Shown: piece after piece, positions 1 through 64,000 of the stretch
Numbering within the stretch: the stretch's first letter is position 1
Layout: every line of letters starts with the position of its first letter
Source: an uncultured Pelagibacteraceae bacterium
GTDB lineage: Bacteria; Pseudomonadota; Alphaproteobacteria; Pelagibacterales; Pelagibacteraceae
Direction: 5' to 3'
Assembly: GCA_902601895.1 (NCBI GenBank)
Contig: CACKOU010000001.1
Location: forward strand, 1-64,000
DNA length: 64,000 nucleotides
Program-made: the position numbers and the translations under genes
Notes under the pieces: model-generated
The model's input: only the letters and a program-made list of their open reading frames with translations
Database searches by the model: none
Told to the model about the DNA's origin: nothing

Positions 1-8
1 AATGTTCA

Positions 9-2348
9 TTAGTAAAATTTAAGTATATTATTTTTTATTGAATTATCAAATACCTTATCAATATTTGTGGATTTATTCTCACTTACATCTTTTTTAAATG
101 ATTCTATTATTGTTTCCTCTGTCCCATATGATGCTCTCTTACCTGTTTTAGCGTCTACAACCATCATTTTTATATTATTTGGTATTTTAAATGGTCTAGC
201 ATCAGAATATTTAACTGTTTTTTTTATAAATTCTTTGAAAATAGGTAATGCAGTTTTTGAGCCTGTTTCAAATTTACCTAAACTTTTTGGATTATCATAT
301 CCAACATATACCCCAACTACTAAATTTGAAGTATATCCAATAAACCATGTATCTGTATTTTTATTTGTAGTGCCGGTTTTACCAGCTAAATCGATTTTAA
401 GATCCTTTAATTTTTTTCCTGTTCCTCTTTGTGTTACTCCATTTAGAATTGAAGTCATTTGATATGCAGTTTCTGATGAAAAAATTTTACTGTAGTTATT
501 TCTAATTATAGGTTTGCTGCTTCCTGAATAAGATATGGTATCACAATTTTCACAATATCTTTTTTCATCTTTAAAAATTGTTTTACCTTCACTATCTTGA
601 ATTCTATCTACTAAAATCGGATTAACCAAATAACCTGAGTTAACAAATGAACAATAAGCAGAAGTAATTTTAAGCAAAGTTGTCTCTGCAGAACCCAAAG
701 ATATGGACATTAGCTCTTTAGGATCATCATAAATATTAAGTTTTTTTGAAAATTCTATTATTTTTCCAATACCTAATTCTTGAGCTATTCTTACTGTCAT
801 TAAATTTCTGGATTTTTCTACTCCAGTTCTAAGAGTGGAAGGCCCATAAAATTTTTTTCCATAGTTCTCTGGTTTCCATAATTTTAAATCATTTCCTTGT
901 TCCAAAACAATTGGAGCATCTAATATCAAAGTTGTAGGGGAAAAATTATTTTCGAGTGCTAGTGCATAAATGAATGGTTTAAACGCAGAGCCTGGTTGTC
1001 TTGATGCTTGAGTTGCTCTATTAAATTCACTTTTTTTAAAACTAAAACCTCCTGAAAGTGCTAAAACTCTTCCCGTATAAGGATCCATAACTACAACCGC
1101 ACCATTGACTTTAGGTAGTTGTTTAAGTTCATAAATACTGTTTACTTTTTTTTTAACATATACTAAATCGCCAACTTTTAAAAATTCATCAAAATTTTTC
1201 CTTGTCCAGCTAACATTATTAAAATTAATAATACCTTTTTCCCCTGATAGCGTTTCTATATCAACACTAAATTTTTTTATTTTTTTAATTTTTGCTATAT
1301 TCCAACTTATTGATTTTTCTAGTTCAAAATTTTTTAATTTTTTTTCCCATTCAGGATCGCTTTTTATATTTAATAAAGGGCCTCTCCAACCTTTGCGCTT
1401 ATCAAATTTTTCGAGACCATTTCTTAAAGCTTCAGTTGCAATTTTTTGGATTTTAAGATCTATTGGAGTTTTTATTATTAATCCTTTATTATATACCTTA
1501 TCGAACCCATATTTATCTATAACTTGTTTTCTTACATCCTGCACATAATATTTTGCATCTTCAATAAATATTTTTTTTCTTTTTTTTAAATTAATTTTTT
1601 GTTTAACTATTTGTTTATATTCATTTTCATCAATATATTTATTTTCTAGTAAATTTTTAATAACTAAATTTCGTCTAAGTTCTGCTAATTTTAAATTTTT
1701 ATAAGGATTATATTTACTTGGAGCTTTAGGTAATGCTGCTAACAAGGAGGCTTCAGAGTAATTTAATTCGTTAATAGATTTATCGAAATATCTTAAACTA
1801 GCTGAAGCAATTCCATAACTGCCCTCTCCTAAATATATTTGATTTAAATATAGCTCTAAAATTCTTTCTTTAGAAAGTGCTCTTTCAATTCTAAAAGCTA
1901 AAATAGCTTCTTTTATTTTTCGATCTAAGCTTACTTCATTATTTAACAAAAAGTTTTTTGCAACTTGCTGAGTTATAGTTGATGCCCCCTCTAATCTTTT
2001 ATTATTCAAAATATTATATATATTGTTTTTAAAAGCTCTAATTACTCCTTTTGCATCAACTCCAGGATGCTTAAAAAAATTTTTATCCTCAGCGGATAAA
2101 AATGCATTAATTAATAATTTTGGTACTGCTTCATATGGAACAAATATTCTTTTTTCAGTTGAAAAATCACTTATCAATAATCCATCACCTGAATAAACTT
2201 TGCTAGATACTGGAGGTTTGTAATTTTTTAAATATTTAAAGTCTGGAAGATTGTTGGAGTATGTCCACAAAATCGAAATAATTAAAGATATTATTAAAAA
2301 ACAAAATATTAATGAATAAATAAAAATTCTTTTAAAAAATAAGCTCAT
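9..2348 (-). CDS. mrcA: Penicillin-binding protein 1A (bifunctional transglycosylase/transpeptidase)
   Basis: Class A penicillin-binding protein that polymerises and cross-links peptidoglycan on the outer face of the inner membrane. An N-terminal membrane anchor (about residues 8-30) is followed by the GT51 glycosyltransferase domain with EDKNFFKHPG (near residue 87) and EGASTITQQVAKN (near 120). The transpeptidase domain carries the SxxK active site in QPGSAFKP (near 452), SRN, and KTGTT (near 657). At 779 aa it has the usual length for alphaproteobacterial PBP1A. The ATG start is well placed before the anchor. It is divergent from the RNase E/G gene with an 82-base gap that must hold both promoters. 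Confidence 0.95.
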   Translation of the reverse strand: MSLFFKRIFIYSLIFCFLIISLIISILWTYSNNLPDFKYLKNYKPPVSSKVYSGDGLLISDFSTEKRIFVPYEAVPKLLINAFLSAEDKNFFKHPGVDAKGVIRAFKNNIYNILNNKRLEGASTITQQVAKNFLLNNEVSLDRKIKEAILAFRIERALSKERILELYLNQIYLGEGSYGIASASLRYFDKSINELNYSEASLLAALPKAPSKYNPYKNLKLAELRRNLVIKNLLENKYIDENEYKQIVKQKINLKKRKKIFIEDAKYYVQDVRKQVIDKYGFDKVYNKGLIIKTPIDLKIQKIATEALRNGLEKFDKRKGWRGPLLNIKSDPEWEKKLKNFELEKSISWNIAKIKKIKKFSVDIETLSGEKGIINFNNVSWTRKNFDEFLKVGDLVYVKKKVNSIYELKQLPKVNGAVVVMDPYTGRVLALSGGFSFKKSEFNRATQASRQPGSAFKPFIYALALENNFSPTTLILDAPIVLEQGNDLKLWKPENYGKKFYGPSTLRTGVEKSRNLMTVRIAQELGIGKIIEFSKKLNIYDDPKELMSISLGSAETTLLKITSAYCSFVNSGYLVNPILVDRIQDSEGKTIFKDEKRYCENCDTISYSGSSKPIIRNNYSKIFSSETAYQMTSILNGVTQRGTGKKLKDLKIDLAGKTGTTNKNTDTWFIGYTSNLVVGVYVGYDNPKSLGKFETGSKTALPIFKEFIKKTVKYSDARPFKIPNNIKMMVVDAKTGKRASYGTEETIIESFKKDVSENKSTNIDKVFDNSIKNNILKFY

Positions 2349-2430
2349 TTTAGTTTATTTATCTAATGAATTTGTTATTGTTGTGGCACCGAATTATTAA
2401 ATAAAATAAAATGAAAAGAAATCTAAATTT

Positions 2431-4194
2431 ATGGCAAAAAATTTATATATTGATGCTTCCCATCCGAACGAAACAAGAGTCGTACTTAAAGATGATAAAT
2501 ATATTGATGATTACGAATATGAAAATGTTAACAGTATATTAATAAAAAATAATATTTATCTAGGAAAAGTAAGCCGAATAGAACCATCTTTGCAGGCTGC
2601 CTTTGTTGATTTTGGAAGAGAAAGGCACGGTTTTCTATCTTTCAACGATATACAATCAGACTATTATCAAATTCCACAAAGTGATCTAGAGAAAATTAAA
2701 AAAGAAGAGGAAAAAGTCAGGGAAGAACTATCCAAAGAAAGTGAAAAAATAGAAGAAAAAATTTTAGAAGATCAAGAAAATCTAAATATTAACGATCCTG
2801 TAGACAAAATTGACGAGATCAATTCTGACAAAATTAAAAATAAAAGATTTCCAACTAGAAGGTATAAGATTCAGGAGGTCATCAAACCAAATCAGGTTAT
2901 ACTAGTTCAAGTTTTAAAAGATGAAAGAGGTTTAAAAGGAGCCGCATTAAGTACTTTTATATCAATTGCAGGGAAATATATTGTTTTAATGCCAAATACT
3001 CCAAAAGGTGGAGGTATATCAAGAAAAATATTTAATCCTGGAGATAGAAAAAAAATTAGAAACATTTTGAACGAAATAATAATACCTAAAGAAATGGGAA
3101 TAATTGTTAGAACAGCTGGATCAAATAAAACTAAAAATGAAATTGATACTGACTTAAAAAATCTTATCTCAATTTGGGAAAATATAAAACAAAAAGCAAT
3201 TAATTCCATCGCTCCATCAATAATTCATCAAGAAAGCGATATTATAAAAAGAAGTATTAGAGACATGTTTAATGAAAATACGCAGAATATATTTGTAGAA
3301 GGAAATGAAGGTTATCAAAAAACAAAAAACTATATGAAACTAATGATGCCTAAACATGTTAAAAAAGTGAAAAAATATAGAGATAAGATTCCTCTTTTTT
3401 TTAAAGAAAATATAGAAAAAAAATTATTTGAGATTTTTGATACTGAGGTAAAATTGAATTCTGGTGGCTATATAGTTATCAATCAAACTGAAGCACTTGT
3501 TTCAATCGATATAAATTCAGGAAAATCTATAAGACAAAAAAATGTTGAAAATACAGCTTTAGACACAAATCTAGAAGCAGCAGAAGAAATCTCAAGACAA
3601 ATTAAAATTAGAGATCTGTCTGGTTTAATTATCATAGATTTTATAGATATGTTAAATTACGGTAATAGAAAACAGGTAGAAAGAAGACTTAAAGAAAAAT
3701 GCAGAAATGACAGGGCTAGAATTCAAATTGGTAGAATAAGCAATTTTGGCTTGCTTGAAATGTCTAGACAAAGATTAAGAGAGAGCAATGTAAAGTGGTC
3801 TATTAGATTAACAAGCGATTCTATGGCTTTAAAAATTCTTAAAACTTTAGAAATTAAATCTATTGAAAATAATGCTAAGATTGTCGATCTAACATCTAGT
3901 GTAAAAATATGTAATTATATTTATGAAAATTTTTCTGAGAGTATTGAGTATTTTCAAAAAAAAAATAAAATTAAAATTAATATTAGCTCAAACTTAGAAT
4001 ATAATAATCAAGAGTATTTGCTAGAATTTAAATCCAAAACAAAAAAAATTTTAAACAAGATTGAAAATGTTGAAAAATTAATAAAAAAAACTGAAGATAA
4101 ACATATTGCTAGTAAAATAAAAACTCAAAAAAAAAAAAAATTTAAGAAAGCTAAATTCATAAAAAGAAAAAGAGTTTCTCAAAAAACTATATAA
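2431..4194 (+). CDS. rne: Ribonuclease E/G family endoribonuclease
   Basis: Single-strand endoribonuclease for mRNA decay and rRNA/tRNA processing. The S1 domain (NIYLGKVSRIEPSLQAAFVDFG, near residues 40-65) is interrupted by an acidic, Lys/Glu-rich insertion as in RNase E proteins of alphaproteobacteria. The DNase I-like catalytic part has the metal aspartates in SIDINSG (about 357-363) and IIDFIDM (about 401-407), then the EMSRQRLRES segment. Two oddities: the CPxC zinc-link expected after EMSRQRL is absent, and the protein ends at 587 aa in a Lys-rich tail with no long C-terminal degradosome scaffold. The 3' end overlaps convergent thiG by 8 bases. RNase G is the alternative name. Confidence 0.9.
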   Translation: MAKNLYIDASHPNETRVVLKDDKYIDDYEYENVNSILIKNNIYLGKVSRIEPSLQAAFVDFGRERHGFLSFNDIQSDYYQIPQSDLEKIKKEEEKVREELSKESEKIEEKILEDQENLNINDPVDKIDEINSDKIKNKRFPTRRYKIQEVIKPNQVILVQVLKDERGLKGAALSTFISIAGKYIVLMPNTPKGGGISRKIFNPGDRKKIRNILNEIIIPKEMGIIVRTAGSNKTKNEIDTDLKNLISIWENIKQKAINSIAPSIIHQESDIIKRSIRDMFNENTQNIFVEGNEGYQKTKNYMKLMMPKHVKKVKKYRDKIPLFFKENIEKKLFEIFDTEVKLNSGGYIVINQTEALVSIDINSGKSIRQKNVENTALDTNLEAAEEISRQIKIRDLSGLIIIDFIDMLNYGNRKQVERRLKEKCRNDRARIQIGRISNFGLLEMSRQRLRESNVKWSIRLTSDSMALKILKTLEIKSIENNAKIVDLTSSVKICNYIYENFSESIEYFQKKNKIKINISSNLEYNNQEYLLEFKSKTKKILNKIENVEKLIKKTEDKHIASKIKTQKKKKFKKAKFIKRKRVSQKTI

Positions 4195-4960
4195 GTCCAT
4201 CAGATGGAGATGAAGGTTCGCCAAGAATATTAGGTACTATTCGACCAGATAAAAATGATTTTCTTCCTGATATAACTGCGTGTTTCATTGCTTCTGCCAT
4301 AGTTATAGGATTTTTAGCTTTTGCAATTGCAGTGTTTACTAAAACTCCATCACATCCGAGTTCCATTGCTAAAGTTGCGTCAGAAGATTTCCCAATTCCA
4401 GCGTCAATTATCAACGGAAGTTTAGTTTGATTTCTTATTATTTTAATATTAACTTTATTTAATATTCCAAGACCTGATCCAATAGGAGCTGCTAAGGGCA
4501 TTATGGCTGCTGCTCCTGCATTTTCTAACCTCTTTGCCATCAATGGATCATCATTACAATAAACCATCACTTTAAATCCTTCTTTTGTTAATAATTCTGT
4601 TGATCTTAATGTTTCAATCATTTCTGGAAAAAGGTTTTTTTTATCTCCTAATACTTCTAATTTTACTAATTTCCACCCACCTATTTCTCTTGCTAATCTT
4701 AATGTCCTTATTGCATCTTCAGCTTTAAAGCATCCAGCAGTATTTGGTAAGTAAGTTATTTTTTTTGGATCTATATAATCCATAAGTCTTGCTTTATTTT
4801 TATCAGATATGTTCACTCTTCTTACTGCAACTGTAACTATATTTGCTCCAGAGGCTTTTATGGCACTAGCACATTCTCTAAAGTTTTTGTATTTACCAGT
4901 TCCAACAATTAGACGTGATTTAAAGTTTTTATTTGCAATCTTAAATTTTTTATCAATCAT
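4187..4960 (-). CDS. thiG: Thiazole synthase ThiG
   Basis: Forms the thiazole phosphate half of thiamine from deoxyxylulose 5-phosphate, dehydroglycine or iminoglycine, and sulfur delivered by ThiS thiocarboxylate. The 257-aa TIM barrel shows the family motifs VGTGKYKNF, the Schiff-base lysine segment VKLEVLGD (near residue 100), the GAAAIMPLAAPIGSGLG phosphate loop and IIDAGIGKSSDA. It starts directly after the thiS stop, sharing a base, so the two are translationally coupled. No thiazole-branch partner such as thiO or thiH lies beside it, so the source of the glycine-derived imine is not visible here. Confidence 0.95.
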   Translation of the reverse strand: MIDKKFKIANKNFKSRLIVGTGKYKNFRECASAIKASGANIVTVAVRRVNISDKNKARLMDYIDPKKITYLPNTAGCFKAEDAIRTLRLAREIGGWKLVKLEVLGDKKNLFPEMIETLRSTELLTKEGFKVMVYCNDDPLMAKRLENAGAAAIMPLAAPIGSGLGILNKVNIKIIRNQTKLPLIIDAGIGKSSDATLAMELGCDGVLVNTAIAKAKNPITMAEAMKHAVISGRKSFLSGRIVPNILGEPSSPSDGLI

Positions 4961-5178
4961 TAACCTCCACCAATAAAATGAACTATTTCTATTTTATCAC
5001 CTTTCTGTAAATAAATTTTTGAAATTCTTTTTTTATCTATAATTTTTTTATTTAATTCTATAGCTATTTTATTAAGTGGTATTTTTAGTTTAGTGATCAA
5101 ACTCTTAAGTGAAAATTTAGAAATAACTTGTATTTGTTTACCATTTACCATTATTTTTATTTTATTTTTAACTTTCAT
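4960..5178 (-). CDS. thiS: Sulfur carrier protein ThiS
   Basis: Ubiquitin-like sulfur carrier of thiazole synthesis, adenylated and thiocarboxylated at its C-terminal glycine. The 72-aa protein ends in the diagnostic EIVHFIGGG. The N-terminus is slightly extended (MKVKNKIKIMVNGKQIQV), with the usual family start near the second methionine, MVNGK, about 30 bases further in. The thiS-thiG order matches alphaproteobacterial thiazole operons. Only 16 bases separate its start from the divergent aroQ GTG, so no TPP riboswitch of standard size fits in the leader without lying inside aroQ. Confidence 0.9.
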   Translation of the reverse strand: MKVKNKIKIMVNGKQIQVISKFSLKSLITKLKIPLNKIAIELNKKIIDKKRISKIYLQKGDKIEIVHFIGGG

Positions 5179-5194
5179 ATATTATAAAGATTTA

Positions 5195-5638
5195 GTGAGT
5201 AAAATTTTAATTATCAATGGTCCTAATCTTAATCTAATAGGTGAAAGAGAACAATCACAATATGGTAGCAAAGATTACAAATACTTAGAGGGAATTTGTA
5301 AGAAAAAATCAACAGAGTTAGATTTAAACTTAAAAATGAAACAATCAAATGTTGAGGGAGAAATTGTTGATATTATACAAAATGCTAGAAAAGAATTTGA
5401 TGGAATAATAATTAATGCAGGTGGATATAGTCACACATCAGTTGCTATAAGAGATGCATTGGATGTATTTAAAGGTAAAATAATCGAACTTCATATATCA
5501 AATATATATAAAAGAGAGGAATTTCGTCATAAATCTTTGATTAGTGGTGTCGTGACAGGAATAATTTGTGGATTAGGAACAAATGGATATATTTTAGCCA
5601 TAAATTCTATGCATGAGATGTTAAATGAAAATAAATAA
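5195..5638 (+). CDS. aroQ: Type II 3-dehydroquinate dehydratase
   Basis: Dehydrates 3-dehydroquinate to 3-dehydroshikimate in the shikimate pathway. The ORF track begins at 5093, but that extension is antisense to thiS and hydrophobic. The family N-terminus, KILIINGPNLNLIGERE, follows a GTG at 5195, giving a 147-aa protein, the normal size for the dodecameric type II enzyme. Further motifs are the catalytic-loop tyrosine segment ERE(Q)SQYG, IINAGGYSHTSVAIRDAL and ELHISNIYKREEFRHKS. The end overlaps accB by 14 bases, continuing the conserved aroQ-accB-accC operon. Confidence 0.95.
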   Translation: MSKILIINGPNLNLIGEREQSQYGSKDYKYLEGICKKKSTELDLNLKMKQSNVEGEIVDIIQNARKEFDGIIINAGGYSHTSVAIRDALDVFKGKIIELHISNIYKREEFRHKSLISGVVTGIICGLGTNGYILAINSMHEMLNENK

Positions 5639-6047
5639 AAATATAATCAAAGAATTAACTGAATATTTAAATGAATTTAACCTTACTGAAATAGAATATA
5701 CTGAAAAAGATATAAAAGTTAAAGTATCGAAATCGATTAGATCAAATATAGCGACAGTTAAAGAATCCAAATCTGAAATAAAATCAGAGAATGTCAAATT
5801 AGAAAAAATAATCGGAACTGAGGTTCCATCTCCTATAATTGGAACAGCATACTTAGCTCCAGAACCAGGTGGAAAAAAGTTTGTTGAAGTTGGAAAAAAA
5901 ATTAATAAAGGAGACACGTTAATGATTGTTGAGGCAATGAAAACAATGAACCATGTTCCTTCTCCAGTAGCTGGAATTGTAAAAAAGATTTGTGTCGAAG
6001 ATGGTCAGCCAGTTGAATATGGACATACCATTGTGATAATTGAGTAG
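5625..6047 (+). CDS. accB: Biotin carboxyl carrier protein of acetyl-CoA carboxylase
   Basis: Carries carboxybiotin between biotin carboxylase and the carboxyltransferase in the first step of fatty-acid synthesis. The 140-aa protein has a charged N-terminal third, a Lys/Ser/Glu-rich linker (about 45-65) and a C-terminal biotinyl domain. The biotinylated lysine lies in EAMKTMNHV (K106), preceded by the PSPIIGTAYLAPEPGG entry strand. The linker lacks the Ala/Pro-rich composition of larger genomes, as expected at this base composition. It overlaps aroQ and is followed two bases later by accC. Confidence 0.96.
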   Translation: MKINKNIIKELTEYLNEFNLTEIEYTEKDIKVKVSKSIRSNIATVKESKSEIKSENVKLEKIIGTEVPSPIIGTAYLAPEPGGKKFVEVGKKINKGDTLMIVEAMKTMNHVPSPVAGIVKKICVEDGQPVEYGHTIVIIE

Positions 6048-6049
6048 AA

Positions 6050-7387
6050 ATGTTCAAAAAAATTCTTGTTGCAAATAGAGGTGAAATAGCTGTTAGGGTT
6101 ATAAGAGCTTGCAAGGAATGGGGTATACAAACTGTTGCTATTCATTCTGACGTTGATAGAAATAGTATGCATGTTCGATTAGCTGATGAAAGTATATGCG
6201 TAGGCCCACATCAAGCAGTTAACAGCTATTTAAATATTCCGGCCATTATGTCAGCAATCGAATTGACAAATTCTGAAGCTGTTCATCCTGGATATGGTTT
6301 TTTGTCTGAAAACTATGAGTTTGCAAAAATTCTTGAACAGAACAAAATTAAATTTATTGGTCCATCATCTTCATTGATTAAAATGATGGGTGATAAAATT
6401 GAAGCAAAAAAAATTGCAAAAAAACACGGTCTTCCAATAATTGAGGGATCTGATGGTGGTGTATCTGACTTTAAAGAAGCAAAAAAAATATGCAAAGAAA
6501 TTGGTTATCCAGTTTTGATAAAAGCTGCTGGTGGTGGTGGTGGAAAAGGAATGAAAGTTGTATCAAAAGAAGATGAATTTGAAAATTTATTTTTAACAGC
6601 AAAAACTGAAGCAAAAAAATTTTTTGGTAATGACGAAGTATATATCGAGAAATTTTTTCAAAATCCAAGACATATTGAAGTTCAAGTATTATCTGGAAAA
6701 AATAGGACCGTTCATTTGCATGAGAGAGATTGCTCAATTCAGCGACGACATCAAAAATTAATTGAAGAAACACCAAGTCCTTTACTAAATGATCAAATAA
6801 GAAAAGACCTTTTTGATAAAACGGTAAAAATGGTGAGCCAAATTGGATATGAAGGCGCTGGAACAGTAGAATTTATTTTTGAAGATGGAAAGTTCTATTT
6901 TTTAGAAATGAATACGAGAATACAAGTAGAACATCCAGTAACTGAAGTTGTTACAGGGATAGATTTAATCAAAGAACAAATCTGGATTGCATTTGATGGC
7001 AATACTGCTTTAAAACAAGAAGACATTAAACCAAGGGGTCATGCAATTGAGTGCAGAATAAATGCAGAGGATGTAAGCAAAAATTTCCAGCCATCTCCAG
7101 GTAAAATTACTATGTGTCATCAGCCATCTGGTTTTAGAACGAGAGTAGATGGAGCTATATTTCAAGGTTATAATGTAACTCCGTATTACGATAGTATGAT
7201 TTGTAAAGTAATATGCCACGGGAGGAACAGAACAGAAGCAATACAAAGAATGCAAAGATCTCTTGATGAATTTGTTATTGAAGGCATTAAAACAACAATA
7301 GACTTACACAAAATACTTTTAAATCACGAAAAATTTTTAAATTCAGACTTTAATGTTAGTTGGCTTGATAAAGAAAAGTTACTTTAG
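6050..7387 (+). CDS. accC: Biotin carboxylase subunit of acetyl-CoA carboxylase
   Basis: ATP-grasp enzyme that carboxylates the biotin of AccB using bicarbonate. The 445-aa protein shows the N-terminal KILVANRGEIAVRVIRACKE, the glycine-rich ATP loop AAGGGGGKGMKVV (near 160), ERDCSIQRRHQKLIEE (about 224-239), and EMNTRIQVEHPVTE (near 286-299) with the metal-binding and catalytic residues. It is the last gene of the aroQ-accB-accC operon. Its stop overlaps the convergent DUF2155 gene by 4 bases, and no aat gene follows on the same strand as it does in many relatives. Confidence 0.97.
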   Translation: MFKKILVANRGEIAVRVIRACKEWGIQTVAIHSDVDRNSMHVRLADESICVGPHQAVNSYLNIPAIMSAIELTNSEAVHPGYGFLSENYEFAKILEQNKIKFIGPSSSLIKMMGDKIEAKKIAKKHGLPIIEGSDGGVSDFKEAKKICKEIGYPVLIKAAGGGGGKGMKVVSKEDEFENLFLTAKTEAKKFFGNDEVYIEKFFQNPRHIEVQVLSGKNRTVHLHERDCSIQRRHQKLIEETPSPLLNDQIRKDLFDKTVKMVSQIGYEGAGTVEFIFEDGKFYFLEMNTRIQVEHPVTEVVTGIDLIKEQIWIAFDGNTALKQEDIKPRGHAIECRINAEDVSKNFQPSPGKITMCHQPSGFRTRVDGAIFQGYNVTPYYDSMICKVICHGRNRTEAIQRMQRSLDEFVIEGIKTTIDLHKILLNHEKFLNSDFNVSWLDKEKLL

Positions 7388-7797
7388 GAGTAACATTTTT
7401 TTAACCATATATCATATACAGGATGATCAAAAGGTCTAATCGATGGGCTTGATGCAAATGTCCAATCATTAAATACAAACACCTTATCATTGTTTTTATT
7501 GTTTAGATCAATTACTTGTATAAATGCGGTAACTTCTGGATCATCATCAAATTTTGAGTTTCTGCATTTTAATATAGTTATAGATAAATTTTGAAATATT
7601 ATCTCTTTACCTACATCAAAAATAATCCTGGTGCTCTTAGAGCTAACTTTATCTAAAACATATAGTTCAGCATATTTTTCATCTATATTATTAGTGTCAC
7701 TAAAAACTTGTAAATTGAAAGTTAAGTTAAATATAATTGAATAAATTAATAGGACTATATATCTACTTCCAAGAAGTATATTTTTTCTTTGAAACAT
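7384..7797 (-). CDS. DUF2155 family protein
   Basis: Member of the DUF2155 family, recognised from AELYVLDKVSSKSTRIIFDVGKEIIFQNLSITILKC and the C-terminal VFNDWTFASSPSIRPFDHPVYDIWLKKC. Members are small exported proteins of alphaproteobacteria with no known biochemical function. The N-terminal 35 residues are basic then hydrophobic (about 12-30), consistent with a signal peptide. Two conserved cysteines (ILKCRN and LKKCYS) could form a disulfide in the periplasm. It overlaps the end of the upstream NDUFA12-like gene by 35 bases, the conserved pairing in this class. Confidence 0.8.
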   Translation of the reverse strand: MFQRKNILLGSRYIVLLIYSIIFNLTFNLQVFSDTNNIDEKYAELYVLDKVSSKSTRIIFDVGKEIIFQNLSITILKCRNSKFDDDPEVTAFIQVIDLNNKNNDKVFVFNDWTFASSPSIRPFDHPVYDIWLKKCYS

Positions 7798-8110
7798 CTG
7801 TACTTTTATTTGGATGATAAGATTTCTCTGTACCAGTATTATTTGGTTTATGATCCTTTTGCCATTGGTATTTTTTTAAGTTGTGACTATTTTCTATTTT
7901 ATTTGATGTATGATGCATCCAAGAATACCATTCACTTGGTATTTTTGAGGCTTCAACCTCACCATTATAAATTACCCATCTTTTTCCAGATTTGCTCTCA
8001 TAGTATTTATTTCCTGATTTATCTTTCCCAATTAATTTCCCAAAAAATAATGTATTTAATCTTGTTCCTATTGTTTGGCTATTCCACCACGTAAAAATTT
8101 CTTTTATCAT
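7763..8110 (-). CDS. NDUFA12 (B17.2)-like accessory subunit of NADH:ubiquinone oxidoreductase
   Basis: Homolog of the complex I accessory subunit NDUFA12, shared by mitochondria and alphaproteobacteria and bound at the peripheral arm. Diagnostic strings are FTWWNSQTIGTRLNTLFFGKLIGKDKSGNKYYESK, KRWVIYNGEVEASKIPSEWYSWMHH and KYQWQKDHKPNNTGTEKSYHP. The ORF track starts at a TTG (8116); the ATG two codons later at 8110 gives the usual MIKEIFTWW start and 115 aa. The nuo operon is not in this window. The downstream neighbour on the same strand is DUF2155. Confidence 0.9.
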   Translation of the reverse strand: MIKEIFTWWNSQTIGTRLNTLFFGKLIGKDKSGNKYYESKSGKRWVIYNGEVEASKIPSEWYSWMHHTSNKIENSHNLKKYQWQKDHKPNNTGTEKSYHPNKSTDVSKKKYTSWK

Positions 8111-8201
8111 TTTCAATTTTTAATTGTAAAATTTAAATTAGACTAAAATAAAAAAATGTATATACATGAAAATAACAAGATTCAATTTACAAATAAAATA
8201 A

Positions 8202-9026
8202 ATGGCAAAATATTTAGTAGAGACATATTACACGTGCAGTTTTAAAGTTTCACATTATTTAGATGACATAAATGAGGAGAGCCTAAGTAATCTTGAAAAT
8301 AAAGATGATGGGAAATTTGAGATCATCGATGTTAAATTAGATAATAGAAAGACAAAAAACCTTAAAGAGAATGGGGGCTCAAAAGCTGAAATGATCTCTC
8401 AACCAATTATTAGTAAGGATAACAAAAACGCCCAAAAAAGCAAAAAAATAGATGATAATTTTAAGAAAAATATATCTGAGAAGATTGGCAAGAGATTTAG
8501 TATGCCTGATAGAAGAAAAGGCTATATACAAAAAGCTTCAATCGGTAATCATAAAGTTTATCTTCATACTGGCGAATATGAAGATGGTAAAATAGGAGAA
8601 ATTTTTATTGATACTAGTAAGGAAGGTGAGCTTGTAAAAGCTCTCATGAATAATTTTGCAATAGCAATATCTTTAGGTCTTCAGTATGGTGTTCCGCTGG
8701 ATGAGTTTGTTAATGCGTATTTAGACACAAAATTTGAGCCTTCAGGAAAAGTTTATGGAAATGACAGGATAATGTCTGCAAGTTCAATACTAGACTATAT
8801 TTTTAGAGAGCTCGCAATTTCATATTTAAATAGAGAGGATTTGGCACATACACCTTCAATAACTGGTAATTCAGATAAAATTGAAGGCCAAGAAAATAGC
8901 GAAGATCAAAATCAATTAATTAAATTAGTTAAAGATATAACAAGCAAAGGTTTTGTCAGAAACGATTATAAAAAGAAACTAGTAGATTTGTCAGACATAA
9001 GAATAAATCTAAAAGGAAAAAAGTAA
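8202..9026 (+). CDS. Stand-alone TSCPD-type, class II ribonucleotide reductase-related protein
   Basis: The central 110 residues (about 104-215: [93 protein letters not shown]) match my memory of the C-terminal TSCPD region of B12-dependent ribonucleotide reductases (NrdJ) of alphaproteobacteria. The N-terminal 55 residues look conserved ([21 protein letters not shown]) and are joined by a Lys-rich linker. No catalytic barrel, glycyl loop or redox cysteine pair is present, so it cannot be a reductase by itself. A regulatory or structural role is only a guess. It ends flush against convergent aspS. Confidence 0.75.
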
Positions 9027-10808
9027 TTAATTTTTCCTTTTTGAAATATTTAATTCTTTTAATTGATTATCATCAACTTCAGACGGTGCGTTCATCATTA
9101 GATCTTGTGCATTTTGGTTCATTGGAAACATTGTAACTTCTCTAATATTTTTTTCATCTGCTAACAACATAACAATTCTATCTATACCAGGAGCAATACC
9201 ACCATGTGGAGGTGCTCCGTAACTTAAAGCATTAATCATTCCACTAAATTTGTCATTTACAGTTTCTTTTGAGTACCCTGCTATTTCGAAAAGTTTGTAC
9301 ATCAAATTAGGTTTATGATTTCTAATTGCCCCTGATGATAATTCAATTCCATTACAAACAATATCATATTGAAATGCTTTCAATTTTAATGGCTCTGATA
9401 GATCTAAATTATTAGTATCACCTTGCGGCATCGAAAAAGGATTATGACTAAATTCAATTTTTTTTGTATTTTCATCAAATTCGAACATTGGATAATCTAC
9501 TACCCAACAAAATGAAAAAACGTTATCATCAATTAAATTTAGTTCGTTCGCTATTTTATTTCTAGCTTTATATAATAATTTTTCTACTTCAGATTTTTTT
9601 CCACAAGACATGAAAATAGTATCACCAATTGAAGCATTCATTAATTTCATAATCTCTTTTAATGATTTTTCAGAAAAGAATTTCCCCACAGGTCCTTTTG
9701 CTATTAAATTTTCTGACTTTTCAATAGAGAAATACGCTAGACCTGATGATCCTTCTTCCTTTGCCCACTTATCAATTCCATCAAAAAAACTCCTTGATTT
9801 TTCTGAAGTATTTTTTGTTACTATACCTCTTACTATTGATCCATGACTAACTAATTTTTTAAATATGTCGAAGTTAACATCATCTCTTTTGAAAATTTCA
9901 GTTAAATCAGATATTTCTAGGGGATTTCTTAAATCAGGTTTATCAGAACCATATTTCAACATCGCTTCATCAAAAGGTATTCTTGGAAATTTTTCATGAA
10001 GCAATTTTTTTGAAGAAAATTTTTTAAATAAATTTACAAATAACTCTTCTACAATTTTAAAAACATCTTCTTGCTCAACAAAAGACATTTCTAAGTCTAA
10101 TTGATAAAATTCTCCAGGGCTTCTATCTGCTCTTGCATCTTCATCTCTAAAACATGGAGCAATTTGGAAATATTTGTCAAAACCTGAAACCATTATTAAT
10201 TGTTTAAATTGTTGAGGAGCTTGAGGTAAAGCATAAAATTTTCCAGGATTTAATCTGCTTGGCACAAGAAAGTCTCTTGCACCTTCGGGACTAGATGAAG
10301 TCAAAATTGGTGTTTGATATTCTAAAAATCCATACTTTTGCATTTCTGTTCTTATAAATGAGATAATCTTTGATCGAAGAATAATATTATTGTGAATTTT
10401 TTTTCTCCTTAAATCTAAAAATCTGTACTTAAGTCTTATTTCCTCAGAATATTCTTGATCGGAAAAAACAGGTAAAGGTAATTCTTTGGTATGTCCTAGT
10501 ATTTCAAAATTTTCAATTCTTACTTCAACTTCTCCTGTTTCAAGACTTTCATTCACAGTCTCTTTTTCTCTTTCTATTACTATTCCCTCAATTTTAAGTA
10601 CTGTTTCTAATGGAATTTTTTCAATTTCTTTAAAAATACTTTTGCTTTTATCAACTACACATTGTGTAAGACCATAGTGATCTCTTAAGTCAATAAATAG
10701 TAAATTTCCATGATCTCTTTTTTTATTTACCCAGCCTGATAACTTAACTTTTTGATTTTTATTTCTCAAATTAAGTTCGTTGCAACAATGTGTTCTATAG
10801 ATGGTCAA
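9027..10808 (-). CDS. aspS: Aspartyl-tRNA synthetase
   Basis: Class II synthetase charging tRNA-Asp. The 593-aa bacterial-type enzyme has the N-terminal anticodon-binding OB fold (VKLSGWVNKKRDHGNLLFIDLRDHYG, about 22-47), motif 2 (FRDEDARADRSPGEFYQLDLEMSF), the inserted GAD domain, and motif 3 (GIAPGIDRIVMLLADEKNIREVTMFPMNQNAQDLM). The start is a TTG immediately after the upstream hda stop. No better start fits the family N-terminus (YRTHCCNELNL). Whether it is discriminating cannot be told here, since no gatCAB genes are in the window. Confidence 0.96.
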   Translation of the reverse strand: MTIYRTHCCNELNLRNKNQKVKLSGWVNKKRDHGNLLFIDLRDHYGLTQCVVDKSKSIFKEIEKIPLETVLKIEGIVIEREKETVNESLETGEVEVRIENFEILGHTKELPLPVFSDQEYSEEIRLKYRFLDLRRKKIHNNIILRSKIISFIRTEMQKYGFLEYQTPILTSSSPEGARDFLVPSRLNPGKFYALPQAPQQFKQLIMVSGFDKYFQIAPCFRDEDARADRSPGEFYQLDLEMSFVEQEDVFKIVEELFVNLFKKFSSKKLLHEKFPRIPFDEAMLKYGSDKPDLRNPLEISDLTEIFKRDDVNFDIFKKLVSHGSIVRGIVTKNTSEKSRSFFDGIDKWAKEEGSSGLAYFSIEKSENLIAKGPVGKFFSEKSLKEIMKLMNASIGDTIFMSCGKKSEVEKLLYKARNKIANELNLIDDNVFSFCWVVDYPMFEFDENTKKIEFSHNPFSMPQGDTNNLDLSEPLKLKAFQYDIVCNGIELSSGAIRNHKPNLMYKLFEIAGYSKETVNDKFSGMINALSYGAPPHGGIAPGIDRIVMLLADEKNIREVTMFPMNQNAQDLMMNAPSEVDDNQLKELNISKRKN

Positions 10809-10809
10809 T

Positions 10810-11466
10810 TTACAATATCTCTTTTATAGTTTTAAAATTAATCGGTTTCTTTTTTTTTAAACTTAATTCGTCGATTTTATATATAAAATCATGAATTTTA
10901 CTATATGATCTATTTATCCTATTTAAGATAAAATTAATAATTTTTTTATCAATGGTAATTTGCCTATCAGAAAAACTCTTCATAATAATAGCAAAAATTA
11001 GTTCATCATCTGGTGCTTGAATTTCAACAGATAGACAATTCTTAACTCTTGACTCTGTGTCTTTTAATTTAAATTTAAAATCACTTATTGGAATTCTGGA
11101 AAATATTATCAAAAACTTATTATCCTGTTCAACTAAATTAAAAATAGTATAAAGAAGTTCTTCCTCTACTTCGTTGTAAAATCCATCAATAATAATTGTT
11201 TCATAAAGTTTAAATTGTTTTAGTATATTATTGTTTATTTTGTCTGAATTAATAAAGAAGCCATTAGCTTTTTTTTTAAATATATTTGCTAGATGAGTTT
11301 TGCCTGAATATTTTTCTCCATAAATATTTACTATTTTTTTTGTCCATCTGGGCCATTTTTTTATAATTTTATAAGCATATTTATTGCTTTCTGAAACAAA
11401 ATAATCTTCTGTATTAAAATTTTTTTTTGATTTGAATTCAAATATTAACTGATTATTGATATTCAT
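10810..11466 (-). CDS. hda: DnaA-related regulatory ATPase, Hda type
   Basis: Short DnaA-like AAA+ protein that in other bacteria stimulates DnaA-ATP hydrolysis with the sliding clamp. The 218-aa protein begins with a QLIFEF segment resembling a clamp-binding motif, then a Walker A loop GEKYSGKTHLANIF (about 49-62), a Walker B-like ETIIIDGF (near 90), and a C-terminal lid (DRQITIDKKIINFILNRINRSYSKIHDFIYKIDELSL). The DNA-binding domain IV of full DnaA is missing. It overlaps the upstream DUF2066 gene by ATGA and precedes aspS. The DUF2066-hda pairing is common in alphaproteobacteria. Confidence 0.8.
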   Translation of the reverse strand: MNINNQLIFEFKSKKNFNTEDYFVSESNKYAYKIIKKWPRWTKKIVNIYGEKYSGKTHLANIFKKKANGFFINSDKINNNILKQFKLYETIIIDGFYNEVEEELLYTIFNLVEQDNKFLIIFSRIPISDFKFKLKDTESRVKNCLSVEIQAPDDELIFAIIMKSFSDRQITIDKKIINFILNRINRSYSKIHDFIYKIDELSLKKKKPINFKTIKEIL

Positions 11467-12545
11467 TTAATTATCCAAAAATTATCTTTTGATTGTATAT
11501 TAAAATTTTTTGATTTTAAAAGTTTAAAAAATTTTTCCGGTAAATTATTGTAAATAATTCTATAAGTGATTAAATCACTGTTAATTTGATTAACACTATA
11601 ACTGTCAATTAAATCTAAATCATCTAATAATTCTTCAAATTTTATTGATAAAGAATAATTTTCTGAATTTATTTTTATTTTAATTGGTGTTGTTATTGAT
11701 GTATTAATTTGATTAGTCGATTTCCAGGTATCTTCATAGACATTTTTTAATTCTTCGATAATACCAAATAAATTGCTATCTAAATTTTCCTTATCAATTA
11801 AATACGATTTGTTTAAAAGAAAGATTTGATCATCAAAATAAACTTTAGAATACATTCTGATAGAGTGATAATAATCATAAATAATTAAAGTAATTATTTT
11901 TTTGAAATCATATTTTGATAAAATTTCTTTAAAATCATAATTTTCAATATTTTGTAGATTTTTTTGTAAAATAGAAAAATCTTCAATATCCTGATTTGGC
12001 AAATTATAATTAATTAAGTGATAATTTTGTTTATGGTCATTCCACTTATTATAAAATGGATTTTGATTATAATATAATAGTTCATTTTTTGTTACATTGA
12101 TTAATATTGGTATAAATAATACATCTGTTTTTTCGGGTACAGATGGTGTAATTTCTAAACTATTTAAAAAATTAATTATTTTTTTTTTATTAAACTCAAC
12201 TTCAAAATTACAAATATATTTTTTATCCACAAATTGTTCGTCTTTTATAGAGAAATTTTCAATCATAGTTTTTATTTGTTCTAAATCGATTTCATTAATT
12301 TTTTTTTGGTCTTTTGTAGTTACTATTTTAAAAAATAGTTTCTCAAAAGATTGTTTAAACCCTTTGTCAAAAACTTCCTGTTTGTGAAAATTTAAATTAT
12401 AATCCTTTTGGACTATTACATTTTTTATAATATAATTTTTTGCATAAACTTTATTTGTGGAAAACTCTAATAAATTTAGCAATTTGACTAAAAAAATAAT
12501 GCATAGATAATATTTTATATTAAAGTTTATATATCTGTAAATCAT
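11463..12545 (-). CDS. DUF2066 family exported protein
   Basis: Matches the DUF2066 family by position beside hda and purM and by the segment NVIVQKDYNLNFHKQEVFDKGFKQSFEKLFFKIV. Function is unknown. The ORF track starts at 12617, inside divergent purM. The ATG at 12545 gives 360 aa and a signal peptide ending near VYAKNY, so it is preferred. The remainder is rich in Asn, Ile and Lys with no recognisable catalytic motif. Its start codon overlaps that of purM on the opposite strand in the single tetramer CATG. Confidence 0.65.
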   Translation of the reverse strand: MIYRYINFNIKYYLCIIFLVKLLNLLEFSTNKVYAKNYIIKNVIVQKDYNLNFHKQEVFDKGFKQSFEKLFFKIVTTKDQKKINEIDLEQIKTMIENFSIKDEQFVDKKYICNFEVEFNKKKIINFLNSLEITPSVPEKTDVLFIPILINVTKNELLYYNQNPFYNKWNDHKQNYHLINYNLPNQDIEDFSILQKNLQNIENYDFKEILSKYDFKKIITLIIYDYYHSIRMYSKVYFDDQIFLLNKSYLIDKENLDSNLFGIIEELKNVYEDTWKSTNQINTSITTPIKIKINSENYSLSIKFEELLDDLDLIDSYSVNQINSDLITYRIIYNNLPEKFFKLLKSKNFNIQSKDNFWIIK

Positions 12546-13566
12546 GCAAACAAAAAAAAATACGTATTTAAAAAGTGGTGTGAGTATTAACAAAGCTGAA
12601 AAATTTGTAAATTTCATATCTCAAATTTCAAAAAAAACAAAAAAAAGTGGTGATTTTAAGAATATTGGTGGTTTTGGAGCTATTTCAAAAATTCCAAGTA
12701 ATCTAAAAAAACCCTTACTAGTAACAAGCACAGATGGGGTTGGTACAAAGATTGAGATTGCCAATGAGATCAATAACTTTGATAACATTGGTATTGATTT
12801 AGTTGCGATGTGTGTAAATGATTTAATTGTTTCTGGAGCAAAGCCATATTTATTTTTAGATTACATATCAGTAGACAAGATAAATTTAAATAAATTAAAA
12901 AGAATCATGAGAAGTATTATTAAAGGTTGTGAAATTGCAGATTGCAAACTTGTTGGGGGTGAAACTGCTGAAATGCCAGGTACATACGGAAAAAATAAAT
13001 TTGATTTAGCTGGTTTTTCACTTGGATTAGTAGAAAAAGAAAAAATTTTAAAAAATAAGATTAGAAATAATGATTTAATTTTAGGTATACCATCAAGTGG
13101 ATTACACTCAAATGGATTTTCGTTGGTAAGATATATATTAAAAAAAAAAAATATTAAGCTTAATAATAATAATTTTTTAAAAAAAGAATTAATTAAACCA
13201 ACAAAAATATATGTAAAATATGTTTTAAAATTAATTGATAAAAAATATATCAATGCATGTGCAAATATAACTGGGGGTGGATTAGAAGATAATATTAAAA
13301 GAGTAATTCCTAGTAAATTGTGCGCAGAAATCAATTTAAGTAAAATAAAGACATTAAAAATTTTTAAATGGCTTAAAGAAAAAGGTATCAGTGAAGAGGA
13401 AATGTTAAAAACTTTTAATTGTGGTGTTGGTTTTTGCCTAATCACAAAGTCTAAAAATTATAATAAAATTTTAGAATTTTTTCCAAAAGAATACAAACCT
13501 TATGTAATTGGTAAAATAACTAAAAGTAATAAAAAAGTTAAATTGAGTGGAAAAATTAATTGGTAG
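12544..13566 (+). CDS. purM: Phosphoribosylformylglycinamidine cyclo-ligase (AIR synthetase)
   Basis: Fifth step of purine synthesis, closing the imidazole ring with ATP. The 340-aa protein shows TYLKSGVSINKAEKF, STDGVGTKIEIA (about 61-72), the VGGETAEMPGTY loop (near 138) and CANITGGGLEDNIKRVIP (near 239), all standard for PurM. It heads a purM-purN operon in which the genes overlap by 20 bases. The start codon shares bases with the divergent DUF2066 start, so any purM promoter must lie within that gene or the transcripts must overlap. Confidence 0.97.
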   Translation: MQTKKNTYLKSGVSINKAEKFVNFISQISKKTKKSGDFKNIGGFGAISKIPSNLKKPLLVTSTDGVGTKIEIANEINNFDNIGIDLVAMCVNDLIVSGAKPYLFLDYISVDKINLNKLKRIMRSIIKGCEIADCKLVGGETAEMPGTYGKNKFDLAGFSLGLVEKEKILKNKIRNNDLILGIPSSGLHSNGFSLVRYILKKKNIKLNNNNFLKKELIKPTKIYVKYVLKLIDKKYINACANITGGGLEDNIKRVIPSKLCAEINLSKIKTLKIFKWLKEKGISEEEMLKTFNCGVGFCLITKSKNYNKILEFFPKEYKPYVIGKITKSNKKVKLSGKINW

Positions 13567-14125
13567 AAAAAAAATAGCTGTCTTTATAAGTGGAAGAGGA
13601 AGTAATTTAAAATCTCTAATAAATTACTCAAAAACAAAAAAATCACTAATTGAAATTGTCTTAGTTATATCAAATAATGAATTGGCCAAAGGTCTTAATT
13701 TAGCATCTAAATATAAAATTAATAACTTAACTATTAGCGCAAAAAATAAAAAGAAATTTGAGTTTAGTGCCTTAAGAATTTTAAAAAAAAATAAAGTTGA
13801 TATTTTATGCCTAGCAGGGTTTATGAGAATACTTTCGCCAACATTTATTAAAAAATTCTCAAAACCAATTTTAAATATTCATCCATCTCTTTTACCAAAA
13901 TATAAGGGATTAAATACACACTATAAAGCTATAAAAAATAAAGATAAGTTTTCAGGTGCATCAGTTCACATAGTGAATGAGAAATTAGATTCAGGAAAAG
14001 TTATTTTGCAAAAAAAAATTAAAATTATAAAAAAAGATACTCCTAAATCTTTAGAAAAAAAAATTCTAAAAATTGAACATCAAATTTACAAGAAAGCAAT
14101 TATCAAATTTTTGACTAGTTTTTAA
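13547..14125 (+). CDS. purN: Phosphoribosylglycinamide formyltransferase
   Basis: Transfers the formyl group of 10-formyl-THF to GAR, the third purine step and a direct consumer of one-carbon units. The 192-aa sequence has KIAVFISGRGSNL at the N-terminus and the catalytic Asn-His-Asp set in NIHPSLLPKYKG (near 111), GASVHIVNEKLDSG. A GTG at 13547 inside purM is the only conventional start close to the family N-terminus; an ATT at 13559 is the alternative. The gene ends 11 bases inside convergent ndk. Confidence 0.95.
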   Translation: MEKLIGRKKIAVFISGRGSNLKSLINYSKTKKSLIEIVLVISNNELAKGLNLASKYKINNLTISAKNKKKFEFSALRILKKNKVDILCLAGFMRILSPTFIKKFSKPILNIHPSLLPKYKGLNTHYKAIKNKDKFSGASVHIVNEKLDSGKVILQKKIKIIKKDTPKSLEKKILKIEHQIYKKAIIKFLTSF

Positions 14126-14525
14126 AAAAGAAATCTATCTCAATTTTAGCATTCTCAATACTATCAGAACCATGAACTGAATTTTTATCAATTGAAATTC
14201 CATATTTTTTTCTTAAAGTACCCTCTTCAGCATCATTGGGATTTGTAGCTCCCATTAACTTTCTATTCTCCAATACTGCATTCTCTTTTTGAAGTATCAT
14301 TACACAAATAGGGCCTGATGATAAATATGTGCACAAATCGTTATAAAATGGTTTAGTTTCATGAACTTTATAAAATTTTTCAGCTTCTTCTTTTGATATA
14401 TGTATTTTTTTTTCATTAATTATTTCAAAATTTTTATCAATGAATTCATTTTTTATTTTGTCCTGAAGATTTCTTTCAACCGCATCCGGTTTAATTATTG
14501 ACAATGTTTGCTCAATATTACTCAT
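14115..14525 (-). CDS. ndk: Nucleoside diphosphate kinase
   Basis: Balances nucleoside triphosphate pools by phosphate transfer through a histidine. The protein carries LSIIKPDAVERNL at the N-terminus and the active-site histidine in SVHGSDSIENA (near 118). The track opens at a TTG (14537), but the ATG at 14525 has a clear GAGGAG Shine-Dalgarno sequence and gives the canonical 136-aa MSNIEQTLSIIKPDAV. It overlaps the end of pepA by 8 bases, so the two are likely co-transcribed and coupled. Confidence 0.96.
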   Translation of the reverse strand: MSNIEQTLSIIKPDAVERNLQDKIKNEFIDKNFEIINEKKIHISKEEAEKFYKVHETKPFYNDLCTYLSSGPICVMILQKENAVLENRKLMGATNPNDAEEGTLRKKYGISIDKNSVHGSDSIENAKIEIDFFFKN

Positions 14526-15954
14526 AATTCTCCTCAATAAACTTATTTAATAACCTTACCCCATAACCTGTAGCACCACCCGAATTAAGTGCTCCTCCAT
14601 ATTTTGAAAAAGCCATACCCGCGATATCTAAGTGAGCCCATGGAGTTTTATTTATTATAAATCTCTGTAAAAATTGTGCTGCTGTTGTAGACCCAGCACC
14701 TCCAACATAATTAATATTTTGCATATCTGCATTTTTTGAGTTTATTAATTTATCAAAATTATCATTAAGAGGCATTCTCCATAATTTTTCTTCAACACTT
14801 TTTCCAGCATCGATTAATTGTTTTGATAATTTATCATTATTTGAAAAAAGACCTGCAAATTCTGAACCTAAAGACACGATTATTGCACCTGTCAAAGTAG
14901 CAAGATCCACGATTAATCGAGGTTTATATTTTTCTTCAGTAAAAGTTAATGCATCAGCTAAAACTAATCTACCCTCTGCATCAGTATTCAAAACTTCAAT
15001 TGTTTTTCCACTATAAGACCTTACTATGTCTCCAGGTCTTTGCGCATTTCCACTCACCATATTCTCAACAAGTCCAACAACTCCTACGGCGTTTATTTTA
15101 GCTTTTCTTAGCGCAAGTGTTTTCATTAAACCGACTACAGCTGCTGAGCCAGCCATATCATACGTCATATCTTCCATAAATTTTGCTGGTTTTAATGAAT
15201 AGCCGCCGGTATCAAAACATACTCCTTTGCCAACAAAGCTTAGCGGGCTTGTGTTATTTTTTGCACCTTTCCACTCAATAGTTACTAAATAAGAGCCTCT
15301 TACACTTCCCTGCCCCACTCCTAGTAATGCATTCATTCCCAATTTTTTTAATTTTTTTTGATCATAAACATTCACTTTTAACCCAAATTTTCTTAATTTA
15401 GTTATACGCTTAGCATATTCATCAGGATGCAAAATATTTCCAGGTTCAGATACTAAATCTCTAGTCAAAAATACACCTTGTAATAGTGCGTTTAGTTTAT
15501 TTCTTAAAATATTCGTTTTTTTATTTTTATTTCCAACAACATTCAAATCAATATATGAATTTTTCTTTTTATTAGATTTATATAAATTAAAATTATAAGA
15601 TTTAAGTTGAGCGCCATGTAAAAATTTTTCAATTTGCACATTGGTTAAAGAATTGCTTCTAATATCAACAAATGCACTTTCAATTTTATTATTATTTAAA
15701 AAAACATATAACTTCGATCCTAATTTTTCAAATTCCAACGATGTTTTAGACTTAAGGCAATTCACAAATATATATGTTTTATTATTTTGATTTTTTATAA
15801 GAAAATAGTTCTCAGCAAACAACTTACTCGAAAATACTTGCTTGCTTAAAGCTTTTAGGTTTTTTTGTTTAATATTTTTTTCTTTTAATAAAATTATCTC
15901 GTTATCCTCTAAAACTTTTGATATTTTATTTGTAAATTTTATATTTAATTTCAT
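14518..15954 (-). CDS. pepA: Leucyl aminopeptidase (M17 family)
   Basis: Cytosolic dinuclear-metal aminopeptidase that trims N-terminal residues during protein turnover. The C-terminal catalytic domain shows FVGKGVCFDTGGYSLKP, DMTYDMAGSAAVVG and the family signature NTDAEGRLVLADAL (about 322-335). The 478-aa length is normal. The N-terminal domain is divergent and Lys/Asn-rich, as often in low-GC genomes. It is divergent from lptF, with a 51-base AT-rich gap. The pepA-lptF-lptG neighbourhood is widely conserved in proteobacteria. Confidence 0.95.
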   Translation of the reverse strand: MKLNIKFTNKISKVLEDNEIILLKEKNIKQKNLKALSKQVFSSKLFAENYFLIKNQNNKTYIFVNCLKSKTSLEFEKLGSKLYVFLNNNKIESAFVDIRSNSLTNVQIEKFLHGAQLKSYNFNLYKSNKKKNSYIDLNVVGNKNKKTNILRNKLNALLQGVFLTRDLVSEPGNILHPDEYAKRITKLRKFGLKVNVYDQKKLKKLGMNALLGVGQGSVRGSYLVTIEWKGAKNNTSPLSFVGKGVCFDTGGYSLKPAKFMEDMTYDMAGSAAVVGLMKTLALRKAKINAVGVVGLVENMVSGNAQRPGDIVRSYSGKTIEVLNTDAEGRLVLADALTFTEEKYKPRLIVDLATLTGAIIVSLGSEFAGLFSNNDKLSKQLIDAGKSVEEKLWRMPLNDNFDKLINSKNADMQNINYVGGAGSTTAAQFLQRFIINKTPWAHLDIAGMAFSKYGGALNSGGATGYGVRLLNKFIEENYE

Positions 15955-16005
15955 TTTTTTGAATATTATTAAATATGTTGTATATAAATTAATTATTATA
16001 TTTCA

Positions 16006-17130
16006 ATGGATAAATTGCTCTTTAGAAAGTTTTTTTACGATGTTTTGATATTTTTTTTAATATCTTCATTATGTATAACTGTCATAATTTGGATAGTACA
16101 AGCAGTTAATTATCTTGATATAGTATCAGAGGATGGACATGGTTTAAAAACATATTTTACATATACTTTTTTAAGCTTGCCAAAAATATTTTCTAGAACA
16201 ATAATTTTTGTATTATTCATTTCAATTTTCTATACATTAAATAAATATGAGAGTACAAATGAAATACTTGTTTTTTGGAATAATGGAATTAAGAAAATTA
16301 TATTTATAAACTTTATTTTAAAAATTTCAATTTTATTTATAATTATTCAACTTTTATTTAATCTTTATATTGTTCCCAAGTCACAAAATCTTGGAAGAGC
16401 CCAAATTAAAGAGTCAAAAATAGACTTCTTGCCAAAATTAATTTCAGAAAAAAAGTTTATTGATGTAGTTAAAAATTTAACAATTTTTATCGAGGAATAT
16501 GAAAATAATGGAAAATTTAATAAAATTTATATGAAAGAATTAATTGATAATAATGTATCTAAAATAATATCAGCCAATTCTGGGAAAATAATAAAAGTGG
16601 GAAACAAATTTTTTTTGAGACTTATTGATGGTGGAATTACAAATATTGAAAATAATAATACTTACAATGTTAAATTTAAAATGACTGACTATGATCTATC
16701 TAAATTTTCAACAAAAACTGTGACAGTAAGAAAAATACAAGAGACTGATTCATCTATATTAATCAATTGCTTAAAAAAAAATTATGTATTTCAATCTAAC
16801 ATTCAATATGATGAATTCTGTAATGAAACATCAATTGAACAAATTGCACAAGAAATGTTTAAAAGGCTTGGTATGCCATTTTATATTTTGGTTATATCTA
16901 TAATAGCAACAAGTATTATATTAAAACCAAAAAATATTATTTGGTCGAGATTTTATAAAACCTATTTATTTGTTCTTGGAGTAATAATTATTATAGTTTC
17001 ACAAATTATTATTAATTTATATGGTAAAAGTTTTAGTTTAGATATTTATTTATCTACTTTGCCATTTTTAACTATTTTATCTTTTTATTTTTATATTTAT
17101 TTAAAGACTAAATTTACTTTCAATATATGA
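16006..17130 (+). CDS. lptF: LPS export permease LptF
   Basis: Inner-membrane subunit of the LptB2FG ABC transporter that extracts lipopolysaccharide and passes it to the periplasmic bridge. The 374-aa protein has the YjgP/YjgQ layout: N-terminal transmembrane helices (about 12-120), a periplasmic beta-jellyroll (about 140-270) and three C-terminal helices. Motifs include LLFRKFFYDVL at the start and a helix beginning AQEMFKRLGMPFYILVISIIA. It opens the lptF-lptG-lptD-surA-pdxA-rsmA operon and overlaps lptG by ATGA. Confidence 0.92.
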   Translation: MDKLLFRKFFYDVLIFFLISSLCITVIIWIVQAVNYLDIVSEDGHGLKTYFTYTFLSLPKIFSRTIIFVLFISIFYTLNKYESTNEILVFWNNGIKKIIFINFILKISILFIIIQLLFNLYIVPKSQNLGRAQIKESKIDFLPKLISEKKFIDVVKNLTIFIEEYENNGKFNKIYMKELIDNNVSKIISANSGKIIKVGNKFFLRLIDGGITNIENNNTYNVKFKMTDYDLSKFSTKTVTVRKIQETDSSILINCLKKNYVFQSNIQYDEFCNETSIEQIAQEMFKRLGMPFYILVISIIATSIILKPKNIIWSRFYKTYLFVLGVIIIIVSQIIINLYGKSFSLDIYLSTLPFLTILSFYFYIYLKTKFTFNI

Positions 17131-18212
17131 TTTTTTTAAAAACATATCATTCTTACCTAATAAGAGTTTTCTTAAATAATCTTTTAGTAATAAGTTTTGT
17201 ATTTTTGTGCCTTAGTTTTTTTTTAAATATTTTTGAGGAAATAAAATTTTTTGATAACCTCGAAGTCTCTTTTTTTATACCAATAATACTAACTTTACTT
17301 AATGTACCAACTATTTTTTTTGAATTGATGCCTTTTATTTTTTTAATTTCTTCTATTTTTTCATTCATTTACATAATAGACAGAAATGAATTAAATATAT
17401 TAAAAAATAATGGAATAGATAATTTAAAGATAGTCTTTATTTTGTCCTTAACCTCAATTTTTTTAGGGTTATTTGTTATTTCTATCTATTATACAATTTC
17501 TTCAAACTTAAAAAATACATACTTAAATTATAAAAATAAACACTCAAGTGAAAACGAGTATTTGGCTGTTGTTAATGAAAATGGGCTCTGGCTTAAAGAA
17601 GACTTTGGTGGATATGTAAATATAATAAATGCAAAAACTTTTAAAAACAACAGTTTAACAGATATAACAATTACTAAACTAGATACAAAATATAGTATTC
17701 TTGAAACTATAATTTCAGAAAAGGCATATATTAAGAATAAAAAATGGAAAATGGAAAATGTAAAAATCATTAATCCAAAAGTTAAAGAACAAAATTTTGA
17801 AAAATATGACTTTGGTTCAAACTTTAATGGAGAAATAATATCTAATTTATTTTCAAATCTAAATTCCTTAAATATCATTCAATTAAATAATCAAATGAAA
17901 AATTATGAAAATATTGGTTATTCAACAACAGATATAAAACTACATCTAAACAAAATTTATACACTTCCCATATATTTTGTTTTGATGACAATAATTGGTT
18001 GTCTGCTCATGTTGAGATTGAAGTTTTTAAACTCCAAATTCTTCATGCTAGTAATCGGTGTGTTTATTTCTGTCATAATTTATTATTTAAATTTTTTTTT
18101 GGGTTTATTTGGATTGAACGAGACATTACCAATTGAAATATCTGTGTGGTTACCACAACTATTGCTTGTATTAGTTATTTTTTTAGGATTAATTAGAATT
18201 AATGAAAAATAA
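17127..18212 (+). CDS. lptG: LPS export permease LptG
   Basis: Partner of LptF in the lipopolysaccharide transporter. The 361-aa protein has the same fold: helices in the first 110 residues, including a PTIFFELMPFIFLISSIF segment typical of the family, a central periplasmic domain with NGLWLKEDFGGYVNIINAK, and C-terminal helices from about 270. It follows lptF with a 4-base overlap and overlaps lptD by 11 bases, so translation is probably coupled along the operon. Confidence 0.92.
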   Translation: MIFLKTYHSYLIRVFLNNLLVISFVFLCLSFFLNIFEEIKFFDNLEVSFFIPIILTLLNVPTIFFELMPFIFLISSIFSFIYIIDRNELNILKNNGIDNLKIVFILSLTSIFLGLFVISIYYTISSNLKNTYLNYKNKHSSENEYLAVVNENGLWLKEDFGGYVNIINAKTFKNNSLTDITITKLDTKYSILETIISEKAYIKNKKWKMENVKIINPKVKEQNFEKYDFGSNFNGEIISNLFSNLNSLNIIQLNNQMKNYENIGYSTTDIKLHLNKIYTLPIYFVLMTIIGCLLMLRLKFLNSKFFMLVIGVFISVIIYYLNFFLGLFGLNETLPIEISVWLPQLLLVLVIFLGLIRINEK

Positions 18213-20598
18213 AATATCTCTTTACATACTAATATTAACAATTTTTTTTTCTGTAGAGAGCTTTTCTAAAACTATAGAGTTTATTTCTGACAATATTAAA
18301 GTTCTTAAAAATGGGGATTTAATAAATTCTTTTAATGGAAAGGCTATTGATAAAAAACAGTCAATAGAAATAGAGTCAAAAATTTCTAGTTATGACAAAA
18401 TATTGGAAATTCTAGAAGTGATAGATGAGGTGATATTTTATGATAATTCTAAAGATGTAACAATTAAAACTGATAAAGGAATTTATAATAGAAAAAAAAA
18501 TATAATTTACACAAAAGGAAAGACTTTTATAAATGTTGAAAATAAAATTGAAATAGAAGGTACTAATTTTACTTATAATAGGGTGGATTCAAAAATTATG
18601 ACAGATTCGTATTCTGTAATAAGAGACGATAAAGAAAATATTTATAATTTTGAGAATGGCTTTGTATATGAGGTTGATAAAAAAATAATAAGTGCAAAAA
18701 AAACTAATGTAATAGATAATTTAAATAATAAATATTTATTTGAGAAAGTAAAAATAGATTTAAATACTCAAGAAATAGTTGGTAAAGATATTTATATAGA
18801 TTTTATAGACCAATTTTTTGGTAACAAAGAAAATGATCCAGCCTTAAAAGGAAGAAGTGTAGTATCAAATAATAAGCAGACTAAAATTCAAAAAAGTGTA
18901 TTCAGTACATGTAGTCTAGTGAATAAAAAGTGTAGAGATTGGGAACTAGAAAGTGAAATATTTAATCACGATAAAGAAAAGCAAATTTTTGAATATACAA
19001 ATTCTTGGCTAAAAGTATTTGATCGAAAATTTTTATATTTTCCATATTTCAATCACCCGGACCCATCTGTTAAAAGGAAATCTGGCTTTTTAATGCCTTC
19101 ATGGACAAACTCTGAAAATTTAGGTAGATGGGTTCACATTCCCTATTTTAAAGTTATTTCTGAAGATAAAGATCTTACCTACAATCCTAGGATCTATTTA
19201 GAAGATAAATTTATATTTCAGACTGAATATAGACAAGCATATAAGAATGATGGATTTCTTATATCAGATTTCAGTCTTAATCATGATGGGGAGAATAGAA
19301 GTGCGCATATTTTTGCCCAACTTAGTGGAAAGTACGATGAAAATACAAATTATGAAATTCAACTACAAGATGTTACAAACGATAACTATTTGAAACTTTA
19401 TAATCTAAAGTTAACTTCTCCAATAATAGATGATCAAAGTTTGTTAACGTCAAAAATCGATTTAAATAGAGAAATACAGGATGATTATGATTTAAATATT
19501 TCAGCAATTGTTTACGAAAATTTATCCAAAGGCGATAGTGACAAATTTCAATATATCTTACCGAATTTCAATTATACAAAATATGTTCCAATCGGGGAAA
19601 ACTATAATGGAAATTTTAAATTTATATCTAATGGTTATCAAAAAAACTTTGATACAAATAAATATGAATTAATTGTAAATAATGACTTTCTTTATGAGTC
19701 TAATAATTATATCTCAAATTTAGGACTAGCAAATAATTTTGATATTTTATTTAAAAATATAAATTCATACACAGAAAATTCAATAAGCTATGAGGAAAAA
19801 AATGATCATGACATTTTTGGTATTTTGAAATTTAAAACTGAATATCCTTTACGAAAGCAATTTGAAAGCTCAACAAATTTTTTAAAACCAATTATTTCTT
19901 TTAAATATAGCCCAAATAATACTCGAGACATTTCTACTAAAGATGTGAGACTAAATTATGAAAATATATTTTCACTAAATAGAATTGGTGACTCAAATAT
20001 GGTTGAAGGAGGAAAATCTTTATCTTTTGGTTTAGAGTATGAAAAACAAAATCTTAATTTTGAAAAAATATTTGGAATAAATATAGCTAATGTAGTTAAA
20101 GATAAAAAAAATATTAATTTACCAAATAAAAGTAAATTGAGTGAAACAAGATCAGATATTGTAGGGGAAATTGAATTTAATTATTTTGATAACCTGGAAT
20201 TGAAATATAATTTCTCATACGATAGAGATCTGGATCATTCAAACTATGACTCAATTTCAAGTAATTTTAAAGTAAACAATTTTATTGCAGATTTCGATTA
20301 TTTGCTCGAACATAACGACTTAGATCAGAAAGAAGTTGGTAGTTTAGAAACAACCTATCTTCTTGATAATAGAAAAAGTTTTAAGTTTAAGACTAGACGA
20401 GACTTTGATGCTGATTTTACAGAATATTATAATTTAATTTATACTTATAAAACTGATTGTTTGGAAGCGAATTTAGAATATAACAAAAAATTTTACGAAA
20501 GTGGAAATATAGTTCCAGATAAAAGTTTATTTTTTACAATTAGGTTTATACCTTTTGCAGAAATCAGAGCAAAAGATACAAGGCTTCAAGACTACTAA
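18202..20598 (+). CDS. lptD: LPS assembly outer-membrane protein LptD
   Basis: Outer-membrane barrel that inserts lipopolysaccharide into the outer leaflet with LptE. The 798-aa protein begins with a signal peptide (about 1-23), then an OstA/LptA-like beta-jellyroll (residues about 25-200, with repeated TDKGIYNRKKNIIYTKG-type strands), and a large barrel domain. Typical segments are VFSTCSLVNKKCRDWELES, YFPYFNHPDPSVKRKSGFLMPSW and a late cysteine in YKTDCLEANLEYNKKFYESG. The cysteines would support the disulfides known for this family. No LptE is seen nearby. Confidence 0.93.
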   Translation: MKNKISLYILILTIFFSVESFSKTIEFISDNIKVLKNGDLINSFNGKAIDKKQSIEIESKISSYDKILEILEVIDEVIFYDNSKDVTIKTDKGIYNRKKNIIYTKGKTFINVENKIEIEGTNFTYNRVDSKIMTDSYSVIRDDKENIYNFENGFVYEVDKKIISAKKTNVIDNLNNKYLFEKVKIDLNTQEIVGKDIYIDFIDQFFGNKENDPALKGRSVVSNNKQTKIQKSVFSTCSLVNKKCRDWELESEIFNHDKEKQIFEYTNSWLKVFDRKFLYFPYFNHPDPSVKRKSGFLMPSWTNSENLGRWVHIPYFKVISEDKDLTYNPRIYLEDKFIFQTEYRQAYKNDGFLISDFSLNHDGENRSAHIFAQLSGKYDENTNYEIQLQDVTNDNYLKLYNLKLTSPIIDDQSLLTSKIDLNREIQDDYDLNISAIVYENLSKGDSDKFQYILPNFNYTKYVPIGENYNGNFKFISNGYQKNFDTNKYELIVNNDFLYESNNYISNLGLANNFDILFKNINSYTENSISYEEKNDHDIFGILKFKTEYPLRKQFESSTNFLKPIISFKYSPNNTRDISTKDVRLNYENIFSLNRIGDSNMVEGGKSLSFGLEYEKQNLNFEKIFGINIANVVKDKKNINLPNKSKLSETRSDIVGEIEFNYFDNLELKYNFSYDRDLDHSNYDSISSNFKVNNFIADFDYLLEHNDLDQKEVGSLETTYLLDNRKSFKFKTRRDFDADFTEYYNLIYTYKTDCLEANLEYNKKFYESGNIVPDKSLFFTIRFIPFAEIRAKDTRLQDY

Positions 20599-21528
20599 AT
20601 GTTATATTTAAAAATTATTTTAATTTTTTTTGTTTTTTTTTTTCAAAATTTAAAAGCATATAAAGTAGAAATCATAGCAAAAGTTAATGAAGAAATTATA
20701 ACTAACATAGACCTAAAACAAGAAATTAATTATCTAAATTTTCTCAATCCTAAACTTCAAGAGATTAAAGATGAAAACAAAATAAACCAAATTGCAAAAA
20801 GTTCAATAATAAGAGAAAAAATTAAAAATAAGGAGCTTAAAGCATTAATGAATAATAAAGAAAATAATAAAATTAGTAAAGAAATAGAAGAGAATTTTAT
20901 TAAAAGGAAAGGATTTGCTAACAAAGCTCAGTTTAAAGAAAAATTAAATTCTTTAAATCTTGACTACAACTTTGTTATTGAAAAATTAAAAATTGAAGCA
21001 ATGTGGAACCAGCTGGTTTTTGATAAATATAGAAAACAAGTAAAAATTAATGAAGAATATTTAAAAGATAGGCTAGAGGCATTAATTGAAAATAGAGATA
21101 AGAAATATGAATATTATGTTTATGAAATATTATTTGATATTGAAAAAGTAGAGGAATTAGGAAAAAAATATGACGAAATTATTAATAGCATAAATATAAA
21201 TAATTTTTCAAACACAGCAAATATTTATAGTATCTCAAATACGGCGAATTTCGGTGGCGAAATAGGATGGGTAAAAGAAACACAGTTTTCAAAAGAAATT
21301 TTAAATGAAATTAAATCTCTGAAAAACAAAGAACTTTCAAAACCTCTAAGAACTCCTGCGGGTTATTTAATTATAATGTACGATAAGAAAAAAAGTATTA
21401 AAGAATTCTTTGATAAAAAGAAAGAACTAGATTATTTAAAAAAGTTTGAAAATAATAGACAACTTAACCAGTTCTCTTTAATTTATTTTAAAAGACTTAA
21501 AAAAAATTCAGTTATTTATGAATATTAA
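20599..21528 (+). CDS. surA: Periplasmic chaperone/peptidyl-prolyl isomerase, SurA type
   Basis: Chaperone for outer-membrane proteins such as LptD, fitting its position. It has a signal peptide (LKIILIFFVFFFQNLKA), a SurA N-terminal chaperone domain starting KVEIIAKVNEEIITNIDLKQEI, and a single parvulin-like domain (about 170-275) with TANFGGEIGWVKETQFSKEI and PLRTPAGYLIIMYDKK. E. coli SurA has two parvulin domains; one is usual in alphaproteobacteria. At 309 aa it is short. It begins directly after the lptD stop. Confidence 0.88.
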   Translation: MLYLKIILIFFVFFFQNLKAYKVEIIAKVNEEIITNIDLKQEINYLNFLNPKLQEIKDENKINQIAKSSIIREKIKNKELKALMNNKENNKISKEIEENFIKRKGFANKAQFKEKLNSLNLDYNFVIEKLKIEAMWNQLVFDKYRKQVKINEEYLKDRLEALIENRDKKYEYYVYEILFDIEKVEELGKKYDEIINSININNFSNTANIYSISNTANFGGEIGWVKETQFSKEILNEIKSLKNKELSKPLRTPAGYLIIMYDKKKSIKEFFDKKKELDYLKKFENNRQLNQFSLIYFKRLKKNSVIYEY

Positions 21529-22483
21529 TAAAATATTAATTATTTTAGGAGAACCAAATAGTATTTTTTCTGAAATATTGGCTAAATTTTTGGTTTCAAA
21601 TAAGTTTCGAATTATAAAAAAAAAAATTATATTAATTGGAAATATTGATTTATTTTATGATCAAACCAAAAAATTAGGATATCATCTAAATATAAATCAA
21701 ATAAACTGTTTAAAAGAATCAAAATTAAAAAAAATTAATTTTATTAATATAAAATACAATTATAAAAAAACTTTTGAAAAGATAAGCAACAAATCAAACA
21801 ATTATATTGAGAATTGTTTTAATAAAGCTATAGATTTATCAAAGTTAAATAATGACATTGCTTTAATTAATGGACCAATTTCTAAAAAACATTTTTTAAA
21901 AAAAAAATATTTAGGAATTACTGAATATTTAATAAAAAAAACAAATAGTAAATCTTATGCAATGCTAATTTATAATAAAAATTTATCCGTTTCACCAATA
22001 ACTACTCATTTACCTTTAAGCAAAGTTCATAAAAATATTGGAAGAGATAAAATTATAAAAAAAATTCAATTAATAAACGAGTTTTATAAGTCAAAATTAA
22101 AAATAAGACCAAATGTGGCGATCTTAGGTCTTAATCCACATTGTGAAAGTATACAAAAAGTAAGTGAGGAAAAAAAAATTATTATACCTTCAATTAAATA
22201 TCTTAAAAAAAATAGATATAAAATTGAAGGACCTTATTCAACAGATACATTTTTTATAGATAAAAACTTAAAAAAATTTGATGTTGTAATTGGAATGTAT
22301 CATGATCAAGTTCTGACTCCTATCAAAACACTTTATAAATTTGATGCTATTAATATAACAATAGGACTTCCATTTATTAGAATAAGTCCGGATCATGGGC
22401 CCAATTATGAAATGATAGGAAAAAACATTTCAGATCCTTCTTCAATATTTAAAGCTATTGAGTTTATTAATAAACTTAAATGA
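21518..22483 (+). CDS. pdxA: 4-hydroxythreonine-4-phosphate dehydrogenase
   Basis: NAD-dependent oxidation of 4-phosphohydroxythreonine in vitamin B6 synthesis. The 321-aa protein retains the metal-binding histidines in TTHLPL (near 166), GMYHDQVLTPIK (near 262) and SPDHGPNYEMIGK (near 290), and INGPISKKHF. It overlaps surA by 11 bases and rsmA by 4, the surA-pdxA-rsmA order conserved across proteobacteria. Composition is strongly biased to Lys, Asn and Ile, but no active-site residue is lost. Confidence 0.94.
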   Translation: MNINKILIILGEPNSIFSEILAKFLVSNKFRIIKKKIILIGNIDLFYDQTKKLGYHLNINQINCLKESKLKKINFINIKYNYKKTFEKISNKSNNYIENCFNKAIDLSKLNNDIALINGPISKKHFLKKKYLGITEYLIKKTNSKSYAMLIYNKNLSVSPITTHLPLSKVHKNIGRDKIIKKIQLINEFYKSKLKIRPNVAILGLNPHCESIQKVSEEKKIIIPSIKYLKKNRYKIEGPYSTDTFFIDKNLKKFDVVIGMYHDQVLTPIKTLYKFDAINITIGLPFIRISPDHGPNYEMIGKNISDPSSIFKAIEFINKLK

Positions 22484-23286
22484 TTATTAAAGCTAAAAAA
22501 AGTTTAGGTCAAAACTTTTTGGTAGACAAAAATATAATTGAAAAAATTTCGAGCTCTTTAAATATAAATAGTCAACTCAACTTGATTGAGATTGGTCCAG
22601 GATATGGAAGTTTGACAAACTCTCTTATTAAAAAAAAACCTGCACAAATTTTAGTTATTGAAAAAGACTCCAATATGGCAGAATTTTTAAACAAAAAGTT
22701 TAATAACCAAATTAAAATTATAAATGATGATATTTTAAAAATACCCATTCAAAAATATATAAAGCCTAAAACAATCATATTTGGAAACTTGCCTTATAAT
22801 ATTTCCACTAAAATTTTGACTAATTTTATCAAATTTATAAATAAAGAAAATTTAATTAAATATTTTGTCTTCATGTTCCAAAAAGAAGTGGCTGATAGAA
22901 TTATCGCTAAAGAAAATTCAAAAAATTATGGAAGATTATCAGTTCTTGTTGACTGGAAAATGAATGTGAAAAAGGTGTTTGATATAAATCCAGAATGTTT
23001 TAAACCAAAACCGAAAGTAAAAAGTTCGTTATTAATATTTGAGCCAAAAAAAAAATATTTTGAATTAAAAAAAGTAAAAACACTTGAACATATAACAAAT
23101 ATATTTTTTCATAGGAGAAGAAAAATTATTAAAAGTCCTATGAAAATTCTTTTTAAGAATTATCTCGATGTCTCTGAAGAATTGAATTTAGACCTTAATT
23201 TAAGGCCCCAAAATTTAGATACAGATACATATTTAAAAATTTGTTATTGCTATGAACAAATTTATTTAAATAATTTGTCTACGTGA
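22480..23286 (+). CDS. rsmA: 16S rRNA dimethyladenosine transferase
   Basis: SAM-dependent dimethylation of the two adjacent adenosines in the 3'-terminal hairpin of 16S rRNA. The 268-aa sequence begins KSLGQNFLVD, and shows the SAM-binding IEIGPGYGSLT and the catalytic NLPYNIST (about 107-114) followed by FMFQKEVADRI and KPKPKVKSSLL. It closes the lpt-surA-pdxA operon. Its last 25 bases overlap the convergent gmk gene, an unusually long antiparallel coding overlap. Confidence 0.96.
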   Translation: MIIKAKKSLGQNFLVDKNIIEKISSSLNINSQLNLIEIGPGYGSLTNSLIKKKPAQILVIEKDSNMAEFLNKKFNNQIKIINDDILKIPIQKYIKPKTIIFGNLPYNISTKILTNFIKFINKENLIKYFVFMFQKEVADRIIAKENSKNYGRLSVLVDWKMNVKKVFDINPECFKPKPKVKSSLLIFEPKKKYFELKKVKTLEHITNIFFHRRRKIIKSPMKILFKNYLDVSEELNLDLNLRPQNLDTDTYLKICYCYEQIYLNNLST

Positions 23287-23894
23287 TTTTTTATTTTTTT
23301 TATATCGTAGGGATTAGATAATTTTTTTTTTAAATTTTGCTTAATAAATTTCATAATTTTTTTATAACATTTTTCTAGATCATCGTTAATCACAACAAAA
23401 TCGTACTCTTTCCAATGAACTAGATCTTTTTTAAATTGCTTTAAACGTTCTTTTGCTAATTTTAATTTTTTTTCTCTTTTAATTAATCTTTTTAATAGTT
23501 CATTCTTAGATGGTGGTAATATAAATATTGTAAGTAATTTGAATCTAGATTTATTATTTTTAATTTGTCTAGTGCCTTGCCAATCAATATCAAAAACAAT
23601 ATTTTTTTTTTTACTGAGTTTCTTGGTAATAAGATCTTTTGATGAGCCGTAGTAATTTTTAAATACTTTCGCAAATTCTAAAAACTTCTTTTTTTTAATT
23701 AAATTTTTAAATTCTTTTTTTTTTACAAAATAGTAATCAACTCCATTTTTTTCTTTTACTCTAGGTTTTCTGGTAGTATGCGAAACAGAAACTGTAAAAT
23801 TTTTGTTTTTGACAATTTTCTTGACTAAAGTGGTTTTGCCCGCGCCAGAAGGAGATGATAAAATTATCATTGATCCTTCCATTAAGTAGGACAT
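23262..23894 (-). CDS. gmk: Guanylate kinase
   Basis: Phosphorylates GMP to GDP with ATP. The P-loop is SSPSGAGKTTL, followed by SVSHTTRKPRVKEKNGVDYYFV for GMP binding. The start is ambiguous. The track uses a TTG at 23897, ATGs occur at 23894, 23882 and 23870, and the last has an AAGGA motif 5 bases upstream and would give MIILSSPSGAGK. I annotate the outer ATG. In many alphaproteobacteria fabF and mltG lie between acpP and gmk; here acpP is immediately upstream. It overlaps rsmA at the 3' end. Confidence 0.94.
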   Translation of the reverse strand: MSYLMEGSMIILSSPSGAGKTTLVKKIVKNKNFTVSVSHTTRKPRVKEKNGVDYYFVKKKEFKNLIKKKKFLEFAKVFKNYYGSSKDLITKKLSKKKNIVFDIDWQGTRQIKNNKSRFKLLTIFILPPSKNELLKRLIKREKKLKLAKERLKQFKKDLVHWKEYDFVVINDDLEKCYKKIMKFIKQNLKKKLSNPYDIKKIKNHVDKLFK

Positions 23895-23906
23895 CAAAAC
23901 AAAAAA

Positions 23907-24146
23907 TTAGTTTGCTTTATTTTCAATAAATTTTACAGCATCGCCAACGGTTAAAATTTTTTCCGCGTCGCTATCAGATATCTCTGAACCAAATTCTTCC
24001 TCAAATGCCATAACTAATTCAACTGTATCCAAACTATCAGCTCCTAAATCATCTATAAAGCTTGATTCATCTGTCACTTTTGCTTCATCTATTCCTAAAT
24101 GATCTGCAACAATTTTTTTTACTTTACTCGAAATATCTTCAGACAT
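23907..24146 (-). CDS. acpP: Acyl carrier protein
   Basis: Carries growing acyl chains on 4'-phosphopantetheine. The 79-aa acidic protein has the modification serine in [22 protein letters not shown] (Ser near residue 37). Composition is markedly more acidic and less AT-biased than neighbours, as expected for a highly expressed gene. A short 46-base gap separates it from fabG and could hold its own promoter. A GGAAAT sequence precedes the ATG. Confidence 0.98.
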
Positions 24147-24192
24147 AATTTCCTTATAATTATTTTTGTTAATAGATATTTATTCAATTTTG

Positions 24193-24930
24193 TCAACTAA
24201 AATACATGCCTCCATTAACATGTATAGTCTCGCCAGTTATATAATTTGATAAATCTGAACATAAAAAAAGTGCGGTATTGGCAACATCAGATGGATTACC
24301 AAATCTTGCTAGAGGAATCTTTGACATCATAATTTCTTTTTGTTTTTCATTTATTTTGTCAGTCATGTTTGAGGTTATAAATCCTGGGGAAATACAATTA
24401 ACTTTTATATTTTTTTTTGCATATTCTAAAGCCAAACTTTTAGACATCCCTAAAACTGCTGCTTTTGAAGCACTATAGTTAGATTGTCCTAAATTACCTG
24501 TGTGGGCAACTATAGACGTAATATTAATTATTTTGCCCTCATTGGCTTTAATCATTTTTCTTATGACACATTTTGACAATAAAAATGTAGAGGTCAAATT
24601 AATATTTAAAACCTGGTCCCATTCATTTTTATTCATACGAATAGACAAATTATCTTTAGTGATTCCAGCGTTGTTAATTATTACATCAATTTTCTTATCT
24701 AAATCATCATAACAATCATCAATAAATTTTTCTATTTCTTGATGATTTGAAATATCAAATTTTTTTGTAATTACATTTGCAAATTTAGTTGTAATACTCT
24801 TTAATTTGTCTTCATTAGTTCCAGTTGCTATAACATTGGCACCTGAGTTAACCAACTTTTCTAGAATTGACATACCAATACCTCCAGTGGATCCGGTAAG
24901 TATTATATTTTTATTTTTAAGACTTATCAT
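24193..24930 (-). CDS. fabG: 3-oxoacyl-[acyl-carrier-protein] reductase
   Basis: NADPH-dependent reduction of 3-oxoacyl-ACP. This 245-aa short-chain dehydrogenase has the nucleotide motif TGSTGGIG (about 12-19), NNAG, catalytic Ser in ITSIVA, and YSASK (near 150), ending with the family tail TGETIHVNGGMYFS. It overlaps fabD by ATGA and sits before acpP, which fixes the identity among the many SDR enzymes. Confidence 0.96.
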   Translation of the reverse strand: MISLKNKNIILTGSTGGIGMSILEKLVNSGANVIATGTNEDKLKSITTKFANVITKKFDISNHQEIEKFIDDCYDDLDKKIDVIINNAGITKDNLSIRMNKNEWDQVLNINLTSTFLLSKCVIRKMIKANEGKIINITSIVAHTGNLGQSNYSASKAAVLGMSKSLALEYAKKNIKVNCISPGFITSNMTDKINEKQKEIMMSKIPLARFGNPSDVANTALFLCSDLSNYITGETIHVNGGMYFS

Positions 24931-25853
24931 GTTTTAATATCTTTAAAGTCATCTAAACTATTTATCTGATTTATTTTTACATTTCTATCAATTCTTTTAA
25001 CTAATCCAGATAATACTTTACCAGGACCAATTTCAATAAATCTATCAATTTTATTATTTATCATATTTATAATTATTTCTCGCCACTTAACAGGGCTTTC
25101 AATCTGTTTAATTAATGTATTTTTTAATTCTAAGATATCTAACGATGATTTTGCTGTCACATTTGAAAAGATCTCATTTCTTGGAGTGGTAAAATTTATT
25201 TTTTCTAATTCTTGCTTCATGATTTTAGTTGCATTTGCCATTAATTTGCAATGAAATGGTGCACTCACGGGTAAATTTATAAATTTTATTTTTAAATTTG
25301 ATAATAATTCACAGAATTTATTTAGATCAGACTTAAGCCCGCTTATAACAGCTTGACCATTTGAGTTATCATTAGCTATATAACATTCAAAATTGTTAGA
25401 ATTACTGTTGATCAAATCGTTTATAATATTTATTTCTGATCCAAGAACAGCAACCATGCCCCCCTTATTGTTAGGTACAGCACTTTGCATTGCCCTACCT
25501 CTAACTTTTAGAAGTTTTATAGTATCTTCAAAAGTTAAAGCACCTGAACAGGTTAAAGCAGAATACTCACCTAGAGAGTGCCCAGCGAAGAATTTAGCTT
25601 CATCAAAATTAAAATCTATCTCATTTTTCATGGCTGAAAAAATTGCATAACTTGTCAAAAATATTGCAGGTTGAGTATGCTCCGTTTGATCTAACAAATC
25701 TTTTGGACCTTCAAAGATTAATTTAGTTAATTTAAAATTAAGTATTTCGTCAGCTTGAGAGTAAATGGTTTTTATATAATCAAAATTGTCATAAAATTCT
25801 TTAGCCATTCCTATAGATTGTGAGCCCTGGCCTGGAAATAAAACAGAAATCAT
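24927..25853 (-). CDS. fabD: Malonyl-CoA:ACP transacylase
   Basis: Loads malonyl groups on ACP. The 308-aa protein begins VLFPGQGSQ, has the nucleophile in GHSLGEYSAL (Ser near 92), an Arg-containing VRGRAMQ, the active-site His in SAPFHCKLM, and IEIGPGKVLSGLVKRI near the end. It is first in fabD-fabG-acpP. The divergent rpsF start is 75 bases away, the space for both promoters. Confidence 0.96.
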   Translation of the reverse strand: MISVLFPGQGSQSIGMAKEFYDNFDYIKTIYSQADEILNFKLTKLIFEGPKDLLDQTEHTQPAIFLTSYAIFSAMKNEIDFNFDEAKFFAGHSLGEYSALTCSGALTFEDTIKLLKVRGRAMQSAVPNNKGGMVAVLGSEINIINDLINSNSNNFECYIANDNSNGQAVISGLKSDLNKFCELLSNLKIKFINLPVSAPFHCKLMANATKIMKQELEKINFTTPRNEIFSNVTAKSSLDILELKNTLIKQIESPVKWREIIINMINNKIDRFIEIGPGKVLSGLVKRIDRNVKINQINSLDDFKDIKT

Positions 25854-25873
25854 AAATAGTTAGTTTTAACGAA

Positions 25874-25902
25874 TTTTTATATTGTATTTAAAAATATATA
25901 AT
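25874..25902 (+). promoter_or_regulatory. Possible promoter for rpsF-rpsR-rplI
   Basis: A perfect TATAAT (25897-25902) lies 17 bases after TTTTTA, a weak -35, in the fabD/rpsF divergent gap and 26 bases before the rpsF ATG. In such AT-rich DNA a -10 match alone is weak evidence, so this is tentative. Confidence 0.3.
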
Positions 25903-25928
25903 AGTATATCCTGTTTTTTTAAAAAAAT

Positions 25929-26276
25929 ATGAACCTATATGAACATACAATAATTGCCAGACAGGATGTAAGTCCTTCTCAATTAAAACAAATAACTGAA
26001 AAATATTCTAAAATTGTTCAAAAGAATCAAGGCAATGTAGTTAAATTTGAGGAATGGGGATTAATGAATCTAAGCTATTTAATAAAAAAAAATAAAAAAG
26101 GAAATTATTTGCATTTTAAAATTGAGGCAAATGGCAAAATTATAGATGAATTGGAAAAGACAGAAAAAATAGACAAAAATTTACTAAGGTTCTTGACGGT
26201 TAAAGTTAAAAAGTTTGATCTAGAAACAGAATATTTTAATAAAAGTGACGATAAAGAGACACAAAGGAAAAAATGA
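25929..26276 (+). CDS. rpsF: 30S ribosomal protein S6
   Basis: Ribosomal protein of the 30S platform, binding S18. The 115-aa sequence has the family start [52 protein letters not shown] and [14 protein letters not shown]. The C-terminal tail is charged, as usual. It is first in the conserved rpsF-rpsR-rplI order and overlaps rpsR by 4 bases. Confidence 0.97.
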
Positions 26277-26542
26277 AGAGAAAAAATTTAAAAAGAAAAA
26301 GTTCACAAAATAGCTTTCTTAAGTTAAGTGTTTTTCAAAACCAAAAACATAAATTTAAAAAAAAATGCCCTTTATCTGTAAAAGGAGCACCAGAAGTTGA
26401 TTATAAAAATATTAAACTTTTAAAAAGATACGTTTCAGAAAATGGAAAAATATTGCCATCAAGAATAAGCTCCGTTAGTCAAAAAAAACAAAGAGAGCTA
26501 TCCTTGTCCATTAAAAGAGCAAGAAATCTTGCATTAATATAA
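26273..26542 (+). CDS. rpsR: 30S ribosomal protein S18
   Basis: Small-subunit platform protein. The core [61 protein letters not shown] is canonical. The N-terminal 30 residues are a basic extension with many Lys residues and no conserved motif. The start overlaps rpsF by ATGA. Only one cysteine (KKKCPL) remains, so the protein is not of the zinc-ribbon form. Confidence 0.97.
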
Positions 26543-26543
26543 A

Positions 26544-27002
26544 ATGAAAGTAATTTTATTAGAAAACATTAGAAAAGTAGGATCTATAGGTGAGATCATA
26601 GACGTTAAAAGAGGATACGCACGAAACTATCTTATATTAAAAAATAAAGCTTTATTTGCTTCGAAAGAAAACATTAAGCAAGTTGAAAAAATTAAGCAGG
26701 ATTTGAATAAAAAAGATTTGGAAAAGAAGAAAGAAGCTCAAATAATAAGTGAGAAATTAAAAAATAGAGAATTTATTATACAAAAACTAAGTACTGAAAA
26801 TAAAGAATTGTATGGGTCTGTTAAACCTACGGAAATATCAAAAATAATTATGGAAAATGAAAAATTTGAAATAAATCCATCGTTAATTCAACCTATTAAA
26901 GAAATTAAATCATTGGGAAGTTTCCGCGTAAAACTAAATCTGCATTCAGAAGTACAAACACAGATAAACATAAAAGTTATTGCACAAGAAGAAAACAAAT
27001 AA
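26544..27002 (+). CDS. rplI: 50S ribosomal protein L9
   Basis: Large-subunit protein at the base of the L1 stalk. The N-terminal domain MKVILLENIRKVGSIGEIIDVKRGYARNYLILKNKAL is diagnostic. A long Lys/Glu connecting helix (about 45-80) and a C-terminal domain with ELYGSVKPTEIS follow. It starts one base after the rpsR stop. A 66-base gap then precedes dnaB. Confidence 0.97.
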   Translation: MKVILLENIRKVGSIGEIIDVKRGYARNYLILKNKALFASKENIKQVEKIKQDLNKKDLEKKKEAQIISEKLKNREFIIQKLSTENKELYGSVKPTEISKIIMENEKFEINPSLIQPIKEIKSLGSFRVKLNLHSEVQTQINIKVIAQEENK

Positions 27003-27068
27003 TTATACATTTTTTTCCCCAACAATTATTTTTGTTTATTTTTATTTCAATAAGAATATCTTCTGTAT

Positions 27069-28484
27069 GTGTCAAATCAATTAAACGTAATAAAAAATAA
27101 TCTTAAAGAATTACCTAACAATATCGAAGCTGAACAGTCTATTATTGGTTCAATTTTATTATCTAACGAAATTTTTGATGAAATTAATCTTATAATAAAA
27201 GGAAAATACTTTTACGACCCAATGCATCAAAAAATATTCGAGGCAATTGAAAAATTAATTTATGGTGGGATGTTGGCTAATCCAATAACTTTAAAAAATA
27301 TCTTTGAGAAAGAAAAAGATGACATTAATATTCCAGAATACTTAGTAAAAATTACAAAATTTTCCACTTCAACTAGACAGGCTATAGAGTACTCAAAAAT
27401 TATTTATGATTTGTACGTAAAAAGAGAATTAATAAAAATATCTGAAAACATGATAGACGCGGCAAAACTTAATGAAATTGAATTAAGTGGAAAAAATATA
27501 ATTGAAGATTATGAGAAAAAACTGTTTGACCTCGCAGAGAAAGGTTCTTTCAGCTCATCATTAGTTAAATTTGATGATGCAATGAAACAAACTATTGAAA
27601 TGGCGTCTAATGCTTTTAAAAATGAGGAAGGTATAGTTGGTGTACCTACAGGATTGACGGATTTAGATGATAGGCTCGGAGGATTACATAAGTCTGATCT
27701 AATTATAATTGCTGGAAGGCCTTCAATGGGAAAAACCGCATTAGCAACCAATATAGCATTTAATGCTGCTAAAAAGATTCAAGATAACGGTAAAAAATCT
27801 ACAATAGCATTTTTTTCACTTGAAATGTCTTCAGAGCAACTATCAACCAGAATATTGGCAGAACAATCTAGAATAAAGCAAAATGATATAAGAAGAGGTA
27901 AAATATCCGAAGATCAATTCGATAAATTTATAGAAACATCCAAAGATATTTCTGAATTACCTTTATATATTGATGAAACGCCAGCAATTTCAATTGCTGC
28001 TTTGAGCAACAGAGCTAGAAGAATAAAACGACTATTTGGCTTAGATATGGTTGTTATCGATTATATTCAGCTAATGAGCGCATCAAACTATAGAGAAGGA
28101 AGAGTACAAGAAATTTCTGAAATAACTCAAGGTTTGAAAGCATTAGCTAAAGAATTATCGGTTCCAGTTGTGGCTCTTTCCCAACTTTCACGTGCTGTAG
28201 AACAAAGAGATTCGAAAAAACCACAATTGGCAGATTTAAGGGAATCAGGTTCAATAGAGCAGGATGCCGATGTGGTTATGTTTGTTTATAGAGAAGCTTA
28301 TTACCTTGAAAAAGATGAACCAAGACCAGCTACAGTTGAGCATGCAGAATGGCAAGCAAAAATGAATGAAGTTGTTAATCTTGCGGAAATAATCATTGGC
28401 AAACAAAGACACGGCCCAACTGGTAATATAATGCTTGAGTTTGAGGCAATGTTTACCAAATTTAAAGATATTCAAAATAATTAA
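27069..28484 (+). CDS. dnaB: Replicative DNA helicase DnaB
   Basis: Hexameric helicase of the replication fork. The 471-aa protein has the N-terminal DnaB domain (LPNNIEAEQSIIGSILLS onward) and a RecA-like C-terminal domain with Walker A GRPSMGKTA (about 216-224), FSLEMSSEQL, Walker B VVIDYIQLMSAS and DLRESGSIEQDADVVMFVYR. No intein is present, although DnaB is a common intein host. The start is GTG; an overlapping ATG two bases earlier is out of frame. In many alphaproteobacteria alr and radA follow; here an exporter does. Confidence 0.97.
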   Translation: MSNQLNVIKNNLKELPNNIEAEQSIIGSILLSNEIFDEINLIIKGKYFYDPMHQKIFEAIEKLIYGGMLANPITLKNIFEKEKDDINIPEYLVKITKFSTSTRQAIEYSKIIYDLYVKRELIKISENMIDAAKLNEIELSGKNIIEDYEKKLFDLAEKGSFSSSLVKFDDAMKQTIEMASNAFKNEEGIVGVPTGLTDLDDRLGGLHKSDLIIIAGRPSMGKTALATNIAFNAAKKIQDNGKKSTIAFFSLEMSSEQLSTRILAEQSRIKQNDIRRGKISEDQFDKFIETSKDISELPLYIDETPAISIAALSNRARRIKRLFGLDMVVIDYIQLMSASNYREGRVQEISEITQGLKALAKELSVPVVALSQLSRAVEQRDSKKPQLADLRESGSIEQDADVVMFVYREAYYLEKDEPRPATVEHAEWQAKMNEVVNLAEIIIGKQRHGPTGNIMLEFEAMFTKFKDIQNN

Positions 28485-28509
28485 TTTAAATTATAAAAGC
28501 TAATATCTA

Positions 28510-30879
28510 ATGTTAGCTAATTTTTACCAAAATAATATTTTAAAAAAACCAATATCAGTTTTGCTTTTTTTAATAATGTGTCTTTGTTTTTTTGGTTATT
28601 TCTCAAAAAATTTTAAATTGGATGCGTCGTCAGAAACTTTGTTAATTGAGGGAGACCCAGACCTAAAATATTTAAATGAAATAAATGATAGATATGGAGC
28701 AAAAGAATTCTTAGTACTTACCTATACACCAAATGAAAGTATGATAAGTGAAAATTCTATAAATAGTTTATTAGAGCTAAAAAGTGAAATTGAAAAACTT
28801 AAGTGGGTTCATAGTGTAATTACTTTATTGGACATACCTCTACTAAATAGTTCAGATGAGCCCTTAATTGAAAGATTGCAAAATTATTCGACTTTAAAAT
28901 CTCAAAACATTGATAGAGAGAGAGGTTTCAGCGAAATACTTAATAGTCCTGTTTTTAGAAATTTTGTTATAAGTGAAGATGGAAAAACATCTGGCATAAT
29001 AGTTTACTTAAAATCAAAAGATAAAAATAAAAAATTTAAAAATAAAAAAGAAGAGGAATTATATAAAGATAAATTAAAAAAACAGAATCATCAAAATATA
29101 GTAGAGATTAGAAAAGTCATAAAAAATTTCAGCTCGACGAACAAAATTCATCTAGGTGGCATACCAATGATTGCTGATGATATGATGACATTTATAAAAA
29201 ATGACATATTGGTATTTGGATTAGGTGTCTTTATCTTTATAGTTTGTACACTTTGGTATGTTTTTAGAAAATTAATTTGGATAATTGTCCCTATAAGCAG
29301 CTGTTTATTTTCAGTTATAATAATGACTGGTCTTTTAGGTTTTTTAGGTTGGAAAGTTACAGTCATATCATCAAATTTTATTGCATTAATGTTGATACTT
29401 ACTATGGCAATGAATATTCATATGAGCACACGATACCTTCAGTTATCAAATCAATTTCCTAAATTTAATAAATTTAAAATTATATCTTTAACAACTAGTA
29501 AGATGTTTTGGCCCATTCTTTACACAGCTTTAACTACTATATTTGCTTTTTTATCCTTAGTTTTTAGTGAAATAAAACCAATAATAGATTTTGGACTTAT
29601 GATGACTTTTGGTCTTATAATTTCTTTTATTATAACTTTTAGTTTGCTGCCTACTTTAATAACTTTAATAAATTCTAAAAGTGTTTTGTTAAAAAAGGAG
29701 AAAGGTTTATCTGTAACTAATATTTTTAGCAAAATTTCCGTCTCTCATCAAAATACTATATTTACAACAACTATAATAATAATAATTTTGAGTGTATTTG
29801 GAATTTCAAAACTTGAAGTAGAAAATAGTTTTATAAACTATTTTGACAAAAATACCGAAATATACAAAGGAATGAAACTTATTGATGAAAAGTTGGGTGG
29901 GACTACTCCTTTAGAAGTAATTTTAAAATTTCCTAAAGCAGATGAAGAAAAGTCAGAGGATGAGGAAGATGATTGGGGGGGCGAAGATGAAAATAGTGAT
30001 AAATATTGGTTTACAAAAGATAAAATTGAGAGAATAAAGAAAGTTCACAACTACCTAGACTCTTTAAAGCCTATTGGAAAAGTTTTATCTTTTTCTTCAA
30101 TTATAGATGTCGCTACTCAATTAAATAATGGTAAAGAACTTGGATCTTTAGAAATGGGAGTATTGTATACTAAAATTCCTGATAACATTAAAAAAGAGAT
30201 TGTAGATCCATATATTTCAATAAAAGACTCAGAGGCTAGAATTAGTTTAAGAATTAAAGACTCTTTAGATGATTTAAGAAGAAATGATCTATTAAAACAA
30301 ATAAATTTTGACTTAGAAAAAAATCTAGAATTAAAAAAAGATGAATTTAAATTAGGAGGTGTTCTAATTCTATTTAATAATCTCCTTCAAAGTCTATTTA
30401 AATCTCAAATTTTGACTCTTGGTTTTGTAATGTTGGGTATTTTTTTTATGTTCTTAATATTATTTAGAAATTTAAAATTATCTTTGATTGGTGTTGTTCC
30501 AAACTTTATTGCAGCATTTTTCATATTAGGTCTAATTGGTTTACTGAAAATTCCTCTCGATATGATGACTATAACTATAGCGGCTATTACTATTGGTATA
30601 GCGGTAGATAATAGTATCCACTACATTTACCGTTTCAAAGAAGAATTCTCAAGAATAAAAGATTACAATAAAACTTTAAAATTATGTCACTCTACTGTTG
30701 GAAAAGCAATTTTAAATACTTCGATAACTATAGTATTTGGTTTTTCTATACTGGTTATGTCTAACTTTATACCTACAATATATTTTGGAGTTTTTACTGG
30801 CATAGCAATGTTACTTGCAATGATTTCAGTGTTAACTTTGTTGCCTGCTTTGTTATTAAAAATAAAACCATTTAATTAA
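28510..30879 (+). CDS. RND-superfamily exporter, MMPL type
   Basis: Large inner-membrane exporter with two repeats of a membrane domain: a first helix near residues 15-32, a periplasmic loop, five helices (about 235-400), then the same pattern again (about 425-445 and 635-785). Sequence resembles the COG1033 group of MMPL proteins, which move lipids or hydrophobic compounds. Recognisable segments are IAAITIGIAVDNSIHYIYRFKEE and the matching MILTMAMNIHMSTRYLQLS in repeat 1; only the second keeps an Asp there. An acidic stretch (about 482-498, EDEEDDWGGEDENSD) lies in the second loop. Substrate is not predictable. The stop overlaps cvpA by one base. Confidence 0.82.
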   Translation: MLANFYQNNILKKPISVLLFLIMCLCFFGYFSKNFKLDASSETLLIEGDPDLKYLNEINDRYGAKEFLVLTYTPNESMISENSINSLLELKSEIEKLKWVHSVITLLDIPLLNSSDEPLIERLQNYSTLKSQNIDRERGFSEILNSPVFRNFVISEDGKTSGIIVYLKSKDKNKKFKNKKEEELYKDKLKKQNHQNIVEIRKVIKNFSSTNKIHLGGIPMIADDMMTFIKNDILVFGLGVFIFIVCTLWYVFRKLIWIIVPISSCLFSVIIMTGLLGFLGWKVTVISSNFIALMLILTMAMNIHMSTRYLQLSNQFPKFNKFKIISLTTSKMFWPILYTALTTIFAFLSLVFSEIKPIIDFGLMMTFGLIISFIITFSLLPTLITLINSKSVLLKKEKGLSVTNIFSKISVSHQNTIFTTTIIIIILSVFGISKLEVENSFINYFDKNTEIYKGMKLIDEKLGGTTPLEVILKFPKADEEKSEDEEDDWGGEDENSDKYWFTKDKIERIKKVHNYLDSLKPIGKVLSFSSIIDVATQLNNGKELGSLEMGVLYTKIPDNIKKEIVDPYISIKDSEARISLRIKDSLDDLRRNDLLKQINFDLEKNLELKKDEFKLGGVLILFNNLLQSLFKSQILTLGFVMLGIFFMFLILFRNLKLSLIGVVPNFIAAFFILGLIGLLKIPLDMMTITIAAITIGIAVDNSIHYIYRFKEEFSRIKDYNKTLKLCHSTVGKAILNTSITIVFGFSILVMSNFIPTIYFGVFTGIAMLLAMISVLTLLPALLLKIKPFN

Positions 30880-31424
30880 TGTTTGAAAATATTCAAAGTA
30901 TTTTTGATCAAATAGTTTTATTTGATTATATTTTTTTTATCTCAACAATTTTTTTTATAATTCAAGGATCAAGAAAAGGATTTATTTTAAGTTTATTGTC
31001 GGCATCAAAATGGGTGCTTGCTTATATTTTAACTATTTATTTTTTTCCAGAAATTAGACCTTACTTTAAAGGTTTGTTAGATAGTGAGCATGTTCTAGAT
31101 ATAACGATTGGCACTATATTATTTGTATTAATTATTTTCCTTATTCTTTTACTTAACAAAGCAATCAGTAAAGTAATAACTTACAGTGGTTTAGGATCAA
31201 TTGATAAGATTTTTGGTTTTTTTTTTGGAATCGCTAAAAGTTATATTCTACTCGTTTGTCTATATACTTCCCTTGATGTTATCTACGACAGCAAAAAATG
31301 GCCATTAAATTTAAATAATTCGTTAACTTTTCCTTGGGTTGAAAAAGGTAGTATCTATCTTATAAAGATATTTCCAAATCAAAAACAATATGAAGACGCT
31401 AAAGAAAAAGTTCAAGATGTATAA
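30879..31424 (+). CDS. cvpA: CvpA family membrane protein
   Basis: Inner-membrane protein of the colicin V production family, typically next to purF. The 181 aa contain about four hydrophobic segments (roughly 15-35, 40-58, 68-90, 105-128) and the characteristic GSRKGFILSLLSASKWVLAYILT and SGLGSIDKIFGFFFGIAKSYILL. Biochemical function is not established. The start overlaps the exporter stop (TAATG), and the end overlaps purF. Confidence 0.88.
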   Translation: MFENIQSIFDQIVLFDYIFFISTIFFIIQGSRKGFILSLLSASKWVLAYILTIYFFPEIRPYFKGLLDSEHVLDITIGTILFVLIIFLILLLNKAISKVITYSGLGSIDKIFGFFFGIAKSYILLVCLYTSLDVIYDSKKWPLNLNNSLTFPWVEKGSIYLIKIFPNQKQYEDAKEKVQDV

Positions 31425-32859
31425 CCCTAAATTAAAAGAGGAATGCGCCGTATTTGGTATAAGTAATACACCAGAAGCATCGACTTTGACAGCTTTAGGA
31501 CTTCATGCGCTACAACATAGAGGACAAGAAGGTTGTGGAATTGTATCATTTGATGGTGAAAAATATCACTCTGAAAAAAGATTTGGACTAGTTGGTGACA
31601 ATTTTAATGATGAAAAAGTTTTAAAAAACTTACCAGGAAATTATGCAATAGGTCACAATAGATATTCTACAACTGGAGGAACTGCTTTAAGAAATGTGCA
31701 ACCATTCTTTGCTGACACTAATTCAGGTGGAATTGGTGTAGCACATAACGGCAATCTAACTAATGCCATAACACTAAGAAATAAAATGGTTGAAGAAGGT
31801 TCAATTTTTTACACAACATCAGATACTGAAACGATAGTAAAACTCATAGCTAAATCGAAAAGATCAAAGACAATAGATAAAATTATTGATGCTCTATTTC
31901 AAATTCAAGGTGGATATGCATTAGTTATGATGACACAGAATACACTTATAGGTGTGAGAGATCCTTATGGAATTAGACCTTTGGTAATAGGAAAAATAAA
32001 AAATTCTTATGTTTTTGCCTCTGAAACATGTGCGTTTGATATTATAGGTGCAAAGTTTGTTAGAGAAGTTGAAAATGGTGAAATTGTCTATGTAGAAAAT
32101 GATGAATTAAAAAGTATAAAGCCATTTCCTCAAAAAAAAGTGAGACCATGTGTATTTGAATATATTTATTTCTCAAGACCAGATAGTATTTTGAATGGCA
32201 AAACGGCCTATGAATATCGTAAAAGATTTGGAGCCGAATTAGCAAAAGAAGATAATATTGAAGCTGACTTAGTTGTGCCAGTGCCAGATTCTGGTAATGC
32301 AGCTGCATTAGGTTACGCTGAGGAAAAAAAAATAAATTTTGATTTAGGTTTAATAAGAAATCATTATGTTGGTCGAACTTTTATAGAACCATCACAGCAG
32401 ATTAGAAGTTTAGGAGTTAAATTAAAATTAAATGCAAATGTTTCGGTTATAAAAAATAAAAAAATTATTTTGGTTGATGACTCTTTAGTTAGAGGAACCA
32501 CTTCATCAAAGATTGTAAAAATGTTATATGACAATGGTGCTAAAGAGATACATGTCAGGATAGCAAGTCCAGAAATAAAATACCCAGATTTTTATGGAGT
32601 TGATACACCTACAAAGAAAGAATTATTAGCAGCAAATAAATCAGTAGATGAAATTAAAAAATTTATAAAAGCACAATCGCTTAAATTTTTAACTTTAGGT
32701 GGCTTATATAGAGGAATGGGTTTTGATAAGAGAAATGACACATATCCTCAGTTAACTGATCATCATTTTACTGGTGATTATCCAGTAAAAATTATTGACG
32801 AACTTGGAGAAGATAAAGTTACACAATTATCTTTATTAAGCACAGGATCGAGCAACTAA
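31417..32859 (+). CDS. purF: Amidophosphoribosyltransferase
   Basis: First committed enzyme of purine synthesis, converting PRPP and glutamine to phosphoribosylamine. The ATG at 31417 gives MYNPKLKEECAVFGI, placing the N-terminal nucleophile Cys10 after a short propeptide that must be cleaved. The track's start at 31390 lies deeper in cvpA and is unlikely. The Ntn glutaminase domain (HNRYSTTGG, VAHNGNLTN) is followed by the phosphoribosyltransferase domain with IILVDDSLVRGTTSSKIV (near 350). The 480-aa length is normal. Confidence 0.95.
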   Translation: MYNPKLKEECAVFGISNTPEASTLTALGLHALQHRGQEGCGIVSFDGEKYHSEKRFGLVGDNFNDEKVLKNLPGNYAIGHNRYSTTGGTALRNVQPFFADTNSGGIGVAHNGNLTNAITLRNKMVEEGSIFYTTSDTETIVKLIAKSKRSKTIDKIIDALFQIQGGYALVMMTQNTLIGVRDPYGIRPLVIGKIKNSYVFASETCAFDIIGAKFVREVENGEIVYVENDELKSIKPFPQKKVRPCVFEYIYFSRPDSILNGKTAYEYRKRFGAELAKEDNIEADLVVPVPDSGNAAALGYAEEKKINFDLGLIRNHYVGRTFIEPSQQIRSLGVKLKLNANVSVIKNKKIILVDDSLVRGTTSSKIVKMLYDNGAKEIHVRIASPEIKYPDFYGVDTPTKKELLAANKSVDEIKKFIKAQSLKFLTLGGLYRGMGFDKRNDTYPQLTDHHFTGDYPVKIIDELGEDKVTQLSLLSTGSSN

Positions 32860-33416
32860 TGAAAAAAGTAAATTTTACTGAAATGAAAAATGGTTCAAAA
32901 GAAGATTATGAATTATTAGAAAAGTATGAAAAAAATTTTGAACGCAAAACTGCAGATAGATTACTTAAATATCTTGCAAGTCAAACTACAACTCTTGAGG
33001 GTTATCAAATAACTAGATTAGAACATTCATTACAGGCAGCAACAAGAGCATATAAGAATGGTGAAAGTGAAGAGATGGTTGTGGCAACTTTACTTCATGA
33101 CATAGGAGATGACTTGGCACCCATGAATCATTCTCAATATGCAGCCTCAATAATCAGACCATATGTTTCAGAAAAAACATATTGGATAATACTTCATCAT
33201 GGACTTTTTCAAACTTATTACAGCGCTCATCATTTAGGTGGAGATAGAAATGCTAGAGATAAATTCAAAGATCATAAATATTATCAAGATACAGTTGATT
33301 TTTGTGAAAAATACGATCAATCTTCTTTTGATCCTAATTACAAATCTATGTCTTTAGAAGAGTTTGAACCAATGGTGAAAAAGATATTTGATAGAAAACC
33401 TTTTTATCATCACTAA
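32859..33416 (+). CDS. HD-domain protein resembling di-iron oxygenases/hydrolases
   Basis: The 185-aa protein has a compact HD domain: LEHSLQAATRA (His56), LLHDIGDDLAP (His80-Asp81), NHSQYAASIIRPYVSE and YWIILHHGLFQTYYSAHHLGGD, then a late FCEKYDQSSFDPNYKS. The spacing of His, His-Asp and further His residues resembles the PhnZ/MIOX branch of mixed-valent di-iron oxygenases as well as HD phosphohydrolases. I recall close relatives in roseobacters annotated only as HD proteins. It overlaps purF by one base, so it may be co-transcribed with it. The substrate is unknown. Confidence 0.7.
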   Translation: MKKVNFTEMKNGSKEDYELLEKYEKNFERKTADRLLKYLASQTTTLEGYQITRLEHSLQAATRAYKNGESEEMVVATLLHDIGDDLAPMNHSQYAASIIRPYVSEKTYWIILHHGLFQTYYSAHHLGGDRNARDKFKDHKYYQDTVDFCEKYDQSSFDPNYKSMSLEEFEPMVKKIFDRKPFYHH

Positions 33417-33431
33417 TTTTTAAAATAAAAT

Positions 33432-35381
33432 ATGACTAACAAACTTAAGGAAGAGAAAAGTCCGTATTTAAAGCAGCATAAAGACAATCCTGTAAATTGG
33501 TTTGCTTGGAATAAAGAAAGTTTAGAACAAGCAAAAAAAGAGAAGAAACCAATATTTCTAAGTGTTGGGTATGCAAGTTGTCATTGGTGCCATGTGATGG
33601 CACATGAGAGTTTTGAAGATGACCAAACAGCAAAAATAATGAATGAAAAATTTATAAACATAAAAGTTGATAGAGAAGAAAGACCTGATTTAGATTATGT
33701 TTTTCAAAGAAGTTTATCTATTCTTACAGGAACACAGGGAGGCTGGCCTTTATCGATGTTTCTTGATGAAAATGGAGTTCCTTTCACAGGTGGAACTTAT
33801 TTTCCTCCAAAAGAAATGCATGGAAGACCAGATTTTCAAAAAGTTCTAAATAATGTATCTGATGTATATAACAAAAATAGACAAAAAATTCTTGATCAAG
33901 CCCCCCAAATGCAGGAAATATTTGGTAAGATCAATCAAAGATCAGCAGTTCTAAATCAGCCGTTAGAACCATTTTTAGAAAAAATTATTCAACACCTTGA
34001 TAAAGATAATGGAAGCTTCAAAGGAGCTCCTAAATTTCCTCAATTTTATTTATTTGACGCAATGTTTTATTTTTATTTAAAAACAGGAAAAGAAGAATAC
34101 TTTAAGCCAGTTGAGACTTTGCTTTATAATATTTCTTCAAAAGGAATGTATGATCATTTAGCTGGTGGTATTGCAAGATATACTGTCGATGAAAATTGGA
34201 TCGTCCCCCACTTTGAAAAAATGCTTTATGATAATATTCAATATATCGGATTGTTAAACAAGTTCTTTCAAAAAACCAATAATCTTTATTATAAAAAAAA
34301 GTTAGAGCAAACTGTAAATTTTATTAATTCAGAATTTAAAAATGATTTTGATCTTTACGGGTCTGCATATGATGCTGATAGCGACAGTGTTGAGGGAAAA
34401 TATTATGTTTGGAATTATGCAGAACTTAAGAGTGCTCTAGGTTCTAAATTTAATTCATTTGCAAAAAAATATATCATAAAAGAAGAGGGAAACTTTGAAG
34501 GTAATAACATTTTAATAGAAAATCATAATAAACTTTCCGATGAAGAGAATAAAGAAATCTCAATTATAGAAAAAACATTATTAGATCAAAGAAACAAACG
34601 TACTAAACCATTATTTGACGATAAATCTCAAACTGATCAAAATTGTTTTTTGTTAGAAACTCTCCTTTTTTCATCGTTAGTAACTGATAACGAAGAATTA
34701 AAACAAAATACTCTTACTAGTATAAATATATTGGAAAAATATTTATCAGACAAAATTTTCCATTGTTATCAAGACACAGAGATTGACGCTTTTTTGGAAG
34801 ATTATGTATACTATGCTAGTCTTTTAATAACTATTTATGAATTAGATGGTGACGTTAAATACATCGAAAAAGCAAAAGATATATTAATAAAAACCTGGGA
34901 ATTTTTCTTTGATAAAAAATCGGGATTAATGCAAAAAAATAAAATATTAGATAATGACCTTTTTGTTCAGCCAGTAGATCTAAATGATAATAATATACCT
35001 AATGGAAATAGCGTATATTTGAACTTATGTAATAAATTATACATAATAACTAGTGATAAAACATGGTTTGAAAAAATTGATATTTTAATGAAAAGTTTCC
35101 ACCAAGTTTTAAACTCAAACTTTGCACAAATGTTTAGTTTTGTTAAATCACTGGATATTTGTAACGAAAGTATATCTTTTACAATTCATGGAAAGCATAA
35201 TTTAGATCATAATATAAAAAAGTATTTACAAAAAAAATTTTTTACCAGGGCTACATTTAAATATCTAGATAATGAAGAAAAAGAGGCAAAAATTGTTATT
35301 TGTAAAAATCAAACTTGCTCAAACAAATTAAGTAATATAAAGGAAATTGAAGATTATCTAGAAAGAAACAGTATAAGCTAA
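33432..35381 (+). CDS. DUF255 thioredoxin-domain protein (YyaL/SPATA20 family)
   Basis: Long (649 aa) member of the family with an N-terminal thioredoxin-like domain fused to an alpha/alpha-toroid. The N-terminus NKLKEEKSPYLKQHKDNPVNWFAW, the CxxC site in ASCHWCHVMAHESFED (about 48-54) and GGWPLSMFLDENGVPFTGGTYFPP are diagnostic. The later domain has GSAYDADSDSVEGKYYVW. No substrate is established. The stop overlaps the gshA start, so a link to thiol metabolism is plausible but inferred from position only. Confidence 0.88.
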   Translation: MTNKLKEEKSPYLKQHKDNPVNWFAWNKESLEQAKKEKKPIFLSVGYASCHWCHVMAHESFEDDQTAKIMNEKFINIKVDREERPDLDYVFQRSLSILTGTQGGWPLSMFLDENGVPFTGGTYFPPKEMHGRPDFQKVLNNVSDVYNKNRQKILDQAPQMQEIFGKINQRSAVLNQPLEPFLEKIIQHLDKDNGSFKGAPKFPQFYLFDAMFYFYLKTGKEEYFKPVETLLYNISSKGMYDHLAGGIARYTVDENWIVPHFEKMLYDNIQYIGLLNKFFQKTNNLYYKKKLEQTVNFINSEFKNDFDLYGSAYDADSDSVEGKYYVWNYAELKSALGSKFNSFAKKYIIKEEGNFEGNNILIENHNKLSDEENKEISIIEKTLLDQRNKRTKPLFDDKSQTDQNCFLLETLLFSSLVTDNEELKQNTLTSINILEKYLSDKIFHCYQDTEIDAFLEDYVYYASLLITIYELDGDVKYIEKAKDILIKTWEFFFDKKSGLMQKNKILDNDLFVQPVDLNDNNIPNGNSVYLNLCNKLYIITSDKTWFEKIDILMKSFHQVLNSNFAQMFSFVKSLDICNESISFTIHGKHNLDHNIKKYLQKKFFTRATFKYLDNEEKEAKIVICKNQTCSNKLSNIKEIEDYLERNSIS

Positions 35382-36676
35382 TGATAGAAACAAAGGAACA
35401 AATAATAGAACATTTTAAGTCAGGCTCAAAGGATAAATCTAATTTAAAGATTGGAGTTGAGCATGAAAAATTTATTTTTGATAAAAAAACAAATACTAGA
35501 ATTGATTTTTCCAAAATCAAAAAAATGTTTGAAAACTTATATGAGTTTGGCTGGAAACCTATTTTTGAAGAAAAAAATCCAATAGCGTTAACTAAGAATG
35601 GTAAAAGTATTACTTTAGAGCCTGGCAATCAAATAGAGCTATCTGGAGCAAAATTAAATAATATTCACGAAGCTTGTGCTGAATCTCATGAATATTTATT
35701 TGAGTTAAATCAGGTAATTGAAAAATTAGATTTTATAATAGTAAGCTCTGGATATGATCCTATATCTAAACTTGAGGATATACCTAATAATCCAAAAAAA
35801 AGGTATGAGGTTATGACCAAAGATATGCCTGTTGGAGGAAAACTAAGTTTGGATATGATGTATAAAACCGCAGGTACGCAATTAAATTTAGATTATACCT
35901 CAGAAGAAGATTTTATAAAAAAATTTAAGTTGGCAAATAATTTAGTTCCAATATCTATCGGACTTTTTGCAAATTCCTCTATAGTTGAAAAAAGTAATAG
36001 TGGATACTTATCTTACAGATCTAAAGTTTGGCAAGAAACATCTAGAGGTGGATTGCCTGAGTTTTTTTTAAAAGATGTAAATTTTGAAAAATATGCAGAT
36101 TATATTATGAATTATCCAATCTTATTTTTACAAAGTGAAGGTAATTATATATCTGGAAAAAAATATTTATTTAAAAACTTTATGAATGGAGAAATTAAAG
36201 AAATTGGAAATAAAACTCCTAATACTAATGATCTTGATACACATTTAGGAACAATATTTACAGAGAACAGATTAAAACAATATATCGAACTAAGATCAAT
36301 GGATGCGTGCGGATGGGAGTGTTTATGTGCTGGTCCTGCCCTATTTACTGGATTACTTTATGGAAATCTGGAAGAAGCTTTAGATTTAATTAAAAATTGG
36401 GAGGCTAATGAAGTGATTGCAGCTTATAAAAATGCTCCTAAAAATGGCTTAAAAACCAATTTGATGGGCAAAGATATTTCGTATTGGGCAGAGAGATTTA
36501 TAGACATATCAAGATCAGGATTAAAAAAGAGAGACTTTTTAAATAGAAAAAAATTAAGTGAAGCAAAGTTTTTAGATCACTTAGAAAAAATTATAAAAAA
36601 TAAAAAAACAAATGCTGATAATATAATAAGTAAGTATTCAAATTCCGAAAATTTGAATGATTTATATGACCAATAA
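35381..36676 (+). CDS. gshA: Glutamate-cysteine ligase (plant/alphaproteobacterial type)
   Basis: First step of glutathione synthesis, joining glutamate and cysteine with ATP. The 431-aa protein is of the GCS2 type, with KIGVEHEKFIF, ITLEPGNQIELSGA, MYKTAGTQLNLDY, and EVRSMD-like ELRSMDACGW. It follows the DUF255 gene with a one-base overlap and overlaps gshB by 20 bases, so both glutathione genes form one unit. Confidence 0.92.
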   Translation: MIETKEQIIEHFKSGSKDKSNLKIGVEHEKFIFDKKTNTRIDFSKIKKMFENLYEFGWKPIFEEKNPIALTKNGKSITLEPGNQIELSGAKLNNIHEACAESHEYLFELNQVIEKLDFIIVSSGYDPISKLEDIPNNPKKRYEVMTKDMPVGGKLSLDMMYKTAGTQLNLDYTSEEDFIKKFKLANNLVPISIGLFANSSIVEKSNSGYLSYRSKVWQETSRGGLPEFFLKDVNFEKYADYIMNYPILFLQSEGNYISGKKYLFKNFMNGEIKEIGNKTPNTNDLDTHLGTIFTENRLKQYIELRSMDACGWECLCAGPALFTGLLYGNLEEALDLIKNWEANEVIAAYKNAPKNGLKTNLMGKDISYWAERFIDISRSGLKKRDFLNRKKLSEAKFLDHLEKIIKNKKTNADNIISKYSNSENLNDLYDQ

Positions 36677-37589
36677 AATTGTTGCTATACAAGGTGATAA
36701 TTTAAAAAAAATAAATATCAAAACAGATACAACTATTTTTTTAGCTAATGAAGCTCAAAACAAGGGTTATAAATTATTCTATTATTATCCAGAAAATTTA
36801 TCGAATATAAGAGGAAAAACTGTAAGTGAAGGGTATTTTATTAAAATTGATTATTCAAAAAAGAAATTTTATAAAATTTTAAAAAAATCAAAATTAGACT
36901 TATCCTTTGCAAAATATATTTTAATCAGACAGGATCCACCTTTTAACTTGGAATATATATCAACAACATTAATGTTAGACAGAATCAAAGATAAAACAAA
37001 AATTATTAATGATCCTACTTCAGTAAGAAATATTTCAGAAAAATTTTATTCTTTAAATTTTAAAAATTATATGGCGGATACAATATTTACTAAAGATTTG
37101 ATTGAAATTAAAAAATTTTTCAAAAAACATAAAAAGATAATAATTAAACCTATTCATAGCTATGGTGGCAATGATATAAATCTTATTTCAGGGAAGCTTA
37201 ATTTAATTAAAATAAAACAAATATTAAAAAAACACGGTCACATTATGTGTCAAAAATTTTTAAATAAAATTAAGTTTGGAGATAAAAGAGTTTTTATTAT
37301 AAATGGTAAGGTTTGCGGAGCTATATCTAGAGTTCCAAAATCAGGATCAATATTAAGCAATATGAGCAAAGGTGCAAAACCTAAAATCGCATTTTTAAGT
37401 AATAAAGAGCTAAAAGTTTCAAATATAATTGCAAAAAAAATTAAGAAAGACGGAATTTACTTTGCAGGAATAGACTTTATTGATGGAAAGTTAAATGGAG
37501 ATATAAATGTAACATCACCAACGGGTATAAAAACATACTTTGATTTATCTCAGATAAACTTGGCTAAGACTTTTTGGAAAGGTTTATAG
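36657..37589 (+). CDS. gshB: Glutathione synthetase
   Basis: ATP-grasp ligase adding glycine to gamma-glutamylcysteine, so also a glycine consumer. The sequence has ILIRQDPPFNLEYISTTLMLD, the ATP loop IIIKPIHSYGGNDINLI and, at the end, GIDFIDGKLNGDINVTSPTGI, all typical of proteobacterial GshB. Starts at 36657 and 36666 (MTNKIVAIQ) are both ATG; the second matches the family better, but I keep the longer form. The overlap with gshA suggests coupling. Confidence 0.93.
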   Translation: MIYMTNKIVAIQGDNLKKINIKTDTTIFLANEAQNKGYKLFYYYPENLSNIRGKTVSEGYFIKIDYSKKKFYKILKKSKLDLSFAKYILIRQDPPFNLEYISTTLMLDRIKDKTKIINDPTSVRNISEKFYSLNFKNYMADTIFTKDLIEIKKFFKKHKKIIIKPIHSYGGNDINLISGKLNLIKIKQILKKHGHIMCQKFLNKIKFGDKRVFIINGKVCGAISRVPKSGSILSNMSKGAKPKIAFLSNKELKVSNIIAKKIKKDGIYFAGIDFIDGKLNGDINVTSPTGIKTYFDLSQINLAKTFWKGL

Positions 37590-38456
37590 TTGAAAAACTT
37601 ATCAAGTCAGCAAAAAGGATCATCTCTTGCATTTATAGCTGTGATGTTTATCACACCAGATTCACTTTTTATAAGATTATCTTCTATAGATACTTGGGGA
37701 TTACTATTTTATAGAGGTGCAATACCATTTGTAGCTGTATTAATTGGACTTCTCATATTTTATAAAAAAAACTTTATTAAAGCATTTTTGAATGTTGGTT
37801 ATGCTGGTATTTTTTATATTATAAGTTTTTCGATTTGTAACATCACTTTTATAATTTCAATCCAAAATACAAATGTAGCAAATACACTAATAATGATTGC
37901 AATGGCACCCATGCTTTCGGCAATCCTTGGTGCATTATTTCTAAAAGAGGTTCCCGATAAGAAGACTTGGATAGCTATAGCCATTACTTTAGTCGCTGTA
38001 ATATATATATTTTACGACTCTCTAGAGATGGGTAACTTATTTGGTGATCTTATGGGTATAACAACAGCTTTTGGACTCGCCACCAACGCAGTAATAATTA
38101 GGTCGGCAAAAGATAGAGATTTGCTACCCTCAGCAGTTGTTGGTAAGCTTACCGTAGCTCTATTTGCTCTCTTTTTCGTTGAAAGTTATGAGTTAGTTGA
38201 AAAAGACCTGATTTATATACCTTTAATGTGTATTTTGTGTGTAGCAATACCATTCGTTTTGGTGACGATTGCTCCTAGATTTATACCTGCCGAGGAAGTG
38301 AATCTGTTTTTTCTTCTTGAGACCATTTTAGGACCCATTTGGGTTTGGTTAGTTATCAAAGAGCAGCCTAGTCTAGAGACAATAGTTGGTGGACTTGTAA
38401 TTATTTTCACTATAGCTGTTCACTCTTATCTAAAATTAAAATCTTCTTCTACATAA
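37590..38456 (+). CDS. EamA/DMT family transporter
   Basis: Ten-helix drug/metabolite transporter built from two five-helix repeats. Repeat ends show NVANTLIMIAMAPMLSAILGALFLKE and the C-terminal GGLVIIFTIAVHSYL. The start is a TTG, the only conventional start near the first helix, with a GGAAAGG sequence 8-14 bases upstream. This is one of three EamA genes in the window (also at 46 kb and 62 kb). They are divergent, so not a recent tandem duplication. The substrate cannot be told. Confidence 0.85.
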   Translation: MKNLSSQQKGSSLAFIAVMFITPDSLFIRLSSIDTWGLLFYRGAIPFVAVLIGLLIFYKKNFIKAFLNVGYAGIFYIISFSICNITFIISIQNTNVANTLIMIAMAPMLSAILGALFLKEVPDKKTWIAIAITLVAVIYIFYDSLEMGNLFGDLMGITTAFGLATNAVIIRSAKDRDLLPSAVVGKLTVALFALFFVESYELVEKDLIYIPLMCILCVAIPFVLVTIAPRFIPAEEVNLFFLLETILGPIWVWLVIKEQPSLETIVGGLVIIFTIAVHSYLKLKSSST

Positions 38457-38526
38457 ATTATTTTTTCTTTTTGTCATAAATTTGTCTTGATTTAAAATTA
38501 GATCGCCCATAAACACCGCTAATTTT

Positions 38527-39819
38527 ATGAACAAAATTATAAAAAACTCTTGGGCTCTCTTTATGGGTATGGCATTTATAATGCTCGCTCATGGTTTTCA
38601 AGGTACTCTGTTAGGTGTTAGAGCAGTTAAAGAAAATTTTGGTCTATCATCGACAGGTTTTTTATTTTCTGGATATTTTGTTGGATATTTTATTGGAGCA
38701 AAAATTATACAATCATTAATTCATAGAGTTGGGCATATTAGAGTATTCGCAGCTTTTGCTTCTGTCACTTCAATTGTGGTCTTATTACATTCTATTTTTG
38801 TAAATCCTATTTCATGGTTTGTGCTTAGAATGTTTTCTGGATTTAGCATGGTCTGTCTTTATACAATTGCTGAAAGCTGGTTAAACGATAGATCTACAAA
38901 CAAGAATAGAGGTAGTGTTTTATCAATCTACATGATTGTTATGTATGCCTCTATGGCGATTGGAATGTTTTTCATAAACTTTAGTAAGCCAGAAAACTTT
39001 CAACCTTTTATACTTATATCTTTATTTATGTCATTATCTCTTGTTCCAATATTATTAACGAAAAGAAAGGCTCCAAACTTTAAAAAAATATCAGGTATGA
39101 AGCTAAAGGAAGTTTATAAATCTTCACCATTTGGTGTTGTAAGTTCTTTTTTAATTGGAATATCACATTCAGCTGTTTTCTCGTTGATTGCAGTTTATGC
39201 TACATCGATGAATTTTAGTATTTTAGAAATATCAATAGTAACCTTTTTATTTGCTATATCCGGAGCTATATCTCAATGGCCAATAGGAAAATTATCAGAT
39301 ATTTTAGATAGAAGAATTGTAATTATTTATACAACATTTGGAGCAGCTTTATTTTGTTTTTTGGCGATTATTTCCTCGGGTCAAATGTATATGCCTGCAG
39401 GTTTAGCTACATCAAAAATATTTTTTTATATCTGTATAATGTGTTTTTCTTTTTGTAGTCTACCAATGTTTGCATTAATTTTTGCACACACAAATGATTT
39501 TATACCAAAAGAAAAATTTGTAGCAGCAGGAGCAGGATTACAATTTGTTTTTGGTCTTGGTGCAATTTGCGGTCCTTTTATGTGCTCATTATTTATGGAA
39601 TTTTTAGGGGAAAATGGATTTTTTATTTTTCTAATTATATTTCATTCATTTATTGGTTTATTTGGAATATATAGAATGCAAATTAGAGAGTCTGGAGATA
39701 ACCCAGATTCACAATTTGCACCTATGCCTCAAACGATTACTCCAGCTGGTATAGAACTTAATCCTTCAACTGAACCAATAGATGAACCAAATAATTTGAA
39801 AGAATTTAAGAAAATTTAG
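38527..39819 (+). CDS. MFS transporter, YcaD-like
   Basis: Twelve-helix major facilitator protein of 430 aa. The N-terminus GFQGTLLGVRAVKENFGLSSTGFLFSGYFVGYFIGA and RMFSGFSMVCLYTIAESWLNDRS, then SQWPIGKLSDILDRRIVII in the central loop, match the YcaD-like group whose substrates are unknown. The C-terminal 45 residues are hydrophilic and Pro/Asn-rich. A 70-base gap precedes it, followed 15 bases later by a dehydrogenase-like gene on the same strand. Confidence 0.85.
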   Translation: MNKIIKNSWALFMGMAFIMLAHGFQGTLLGVRAVKENFGLSSTGFLFSGYFVGYFIGAKIIQSLIHRVGHIRVFAAFASVTSIVVLLHSIFVNPISWFVLRMFSGFSMVCLYTIAESWLNDRSTNKNRGSVLSIYMIVMYASMAIGMFFINFSKPENFQPFILISLFMSLSLVPILLTKRKAPNFKKISGMKLKEVYKSSPFGVVSSFLIGISHSAVFSLIAVYATSMNFSILEISIVTFLFAISGAISQWPIGKLSDILDRRIVIIYTTFGAALFCFLAIISSGQMYMPAGLATSKIFFYICIMCFSFCSLPMFALIFAHTNDFIPKEKFVAAGAGLQFVFGLGAICGPFMCSLFMEFLGENGFFIFLIIFHSFIGLFGIYRMQIRESGDNPDSQFAPMPQTITPAGIELNPSTEPIDEPNNLKEFKKI

Positions 39820-39834
39820 TGTAAGTTCAAAATT

Positions 39835-40491
39835 ATGAAAACAGCATTAATATTCGGTTCAACTGGATTAATTGGTGGAATATTGCTTAAATTGTTAGCA
39901 AGTGATAAAAAATATAAAAAAATTAAGGTTTTTGTAAGATCTTCTACTTCAAAAATTGATTCTAAAATAGAAGTTATTCAAACAGATTTTACAAAATTAG
40001 AAAACATTAAGTCAGAAATAAAAGGCGATGATTGTTTTTTTTGTATTGGCACTACAAGAAAAAAAACACCTAACAAACAAGATTATATAAACACCGAGTA
40101 CAATTTACCTATAACAATTGGAAAAATTTGTAGCGATAATAATGTACAAAATTTTACTTATATTTCTTCGTTGGGTGCCAGTTCAAAAAAAACAAATTTG
40201 TATTTAAAAAATAAAGGTATGGCTGAAGAAGAATTAAGAAAACTAAACTTTAAAAAATTTATTGTAATTAGACCTTCATTTTTAATTGGAAAAAGAATAG
40301 AGGAAAGATTGGGAGAAAAAATAGGTATTTTCGCCATGAAATGTATATCACCAATTTTAGTTGGTGATTTAAAAAAATATAAATCGATAAATGCAGAAAT
40401 AGTTGCCAAATCCATGATAAATATATCAAACAGTGAAATACAAAGTGGAGTATTTGAACCACCACAATTATTACAAATTGGAAGAGAATAA
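39835..40491 (+). CDS. Atypical SDR, NAD(P)-binding protein
   Basis: A 218-aa Rossmann protein with the nucleotide motif ALIFGSTGLIGGILLKLL (TGxxGxxG type), CFFCIGTTRKK, YISSLGASSKKTNLYLKNKGMAEEELRKL and VIRPSFLIGKR. This layout corresponds to the atypical SDR group of HTATIP2-like oxidoreductases. The canonical YxxxK is replaced by Y-L-K-N-K, common in atypical members. The reaction is unknown. It ends 71 bases before the GYD gene and has its own short RBS region. Confidence 0.75.
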   Translation: MKTALIFGSTGLIGGILLKLLASDKKYKKIKVFVRSSTSKIDSKIEVIQTDFTKLENIKSEIKGDDCFFCIGTTRKKTPNKQDYINTEYNLPITIGKICSDNNVQNFTYISSLGASSKKTNLYLKNKGMAEEELRKLNFKKFIVIRPSFLIGKRIEERLGEKIGIFAMKCISPILVGDLKKYKSINAEIVAKSMINISNSEIQSGVFEPPQLLQIGRE

Positions 40492-40514
40492 ATTTTTTAT
40501 AAATCAATAAAATA

Positions 40515-40543
40515 TTAAAAAAAATTATTTTAAGTGCTATAAT
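40515..40543 (+). promoter_or_regulatory. Extended -10 promoter for the GYD gene
   Basis: TTAAAA (40515-40520), a 17-base spacer, then TATAAT (40538-40543) preceded by TG one base upstream, an extended -10. It lies 20 bases before the GYD ATG, so the leader would be about 12 bases and contain AAAGGAGGT, one of the strongest Shine-Dalgarno sequences in the window. Confidence 0.6.
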
Positions 40544-40562
40544 ACATTTAAAGGAGGTATTT

Positions 40563-40886
40563 ATGGCTAAATTTTTTTTAATGGGTAATTTTACAGAGAA
40601 AGCATTCGCAGGTTTTTTAAAAGATCCTGGATCAGATAGATCTGAGGTTGCTAGAAAGTGTTCTGAAAGTGTTGGGGCTGAAATGAAATCTTACACATAT
40701 TTGAGAGGACCCTATGACTTTATAGTTGAAACCCATGGTACATTTGAGCAAATGGCTGCTATAAAAATGGCCACTGAGGGTAGTGGTGCACTTAAAAATA
40801 TCGCTATTTGTGAGGAAACACCAATGAATGAAATTGCAAATCATGCAACAAAAGTATCAAGTGGTTATAAAGTGCCTGGACAGTAA
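40563..40886 (+). CDS. GYD-domain protein
   Basis: Small 107-aa protein of the GYD family, which have a ferredoxin-like fold. The conserved core is KFFLMGNFTEKAFAGFLKDPGSDRSEVARKCSESVGAEMKSYTYLRGPYDFIVETHGTFEQMAAIKMATEGSGALKN. Members are widespread and their function is not established. A strong promoter and perfect AAAGGAGGT ribosome-binding site suggest high expression. A 12-bp hairpin follows the stop, so it appears to be a single-gene transcript. Confidence 0.85.
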   Translation: MAKFFLMGNFTEKAFAGFLKDPGSDRSEVARKCSESVGAEMKSYTYLRGPYDFIVETHGTFEQMAAIKMATEGSGALKNIAICEETPMNEIANHATKVSSGYKVPGQ

Positions 40887-40892
40887 TCTTAA

Positions 40893-40921
40893 TGGTAGCT
40901 TCATTAATTATGAAGCTACCA
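40893..40921 (+). terminator. Hairpin after GYD gene
   Basis: Perfect 12-bp inverted repeat TGGTAGCTTCAT/ATGAAGCTACCA with a TAATT loop, 6 bases after the GYD stop. The downstream run is only AATTTAAAAT rather than a clean T tract, so it may act as a 3' stabiliser or a weak terminator. Confidence 0.7.
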
Positions 40922-40986
40922 ATTTAAAATCGAAATTGTCAAAATATCTCATTCAAATAAAGTAATATTGATCTATTAAGAAAGTT

Positions 40987-41445
40987 ATGAACAAAAGAAA
41001 ATTTATAAAATTATCTATATTTGGATCGTTACTATATAGTATTTTTCCTTACAAAATTTCATTAGCTGAAACCAAAAAAATAATTAATCAAAATTTAACA
41101 GAAGCCCAAAAAAAAATTATGTTTGAAGAGGCAACTGAACGACCATTCTCAAGCCCTCTTAATCAGGAGAAACGAGAAGGTTTTTATCACTGTGCAAATT
41201 GTGGAGCTAAACTTTTTAAGTCTAACTCAAAATTTGATAGTGGAACTGGTTGGCCATCATTTACAGAGGCACTTCCTGGAGCTTTTAAAACGAAAGTTGA
41301 TTACAGCTTTGGCATGAAAAGAATTGAATATCATTGTGCAAAATGTGGTGCCCATCACGGTCATGTCTTTGAAGACGGTCCTGGACCTACTGGAAAAAGA
41401 TACTGTAATAACGGCTTATGTTTAATATTTAAGCCATCATCATAA
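40987..41445 (+). CDS. msrB: Peptide-methionine (R)-S-oxide reductase, exported
   Basis: Repairs R-methionine sulfoxide in proteins. The catalytic domain has zinc pairs CANCG and CAKCG, DSGTGWPSF, GHVFEDGPGPTGKRYCNN with the catalytic cysteine (near residue 140), and a CLIF end. The first 27 residues, NKRKFIKLSIFGSLLYSIFPYKISLA, form a signal peptide resembling a degenerate Tat motif (KRKFIK) and suggest action in the periplasm. A 61-aa gene follows 12 bases later. MsrA, also with a signal peptide, lies 7.7 kb downstream. Confidence 0.93.
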   Translation: MNKRKFIKLSIFGSLLYSIFPYKISLAETKKIINQNLTEAQKKIMFEEATERPFSSPLNQEKREGFYHCANCGAKLFKSNSKFDSGTGWPSFTEALPGAFKTKVDYSFGMKRIEYHCAKCGAHHGHVFEDGPGPTGKRYCNNGLCLIFKPSS

Positions 41446-41457
41446 AATGGAGGAATA

Positions 41458-41643
41458 ATGAAGATATTGAGTATATTAAAAGGAGTTGAATTAGTTATAG
41501 CAGATTTAGAGGTAAATTTGGGAGAACAGGTGAGAAGTGCACCTACTTTATGTGCTAGATATAATGGTAAAATTATACCATTAAACACTGCTCATGATGG
41601 TAGACCTATTCTTATGAAAGAAGAAAATGCGATTGAAAATTAA
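41458..41643 (+). CDS. Hypothetical 61-aa protein downstream of msrB
   Basis: Short ORF with a strong Shine-Dalgarno sequence (GGAGG 5 bases before the ATG), 12 bases after msrB, so likely real and co-transcribed. I do not recognise it. It has no membrane segment. The middle contains a single cysteine in APTLCARYNGKIIPLN and a mixed hydrophobic/charged pattern. A stem-loop lies 4 bases beyond the stop. Its position suggests a role linked to methionine sulfoxide repair, but this is only context. Confidence 0.65.
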   Translation: MKILSILKGVELVIADLEVNLGEQVRSAPTLCARYNGKIIPLNTAHDGRPILMKEENAIEN

Positions 41644-41647
41644 TTTC

Positions 41648-41672
41648 TAATTAAGTTGCGTCAACTTAATTA
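41648..41672 (+). terminator. Terminator-like hairpin after 61-aa gene
   Basis: Perfect 11-bp stem TAATTAAGTTG/CAACTTAATTA around a CGT loop, immediately followed by AGTTTATTTAC. It separates msrB and the 61-aa gene from sodB. Confidence 0.65.
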
Positions 41673-41706
41673 AGTTTATTTACAAGAAAATATTATAAAG
41701 AGAATT

Positions 41707-42300
41707 ATGACATTTGAATTACCAAAACTAGATTTTTCTAATGACGCCTTATCTCCAATAATGTCACAAGAAACATTAGAATTACATCATGGAAAACATC
41801 ACCAAACCTACATAACAAATCTTAATAATTTTATAAAAGATACAGACATGGCTAAGATGTCATTGGAAGATATAATTGTAAAAAGCTCTAAAGATAACTC
41901 AAAAGCTGGAATATTTAATAATGCAAGCCAGCATTGGAACCATAACCTTTTTTGGAAATGCATTAAACCAAATGGTGGTGGAAATATTCCATCAAAACTT
42001 GAGAAAAAAATTGTTGAAGATTTTGGAAGTGTCGAAAAATTCAAAGATGAATTCAAACAAGCAGGCATAACTCAGTTTGGATCAGGTTGGTGTTGGTTAT
42101 CTTTAAATAATGATAAATTAGTTGTTACAAAGACAGCTAATGCTGCTAATCCTTTAATTGATAACTTAAAACCAATACTTGGTTGTGATGTCTGGGAGCA
42201 TTCATATTACATTGATTATAGAAATAGAAGACCTGAATATTTAGACAAATTTGTTGATAATCTTATAGATTGGGAATTTGTTGAATCTCTATTAATCTAA
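41707..42300 (+). CDS. sodB: Superoxide dismutase (Fe type)
   Basis: Converts superoxide to hydrogen peroxide and oxygen. The 197-aa protein has MTFELPKLDFSNDALSPIMSQETLELHHGKHHQTY, the metal histidines HHGKHH and NHNLFW, and Asp/His in GCDVWEHSYYIDYRNRRPEYLDKF. GAGWCWL is present as GSGWCWL. Residues around the metal fit the iron rather than manganese type, though cambialistic use cannot be excluded. No signal peptide is seen, so it is cytosolic. It appears monocistronic. Confidence 0.95.
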   Translation: MTFELPKLDFSNDALSPIMSQETLELHHGKHHQTYITNLNNFIKDTDMAKMSLEDIIVKSSKDNSKAGIFNNASQHWNHNLFWKCIKPNGGGNIPSKLEKKIVEDFGSVEKFKDEFKQAGITQFGSGWCWLSLNNDKLVVTKTANAANPLIDNLKPILGCDVWEHSYYIDYRNRRPEYLDKFVDNLIDWEFVESLLI

Positions 42301-42390
42301 TTAATCCTAGAAATTTTTGGGATAAATCAAATAGCCATTTTTAATTTTAAAGCAAATAGACTTACATTTCAGAATCTGTTATTTTAAATT

Positions 42391-43497
42391 ATGAAAAAAA
42401 TTTTTGTTATTACATTATTAATTTTTATCTCAAATACAGTTCTTAACGCAGAAACAATTAAACCAAAAAAAACACCACTAAAAAAATTATCTAAACAATT
42501 AGGCAATGGAGAATTAATTAAGATTAATTCATATCAAACTTCTGATTATAAAGGTATTATGGAGGGCTGGTATAAAGAGAGCCCAATAATAGTTGATGCT
42601 CTTATTACTTATCCAGCGGGAGAAGGTCCATTTCCTTTATTATTAATCGTTCATAGTAGTGGTGGTGCTGATGAATTTACTGCAAATTGGCTAGAGTTTA
42701 TGAGAGATCAACAAAAACCTTTGTTAGATATGGGGATAGCGACAATGTATTTAGATAATTTTTCTGCGAGAGGTGCAAAACATACTTATACAGATCAATC
42801 AAAAGCTTCTATATGGTCTACTTATATAGATGTGTTTATGGCATTAGAGTATCTGAGCAAGGATCCAAAAATAAATATTAAAAAAGTAGGTGTCTCTGGT
42901 TATTCAAGGGGAGGAAATCTTTCAATAATGGCTGCAGAAAAAAGATTGAGAGATATATTAGTTAGCAAAGATCTTTATTTTGCTGCGTCTCAACCAAGAT
43001 CTGCTGAATGTGGAATTACTGGAATGTTTAGAAATCCAACTCCAGTTAAAGAAACTAAAATTTGGTATGTACATGGTTTAGCTGAGGATTATACCCTGCC
43101 AGGTCCATGTGTAGATATAATGGAAAAAATGCAAGCTAAAGGTGCTGATATTAGAATTGATTTAAGAGAGGGATGGTATCATTTATTTACTGGAAATTAT
43201 GAGCCAGAAATTGAAAAAAGAACTCAATATTTTTGGAAGTGTCCTAATTTTTACACAGAGGATGATGGGAATCCTAATAAAGAGTTCATTGATTTAATTA
43301 TAAAAAATACAAAAATAAAAAGTTTGGATGAATTTAATAAGTTATCACGTAAAAATCCAAGAAAAGCTTTTAAAACAATGTTCAAGGGTCTTAAAAAAGA
43401 AAATTGTATTGGAAAAGGTGTTACTGAAGGGGGTAACCATGGAAAAACTTTTATGCCAGAGTATTTAGCTTTCTGGAAAGAAAATTTATTAAATTAA
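42391..43497 (+). CDS. Exported dienelactone hydrolase-like alpha/beta hydrolase
   Basis: The 368-aa protein has a signal peptide (MKKIFVITLLIFISNTVLNAE) and an alpha/beta-hydrolase core: LLLIVHSSGGADEF, the nucleophile elbow GYSRGG (Ser near 172), a mid-domain YVHGLAEDYTLPGPC acid region and REGWYHLFTG with the probable catalytic histidine. The C-terminal 80 residues (NPRKAFKTMFKGLKKENC) are unlike the core. The family match is to dienelactone hydrolase-like proteins. Substrate is unknown. It is separated by about 90 bases from sodB. Confidence 0.75.
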   Translation: MKKIFVITLLIFISNTVLNAETIKPKKTPLKKLSKQLGNGELIKINSYQTSDYKGIMEGWYKESPIIVDALITYPAGEGPFPLLLIVHSSGGADEFTANWLEFMRDQQKPLLDMGIATMYLDNFSARGAKHTYTDQSKASIWSTYIDVFMALEYLSKDPKINIKKVGVSGYSRGGNLSIMAAEKRLRDILVSKDLYFAASQPRSAECGITGMFRNPTPVKETKIWYVHGLAEDYTLPGPCVDIMEKMQAKGADIRIDLREGWYHLFTGNYEPEIEKRTQYFWKCPNFYTEDDGNPNKEFIDLIIKNTKIKSLDEFNKLSRKNPRKAFKTMFKGLKKENCIGKGVTEGGNHGKTFMPEYLAFWKENLLN

Positions 43498-43559
43498 TTT
43501 AATTAAAAAACTCGATCTACAACTCGATAACAAAGAGATTAAACAAAGTTTTTAGTAGT

Positions 43560-43787
43560 ATGACACCAGAAAACTCAAGTAAACTTTGGAAAATGATACA
43601 GGAAGCTGGCGATTATTTGGATGGTCAACTTCCTGATCATCCAAATCATCCAAAAGGAAGAAATCCATATGCTCATGTAGCAATATGTGTAAAAAATAAA
43701 TTTAATTCTACTTATAAAGATATTCCTGATGAGAAATTTGATGAAGTAATCAACTATATTAAATTTTTAAAAGAAAATCCTAGTTAA
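43560..43787 (+). CDS. Hypothetical 75-aa protein
   Basis: A 75-aa soluble protein beginning MTPENSSKLWKMIQEAGDYLD, then a Pro/His-rich segment LPDHPNHPKGRNPYAHVAICVKNKF and an acidic helix. I do not recognise a family. The ATG lies 62 bases after the hydrolase gene, and the 3' end overlaps convergent ltaE by 4 bases. The compositional balance, with few rare codons and normal codon positions, supports coding. No RBS better than GTTTTTAGTAGT is visible. Confidence 0.6.
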   Translation: MTPENSSKLWKMIQEAGDYLDGQLPDHPNHPKGRNPYAHVAICVKNKFNSTYKDIPDEKFDEVINYIKFLKENPS

Positions 43788-44833
43788 CTAGATATAGTTC
43801 TTAGAAACTCGTCTACTTCACTACTTTTAGTATTCCAGGCTGTGACAAGTCTAACTGTCTTACCGCCTAATTCCTCATTGCTCATCATATATTCTTCTGT
43901 ATTTAAATGCTCAACCATCTTTTTTGGCAGTTTAACAAAAACTTCATTTGCCTCGGTTGGATATTCAAGTTTAACTTGATTACTAGAAACTAAACCATCG
44001 CTTAATTTTTTTGCCATTAGATTTGCATGTCTTGCGTTTTTTAACCAAACATCATTTGAGATATATCCATCTAATTGTGCAGAAACAAAACGCATTTTAG
44101 ACAATAGATGACCAGATCTTTTTAACAAAAAAGGTAAATTGCCAACTAATTCTTTGTTAAATATTATAATTGCTTCAGCTGCTATACATCCGTTCTTCGT
44201 TGCTCCAAAAGATAATATGTCAATTCCTGATTTCCATGTCATTTCTGCGGGAGTAACATCTAGTGAAACAAGCGCATTAGCAAATCTAGCGCCATCCATA
44301 TGTACTTTTAATTTTTTTTTATGTGCAATTTCAGAAATACTTCTAATTTGATCTAAAGTATAAACTTCACCAGTTTCTGTTGCTTGGGTTATACTAACAA
44401 TAGATGGTTGAGTGTGATGCACAATTCCAAACCCTCCAATATTATCATTTAGCTCATCGACTGTTATTTTGCCGTCTTTACCATTCAATGGAACAAGTTT
44501 TGCTCCACCTGTGTAAAATTCAGGGGCTCCACACTCATCAACATTGATATGAGAAAATTTATGGCAATAAATATTTCCAAATGATGGAGATATAGCAGAA
44601 AGTGCTAAAGCATTTGATGCGGTTCCTGATGCTGTGGGATAAACAATCACATCATTTTCAAAAATTTTAGAAAATTTTTCTTGTAACACACCTGAAATTT
44701 CATCATTACCATATGGTGGGGCAATACCATCATTTGCTTTGATAATTGCATCTAAAACTTCTGGACAAGCTCCTGTCACATTGTCTGAAGCAAATTTTAC
44801 TCTTTTACGTTTTGTATTAATTTTTGCGTTCAT
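43784..44833 (-). CDS. ltaE: Low-specificity L-threonine aldolase
   Basis: PLP enzyme splitting threonine or allo-threonine to glycine and acetaldehyde, a direct source of glycine. The 349-aa fold-type I protein has ASDNVTGACPEVLDAI, PTASGTASNALAL, HMDGARFANALVSLDV and SFGATKNGCIAAE with the PLP lysine (near 212). It starts 1 base after the amidinotransferase stop, so it is co-transcribed with it. Serine/threonine aldol chemistry is the family's main activity; exact substrate range cannot be inferred. Confidence 0.9.
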   Translation of the reverse strand: MNAKINTKRKRVKFASDNVTGACPEVLDAIIKANDGIAPPYGNDEISGVLQEKFSKIFENDVIVYPTASGTASNALALSAISPSFGNIYCHKFSHINVDECGAPEFYTGGAKLVPLNGKDGKITVDELNDNIGGFGIVHHTQPSIVSITQATETGEVYTLDQIRSISEIAHKKKLKVHMDGARFANALVSLDVTPAEMTWKSGIDILSFGATKNGCIAAEAIIIFNKELVGNLPFLLKRSGHLLSKMRFVSAQLDGYISNDVWLKNARHANLMAKKLSDGLVSSNQVKLEYPTEANEVFVKLPKKMVEHLNTEEYMMSNEELGGKTVRLVTAWNTKSSEVDEFLRTISS

Positions 44834-44834
44834 T

Positions 44835-45950
44835 TTATTGTTTTGGAAAATAATCTTTTAAAGTACCTTCTCTATAAACATCAGCTGTACAACAATGAAG
44901 GCCTCCACCAAAAGCATATGCATCTCTCAACTCTACAGGGATAACTTCCATACCTAATTTATCTAATTGTTCAGCTTGATATTTTTCACTTTTTTCAACG
45001 CATACAGTTTTAGGGTCAAGAACTAAAACATTCATTGATAGCCATACTGAAGAGTAACAAAGTGGTGGCGGGGTATTATGAGCAGGTTGTGCAGCATCAA
45101 TAATTTCCCATCCATTATCTTCAAATAATTTTCTTTGTTCTTTTGGAAGTCTTCGTTGTGGATTATTAATAATTAACCCCTCTTTAATTGGGGTAAAGGT
45201 TGCATCAATATGAATTGGATAAGGATCGCCTGGGAAATTCACAGCATGAACTCTATGATCCTTAAAATGTCTTTTTATCCAATCAATTCCTTTTAAATTA
45301 GTTGTAAATCCGTGTTGAACAACCAAATCCTTTCCAAATCTTAGAATATCTGCGGCATCAAATAATGGCTCTTCCTCAGTTGTGACAAAGTATTTATTTT
45401 CTGTCCATTCAAGTCTTTTAGTTACGCCAATTTTATCTGATAAATAGTCTTTTCTATAGTCTGCATCTGTTAATCTAGGCTTTGGTGCTGACTCATGTCT
45501 CATATTTGGATCTTTATTATAATAGTCTTTTAATAATGGTCTGTAACATAGGTACTCAAACCATCTGCACCTGTAGCTCATTGTAGCTTCTAATATTTCA
45601 TTTCCAACAGTTAACAAAACATCTCTAGGTGGCATACATCCAAACATAGTTTCGGCTTTCCAGTCAGGAGTTGATGTTGGTTGATTAAAATCTAAAGGTG
45701 TTGGTCTATCAACTTTTATTCCCCTTTTTTCAAGCAAATTTGAAAAGTTATCTAATAGTTCATTAGCTTTATCGACAGTGTCCTTAGTTCTTGGACCATA
45801 AGTTCCTCGCATATCAGAGTCTTCTGGAACTTTAGCATCTAAAGCAGGTTCGGGTGCTGGAATACAAGTACCATCTGCTCTACCAACAATTACATGTTTT
45901 AATGGATCCCATTCATTCCAACTATTAACAATCTTATTATTTTGAACCAT
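44835..45950 (-). CDS. Amidinotransferase (glycine amidinotransferase-like)
   Basis: Homolog of glycine amidinotransferase (GATM), which moves the amidino group of arginine to glycine or another amine. The 371-aa sequence has the conserved HIDATFTPIKEGLIINNP, DAADILRFGKD with the Asp, and the catalytic cysteine in GGGLHCCTADV (near residue 353). Related enzymes act on scyllo-inosamine phosphate or in toxin pathways, so the acceptor is uncertain. It is upstream of ltaE on the same strand and downstream of an EamA transporter with 6-base spacing, suggesting one operon. Confidence 0.85.
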   Translation of the reverse strand: MVQNNKIVNSWNEWDPLKHVIVGRADGTCIPAPEPALDAKVPEDSDMRGTYGPRTKDTVDKANELLDNFSNLLEKRGIKVDRPTPLDFNQPTSTPDWKAETMFGCMPPRDVLLTVGNEILEATMSYRCRWFEYLCYRPLLKDYYNKDPNMRHESAPKPRLTDADYRKDYLSDKIGVTKRLEWTENKYFVTTEEEPLFDAADILRFGKDLVVQHGFTTNLKGIDWIKRHFKDHRVHAVNFPGDPYPIHIDATFTPIKEGLIINNPQRRLPKEQRKLFEDNGWEIIDAAQPAHNTPPPLCYSSVWLSMNVLVLDPKTVCVEKSEKYQAEQLDKLGMEVIPVELRDAYAFGGGLHCCTADVYREGTLKDYFPKQ

Positions 45951-45956
45951 GTAAAA

Positions 45957-46862
45957 TTAATTTAATCCAATAAATCTTCTATTAGATTGCATTATCATAC
46001 TATAATAAAATATAGCTAAAAAAATAAAGAAGCCACCAATAATTGTGTTAGTTGAAGGAATTTCATTTATTCCAAGCCATGGAAGCCAAACCCAAAATAT
46101 TCCTCCTATTACTTCAGTCAAAGACAACAGAGTCAAATCAGCTGCAGGAATATGTTTAGATCCAATTGAATAAAGAATTAAGCCCATGCACACAAGTGTT
46201 CCATGAGTGGCAAATAATGCTTCATTTTTATTTGAAGATAAGAAATTTGCATCGTTATTTAAAAGCATAACCATTGAAAATAAAAAACAAAATAATCCAG
46301 CTATAGCAACAGTTGTAAACTTGGGAGTTTGTTTTCTCCATCTCAGACTTACTGAAAAAATTGAAAAACCTAGTGCTGATACTAATCCAAATATTAAACC
46401 CATTAAAGAATTTTCTCCGGTATTATCGTAGGCCATTACAATTATACCAAATGCTGCAACTAAAATTGATATCCAAACTGTGATTGATATTTTTTCTTTC
46501 AAGAAAAGGAAGCCAAGTAGTGCAGTTATAAAAGGCATTGCAGCTAAACATAATAGAGTTACTGCTGCTGTCGTGTTAGTAATTGACCAAATAAAAGTTA
46601 TCATTGCTGTTCCTAAACCGACACCACCTATAATTCCAGATATCCCAATTTTTATATAATTTTTATAAAATGAAATTCCTTCTTCCAAAAATAAGTAAAC
46701 ATTGAGCAATAAAAAAATAACAATGCCTCTCGCAAATAAGTATTGCCAAGGGACAGTTTCGGGTTGATCTATATGTCTTACAACATATGGTCCAAATGAC
46801 CAAAGTATGCCTGCAAATAAAACTATTGGAATAGCTACTTTAGGATTTTTTAAATCAGGCAT
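45957..46862 (-). CDS. EamA/DMT family transporter
   Basis: Ten-helix DMT transporter of 301 aa. Repeats end in FLKEKISITVWISILVAAFGIIVMAYD and IGGFFIFLAIFYYSMIM, and the second begins SLMGLIFGLVSALGFSIFSVSLRWR. It leads the EamA-amidinotransferase-ltaE unit, so it may move a substrate or product such as an amino acid or guanidino compound, but this is inferred from position. It is divergent from the NifU-like gene with a 47-base gap. Confidence 0.85.
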   Translation of the reverse strand: MPDLKNPKVAIPIVLFAGILWSFGPYVVRHIDQPETVPWQYLFARGIVIFLLLNVYLFLEEGISFYKNYIKIGISGIIGGVGLGTAMITFIWSITNTTAAVTLLCLAAMPFITALLGFLFLKEKISITVWISILVAAFGIIVMAYDNTGENSLMGLIFGLVSALGFSIFSVSLRWRKQTPKFTTVAIAGLFCFLFSMVMLLNNDANFLSSNKNEALFATHGTLVCMGLILYSIGSKHIPAADLTLLSLTEVIGGIFWVWLPWLGINEIPSTNTIIGGFFIFLAIFYYSMIMQSNRRFIGLN

Positions 46863-46909
46863 AAATTAATTTATATTTTTTAAATTTTTAGTGATATTAT
46901 TAAATAAAT

Positions 46910-47311
46910 ATGGATTTAGATATAATAAAAATTGCATCCGAAACAACTAATAATAAAATATTGAAAGATTACACTCATAGATCGAAGTATAAAAATAAAA
47001 CTTGTGGCGATATAATTGAAATTAGAGTTAATATTAAGAAAAACATAATACAAGATATTGGGTATCAGACGAAGTCCTGTGTTTACTGTCAAGCTTCTGC
47101 AAGCTTAATATCTCATAAACTTATCAAAAAAAGTAAAAATAAAATTAATTATTTACTAAAAAATCTTATCGATTATTTTGAAAATGAAATTAAACCTTTG
47201 CCAAAAAAACTAAATAAATTTAATAAATTGTTTAATAAAAAAAATATATCTAGAAAAAACTGTGTATTAATGCCATTAATTGCAATTAAGAAACTCAGCA
47301 TTGATGAATAA
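46910..47311 (+). CDS. IscU/NifU-like Fe-S scaffold protein
   Basis: Small 133-aa protein with the three conserved cysteine positions of the NifU N-terminal/IscU domain: KNKTCGDIIEI (near 36), SCVYCQASASLIS (near 62-65) and RKNCVLMPL (near 121). The family holds nascent Fe-S clusters for transfer. No cysteine desulfurase or other isc/suf gene is nearby. The middle is Lys-rich. The stop overlaps the start of the HPP gene by 8 bases. Confidence 0.75.
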   Translation: MDLDIIKIASETTNNKILKDYTHRSKYKNKTCGDIIEIRVNIKKNIIQDIGYQTKSCVYCQASASLISHKLIKKSKNKINYLLKNLIDYFENEIKPLPKKLNKFNKLFNKKNISRKNCVLMPLIAIKKLSIDE

Positions 47312-47768
47312 TTTAGATATTAAAAAACCTGCTATCGCTGCAATATTTTCTACTTTGACAATTGGGGTTTTGTCATTGCTTACTTATAAAACACCTTATG
47401 GATTATTTTTGATTGCTTCCTTTGGTTCTACAATGGTTTTGCTTTATGGGTATCCAGAAAGTCCTTTTGCAAAACCCAAAAATATATTTTTTGGTCATTT
47501 TTTAACTTCGCTTGTTGGTGTTATATTTGTGAATTTCGTTCCACTTCCGATATATATTATTATACCTGTTGCTGTTGGAGTAGGTGTCGGATTAATGATT
47601 ATTCTTAATGTAACCCACCCTCCTGCAGGAGGAAATCCTATAATTGTAATCATGGGATCAGTTTCATTTGAATATTTAATATCCCCAGTTATAAGTGGAT
47701 CAATTATTGTGATAGTTTTCGGCATAATCTTGAACAAATTTATTGCAAAAAGGAATTACCCAAAATAA
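47304..47768 (+). CDS. HPP family integral membrane protein
   Basis: Four to five hydrophobic segments in 154 aa, and the HPP signature in NVTHPPAGGNPIIVIMGS (His-Pro-Pro near residue 105), plus ASFGSTMVLLYGYPESPFAKPKN. HPP proteins of plants and cyanobacteria are reported as nitrite transporters; the function here is unproven. The track starts at a TTG (47280) inside the upstream gene; the ATG at 47304 gives MNNLDIKKPAIAAIFST and is preferred. Confidence 0.8.
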   Translation: MNNLDIKKPAIAAIFSTLTIGVLSLLTYKTPYGLFLIASFGSTMVLLYGYPESPFAKPKNIFFGHFLTSLVGVIFVNFVPLPIYIIIPVAVGVGVGLMIILNVTHPPAGGNPIIVIMGSVSFEYLISPVISGSIIVIVFGIILNKFIAKRNYPK

Positions 47769-47780
47769 ACACAATTTGTT

Positions 47781-47848
47781 TGCTAGTCCTATTTAACTTG
47801 TGCTAGTCTTTTCAAATAATAATTAATAATAAGCTTTAAGAAGCTAGT
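47781..47848 (+). repeat. Three GCTAGT repeats upstream of formate dehydrogenase
   Basis: TGCTAGTC occurs at 47781-47788 and again exactly at 47801-47808. A third GCTAGT lies at 47843-47848, and the centres are 20 and 41 bases apart, near two and four helical turns. The arrangement suggests a regulator site for the formate dehydrogenase gene; a small AGCTT-TAAG-AAGCT hairpin (47832-47845) sits just before the AGGAG ribosome-binding site. Confidence 0.35.
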
Positions 47849-47861
47849 AATAGGAGTAAAA

Positions 47862-49061
47862 ATGAAAGTACTTTGTGTATTGTATGATGATCCAAAAGGA
47901 GGAATGCCTAAATCTTATCCTTTGTCGGATTTACCAAAATTAGAGAAATATCCAGATGGAATGACATTGCCATCGCCTAAAGGAAGAGATTTTACACCAG
48001 GCCAATTACTTGGTTGTGTTTCAGGTGAACTTGGTTTGAGAAAGTTTTTAGAGAGTAATGGACACGAGTTGGTTGTTACTAACAGTAAAGATGGAGATGG
48101 ATGTGAAGCTGATAAACATATTGTTGATGCTGACATTGTTATCTCTCAACCATTTTTCCCTTATTATTTAACTAAAGAAAGAATTGCTAAAGCTAAAAAC
48201 CTTAAGATGGCAATTACAGCAGGAATAGGTTCTGATCACGTTGATTTACAAGCAGCAATGGATAATAAAATTGATGTTGTTGAAGTAACTTTCTGTAATT
48301 CTAGATCAGTTGCTGAACACATAGTAATGATGATTGTTTCAATGGTTAGAGATTATCACAATCAACATAGAATAGTTAATGAAGGTGGATGGAATATTGC
48401 AGATGCTGTTCAGAGAAGTTATGACGTTGAAGGAATGCATATAGGAACCGTTGCTGCTGGAAGGATCGGATTAGATGCTCTTAGAAAAATGAAACCATTT
48501 GATGTTCATTTGCACTATTTTGACAGACATAAATTACCTGACAGTGTTGAAAAAGAACTAAACTTAACTTTTCATGAATCAGTAGAGTCTATGGTAAAAG
48601 TTTGTGATGTTGTTACAATAAATTGCCCACTTCATCCTGAAACTGAAAATTTGTTTGATGATGAAATGATAAGTAAAATGAAAAAAGGAGCATACATAGT
48701 TAACACTGCAAGAGGTAAAATTTGTAATCGAGATGCAATAGCTAAAGCCCTAAAAAGTGGACAGCTAAGTGGTTACGCAGGTGATGTATGGTTTCCACAG
48801 CCTGCTCCAAACGACCATGTATGGAGAACAATGCCAAATCATGGAATGACACCTCACACTTCTGGTACATCTTTATCTGCTCAAGCAAGATATGCAGATG
48901 GAGTTAGAGAAATATTGGAATGTTTCTTTGAAGGAAAAGAAATTAGAAATCAATATTTGATTGTGAAAGATGGCCAATTAGCAGGAATGGGGGCACATTC
49001 TTACAGTAAAGGGTCTGCAACTAGTGGATCAGAAGAAGCTGCTAAATATCAAAAAAAATAA
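47862..49061 (+). CDS. fdh: NAD-dependent formate dehydrogenase
   Basis: Oxidises formate to CO2, the last step of one-carbon oxidation. The 399-aa D-2-hydroxyacid dehydrogenase-like enzyme has the FDH-specific GCVSGELGLRKFLESNGHELVV, Rossmann loop GTVAAGRIGL (near 193), the catalytic Arg in NTARGKICNRDA (near 284) and His in GMTPHTSGTSLSAQARYADG (near 333), ending GAHSYSKGSATSGSEEAAKY. It has a good AGGAG site. A hairpin follows, so it is a single transcript. Formate would come from THF-bound one-carbon units. Confidence 0.95.
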   Translation: MKVLCVLYDDPKGGMPKSYPLSDLPKLEKYPDGMTLPSPKGRDFTPGQLLGCVSGELGLRKFLESNGHELVVTNSKDGDGCEADKHIVDADIVISQPFFPYYLTKERIAKAKNLKMAITAGIGSDHVDLQAAMDNKIDVVEVTFCNSRSVAEHIVMMIVSMVRDYHNQHRIVNEGGWNIADAVQRSYDVEGMHIGTVAAGRIGLDALRKMKPFDVHLHYFDRHKLPDSVEKELNLTFHESVESMVKVCDVVTINCPLHPETENLFDDEMISKMKKGAYIVNTARGKICNRDAIAKALKSGQLSGYAGDVWFPQPAPNDHVWRTMPNHGMTPHTSGTSLSAQARYADGVREILECFFEGKEIRNQYLIVKDGQLAGMGAHSYSKGSATSGSEEAAKYQKK

Positions 49062-49070
49062 AATAGATTT

Positions 49071-49109
49071 ATTAAAGGTATGCTACTTAAATAAGTAGCT
49101 ACCTTTAAT
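49071..49109 (+). terminator. Hairpin after formate dehydrogenase
   Basis: Long imperfect stem: ATTAAAGGTA, a bulged T, GCTACTT, loop AAAT, then AAGTAGC and TACCTTTAAT. It begins 9 bases after the fdh stop and is followed by ACCATAGATTT with no T tract, so termination is likely but not certain. Confidence 0.65.
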
Positions 49110-49147
49110 ACCATAGATTTAAACCCTCATTATTATATATTTTGTAT

Positions 49148-49720
49148 ATGAGGTTATTTTACTACTTTTTATTGTTATTTCTTATCTCGACATCATTCTC
49201 TCATTCTAAAGATAAGGCATATTTTGCAGGAGGTTGCTTCTGGTGTATGGAGGAGTCCTTTGAAATGTTGGAAGGTGTAGAAGAAGTTATATCAGGTTAC
49301 TCAGGAGGGATAACTGCAAATCCAACATATAGGGAAGTCACTTATGGAGATACTGGTCATTTTGAGGTTGTTGAAATAATTTATGACAAAGAGAAAATAT
49401 CTTATAAAGAACTCTTAAAAAACTTCTGGCTTAATATTGATCCATTTGATGCCTATGGCCAGTTTTGCGATAAAGGATACAGCTACAGATCTGTAGCATT
49501 TTATGAAAACGATTATCAGAAAGATTTAATTGATAAAGATATAAAAAGATTGGAAAAGAAATTTAAAAAGAAGGTAGTCACATATGTTAAAGAATTTGAG
49601 ATTTTTTACAAAGCAGAAGATAAACATCAAGATTACTATCAAGTATATTTAGAAAATTATTTAAAATATAAGAAAGCATGCAAAAGAGAGAGAATACTTG
49701 ATATTATTTGGGGATCATAA
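49148..49720 (+). CDS. msrA: Peptide-methionine (S)-S-oxide reductase, exported
   Basis: Repairs S-methionine sulfoxide. The catalytic GCFWCMEESFE (Cys near 30), GYSGGITANPTYREV, GHFEVVEIIYD and the C-terminal AEDKHQDYYQVY match the family. The ATG at 49148 gives MRLFYYFLLLFLISTSFSHS, a signal peptide, so the enzyme probably acts in the periplasm like MsrB. The track's TTG start at 49142 adds only two residues. An oxidoreductase gene follows after 3 bases. Confidence 0.93.
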   Translation: MRLFYYFLLLFLISTSFSHSKDKAYFAGGCFWCMEESFEMLEGVEEVISGYSGGITANPTYREVTYGDTGHFEVVEIIYDKEKISYKELLKNFWLNIDPFDAYGQFCDKGYSYRSVAFYENDYQKDLIDKDIKRLEKKFKKKVVTYVKEFEIFYKAEDKHQDYYQVYLENYLKYKKACKRERILDIIWGS

Positions 49721-49723
49721 TTA

Positions 49724-50731
49724 ATGCCTGTAACAAGCAAATTCGTAGCTTTAAAAAACTATATCCCTACAGGTTTACCAAAAGAAACTGACTTTGAAAT
49801 AAAAACTAAAGAGATATCTTTAGATACTAAGAACAATATATTGGTTTTAAATTTATGGATTTCAGTTGATCCTTATATGAGGGCAAGAATGACTGAAAGA
49901 AAAAACTATAAACCACCTTTTAATATTGGTGAAGAGATGGAAGGTTATGCGTTAGGTATAATTAAAGAGTCTAAAGATAAAAATTTTAAAGAAGGAGATA
50001 TTGTTTTTAGTAATTTCGGAATGAGAGATTACTTTGTTTGTAGTTCCAATGACCTAAAAAAAATTGAGCCAATGAATATTCCTATACAAACATATCTAGG
50101 TCCACTTGGAATGACAGGTCATACAGCTTATATAGGACTTTTTAAACATGGTGAGTTAAAACCAGGTCAAACAATCCTTGTTTCTTCAGCTGGGGGTAGT
50201 GTTGGATCTACTGTTTGTCAAATTGCAAAAAATATGGGTTGTAAAGTAATTGCAAGTACAGGATCAGATGAAAAAGTTAAATGGTTAAAAAATGAGTTAA
50301 AAATTGATCATGCGTTTAACTATAAAAAAATTGAAAATCTTGTTTTGCATCTTAAAAAAGTTTGTCCTGAAGGATTTGATTTATATTTTGATAATGTAGG
50401 TGGTGATTTCTTAGAGTCAGCTATTTTTCAAATGAAAAACTTTGGAAGGATTGTAATTTGTGGAAGGATATCCCAAATGAATGCAACTAATCCTGGCTCT
50501 GGTTTAAAAAATATGGCTCATGTTCTTGTAAAAAGACTAACTATTAAAGGTTTTATAATTTTTGATCATGAAAATGATCGAGAACAGTTTGAAACCGATA
50601 TGGCTAAATGGCTATTAGAAGATAAAATTAAATTTAAAGAAACTGTTTACGAAGGTATAGAAAATACGCCAAAATCATTCATTGATTTATTAGAAGGTAA
50701 AAACATAGGAAAAATGCTTGTAAAAATTTAA
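49724..50731 (+). CDS. Zinc-independent NADP-dependent oxidoreductase, MDR family
   Basis: 335-aa medium-chain reductase of the CurA/prostaglandin-reductase group. Motifs are WISVDPYMRARM, GPLGMTGHTAYIGLFKHGELKPGQTILVSSAGGSVGSTVCQIAKNMG with the GxGxxG-type loop (near 150-165), and ENTPKSFIDLLEGKNIGKMLVKI at the end. The zinc ligands of alcohol dehydrogenases are missing. Members reduce activated alkenes or alkenals, consistent with detoxification of lipid peroxidation products, but the substrate is inferred. It sits just after msrA. Confidence 0.87.
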   Translation: MPVTSKFVALKNYIPTGLPKETDFEIKTKEISLDTKNNILVLNLWISVDPYMRARMTERKNYKPPFNIGEEMEGYALGIIKESKDKNFKEGDIVFSNFGMRDYFVCSSNDLKKIEPMNIPIQTYLGPLGMTGHTAYIGLFKHGELKPGQTILVSSAGGSVGSTVCQIAKNMGCKVIASTGSDEKVKWLKNELKIDHAFNYKKIENLVLHLKKVCPEGFDLYFDNVGGDFLESAIFQMKNFGRIVICGRISQMNATNPGSGLKNMAHVLVKRLTIKGFIIFDHENDREQFETDMAKWLLEDKIKFKETVYEGIENTPKSFIDLLEGKNIGKMLVKI

Positions 50732-50742
50732 TTAGAATTTTT

Positions 50743-50913
50743 ATGAAATTTTTAAAGAAGTTTTATAGACCCTTTTTATTAACCTATATTTTTTTGAGTA
50801 TAGCTATCAGTTTTTATCCATCATTTGATTTTTACTCACTAAAAGGTCAAATTCTTATAATTGCTGTATCTTTTTTTAATGGGATGATGGGGGTTTACGT
50901 AAAAAAATTATAA
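50743..50913 (+). CDS. Small 56-aa membrane protein (not in ORF track)
   Basis: An ATG at 50743 opens a 56-codon reading frame: MKFLKKFYRP, then a hydrophobic stretch FLLTYIFLSIAISF (about 11-24), a turn, a second hydrophobic stretch QILIIAVSFFNGMMGVYV (about 36-53) and KKL. It is too short for the track. It lies 11 bases after the oxidoreductase with an in-frame positive-inside charge pattern, supporting two membrane helices. Its stop overlaps the stop of the convergent FAD oxidoreductase in TTATAA. I do not recognise a family. Confidence 0.5.
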   Translation: MKFLKKFYRPFLLTYIFLSIAISFYPSFDFYSLKGQILIIAVSFFNGMMGVYVKKL

Positions 50914-52011
50914 GACGTAGGGCTCGGGCCTTGCAGAGCTATTTAATACTCTTTCGACTGCGAAAACACTAATATCTATAGTTTGATAACTGCCTGTAGT
51001 TATTAATTCAGTTAGAGCTCTACCAATTCCTGGTGCTTGCATTAAACCTCTGCCGGTAAATCCTGAGGCCATGTAAACATTTTCATATTTTGGATGTTTT
51101 CCAACTACAGCATTATTATCTAATTTGTTACAATCATAATATCCAGCCCATCCACCTGTTAACTTTAGTTCTTCAAATGCTGGTATTCTTTTTGCAAGAG
51201 CAGGCCAAACTAATTCTTCAAAATCATTCCATGCAGGTTCGAGATCTTCTGCATCAAAAACTGAAATTGGAGAACCTGCTAAATATTCTTTTCCTTCTGG
51301 TCGCCAATATACTCCTGTTGTTAGATCTCCGGATAATGGCATCTCTGGAATATGTTTAGGGCATTTAACTCTAAAGACTGTATGTTTTTGAGGTACTACA
51401 GGAATATCTTCAAGTAGTTCCTTAGTCCAACACCCAGCTGCAGAAATAATTGTCTTTGCATTAATTTCAGATAGGCTCTTAACCTCTCCCTTAATGAATT
51501 CTGCCCCAAGATCAATTGCTTTATGCTTTAAAGCGCTATGAAATAAAAATGGATCAATCCATCCCTCGCTCTTGTTATCAGTAAATGTTGCAGTTTCAAT
51601 TCCTTCCTCATTAATGTAAGGAAAATAGTTTTTTAATTCAGAACCTTTAATATTTTTTGTACCCGCTTCACATTCTTTATGATTTTCTAAAGCTCTGTAT
51701 TGCTCTTCTGCATGATCTGGTCCAAACATTAGAAGGTATCCATTGGGCACCATGCTAGCTGTTGGATTTGGATTTTTTTCAGTTTTCAATAATTCTGGTA
51801 TTTGAAATATAAATTCCCTTGCAAATTTTCCTAGAAGAATATTTTCTTTTTGAAAAAATTGTCGTCTAAATCCACCAAGTGATAATGGGAATGACGCAGT
51901 TTTATAAGTTGGATCCCTTTCAATGACTTTTACTTTTCTGCCTTCTTTGGACATAAAGTATGCAGTTGCAGCTCCAATTATACCACCACCTACTATTACA
52001 ACATCATCCAT
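50908..52011 (-). CDS. FAD-dependent oxidoreductase (DAO family; sarcosine/dimethylglycine dehydrogenase-like)
   Basis: A 367-aa amine oxidase-type flavoprotein of the DAO superfamily. It begins DDVVIVGGGIIGAATAYFMSKEGRKVKVIERD (dinucleotide-binding GxGxxG). A flavin-covalent His is not obvious in the LSLGGFRRQF segment. The GFTGRGLMQAPGIGRALTELI end is typical. It lacks the C-terminal THF-binding domain of dimethylglycine dehydrogenase. Substrates may be N-methylglycines or another amino acid. It overlaps the 56-aa gene at its stop, and starts 1 base after the TspO stop on the same strand. Confidence 0.8.
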   Translation of the reverse strand: MDDVVIVGGGIIGAATAYFMSKEGRKVKVIERDPTYKTASFPLSLGGFRRQFFQKENILLGKFAREFIFQIPELLKTEKNPNPTASMVPNGYLLMFGPDHAEEQYRALENHKECEAGTKNIKGSELKNYFPYINEEGIETATFTDNKSEGWIDPFLFHSALKHKAIDLGAEFIKGEVKSLSEINAKTIISAAGCWTKELLEDIPVVPQKHTVFRVKCPKHIPEMPLSGDLTTGVYWRPEGKEYLAGSPISVFDAEDLEPAWNDFEELVWPALAKRIPAFEELKLTGGWAGYYDCNKLDNNAVVGKHPKYENVYMASGFTGRGLMQAPGIGRALTELITTGSYQTIDISVFAVERVLNSSARPEPYVL

Positions 52012-52012
52012 A

Positions 52013-52480
52013 TTAGTTTATCAAAAAAATGTTTATATTTAAAAGCAATGCAAAACAACACCATAACAAATATGGAATCATTAAGTACATGCTTAATAGA
52101 CTTATATTCTTATATTTAAATACCAATAAAACAATAAATATAATTAACACAACAAGATTTAAAATTGCTAAAGAAATATTATGGAAACCAAAGAAAACAA
52201 CACTCCAAGTTGTATTAAAAAAAAGATGAATGAAATATAAAAATACAATATTTAAATTTTTTGTGTTTTTATGCCACGCATTCCATATGGCTATTGTCAT
52301 AAATAAATAAAGTAATGTCCATACTGGCCCAAATATCCAATCTGGTGGATTGTATTGAGGTTTAGATAAATTTGAATACCAGGGTTCTTTAAAATTTATA
52401 ATAACCAAACCTCCAATAAATGAAGCTGAAAACGTAGTAATTGCAAAGAGAATAAAAGATAAAATTTTATTTTTTAGCAT
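52013..52480 (-). CDS. TspO/MBR family membrane protein
   Basis: Five-helix, 155-aa protein of the TspO/mitochondrial benzodiazepine receptor family. The signature PWYSNLSKPQYNPPDWIFGPVWTLLYLFMTIAIWNAW and the FFNTTWSVVFFGFHN motif are clear. TspO binds tetrapyrroles and responds to oxidative or light stress in Rhodobacter. It sits upstream of the DAO gene and beside the SDR gene on the other strand, near the Cfa cluster. Confidence 0.9.
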   Translation of the reverse strand: MLKNKILSFILFAITTFSASFIGGLVIINFKEPWYSNLSKPQYNPPDWIFGPVWTLLYLFMTIAIWNAWHKNTKNLNIVFLYFIHLFFNTTWSVVFFGFHNISLAILNLVVLIIFIVLLVFKYKNISLLSMYLMIPYLLWCCFALLLNINIFLIN

Positions 52481-52504
52481 TTAAGTACTATACAGCAGTT
52501 AAAT

Positions 52505-53263
52505 ATGAATAAAAAAGTAATTTGGATCACCGGCGGAAGCACAGGAATTGGCAAAGCACTTGCATTAAAATTTGCTAATAATGGATGGACAGTTGCTATT
52601 TCTGCAAGAAGAGAAAATTTATTAAAAGAAATTGAAGATAAGCATCAAAATATTAAATCTTTTCCACTTGATGTAAATGATAAGGAAAAGTGTAAGTCTG
52701 TTTTTGAAAATATAAAAAAGGAACTTGGTGACATTGAAATTTGTTTTTTTTCTACAGGTACTTGGGATCCAAAAAAAGAAAAAGAAATTGATGTAGAGCA
52801 AATTGAAAATGTATTTAAAGTAAATTTTTTTGGAACATTAAATTGTATAAAAGCAGTTGAAACTCATTTTCGAGAAAGAGGAAAAGGTATTATTACCATT
52901 GTATCTTCGATTGCAGGATACAAAGGCTTACCTAACTCAAGTGGCTATGGACCATCCAAAGCTGCTTTAAGTAATCTTGCTGAAAGTTTACATTTTGATT
53001 TTGGAAGATATGGCGTGAGGGTTTGTTTAGTTTCTCCAGGTTTTATCAAAACACCAATGACTGATAAGAATGATTTTAAGATGCCTTTTCTAAAAACTCC
53101 AGAATTCTCAGCAGACAAAATTTATGATGGGCTTATTAATGGTTCTAATTTTGAAATACATTACCCAAAAGAATTAACTTTGATCCTTAAATTTTTAAAA
53201 ATAATTCCTGATCGATTGTATTTTTATTTAATACGGAAATTAACTAAATTACAAAAAAAATAA
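52505..53263 (+). CDS. Short-chain dehydrogenase/reductase
   Basis: Classical SDR of 252 aa: cofactor loop WITGGSTGIGKALALKFA, catalytic Ser in VSSIAGY, YGPSKAAL (Tyr-x-x-x-Lys near 153-157), and LVSPGFIKTPMT. The reaction is not fixed by sequence. It is the only plus-strand gene in this cluster, with 2 bases between its stop and the DUF3833 gene. A homologous SDR accompanies cfa-type genes in the Rhodobacter RpoE/ChrR regulon, as I recall. Confidence 0.85.
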   Translation: MNKKVIWITGGSTGIGKALALKFANNGWTVAISARRENLLKEIEDKHQNIKSFPLDVNDKEKCKSVFENIKKELGDIEICFFSTGTWDPKKEKEIDVEQIENVFKVNFFGTLNCIKAVETHFRERGKGIITIVSSIAGYKGLPNSSGYGPSKAALSNLAESLHFDFGRYGVRVCLVSPGFIKTPMTDKNDFKMPFLKTPEFSADKIYDGLINGSNFEIHYPKELTLILKFLKIIPDRLYFYLIRKLTKLQKK

Positions 53264-53265
53264 AA

Positions 53266-53814
53266 TTAATCTTTAACAAACATCACAGTCAACTCTGCAA
53301 CTTTAATTCCAAATTTTGTCATTTTGGCTCTGTTGATAGCTACTCTTTCGTCTTGCATAAATATCCAATCATCAAAAGTAATTTTGATATTTTTTCCTTT
53401 CACTGGAACTAACAAAACATACTCAAATTTAAATGCTGGGCCATACGAATACCCTCTAGCTTTACCAACTACATCGCCTGCAGTTCCCTCATAATTATGA
53501 TCATCAATTTTATCTATTACCCATTGCCTATTTTGTATTTCACCGTCATTCCAAATAAATTTTTCGTCTAATATAAGTTGTTTGCCATCCCATTTACCGT
53601 CCAGGTCTGCTGAAAATTGTCTTGTAACTTTACCTGATCTGTTTTGGAGTATGCCCCAAGCTTTGACGTTCCCACTTAAATATTCCTCAATTATTAATCT
53701 TGGTTTTTGATCTTTAAAATCTTCTGGTTTCATAGATTGATTATTTATACAGCTTGTAATTAATCCTGTAAAAATTATCAATAAAAATACTTTAAAAAAT
53801 TTTCTGTTAATCAT
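53266..53814 (-). CDS. DUF3833 lipoprotein
   Basis: 182 aa with a lipoprotein signal peptide ending LITSCIN (lipobox LITSC), then the DUF3833 body with the conserved WGILQNRSGKVTRQFSADLDGKWDG, DEKFIWNDGEIQNRQWVI, YEGTAGDVVGKARGYSYGPAF and DDWIFMQDERVAINRAKMTKFG. The family has no known catalytic role and is often coded near cyclopropane synthase-like genes in proteobacteria. It is 1 base from the Cfa gene, so part of the same unit. Confidence 0.85.
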   Translation of the reverse strand: MINRKFFKVFLLIIFTGLITSCINNQSMKPEDFKDQKPRLIIEEYLSGNVKAWGILQNRSGKVTRQFSADLDGKWDGKQLILDEKFIWNDGEIQNRQWVIDKIDDHNYEGTAGDVVGKARGYSYGPAFKFEYVLLVPVKGKNIKITFDDWIFMQDERVAINRAKMTKFGIKVAELTVMFVKD

Positions 53815-53815
53815 A

Positions 53816-54997
53816 TTAAATTTTATTTTGCATGGAAAATTGAATTAAATCTATATTCTTTGATTTAAATCCTGCTTCGCAATATGACAAATAAAAATGC
53901 CACATACGTTTAAATTTAATATCAAATCCATGTTTTGAAATCTCTTCCCATTTTTTTAGGAATTCATCTCTCCATATTTTTAAAGTATTTGAATAGTGAG
54001 AACCATAAGATTCATATTTTTCAATTTCTAAGCCATTGCTGTAAGATAAATCATATAATTTTTTCTTTGATGGCAAAAAACCTCCAGGAAATATGTATTT
54101 TTGTATAAAGTCTTCTTTAGTTTTATATCTGTCAAATAAACTATCATCGATTGTTATGGCTTGTATAGCAGCCTTTCCATTCTCGGTTAAATTTTTTTTA
54201 ATACTTTTAAAATAATTGACTAAATAATTTTGACCGACAGCTTCTATCATTTCTATGGATGCGATACAGTCATATTTGTCTTTTACATCTCTATAATCTT
54301 TCAAAAATATATTCACTTTTTCATTCAACCCATTTTCAAATATTCTTTTTTTTGAAAATTCAAATTGCTCTTTAGAAATTGTTATACAATCTAATTTTAC
54401 ATCATAATTTTTACCGACATATTCGGCGAAGCCACCCCAACCACAGCCAATTTCTAAAATTTTATTTCCTACGTTTGGCTTTATTAATTCTGTAAGCTTT
54501 TTATATTTATTTAATTGAGCAGAAAATAAATCGTCTTTTTGTTTTTCAAAAATTGCACTTGAATAAGTAAGTGAGGGATCCAACCATAATGAAAAGAAAT
54601 CATTTCCTAAATCATAATGTTTTGAAATATTTTTCTTACTTCTGCTCTTGTTATTTTTTATGAAAATACTTTTTAGTTTATTAATCATTGATAAATCAAA
54701 AATACCTGAAAATTTATAAACAAGTTTTATATTTTTAGCTGTTATTTCTATTAGATTAGTTAGATTATCTGTTTCAAATTCATTTCGCATGTACGCTTCT
54801 GCCAGTCCTACACTTCCCGATTTTATTATTTGAAGTGTTAAACCAGGCTCGTTAATTTTAATTTTTGCTCTTAATAATTCACTCTCATTACCAAACTTAT
54901 ATATTTTGCTGTCATGATTTTGAATTTCAAGAAATCCATGCTTTATTAGTTTGAGGGAATTAAATACGATTTTATCTGACAAAAGATTAAAATTCAT
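53816..54997 (-). CDS. Cyclopropane-fatty-acid synthase family methyltransferase
   Basis: A 393-aa SAM-dependent enzyme acting on unsaturated fatty acids in membrane phospholipids. Motifs are NISKHYDLGNDFFSLWLDPSLTYSSAIF, the SAM loop KILEIGCGWGGFAEYVG (near 180-195), SIEMIEAVGQNYL and FPGGFLPS, ending in YLSYCEAGFK. Family members form cyclopropane rings or, as in Rhodobacter furan-fatty-acid synthesis, methylate cis-vaccenate. The context (DUF1365 and an amine oxidase upstream, DUF3833 downstream) favours the latter type or a related lipid modification. Confidence 0.9.
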   Translation of the reverse strand: MNFNLLSDKIVFNSLKLIKHGFLEIQNHDSKIYKFGNESELLRAKIKINEPGLTLQIIKSGSVGLAEAYMRNEFETDNLTNLIEITAKNIKLVYKFSGIFDLSMINKLKSIFIKNNKSRSKKNISKHYDLGNDFFSLWLDPSLTYSSAIFEKQKDDLFSAQLNKYKKLTELIKPNVGNKILEIGCGWGGFAEYVGKNYDVKLDCITISKEQFEFSKKRIFENGLNEKVNIFLKDYRDVKDKYDCIASIEMIEAVGQNYLVNYFKSIKKNLTENGKAAIQAITIDDSLFDRYKTKEDFIQKYIFPGGFLPSKKKLYDLSYSNGLEIEKYESYGSHYSNTLKIWRDEFLKKWEEISKHGFDIKFKRMWHFYLSYCEAGFKSKNIDLIQFSMQNKI

Positions 54998-55761
54998 TTT
55001 TTTTCAAACGTAATATTATTTTTTATTTTTATATTTTTTTTAACTAACTTAACTCCCTTTAACCATAATTTTAATGCTTCAAAATGAATTGCGGCAATAA
55101 CTTTAAAGGTCATTAAAGGGTGAGAAATATAAGATATAAGCATATTTTTATTGTTAATTTCTTTTGCAACCCCATCTTGTGAAGCATATAACAATTTTCC
55201 CTCCATATCACTTTGATCAATTATTACGGATAATATTTTTTCAGGTTTGAGGATTCTAAAATTGTATTTACTTTTCATTTCAATAAATGGTGAAACGAAA
55301 AACTTCTTCTCACAGCTATTTGTAATTATTTTTTCGTCGTTGACTTTAAATATATAGGTATGTTGCTCACCAAATGTATTTTTAACTTCATACAATATAG
55401 CTATAATTTTTGAATAATTATCATAAACGAAAAAAATACTTAATGGATTAAATACGTAACCAAATATTCTAGGATAACAAAGTAATTTTACCTTTATATT
55501 TTCAAATTGAATGTTATTTGATTTTAAATTTTCTATTACCCAGGCTTTTAAATCACTACCATCTCTAGGTCCGTGATCTTTGTCATAAAAACTTAAAATA
55601 TTAAAACTATTGTTAGAAAAAATTTTAATTTTTTTTTGTATTAAATTAATTTCATCAAGATCTAAAAAGAGTGAGAAAACGTTGTATTTAAAAAAGTGAT
55701 ATTTTGGCTTAAATCTTTTATGAATTACTTTACCTTCGTAAATATTGGAATTTTTAATCAT
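54994..55761 (-). CDS. DUF1365 family protein
   Basis: 255-aa DUF1365 protein, with the diagnostic YEGKVIHKRFKPKYHFFKYNVFSLFLDLDEI, YDKDHGPRDGSDLKAWVIENL, LLCYPRIFGYVFNPLSIFFVYD, YEVKNTFGEQHTYIF and KKFFVSPFIEMKSKYNFRIL. The function is unknown, though the family travels with amine oxidase and Cfa genes, as here. It overlaps both neighbours (Cfa by 4 bases and the amine oxidase by 8), so coupling is strong. Confidence 0.9.
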   Translation of the reverse strand: MIKNSNIYEGKVIHKRFKPKYHFFKYNVFSLFLDLDEINLIQKKIKIFSNNSFNILSFYDKDHGPRDGSDLKAWVIENLKSNNIQFENIKVKLLCYPRIFGYVFNPLSIFFVYDNYSKIIAILYEVKNTFGEQHTYIFKVNDEKIITNSCEKKFFVSPFIEMKSKYNFRILKPEKILSVIIDQSDMEGKLLYASQDGVAKEINNKNMLISYISHPLMTFKVIAAIHFEALKLWLKGVKLVKKNIKIKNNITFEKK

Positions 55762-56992
55762 TTAGGTTTTCAATCATATTAATGGATGATTTTATTCCAT
55801 CTTCATGAAAACCGTAACCAAAATAACTTCCACAAAACAATACATTTCTTTTATTTTGTATTTCTTTTAATAACTTTTGATTATTCAAAGCATCTTGATC
55901 AAAATAAGGGTGGGTAAAATTAACTTTTTCTAGGATTTTTTTTTGATCTATTTCAAAAAAAGGATTTAAGGTTAAGAAAATATTTTTTTCTGTTTTCAGA
56001 TTTTGTAATAAGTTCAACCAATAAGTTAATGATGTCTTACTAATATCTGATTTATCAACTGAGGAATTCCATGAAGACCAAACTTTTTTATTATTTGGCA
56101 TACATACATCATCAGTATGTATTACTGCTAAATTTGATTTGTATTTGAAATTTGATAGTATTTTTTTTTCATCCTCAGTCGGCTCACTCAAAATTTTCAA
56201 TGCATCATCTGCATGAGTAGCGATGACAACTTTATCATAGTCAAAAAATTCGTTGCTAGCACCGTAATATACTTGAACACCAATTTTATTTCTTTTTATC
56301 GAACTAATTTTATAATTTTTAAAATATTCTCCGCTTATTTGTGTTAATACTTTCTCTACATAAGTTCTACTTCTTTTGGTAACTGTGTACCATTGTGGTC
56401 TATTTTTTAATTTAAAAAGTCCATGATTTTGAAAAAATTTTAAGAAAAATTTAATTGGCATTTGATTTGCTTCTACTGGTGGCATAGACCAGATAGCAGA
56501 AACCATTGGTATTAGATGAAAATTAATAAAATTTTTTGACCATTTATTTTTTTCAAGAAATTCACCAAGAGTAATTTCTTCATTTAAACTTTTAATTTGA
56601 TCACACTTTTTGTAGAAATTTATAATATCAAAAAACATTTTTAAAAATTTTAAATTAAAAAGATTAGCTTTGTTTGCAAAAATTCCGTTTAAACCTCTGC
56701 CACAATATTCATAATTTGTATCTTTTACCGAAACAGAAAATGACATATCGCTTTTTTCAATTTCAATTTTTAATTCATTAAAAAAATTTATTAGATTTGG
56801 ATAAGTTTCATGATTAAAAACAATAAAGCCAATATCTACAGGAACTTTTTTACCATTAATTAAAGTATCTAAGGTATATGAATGACCACCAAAATGATCT
56901 TCACTTTCAAATAAATCAACATGGTGTTTTTTGGAAAGCTTTTGTGCTGCTGATAAACCAGAGATTCCTGATCCAATTACTGCAATTCGCAT
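55754..56992 (-). CDS. FAD-dependent amine oxidase-like protein of the Cfa cluster
   Basis: A 412-aa flavoprotein with a Rossmann start MRIAVIGSGISGLSAAQKLSKKHHVDLFESEDHFGGHSYTL and a C-terminal FCGSYFGYGFHEDGIKSSINM segment. It belongs to the NAD/FAD-binding group that precedes DUF1365 and Cfa in many proteobacteria. Its start is 5 bases before gcvP's stop, so the gene may be transcribed from its own promoter inside gcvP or by read-through. The substrate may be a membrane fatty acid, from context only. Confidence 0.82.
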   Translation of the reverse strand: MRIAVIGSGISGLSAAQKLSKKHHVDLFESEDHFGGHSYTLDTLINGKKVPVDIGFIVFNHETYPNLINFFNELKIEIEKSDMSFSVSVKDTNYEYCGRGLNGIFANKANLFNLKFLKMFFDIINFYKKCDQIKSLNEEITLGEFLEKNKWSKNFINFHLIPMVSAIWSMPPVEANQMPIKFFLKFFQNHGLFKLKNRPQWYTVTKRSRTYVEKVLTQISGEYFKNYKISSIKRNKIGVQVYYGASNEFFDYDKVVIATHADDALKILSEPTEDEKKILSNFKYKSNLAVIHTDDVCMPNNKKVWSSWNSSVDKSDISKTSLTYWLNLLQNLKTEKNIFLTLNPFFEIDQKKILEKVNFTHPYFDQDALNNQKLLKEIQNKRNVLFCGSYFGYGFHEDGIKSSINMIENLND

Positions 56993-56997
56993 TAAGG

Positions 56998-59868
56998 CTA
57001 TGCTGCGTCTTCTTTAAACTCATCCATGCTAGGACATGTACAGAATATATTTTTATCTCCATAAACATTGTCTACCCGGGCAACTGGAGGCCAAAATTTA
57101 TTTTGTTTTAGAAAACTTGCAGGATATGCTGCTTCTTGTCTTGAATATTTATGTTCCCATACATCTGATGATAATTCAGTATCAGTGTGAGGAGCGTTTT
57201 TAATTGGATTATCAATTTTATCAAATTCACCTGATTTAATTTTTTCAATTTCTTGTTTAATCTTAATTAAAGTGTCACAAAATCTATCTATTTCTGATAA
57301 CCCTTCACTTTCAGTTGGCTCTATCATCATAGTGCCAGCTACAGGCCATGACATAGTTGGTGCGTGAAATCCAAAATCTATCATTCTTTTCGCAATATCT
57401 TCTTCGGTTACCCCTGTTTCAGATTTAATATTTCTAATATCAATTATGCACTCATGCGCAACATTGCCATTTGCACCTTTGTATAAAATTGGAAAGTGAT
57501 CTTTTAGTCTATGAGCAATATAATTTGCGTTTAAAATTGCAACTTGAGTAGCAAGCTTTAATCCTTCTGATCCCATCATTTTAATATACATCCAAGAGAT
57601 TGATAGAATACTTGAGCTACCCCAAGGAGCTGCTGATACTGCTCCAATTCCACTTGTTGGGCCGCAATCTTTTATTACTGGATGATTAGGCAGATAAACT
57701 TGTAAATGTTTTTTACAAGCTATAGGTCCCATTCCAGGTCCGCCACCACCGTGTGGAATACAAAATGTTTTATGCAGATTAATATGACAAACATCTGGAC
57801 CAAAATTTCCAGGCTTTGCAACTCCAACAAGGGCATTTAAATTTGCTCCATCCATATAGACCTGTCCACCATGTTTATGAACTAACTCACAAATATCAGT
57901 TATTTTTTCCTCAAATACTCCATGGGTAGATGGGTAAGTTACCATTAAAGCTGCGAGATTTTCTGAATGTTGCTCTACTTTTTTCTTTAAATCATCGAAA
58001 TCTACATTTCCCTCTTTATCACAATTAACAACAACCACTTTCATTCCAACCATTTGTGCGCTTGCTGGATTTGTACCATGTGCCGAACTTGGGATTAAAC
58101 ATATATTACGATGAGCTTCATCTCTATCTAGGTGGTACTTTCTTATAACCATTAGACCTGCATATTCCCCTTGAGCGCCTGCATTAGGTTGTAGAGAGAC
58201 ACCAGAAAAACCTGTTATAGATCTCAACCAATTTTTTAAATCAGTAAACAAATCTCTAAAACCTTCCATTTGTTCAACAGGAACAAAAGGATGAGGTTCT
58301 GCAAATTCTTTCCAAGAAATCGGGATCATTTCAGCAGCAGCGTTTAACTTCATTGTGCAGGAACCAAGTGCTATCATAGTTCTATTCAATGCTATATCCT
58401 TATCCTCTAGCTTTTTAAGATATCTAAGCATTTCAGTTTCTGAATGATATAAGTTAAAAATTGGATGCTCTAAATATTTTGAAGTTCTTAATAAATTTTT
58501 TGGTAAATTGGGTAATTTAACTGAAGGATCCTCTTTTTTTATTGATTCTGCAGCATTAAAAATTTTTAATAATTGATTTACTCTATAAATGTTTTTTCTT
58601 TCATCAAAAGAGACAGCAAGCATTTCAGAATTTACTTTTCGTATATTAACTTTCTGATTTAGAGCATTTTTATAAATTTGATCAGTCTTTTCTTTGGTAA
58701 TAATTGTAACAGTATCAAAAAAATAATCAGAATAAATTTCATAACCTGACTGTTTTATTTTATCAGCAAAACTTTTTGCTAATTGAGAAACTCTTTCAGA
58801 AATATTTTTAATTCCATCTGGACCATGATAAATAGCATATGCTGCTGAAACAATTGCTAATAAAGCTTGTGCAGTACAAATATTGCTTGTCGCCTTATCT
58901 CTTCTAATGTGTTGCTCTCTAGTTTGTAAAGATAATCTGTATGCCTTTTTACCATGTCTATCAACTGACACACCAACGATTCTACCAGGCATTGATCTCT
59001 TATACTCATCTTTAGTTGCAAAAAATGCTGCATGTGGACCTCCATACCCCATCGGTATTCCAAATCGCTGAGAGCTTCCTACTGCTATATCAGCACCAAG
59101 TTCTCTTGGAGTTTTTAATTTTGCTAAAGCTAATAAATCACAAGCTAATACAGCCTTACCGTTTTTTTTATGAATTTTGCTAATTGCTTCACTAGGATCT
59201 TTAATATCTCCTAAAGTTCCAGGATATTGTAAAATTCCACAAACTAAATCCTCTTTTAATTGATCTAAAACTTCATCTTCTTTTCCAACTAAAACTTTTA
59301 AACCCATTGGTTCAGCTCTAGTTTGAATTACATTTATTGTTTGAGGATGGCAACTCTCAGATACAAAAACTAAATTACTATCTTTTTTATTTAATCTATG
59401 ACTAAGACCCATAGCTTCTGCTGCTGCTGTACCTTCATCCAATAAAGAAGCATTAGCGATATCCATTCCAGTAAAATCAACAATCATTTGTTGAAAGTTT
59501 AATAACATCTCAAGTCTTCCTTGAGCTACTTCAGGCTGATAAGGTGTATATGATGTATACCAACCTGGATTTTCTAAAATATTTCTTAAAATTACATATG
59601 GCGTATAAGTTCCATAATAACCCATTCCAATAAAATTTGAGTAAACATGATTTTTTTTTGAAATTGCTCTTAATTTTCTTAATGCCTCATATTCTGAATT
59701 AGACTCTCCGATATTAAGCTCACCTTTAAACATTATTTTTTCTGGAACAGTGTTATTCATTAAATCATCCATTGTTTGATAATTTAATTCTTTTAACATT
59801 TTTGATTGATCTTCTTTAGAAGGTCCAATGTGTCTTTTTATAAAATCTTTTTCTGAATTTGGTAACAT
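56998..59868 (-). CDS. gcvP: Glycine dehydrogenase (decarboxylating), P protein
   Basis: PLP subunit of the glycine cleavage system; releases CO2 from glycine and passes the aminomethyl group to GcvH. The single-chain 956-aa form shows KRHIGPS, IGMGYYGTYTPYVILRNILENPGWYTSYTPYQPEVAQGRLE, and the PLP lysine in HINLHKTFCIPHGGGGPGMGPI (near 699). The 3' end is 5 bases beyond the amine oxidase start. Start overlaps the gcvH stop by 1 base. It is read with gcvT-gcvH from the riboswitch-controlled leader. Confidence 0.97.
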   Translation of the reverse strand: MLPNSEKDFIKRHIGPSKEDQSKMLKELNYQTMDDLMNNTVPEKIMFKGELNIGESNSEYEALRKLRAISKKNHVYSNFIGMGYYGTYTPYVILRNILENPGWYTSYTPYQPEVAQGRLEMLLNFQQMIVDFTGMDIANASLLDEGTAAAEAMGLSHRLNKKDSNLVFVSESCHPQTINVIQTRAEPMGLKVLVGKEDEVLDQLKEDLVCGILQYPGTLGDIKDPSEAISKIHKKNGKAVLACDLLALAKLKTPRELGADIAVGSSQRFGIPMGYGGPHAAFFATKDEYKRSMPGRIVGVSVDRHGKKAYRLSLQTREQHIRRDKATSNICTAQALLAIVSAAYAIYHGPDGIKNISERVSQLAKSFADKIKQSGYEIYSDYFFDTVTIITKEKTDQIYKNALNQKVNIRKVNSEMLAVSFDERKNIYRVNQLLKIFNAAESIKKEDPSVKLPNLPKNLLRTSKYLEHPIFNLYHSETEMLRYLKKLEDKDIALNRTMIALGSCTMKLNAAAEMIPISWKEFAEPHPFVPVEQMEGFRDLFTDLKNWLRSITGFSGVSLQPNAGAQGEYAGLMVIRKYHLDRDEAHRNICLIPSSAHGTNPASAQMVGMKVVVVNCDKEGNVDFDDLKKKVEQHSENLAALMVTYPSTHGVFEEKITDICELVHKHGGQVYMDGANLNALVGVAKPGNFGPDVCHINLHKTFCIPHGGGGPGMGPIACKKHLQVYLPNHPVIKDCGPTSGIGAVSAAPWGSSSILSISWMYIKMMGSEGLKLATQVAILNANYIAHRLKDHFPILYKGANGNVAHECIIDIRNIKSETGVTEEDIAKRMIDFGFHAPTMSWPVAGTMMIEPTESEGLSEIDRFCDTLIKIKQEIEKIKSGEFDKIDNPIKNAPHTDTELSSDVWEHKYSRQEAAYPASFLKQNKFWPPVARVDNVYGDKNIFCTCPSMDEFKEDAA

Positions 59869-60248
59869 TATGCTGACGTCTCCTTTGCAAATTTTTCATA
59901 TTCTTCTTTACTCATAAGACTATCCATTTCAGATTTGTCTTTTATTTTAAGTTTAAAAAACCATGCAGACTCTTCTGGGTCTTCATTTATTTTTGATGGA
60001 TCATCAACTATCATTTGATTTGTATCTATAACTTCTCCACTAACAGGAGTGTAAACATCGCTAGCAGCTTTCGTTGACTCAACCACTCCAGCAGTTCCAT
60101 CTTTATCAACATTTGAACCTTTCTCTGGGAGTTCAGCAAAGACTATATCCCCAAGCATTTCTGTTGCATGCTTGGTTATTCCAATTGTAGCTTCTTCTCC
60201 ATCAAGTTTAATCCACTCATGTTCTTTTGAATATTTAACTTCAGACAT
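59868..60248 (-). CDS. gcvH: Glycine cleavage system H protein
   Basis: Lipoylated shuttle between P, T and L proteins. The 126-aa protein has [40 protein letters not shown] and the lipoyl lysine in [19 protein letters not shown] (near 60). The track starts at 60260, but ATG 60248 gives [12 protein letters not shown] and follows a GGGGAAAT sequence; the start overlaps the gcvT stop by 8 bases. Lipoamide dehydrogenase is elsewhere. Confidence 0.97.
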
Positions 60249-61347
60249 TAATTTCCCCATTTACGTAATTTTTTTTATAAAACGGTAAGTTACAAATATT
60301 TGCAGGAATTTTTTTTCCTCTAACTTCAAGAAATATTTTTGTATTTACAGTTGAATAACTATTATCGACATATCCCATTGCTATTGGATGTTCAACGCTT
60401 GGTCCAAATGTGCCGCTTGTTACTTTCCCAATTTCTTGATTTTTATCATTGTAAATTTTGGTATTTCCTCTAGCAATTACTTTGCTGTCTGGTTTTATGC
60501 CAACTCTCAATTTTTTTACTCCGCTTTGAAATTGGTTTTTTAAAACTTCTGATCCAACAAATTCAGTCTCAATTCTGCTCTTAGGTATTGCCCATTTTAG
60601 ATTAGCTTCGATAGGACTTGTATCGTTGTCTAAATCGTTTCCATACAAGCAGAGTCCAGCTTCCAATCTTAATGTATCTCTTGCTCCTAAACCAATCAAT
60701 TTAGATCCATTTTCTATCAAACTTTCTACAAAAATTTCAGCATCACTATGTTTTATAGAAATTTCAAATCCATCCTCACCAGTATAACCTGATCTAGTTA
60801 TATATACTTTTTCATTTTTATAGACATAGTTGTTTCCGTTCATAAATTTTAGACTATCACAACCAGGTATAACTTTATTTAAAACATTTTTTGCTTCGGG
60901 GCCCTGTAATGCAATTAATGACAATGAATCATCAAGATTTAATTTATATTGATTATCAAGTTTAGATTTTATTACTTCATAATCATTATACTTGCACGCA
61001 GCATTCAAGATAATTAAAAATCCATCAGATGTTTTGGTAATTATTAGATCGTCCTGAATTCCTCCTTTGTTATTCATTAAAAATGAATACTTGCTTTGGT
61101 TAGTTTTCAATTTTTTCAAATCTGCAGGAAAAATCTTCTCAAGATCATTTGTAAGATCATCGCCACCCGATATAAATAATTGACCCATATGAGAAACATC
61201 AAAAATTCCAGAGTGTGAACGTGTGTATTTATGCTCTTGTATAATTCCATCTTTATATTGGATGGGCATTTGATATCCAGCAAACTCTACAAGCTTTGCG
61301 CCGTACTTGATGTGGAGGTTATTTAACGATGTTTTTTTTATACTCAT
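60241..61347 (-). CDS. gcvT: Aminomethyltransferase (glycine cleavage T protein)
   Basis: Transfers the methylene group to THF, giving 5,10-methylene-THF. The 368-aa protein has [54 protein letters not shown] and [21 protein letters not shown] with the conserved Arg and Asp. It is first in gcvT-gcvH-gcvP. The AUG is 15 bases beyond the tandem glycine riboswitch, and the AGAG plus AUG sequence is complementary to the riboswitch linker, so translation is probably glycine-controlled. Confidence 0.97.
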
Positions 61348-61431
61348 ATTAACTCTTTATGCCCCCTCTGTCTTTTTGCCTGAGAGATTTGCTCCTTCGG
61401 CGAGAATAATTCTCTTTCCAGAGTTAATATG
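61345..61431 (-). promoter_or_regulatory. Putative RBS-sequestering helix of the glycine switch
   Basis: On the mRNA strand CAUAUUAACUCU (61431-61420) is perfectly complementary to AGAGUUAAUAUG (61356-61345), whose last three bases are the gcvT AUG and whose AGAG is the likely Shine-Dalgarno region. The first segment overlaps the 5' strand of aptamer-2 P1 (CUCUG), so the two helices exclude each other. This is the simplest OFF/ON model: without glycine the RBS is hidden, and with glycine P1 forms and frees it. Confidence 0.65.
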
Positions 61432-61501
61432 TACGGTCCATTTGCCTGAGAGTTTCCGGGGTGGTTGCTCCTTCGGCGCTACAAAAGTAGTCTCTCCCGT
61501 A
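61362..61501 (-). ncRNA. Tandem glycine riboswitch (gcvT leader)
   Basis: Two glycine aptamers on the minus strand. Aptamer 1 (61501-61432 or so) is closed by ACGG/CCGT and has GCCGAAGGAGCAA and CUCUCAGGCAAA. Aptamer 2 (61423-61366) is closed by P1 CUCUG/CAGAG, with GCCGAAGGAGCAAA and CUCUCAGGCAAAAAGAC. The duplicated GCCGAAGGAGC and CUCAGGCAAA cores are diagnostic. A 12-base segment, 61420-61431, is the exact complement of the gcvT RBS-AUG (61345-61356), including the P1 5' strand of aptamer 2. SAR11 gcvT glycine riboswitches are known in the literature. Confidence 0.97.
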
Positions 61502-61538
61502 TAAATTCTTATAACATAACTAATATAAATTTATAGCT

Positions 61539-62411
61539 CTAATTTGTTGCACTTTTTTTTTTCATAAGTGAAAGAAATTGTATTAAAACTGCAAATATCA
61601 CTATTAAACCACCAATTAAAACGCTGGCTGGAGGATTTTCATTTATAAACAACCACGCCCAAAAAGGTCCTAAAACTGCCTCTGATAACATTATGATTCC
61701 AACTAAGGCTGAAGGTGTAGATCTTGCACCAATTGTAATAAAAATAAAACCAAAACCGAGTTGGAAAAAACCAGCTAGAAATCCCAAAAAAATGTCATTT
61801 AAAGATATAAAGATCGTTTTAGACATAAAATATCCAATGATCAAAGCAATAACGCCTGCAATAAATTGTAATGGAACCATATCTATACTTGGAAATTTTC
61901 TTACTATTAAAATTAATGTTGCGAATGATATTGGCATAATAAAAGCAGCAATATTTCCACTCATTTGTCCAACTGTTAATGAGCTTCCAACCATCAAAAT
62001 TATTCCTGAAATTGCTAAAACTATAGAAGTTAATGTTATTAGGTTTATTTTTTCTTTTAAAAAGATATATCCAAAGATTGCTAAAAATAATGTTTGGGTT
62101 TGAATTATAAAATTAGTATTTGCTACAGTAGTATTATACATTGCAAAAACATAACCACTAAAGCCACACGCAAGTATTATGCCTCCAATAAGACCAGGGA
62201 TTCCAGATTTATAAAATGCTGAAATAAAATTTTGCTTATAACTAATAATTAGAAAGATCAGAACTACAATTATAAAAAAAACTGATCTCCAAAATAGAAT
62301 CTGCCATAGAGTGGAACCTTCGAAAGATTTGACTATTAACCCTCCAAAACTTAAACTAAAAGCACCAAAAAAAATCAAAAGCGGCCCTGGTAATTTTGTA
62401 ATTAAATTCAT
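61539..62411 (-). CDS. EamA/DMT family transporter, linked to 5-oxoprolinase genes
   Basis: Ten-helix DMT transporter of 290 aa, with repeats ending in FLKEKINLITLTSIVLAISGIILMVG and LIGGLIVIFAVLIQFLSLM. It overlaps the pxpC stop by 4 bases, so it is the last gene of the pxp unit. It ends 38 bases before the glycine riboswitch with no obvious terminator hairpin between. Transport of 5-oxoproline, glutamate or another amino acid is plausible by position only. Confidence 0.85.
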   Translation of the reverse strand: MNLITKLPGPLLIFFGAFSLSFGGLIVKSFEGSTLWQILFWRSVFFIIVVLIFLIISYKQNFISAFYKSGIPGLIGGIILACGFSGYVFAMYNTTVANTNFIIQTQTLFLAIFGYIFLKEKINLITLTSIVLAISGIILMVGSSLTVGQMSGNIAAFIMPISFATLILIVRKFPSIDMVPLQFIAGVIALIIGYFMSKTIFISLNDIFLGFLAGFFQLGFGFIFITIGARSTPSALVGIIMLSEAVLGPFWAWLFINENPPASVLIGGLIVIFAVLIQFLSLMKKKSATN

Positions 62412-63364
62412 TTAATTTGAGAAATTAGATTATTACTCTCCATCTGATAAAGTTTATATAATGTTTCAGCATCCTCTAAGCTTACATCTTTAAATTTAAT
62501 ATTAGATCCTGGTGTTAATTGTACCAGTCGATCATAGTCAGCAGATATGACAGTTGCAATCTTCGGATATCCACCAATAGTCCCATGATCTGATAACATA
62601 ATAATTGGATCTCCAGCAGATGTTATTTGAATTACACCTTTTACCAAACCTTCAGATTTTATATTAGGATCAACGATATTTTCAATTTTTGGACCTTCTA
62701 ATCTCATACCCATCCTGTCTGAAAGTTTTGTAATTTTAAAACTTTCTTTAAAGAATTTATTTTGTGAAGACTCAGAAAAATAATCATAGTTTGTGCCTTT
62801 AATGACTCTTATATTTTCAATAGTGCTACCTAAGTAATCGAGTTTTCTTTTGTTAAAAGAATTATTAATATCAATTATTTCAATTTCTAAATCTTTAGAA
62901 AATTTATTCCCATTATTTGGTCCAATTTGAGCTTGTGTATTTATTGAACAGCTTCCCCAATAATAATCAACACCAAAAGTTCCATTAATCGAAAAATATC
63001 CATAAACAGACTTGTTTGTTGAACGGATATCGACTTCATCACCATTTTTTAACAAATAACATTGGTAGGAATTTCCATCAATAACACCCTCTTTTGTTAT
63101 AATTTTAAATGATACATTTCCAGAAATACAAAAAAAAATATCTTTTCCAAAATACCTCAAATGCGGGCCTTGATAAGCAAATTCTATTACAGGTGAATTG
63201 TAATCATTTTGTAGAAGTGAGTTTAACAATTGAAAATTTCTTTTATCCATCGCTCCGCTAAAAGGAATACCAATATGGTATAAATTATTTCTTCCTAGGT
63301 CTTGATATGTGGTGTTGATACCAGCTCTTAAAATTTTAAAGTAGTTTCTATCTTTTGATTTCAT
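62408..63364 (-). CDS. pxpC: 5-oxoprolinase subunit C / biotin-dependent carboxyltransferase family
   Basis: Subunit of the ATP-dependent bacterial 5-oxoprolinase, which opens 5-oxoproline to glutamate. The 318-aa KipA/PxpC family protein shows KILRAGINTTYQDLGRNNLYHIGIPFSGAMDKRNFQLLN, DRMGMRLEGP, IMLSDHGTIGGYPKIATVISAD and LAQLTPGSNI-like LVQLTPGSNIKFKDVS. It overlaps pxpB by 17 bases and the EamA gene by 4. PxpA was not seen and may lie beyond the window. Confidence 0.85.
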   Translation of the reverse strand: MKSKDRNYFKILRAGINTTYQDLGRNNLYHIGIPFSGAMDKRNFQLLNSLLQNDYNSPVIEFAYQGPHLRYFGKDIFFCISGNVSFKIITKEGVIDGNSYQCYLLKNGDEVDIRSTNKSVYGYFSINGTFGVDYYWGSCSINTQAQIGPNNGNKFSKDLEIEIIDINNSFNKRKLDYLGSTIENIRVIKGTNYDYFSESSQNKFFKESFKITKLSDRMGMRLEGPKIENIVDPNIKSEGLVKGVIQITSAGDPIIMLSDHGTIGGYPKIATVISADYDRLVQLTPGSNIKFKDVSLEDAETLYKLYQMESNNLISQIK

Positions 63365-64000
63365 TATATTGATCTAAAGTTATTCTATAAAATTTTATTG
63401 TATCACCTGGATTAACAAGATTAGGGTTTGATTGATTAGATGTGTCGAAAATATTTTGTGGTGTATTTCCCAAAATATTCCATCCCCCAGGTGTTTCAAA
63501 AGTGTATATGTTACAAAATTGTTCTGTTATTCCAACTGAACCTTTTGGAACTTTAACTCTTGGTGTTTCTAATCTTTTTAATCTCATTTCCTGGTTAAGA
63601 TCACCAAGAAAAGGCATGCCAGCCACAAATCCTGTCATATAACAAAAGTAATTTTTACTAAAAAATTTTTCTAGGATTATTTCTGATTTTAATTTTAGTT
63701 TATTTTCAACTCTTTTAATATCTAATGCAAAATTATTATCACAACACACAGGAATTTTGATTAAGTTTTTTTCTAATTTATTGTTTTCTTTAATCTCTAT
63801 ATTTTCAATTTTTTTTTTTAAAGATAAAAAAGAATGTATATTTAAATCATATGAAATTATTAATTTATTATAAGATGGAGTTAAGTTTGTAATACCTTTT
63901 AAATTTAATTTTTTTATTTGGTAAAAATATTTGATAACATTTGAATTAATTTCTTGATTTACATCGCTTCCAAAGTCGCAATACAAAGCTGCGTCACCAA
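63348..64000 (-). CDS. pxpB: 5-oxoprolinase subunit B (KipI/PxpB), truncated by window edge
   Basis: Matches PxpB/KipI: GVTNLTPSYNKLIISYD (as GITNLTPSYNKLIISYD), IPVCCD, VAGMPFLGDL, LKRLETPRVKVPKGSVGIT and TPGGWNILGNTPQNIFD. The track's TTG at 63986 is a Leu codon in family context: the frame stays open to the window end, reading GDAALYCDFGSDV, so the true start lies beyond 64000 and the listed end is the window edge. Together with pxpC it forms the regulatory or catalytic half of 5-oxoprolinase. Confidence 0.85.
   Translation of the reverse strand, partial: GDAALYCDFGSDVNQEINSNVIKYFYQIKKLNLKGITNLTPSYNKLIISYDLNIHSFLSLKKKIENIEIKENNKLEKNLIKIPVCCDNNFALDIKRVENKLKLKSEIILEKFFSKNYFCYMTGFVAGMPFLGDLNQEMRLKRLETPRVKVPKGSVGITEQFCNIYTFETPGGWNILGNTPQNIFDTSNQSNPNLVNPGDTIKFYRITLDQYNEIKR

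Follow-up and report, generated by a model that had tools for sequence, protein, structure and literature searches.

Tandem glycine riboswitches in front of gcvT and glcB have already been published for SAR11 bacteria (Kazanov et al. 2007, PMC2211319; Meyer et al. 2009, PMC2704228), and the element and the genes given in the accessible portions of these papers are identical to ours. Those portions report the aptamers and the genes, and contain no description of a helix between the linker and the start region, of its covariation or of the missing kink-turn linker. A translational tandem glycine riboswitch of gcvT has been described in Neisseria gonorrhoeae (PMC13104608, 2026). It is a gcvT ON switch, as is predicted here for SAR11, and in its OFF state a sequence of aptamer 2 pairs next to the start codon, as we propose for SAR11. 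The pairing partners differ, however. In N. gonorrhoeae nucleotides of aptamer-2 P3a, P3 and P1 pair upstream of the start codon, whereas in SAR11 the linker and the P1 5' strand would pair with the Shine-Dalgarno-like element and the AUG itself; the gonococcal pairing sequence is poorly conserved across its genus, while that of SAR11 is conserved and covaries across the family. The typical gcvT tandem riboswitch of other Alphaproteobacteria resembles that of SAR11 in its aptamer cores and regulated gene, but its spacer from linker to start is longer, at roughly 110–190 nt. Both the riboswitch and the sequestration of the ribosome-binding site are known, and relative to them the linker/start-codon switch, conserved in SAR11, represents a compact variant with good support.

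The gcvT leader and its two aptamers

The window (the whole stretch of DNA analysed, 64,000 nucleotides) carries on its minus strand a tandem glycine riboswitch 5' of gcvT. The features are as follows.

61508..61516, minus strand: putative extended -10, TGTTATAAG, read from the sequence; TG(T)TATAA-like in many relatives
61424..61509, minus strand: glycine aptamer 1 (Rfam RF00504), cmscan 69.2 bits, E 2.5e-12
61420..61431, minus strand: CAUAUUAACUCU, the linker together with the 5' portion of aptamer-2 P1; proposed as the anti-start strand of the OFF helix and complementary to 61356-61345 over all 12 bases
61366..61423, minus strand: glycine aptamer 2, covered together with aptamer 1 by the tandem model RF03166
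61345..61356, minus strand: Shine-Dalgarno-like GAG plus gcvT start codon, AGAGUUAAUAUG, target strand of the proposed OFF helix and complement of the linker; pairing probability 0.92–1.0
60241..61347, minus strand: gcvT, 368-aa ORF, NCBIfam GcvT equivalog match over the cut-off
59868-60260: gcvH, second gene of gcvT-gcvH-gcvP, NCBIfam match over the cut-off
56998-59868: gcvP, third gene of gcvT-gcvH-gcvP, NCBIfam match over the cut-off

Aptamer 1, whose P1 is formed by 61501-61497 with 61436-61432 in the minimum-free-energy fold, stands above the RF00504 gathering score of 32 bits; aptamer 2 by itself falls below it in the window, and the second aptamer is above the cut-off in many relatives. 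The model RF03166 (glycine-GGAnGA variant) aligns with both aptamers end to end at 79 bits (E 6.3e-17), which is short of its gathering score of 110 and does not place the element in that family. On its sequence, we read the leader as a tandem RF00504 glycine riboswitch in which aptamer 1 exceeds the gathering score and an adjacent second aptamer core is present. Aptamer-2 P1 consists of CUCUG (61423-61419) and CAGAG (61370-61366), and the gcvT AUG lies 18 nt past it. In twelve close relatives (L006, L011, L013, L019, L032, L033, L034, L039, L043, L046, L049, L053) the aptamer-1 P2 and everything upstream differ from the window (GGGAGAAUGGUUUGAAAUAAAACCUGCCGAAGG) and the remaining riboswitch and gcvT are nearly identical to it, a pattern suggestive of a recombination breakpoint within aptamer 1.

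The gcvT gene is the first of gcvT-gcvH-gcvP, the neighbouring ORFs of which abut or overlap. Its ATG occupies 61347-61345, and an in-frame TAA stands 9 nt 5' of it (61359-61357) with no start codon in between. With the putative extended -10, transcription would begin at or close to 61501, where aptamer-1 P1 has its first base; a promoter consensus scan that demanded a -35 as well gave no match. In dRNA-seq data from the Red Sea the 5' end of the SAR11 transcript is the first nucleotide of P1 or lies at most 15 nt upstream (PMC5069720).

Conservation and covariation of the linker:start helix

The preliminary description had claimed a perfect 12-base pairing between the linker and the gcvT start, and this is what the sequence contains: 61431..61420 on the minus strand (CATATTAACTCT) and 61356..61345 (AGAGTTAATATG) are perfect reverse complements, the AUG included, and the match can be extended at neither end. 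The claim that CUCU belongs both to this helix and to aptamer-2 P1 is borne out by the positions. The ribosome-binding site that the linker was said to cover is a more modest matter, as the AUG and a GAG are indeed covered but the Shine-Dalgarno-like element amounts to that weak GAG, 5 nt 5' of the AUG. By sequence, fold and covariation the helix has the features of an anti-RBS helix, covering the Shine-Dalgarno-like element and start codon and being mutually exclusive with an aptamer helix.

A Watson-Crick helix of 12 bp arose in 0.015% of shuffles of an 18-nt linker against a 32-nt start region, and in 0 of 3000 when a shuffled 163-nt leader was set against a 16-nt start region. With the window's own genes as the background, gcvT is the only one with a 12-base upstream complement of its start region, the next best having 11 and the others at most 9. 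The runner-up is a small gene of unassigned function at 53814 (minus strand), whose 11-base complement falls within the ORF before it, some 100 nt upstream; it is AT-rich and probably due to chance.

Conservation was assessed on 151 gcvT leaders with a parsed start. They were collected by scanning genome contigs for GcvT and by surveying 147 Pelagibacterales genomes; many of them come from near-identical relatives, so that they reduce to 76 distinct leaders and 28 helix types. Within Pelagibacterales the survey found the glycine riboswitch only in the family of the window, in six genera. The linker:start helix is kept in all 151 Pelagibacteraceae leaders of this main set at 8–14 bp, with 12 pairs in 105 leaders, 13 in 28, 11 in 13 and single cases down to 8. 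It ends just upstream of the AUG, without covering it, in 8 of the 151, and in L018, where the start codon is GUG, the variant base is still paired as U-G. One sister genus (g4) has two members with a degraded helix; the lengths found in it run from 12 bp (L116) through 9 bp (L174, L276) and 8 bp (L132) to 6 bp (L274). Under strict filters thirteen genomes of the same genus as the window, at least 92% complete (G028, G044, G056, G074, G082, G088, G115, G121, G123, G125, G134, G144, G146), had no glycine riboswitch match, for which absence of gcvT or the filters themselves may be responsible, and under the same kind of filters no match occurred in any listed genome of the other family of Pelagibacterales.

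With CUC in the linker and GUU in the start as fixed anchors, and hence no fitting of the helix itself, pairs p2–p11 were standard in 74–76 of the 76 distinct leaders and p12 in 69, while the flanking positions p0 and p13 paired in just 12 and 16. When the 28 helix types are aligned with MAFFT, 92.3% of the cells pair and 6 of the 12 pairs show double changes. The preliminary description would have failed had the complement not been conserved or not covaried in relatives, and it withstands this test. The alignment has a covariation score of 0.247, whereas shuffles average 0.109 and 0 of 500 reach the observed value; sliding the partner by 1–3 columns lowers the pairing to 37–48% and the score to at most 0.057. 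The test is conservative, since L169 is one column off in the alignment and was scored as partly unpaired. RNAalifold proposes the helix unprompted. Double substitutions have occurred in separate lineages (CGUAAUAACUCU/AGAGUUAUUAUG, AAUAAACUCUG/CAGAGUUUAUU, AUUAAAACUCUG/CAGAGUUUUAAU, AUUAUAUAACUC/GAGUUAUAUAAU, UUGUAAUAACUC/GGGUUAUUACAA), among them the deep lineages of the L091 group, L158, L116, L169 and L075, and also within a genus (AAAAAUAUAACUC/GAGUUAUAUUUUU, L263 versus L264–L267). Only a few deep lineages supply these double changes, on a tree built from 110 columns and weakly resolved, and the GcvT tree offers too few resolved contrasts for independent-pairs sign tests. Pairs p4–p6 are invariant in the 76 leaders and p2–p3 nearly so, and therefore yield no covariation; aptamer-2 P1 likewise shows none among the leaders.

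The complement might be supposed to have no regulatory role and to be a by-product of separate constraints, namely the CUCUG of P1, the GAG...AUG of the start and an AU-rich filler. Such constraints alone do account for the invariant CUC/GAG core, and the genome is AT-rich, with an 11-bp match, probably due to chance, at another gene of the window. However, p7–p12, which are free of these constraints, covary, and the mean helix of 12.1 pairs for a leader's own linker and start falls to 8.0 when the lineages are mismatched. The second SAR11 glycine riboswitch, which precedes the malate-synthase-like gene glcB, also speaks against this explanation. Its linker, GCAUAACACU, is unlike that of gcvT; in 21 of 24 leaders it forms nine pairs with its own start, AGUGCUAUGC, beside a single constant mismatch (mostly A.C), and the match is absent from the other 3; swapping the gcvT and glcB linkers within one genome abolishes the match, each fitting its own start only. 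The by-product explanation is thus strongly disfavoured, and we regard it as very improbable. One glcB leader (L180, G024:C1:240230-240840) has a single aptamer with an aptamer-1-like beginning and an aptamer-2-like end, as if a deletion between homologous cores had fused the two aptamers and removed the linker. Tripp et al. 2009, cited in several papers, reportedly has a glycine-activated riboswitch in SAR11 as the subject of its title, and may discuss an expression platform for glcB; the other literature searched gave no description of a linker:start helix in SAR11.

A predicted translational switch

Because complementarity between linker and start has been kept while both sequences changed, the helix very probably blocks translation until glycine binds. 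We put the probability that the gcvT leader is a translational ON riboswitch of this kind at roughly 0.8; the dependence of the gcvT RNA on glycine, the ON direction, the effect on translation and the order of strand exchange are what we infer. Without glycine, the linker and the aptamer-2 P1 5' strand would pair over 12 bp with the gcvT start (weak Shine-Dalgarno element and AUG), barring aptamer-2 P1 and excluding the ribosome. The unconstrained minimum-free-energy fold of 61504-61320 agrees with this proposed OFF state: aptamer 1 and aptamer-2 P2/P3 are intact, the 12-bp helix replaces aptamer-2 P1, and the linker:start pairing probabilities listed above are those of the unconstrained ensemble. 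In a transcript that ends before the start region the predicted probability of aptamer-2 P1 is 0.89. P1 can therefore arise first and be invaded later, presumably by the start strand through the eight-base toehold UUAAUAUG. Glycine would hold P1 and block this invasion; its binding, together with aptamer docking, would stabilise aptamer-2 P1, which would reclaim CUCU and leave the remaining eight A/U-rich pairs unanchored, to open alone or to the 30S subunit. With the start open, the gcvTHP operon, and hence glycine breakdown, would be translated.

The earlier proposal that P1 displaces the helix and opens translation is supported by the conservation, the covariation and the predicted OFF fold, but it needs qualification. 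Of the 12 pairs, aptamer-2 P1 contests only 4 directly, so that the eight A/U pairs (CAUAUUAA/UUAAUAUG) could persist beside it, and the toehold could remain paired in the glycine-bound state. In a model that leaves out aptamer docking and Mg2+, forcing aptamer-2 P1 costs 4.6 kcal/mol, and exposing the gcvT start costs 7.5 kcal/mol from the free ensemble without P1 but 3.1 with P1 in place. Opening of the start with glycine bound would therefore have to be completed by the tertiary fold or by the ribosome.

These energies are also what lends some weight to the idea that the helix acts mainly as a constant brake on access to the start, with glycine control exerted elsewhere, for example by Rho-dependent termination or RNA decay on stalled translation: even when P1 is forced, the eight remaining pairs are preferred to a fully open start by about 3 kcal/mol. 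Translational riboswitches commonly couple a block of translation to Rho or decay, which also counts in its favour. No intrinsic terminator was found, however, and since in every leader the CUCU of the helix also serves as the 5' strand of aptamer-2 P1, binding of the ligand must weaken the helix. We consider a brake of this constant kind unlikely. Transcription attenuation, in which the helix would be part of a terminator or antiterminator rather than a translational block, is a mode found in some glycine riboswitches (PMC2258182), but here it appears highly improbable: a scan of the gcvT leader revealed no terminator-like hairpin, no U-tract follows the helix on its 3' side, and the helix includes the start codon.

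A linker without the usual kink-turn sequence and its possible meaning

In tandem glycine riboswitches the kink-turn is made by the leader and the linker (PMC12060979). SAR11 transcripts begin at P1 or at most 15 nt upstream (PMC5069720), so most have little leader with which to build one. Judged on sequence alone, no leader-linker kink-turn (P0) was found in SAR11. Sheared G.A pairs are required for a kink-turn; GA is present in the 11 nt preceding P1 in 39 of 42 linkers from other Alphaproteobacteria and in 0 of 151 from SAR11. Linker:start complementarity in other Alphaproteobacteria is at chance level only, the best helix over the candidate starts having 5–9 pairs, usually 6–8, in 29 leaders across the class. 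The SAR11 linker thus seems to have exchanged the kink-turn role for an anti-start role. In certain small-genome Alphaproteobacteria the aptamer-2 P1 5' strand matches the start region, with GACUC/GGAGUC and 8–9 pairs in five leaders of family f41 (L211, L212, L234, L239, L246) and with UAUUAUUCUC/GAGGAUAAUA and 10 pairs in L213 (f63); these leaders possibly follow the same principle with a longer spacer.

We lean, by a modest degree, towards the view that as the SAR11 leader shrank the linker gave up its part in the kink-turn and came to serve as the entire expression platform, spacer and anti-start strand in one 12-base stretch that was tuned separately for gcvT and glcB, giving a leader of about 155 nt with aptamer 2 inside the loop of its own sequestering helix. 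It offers an example, from a streamlined genome, of an expression platform folded into an aptamer linker, and a naturally occurring tandem glycine riboswitch that lacks the customary kink-turn linker bears on the debate over the cooperativity of the two aptamers. SAR11 are the commonest bacteria of the ocean and many of them are unable to make glycine or serine; the covariation-backed mechanism indicates how such abundant bacteria would start the breakdown of glycine only when glycine is present.
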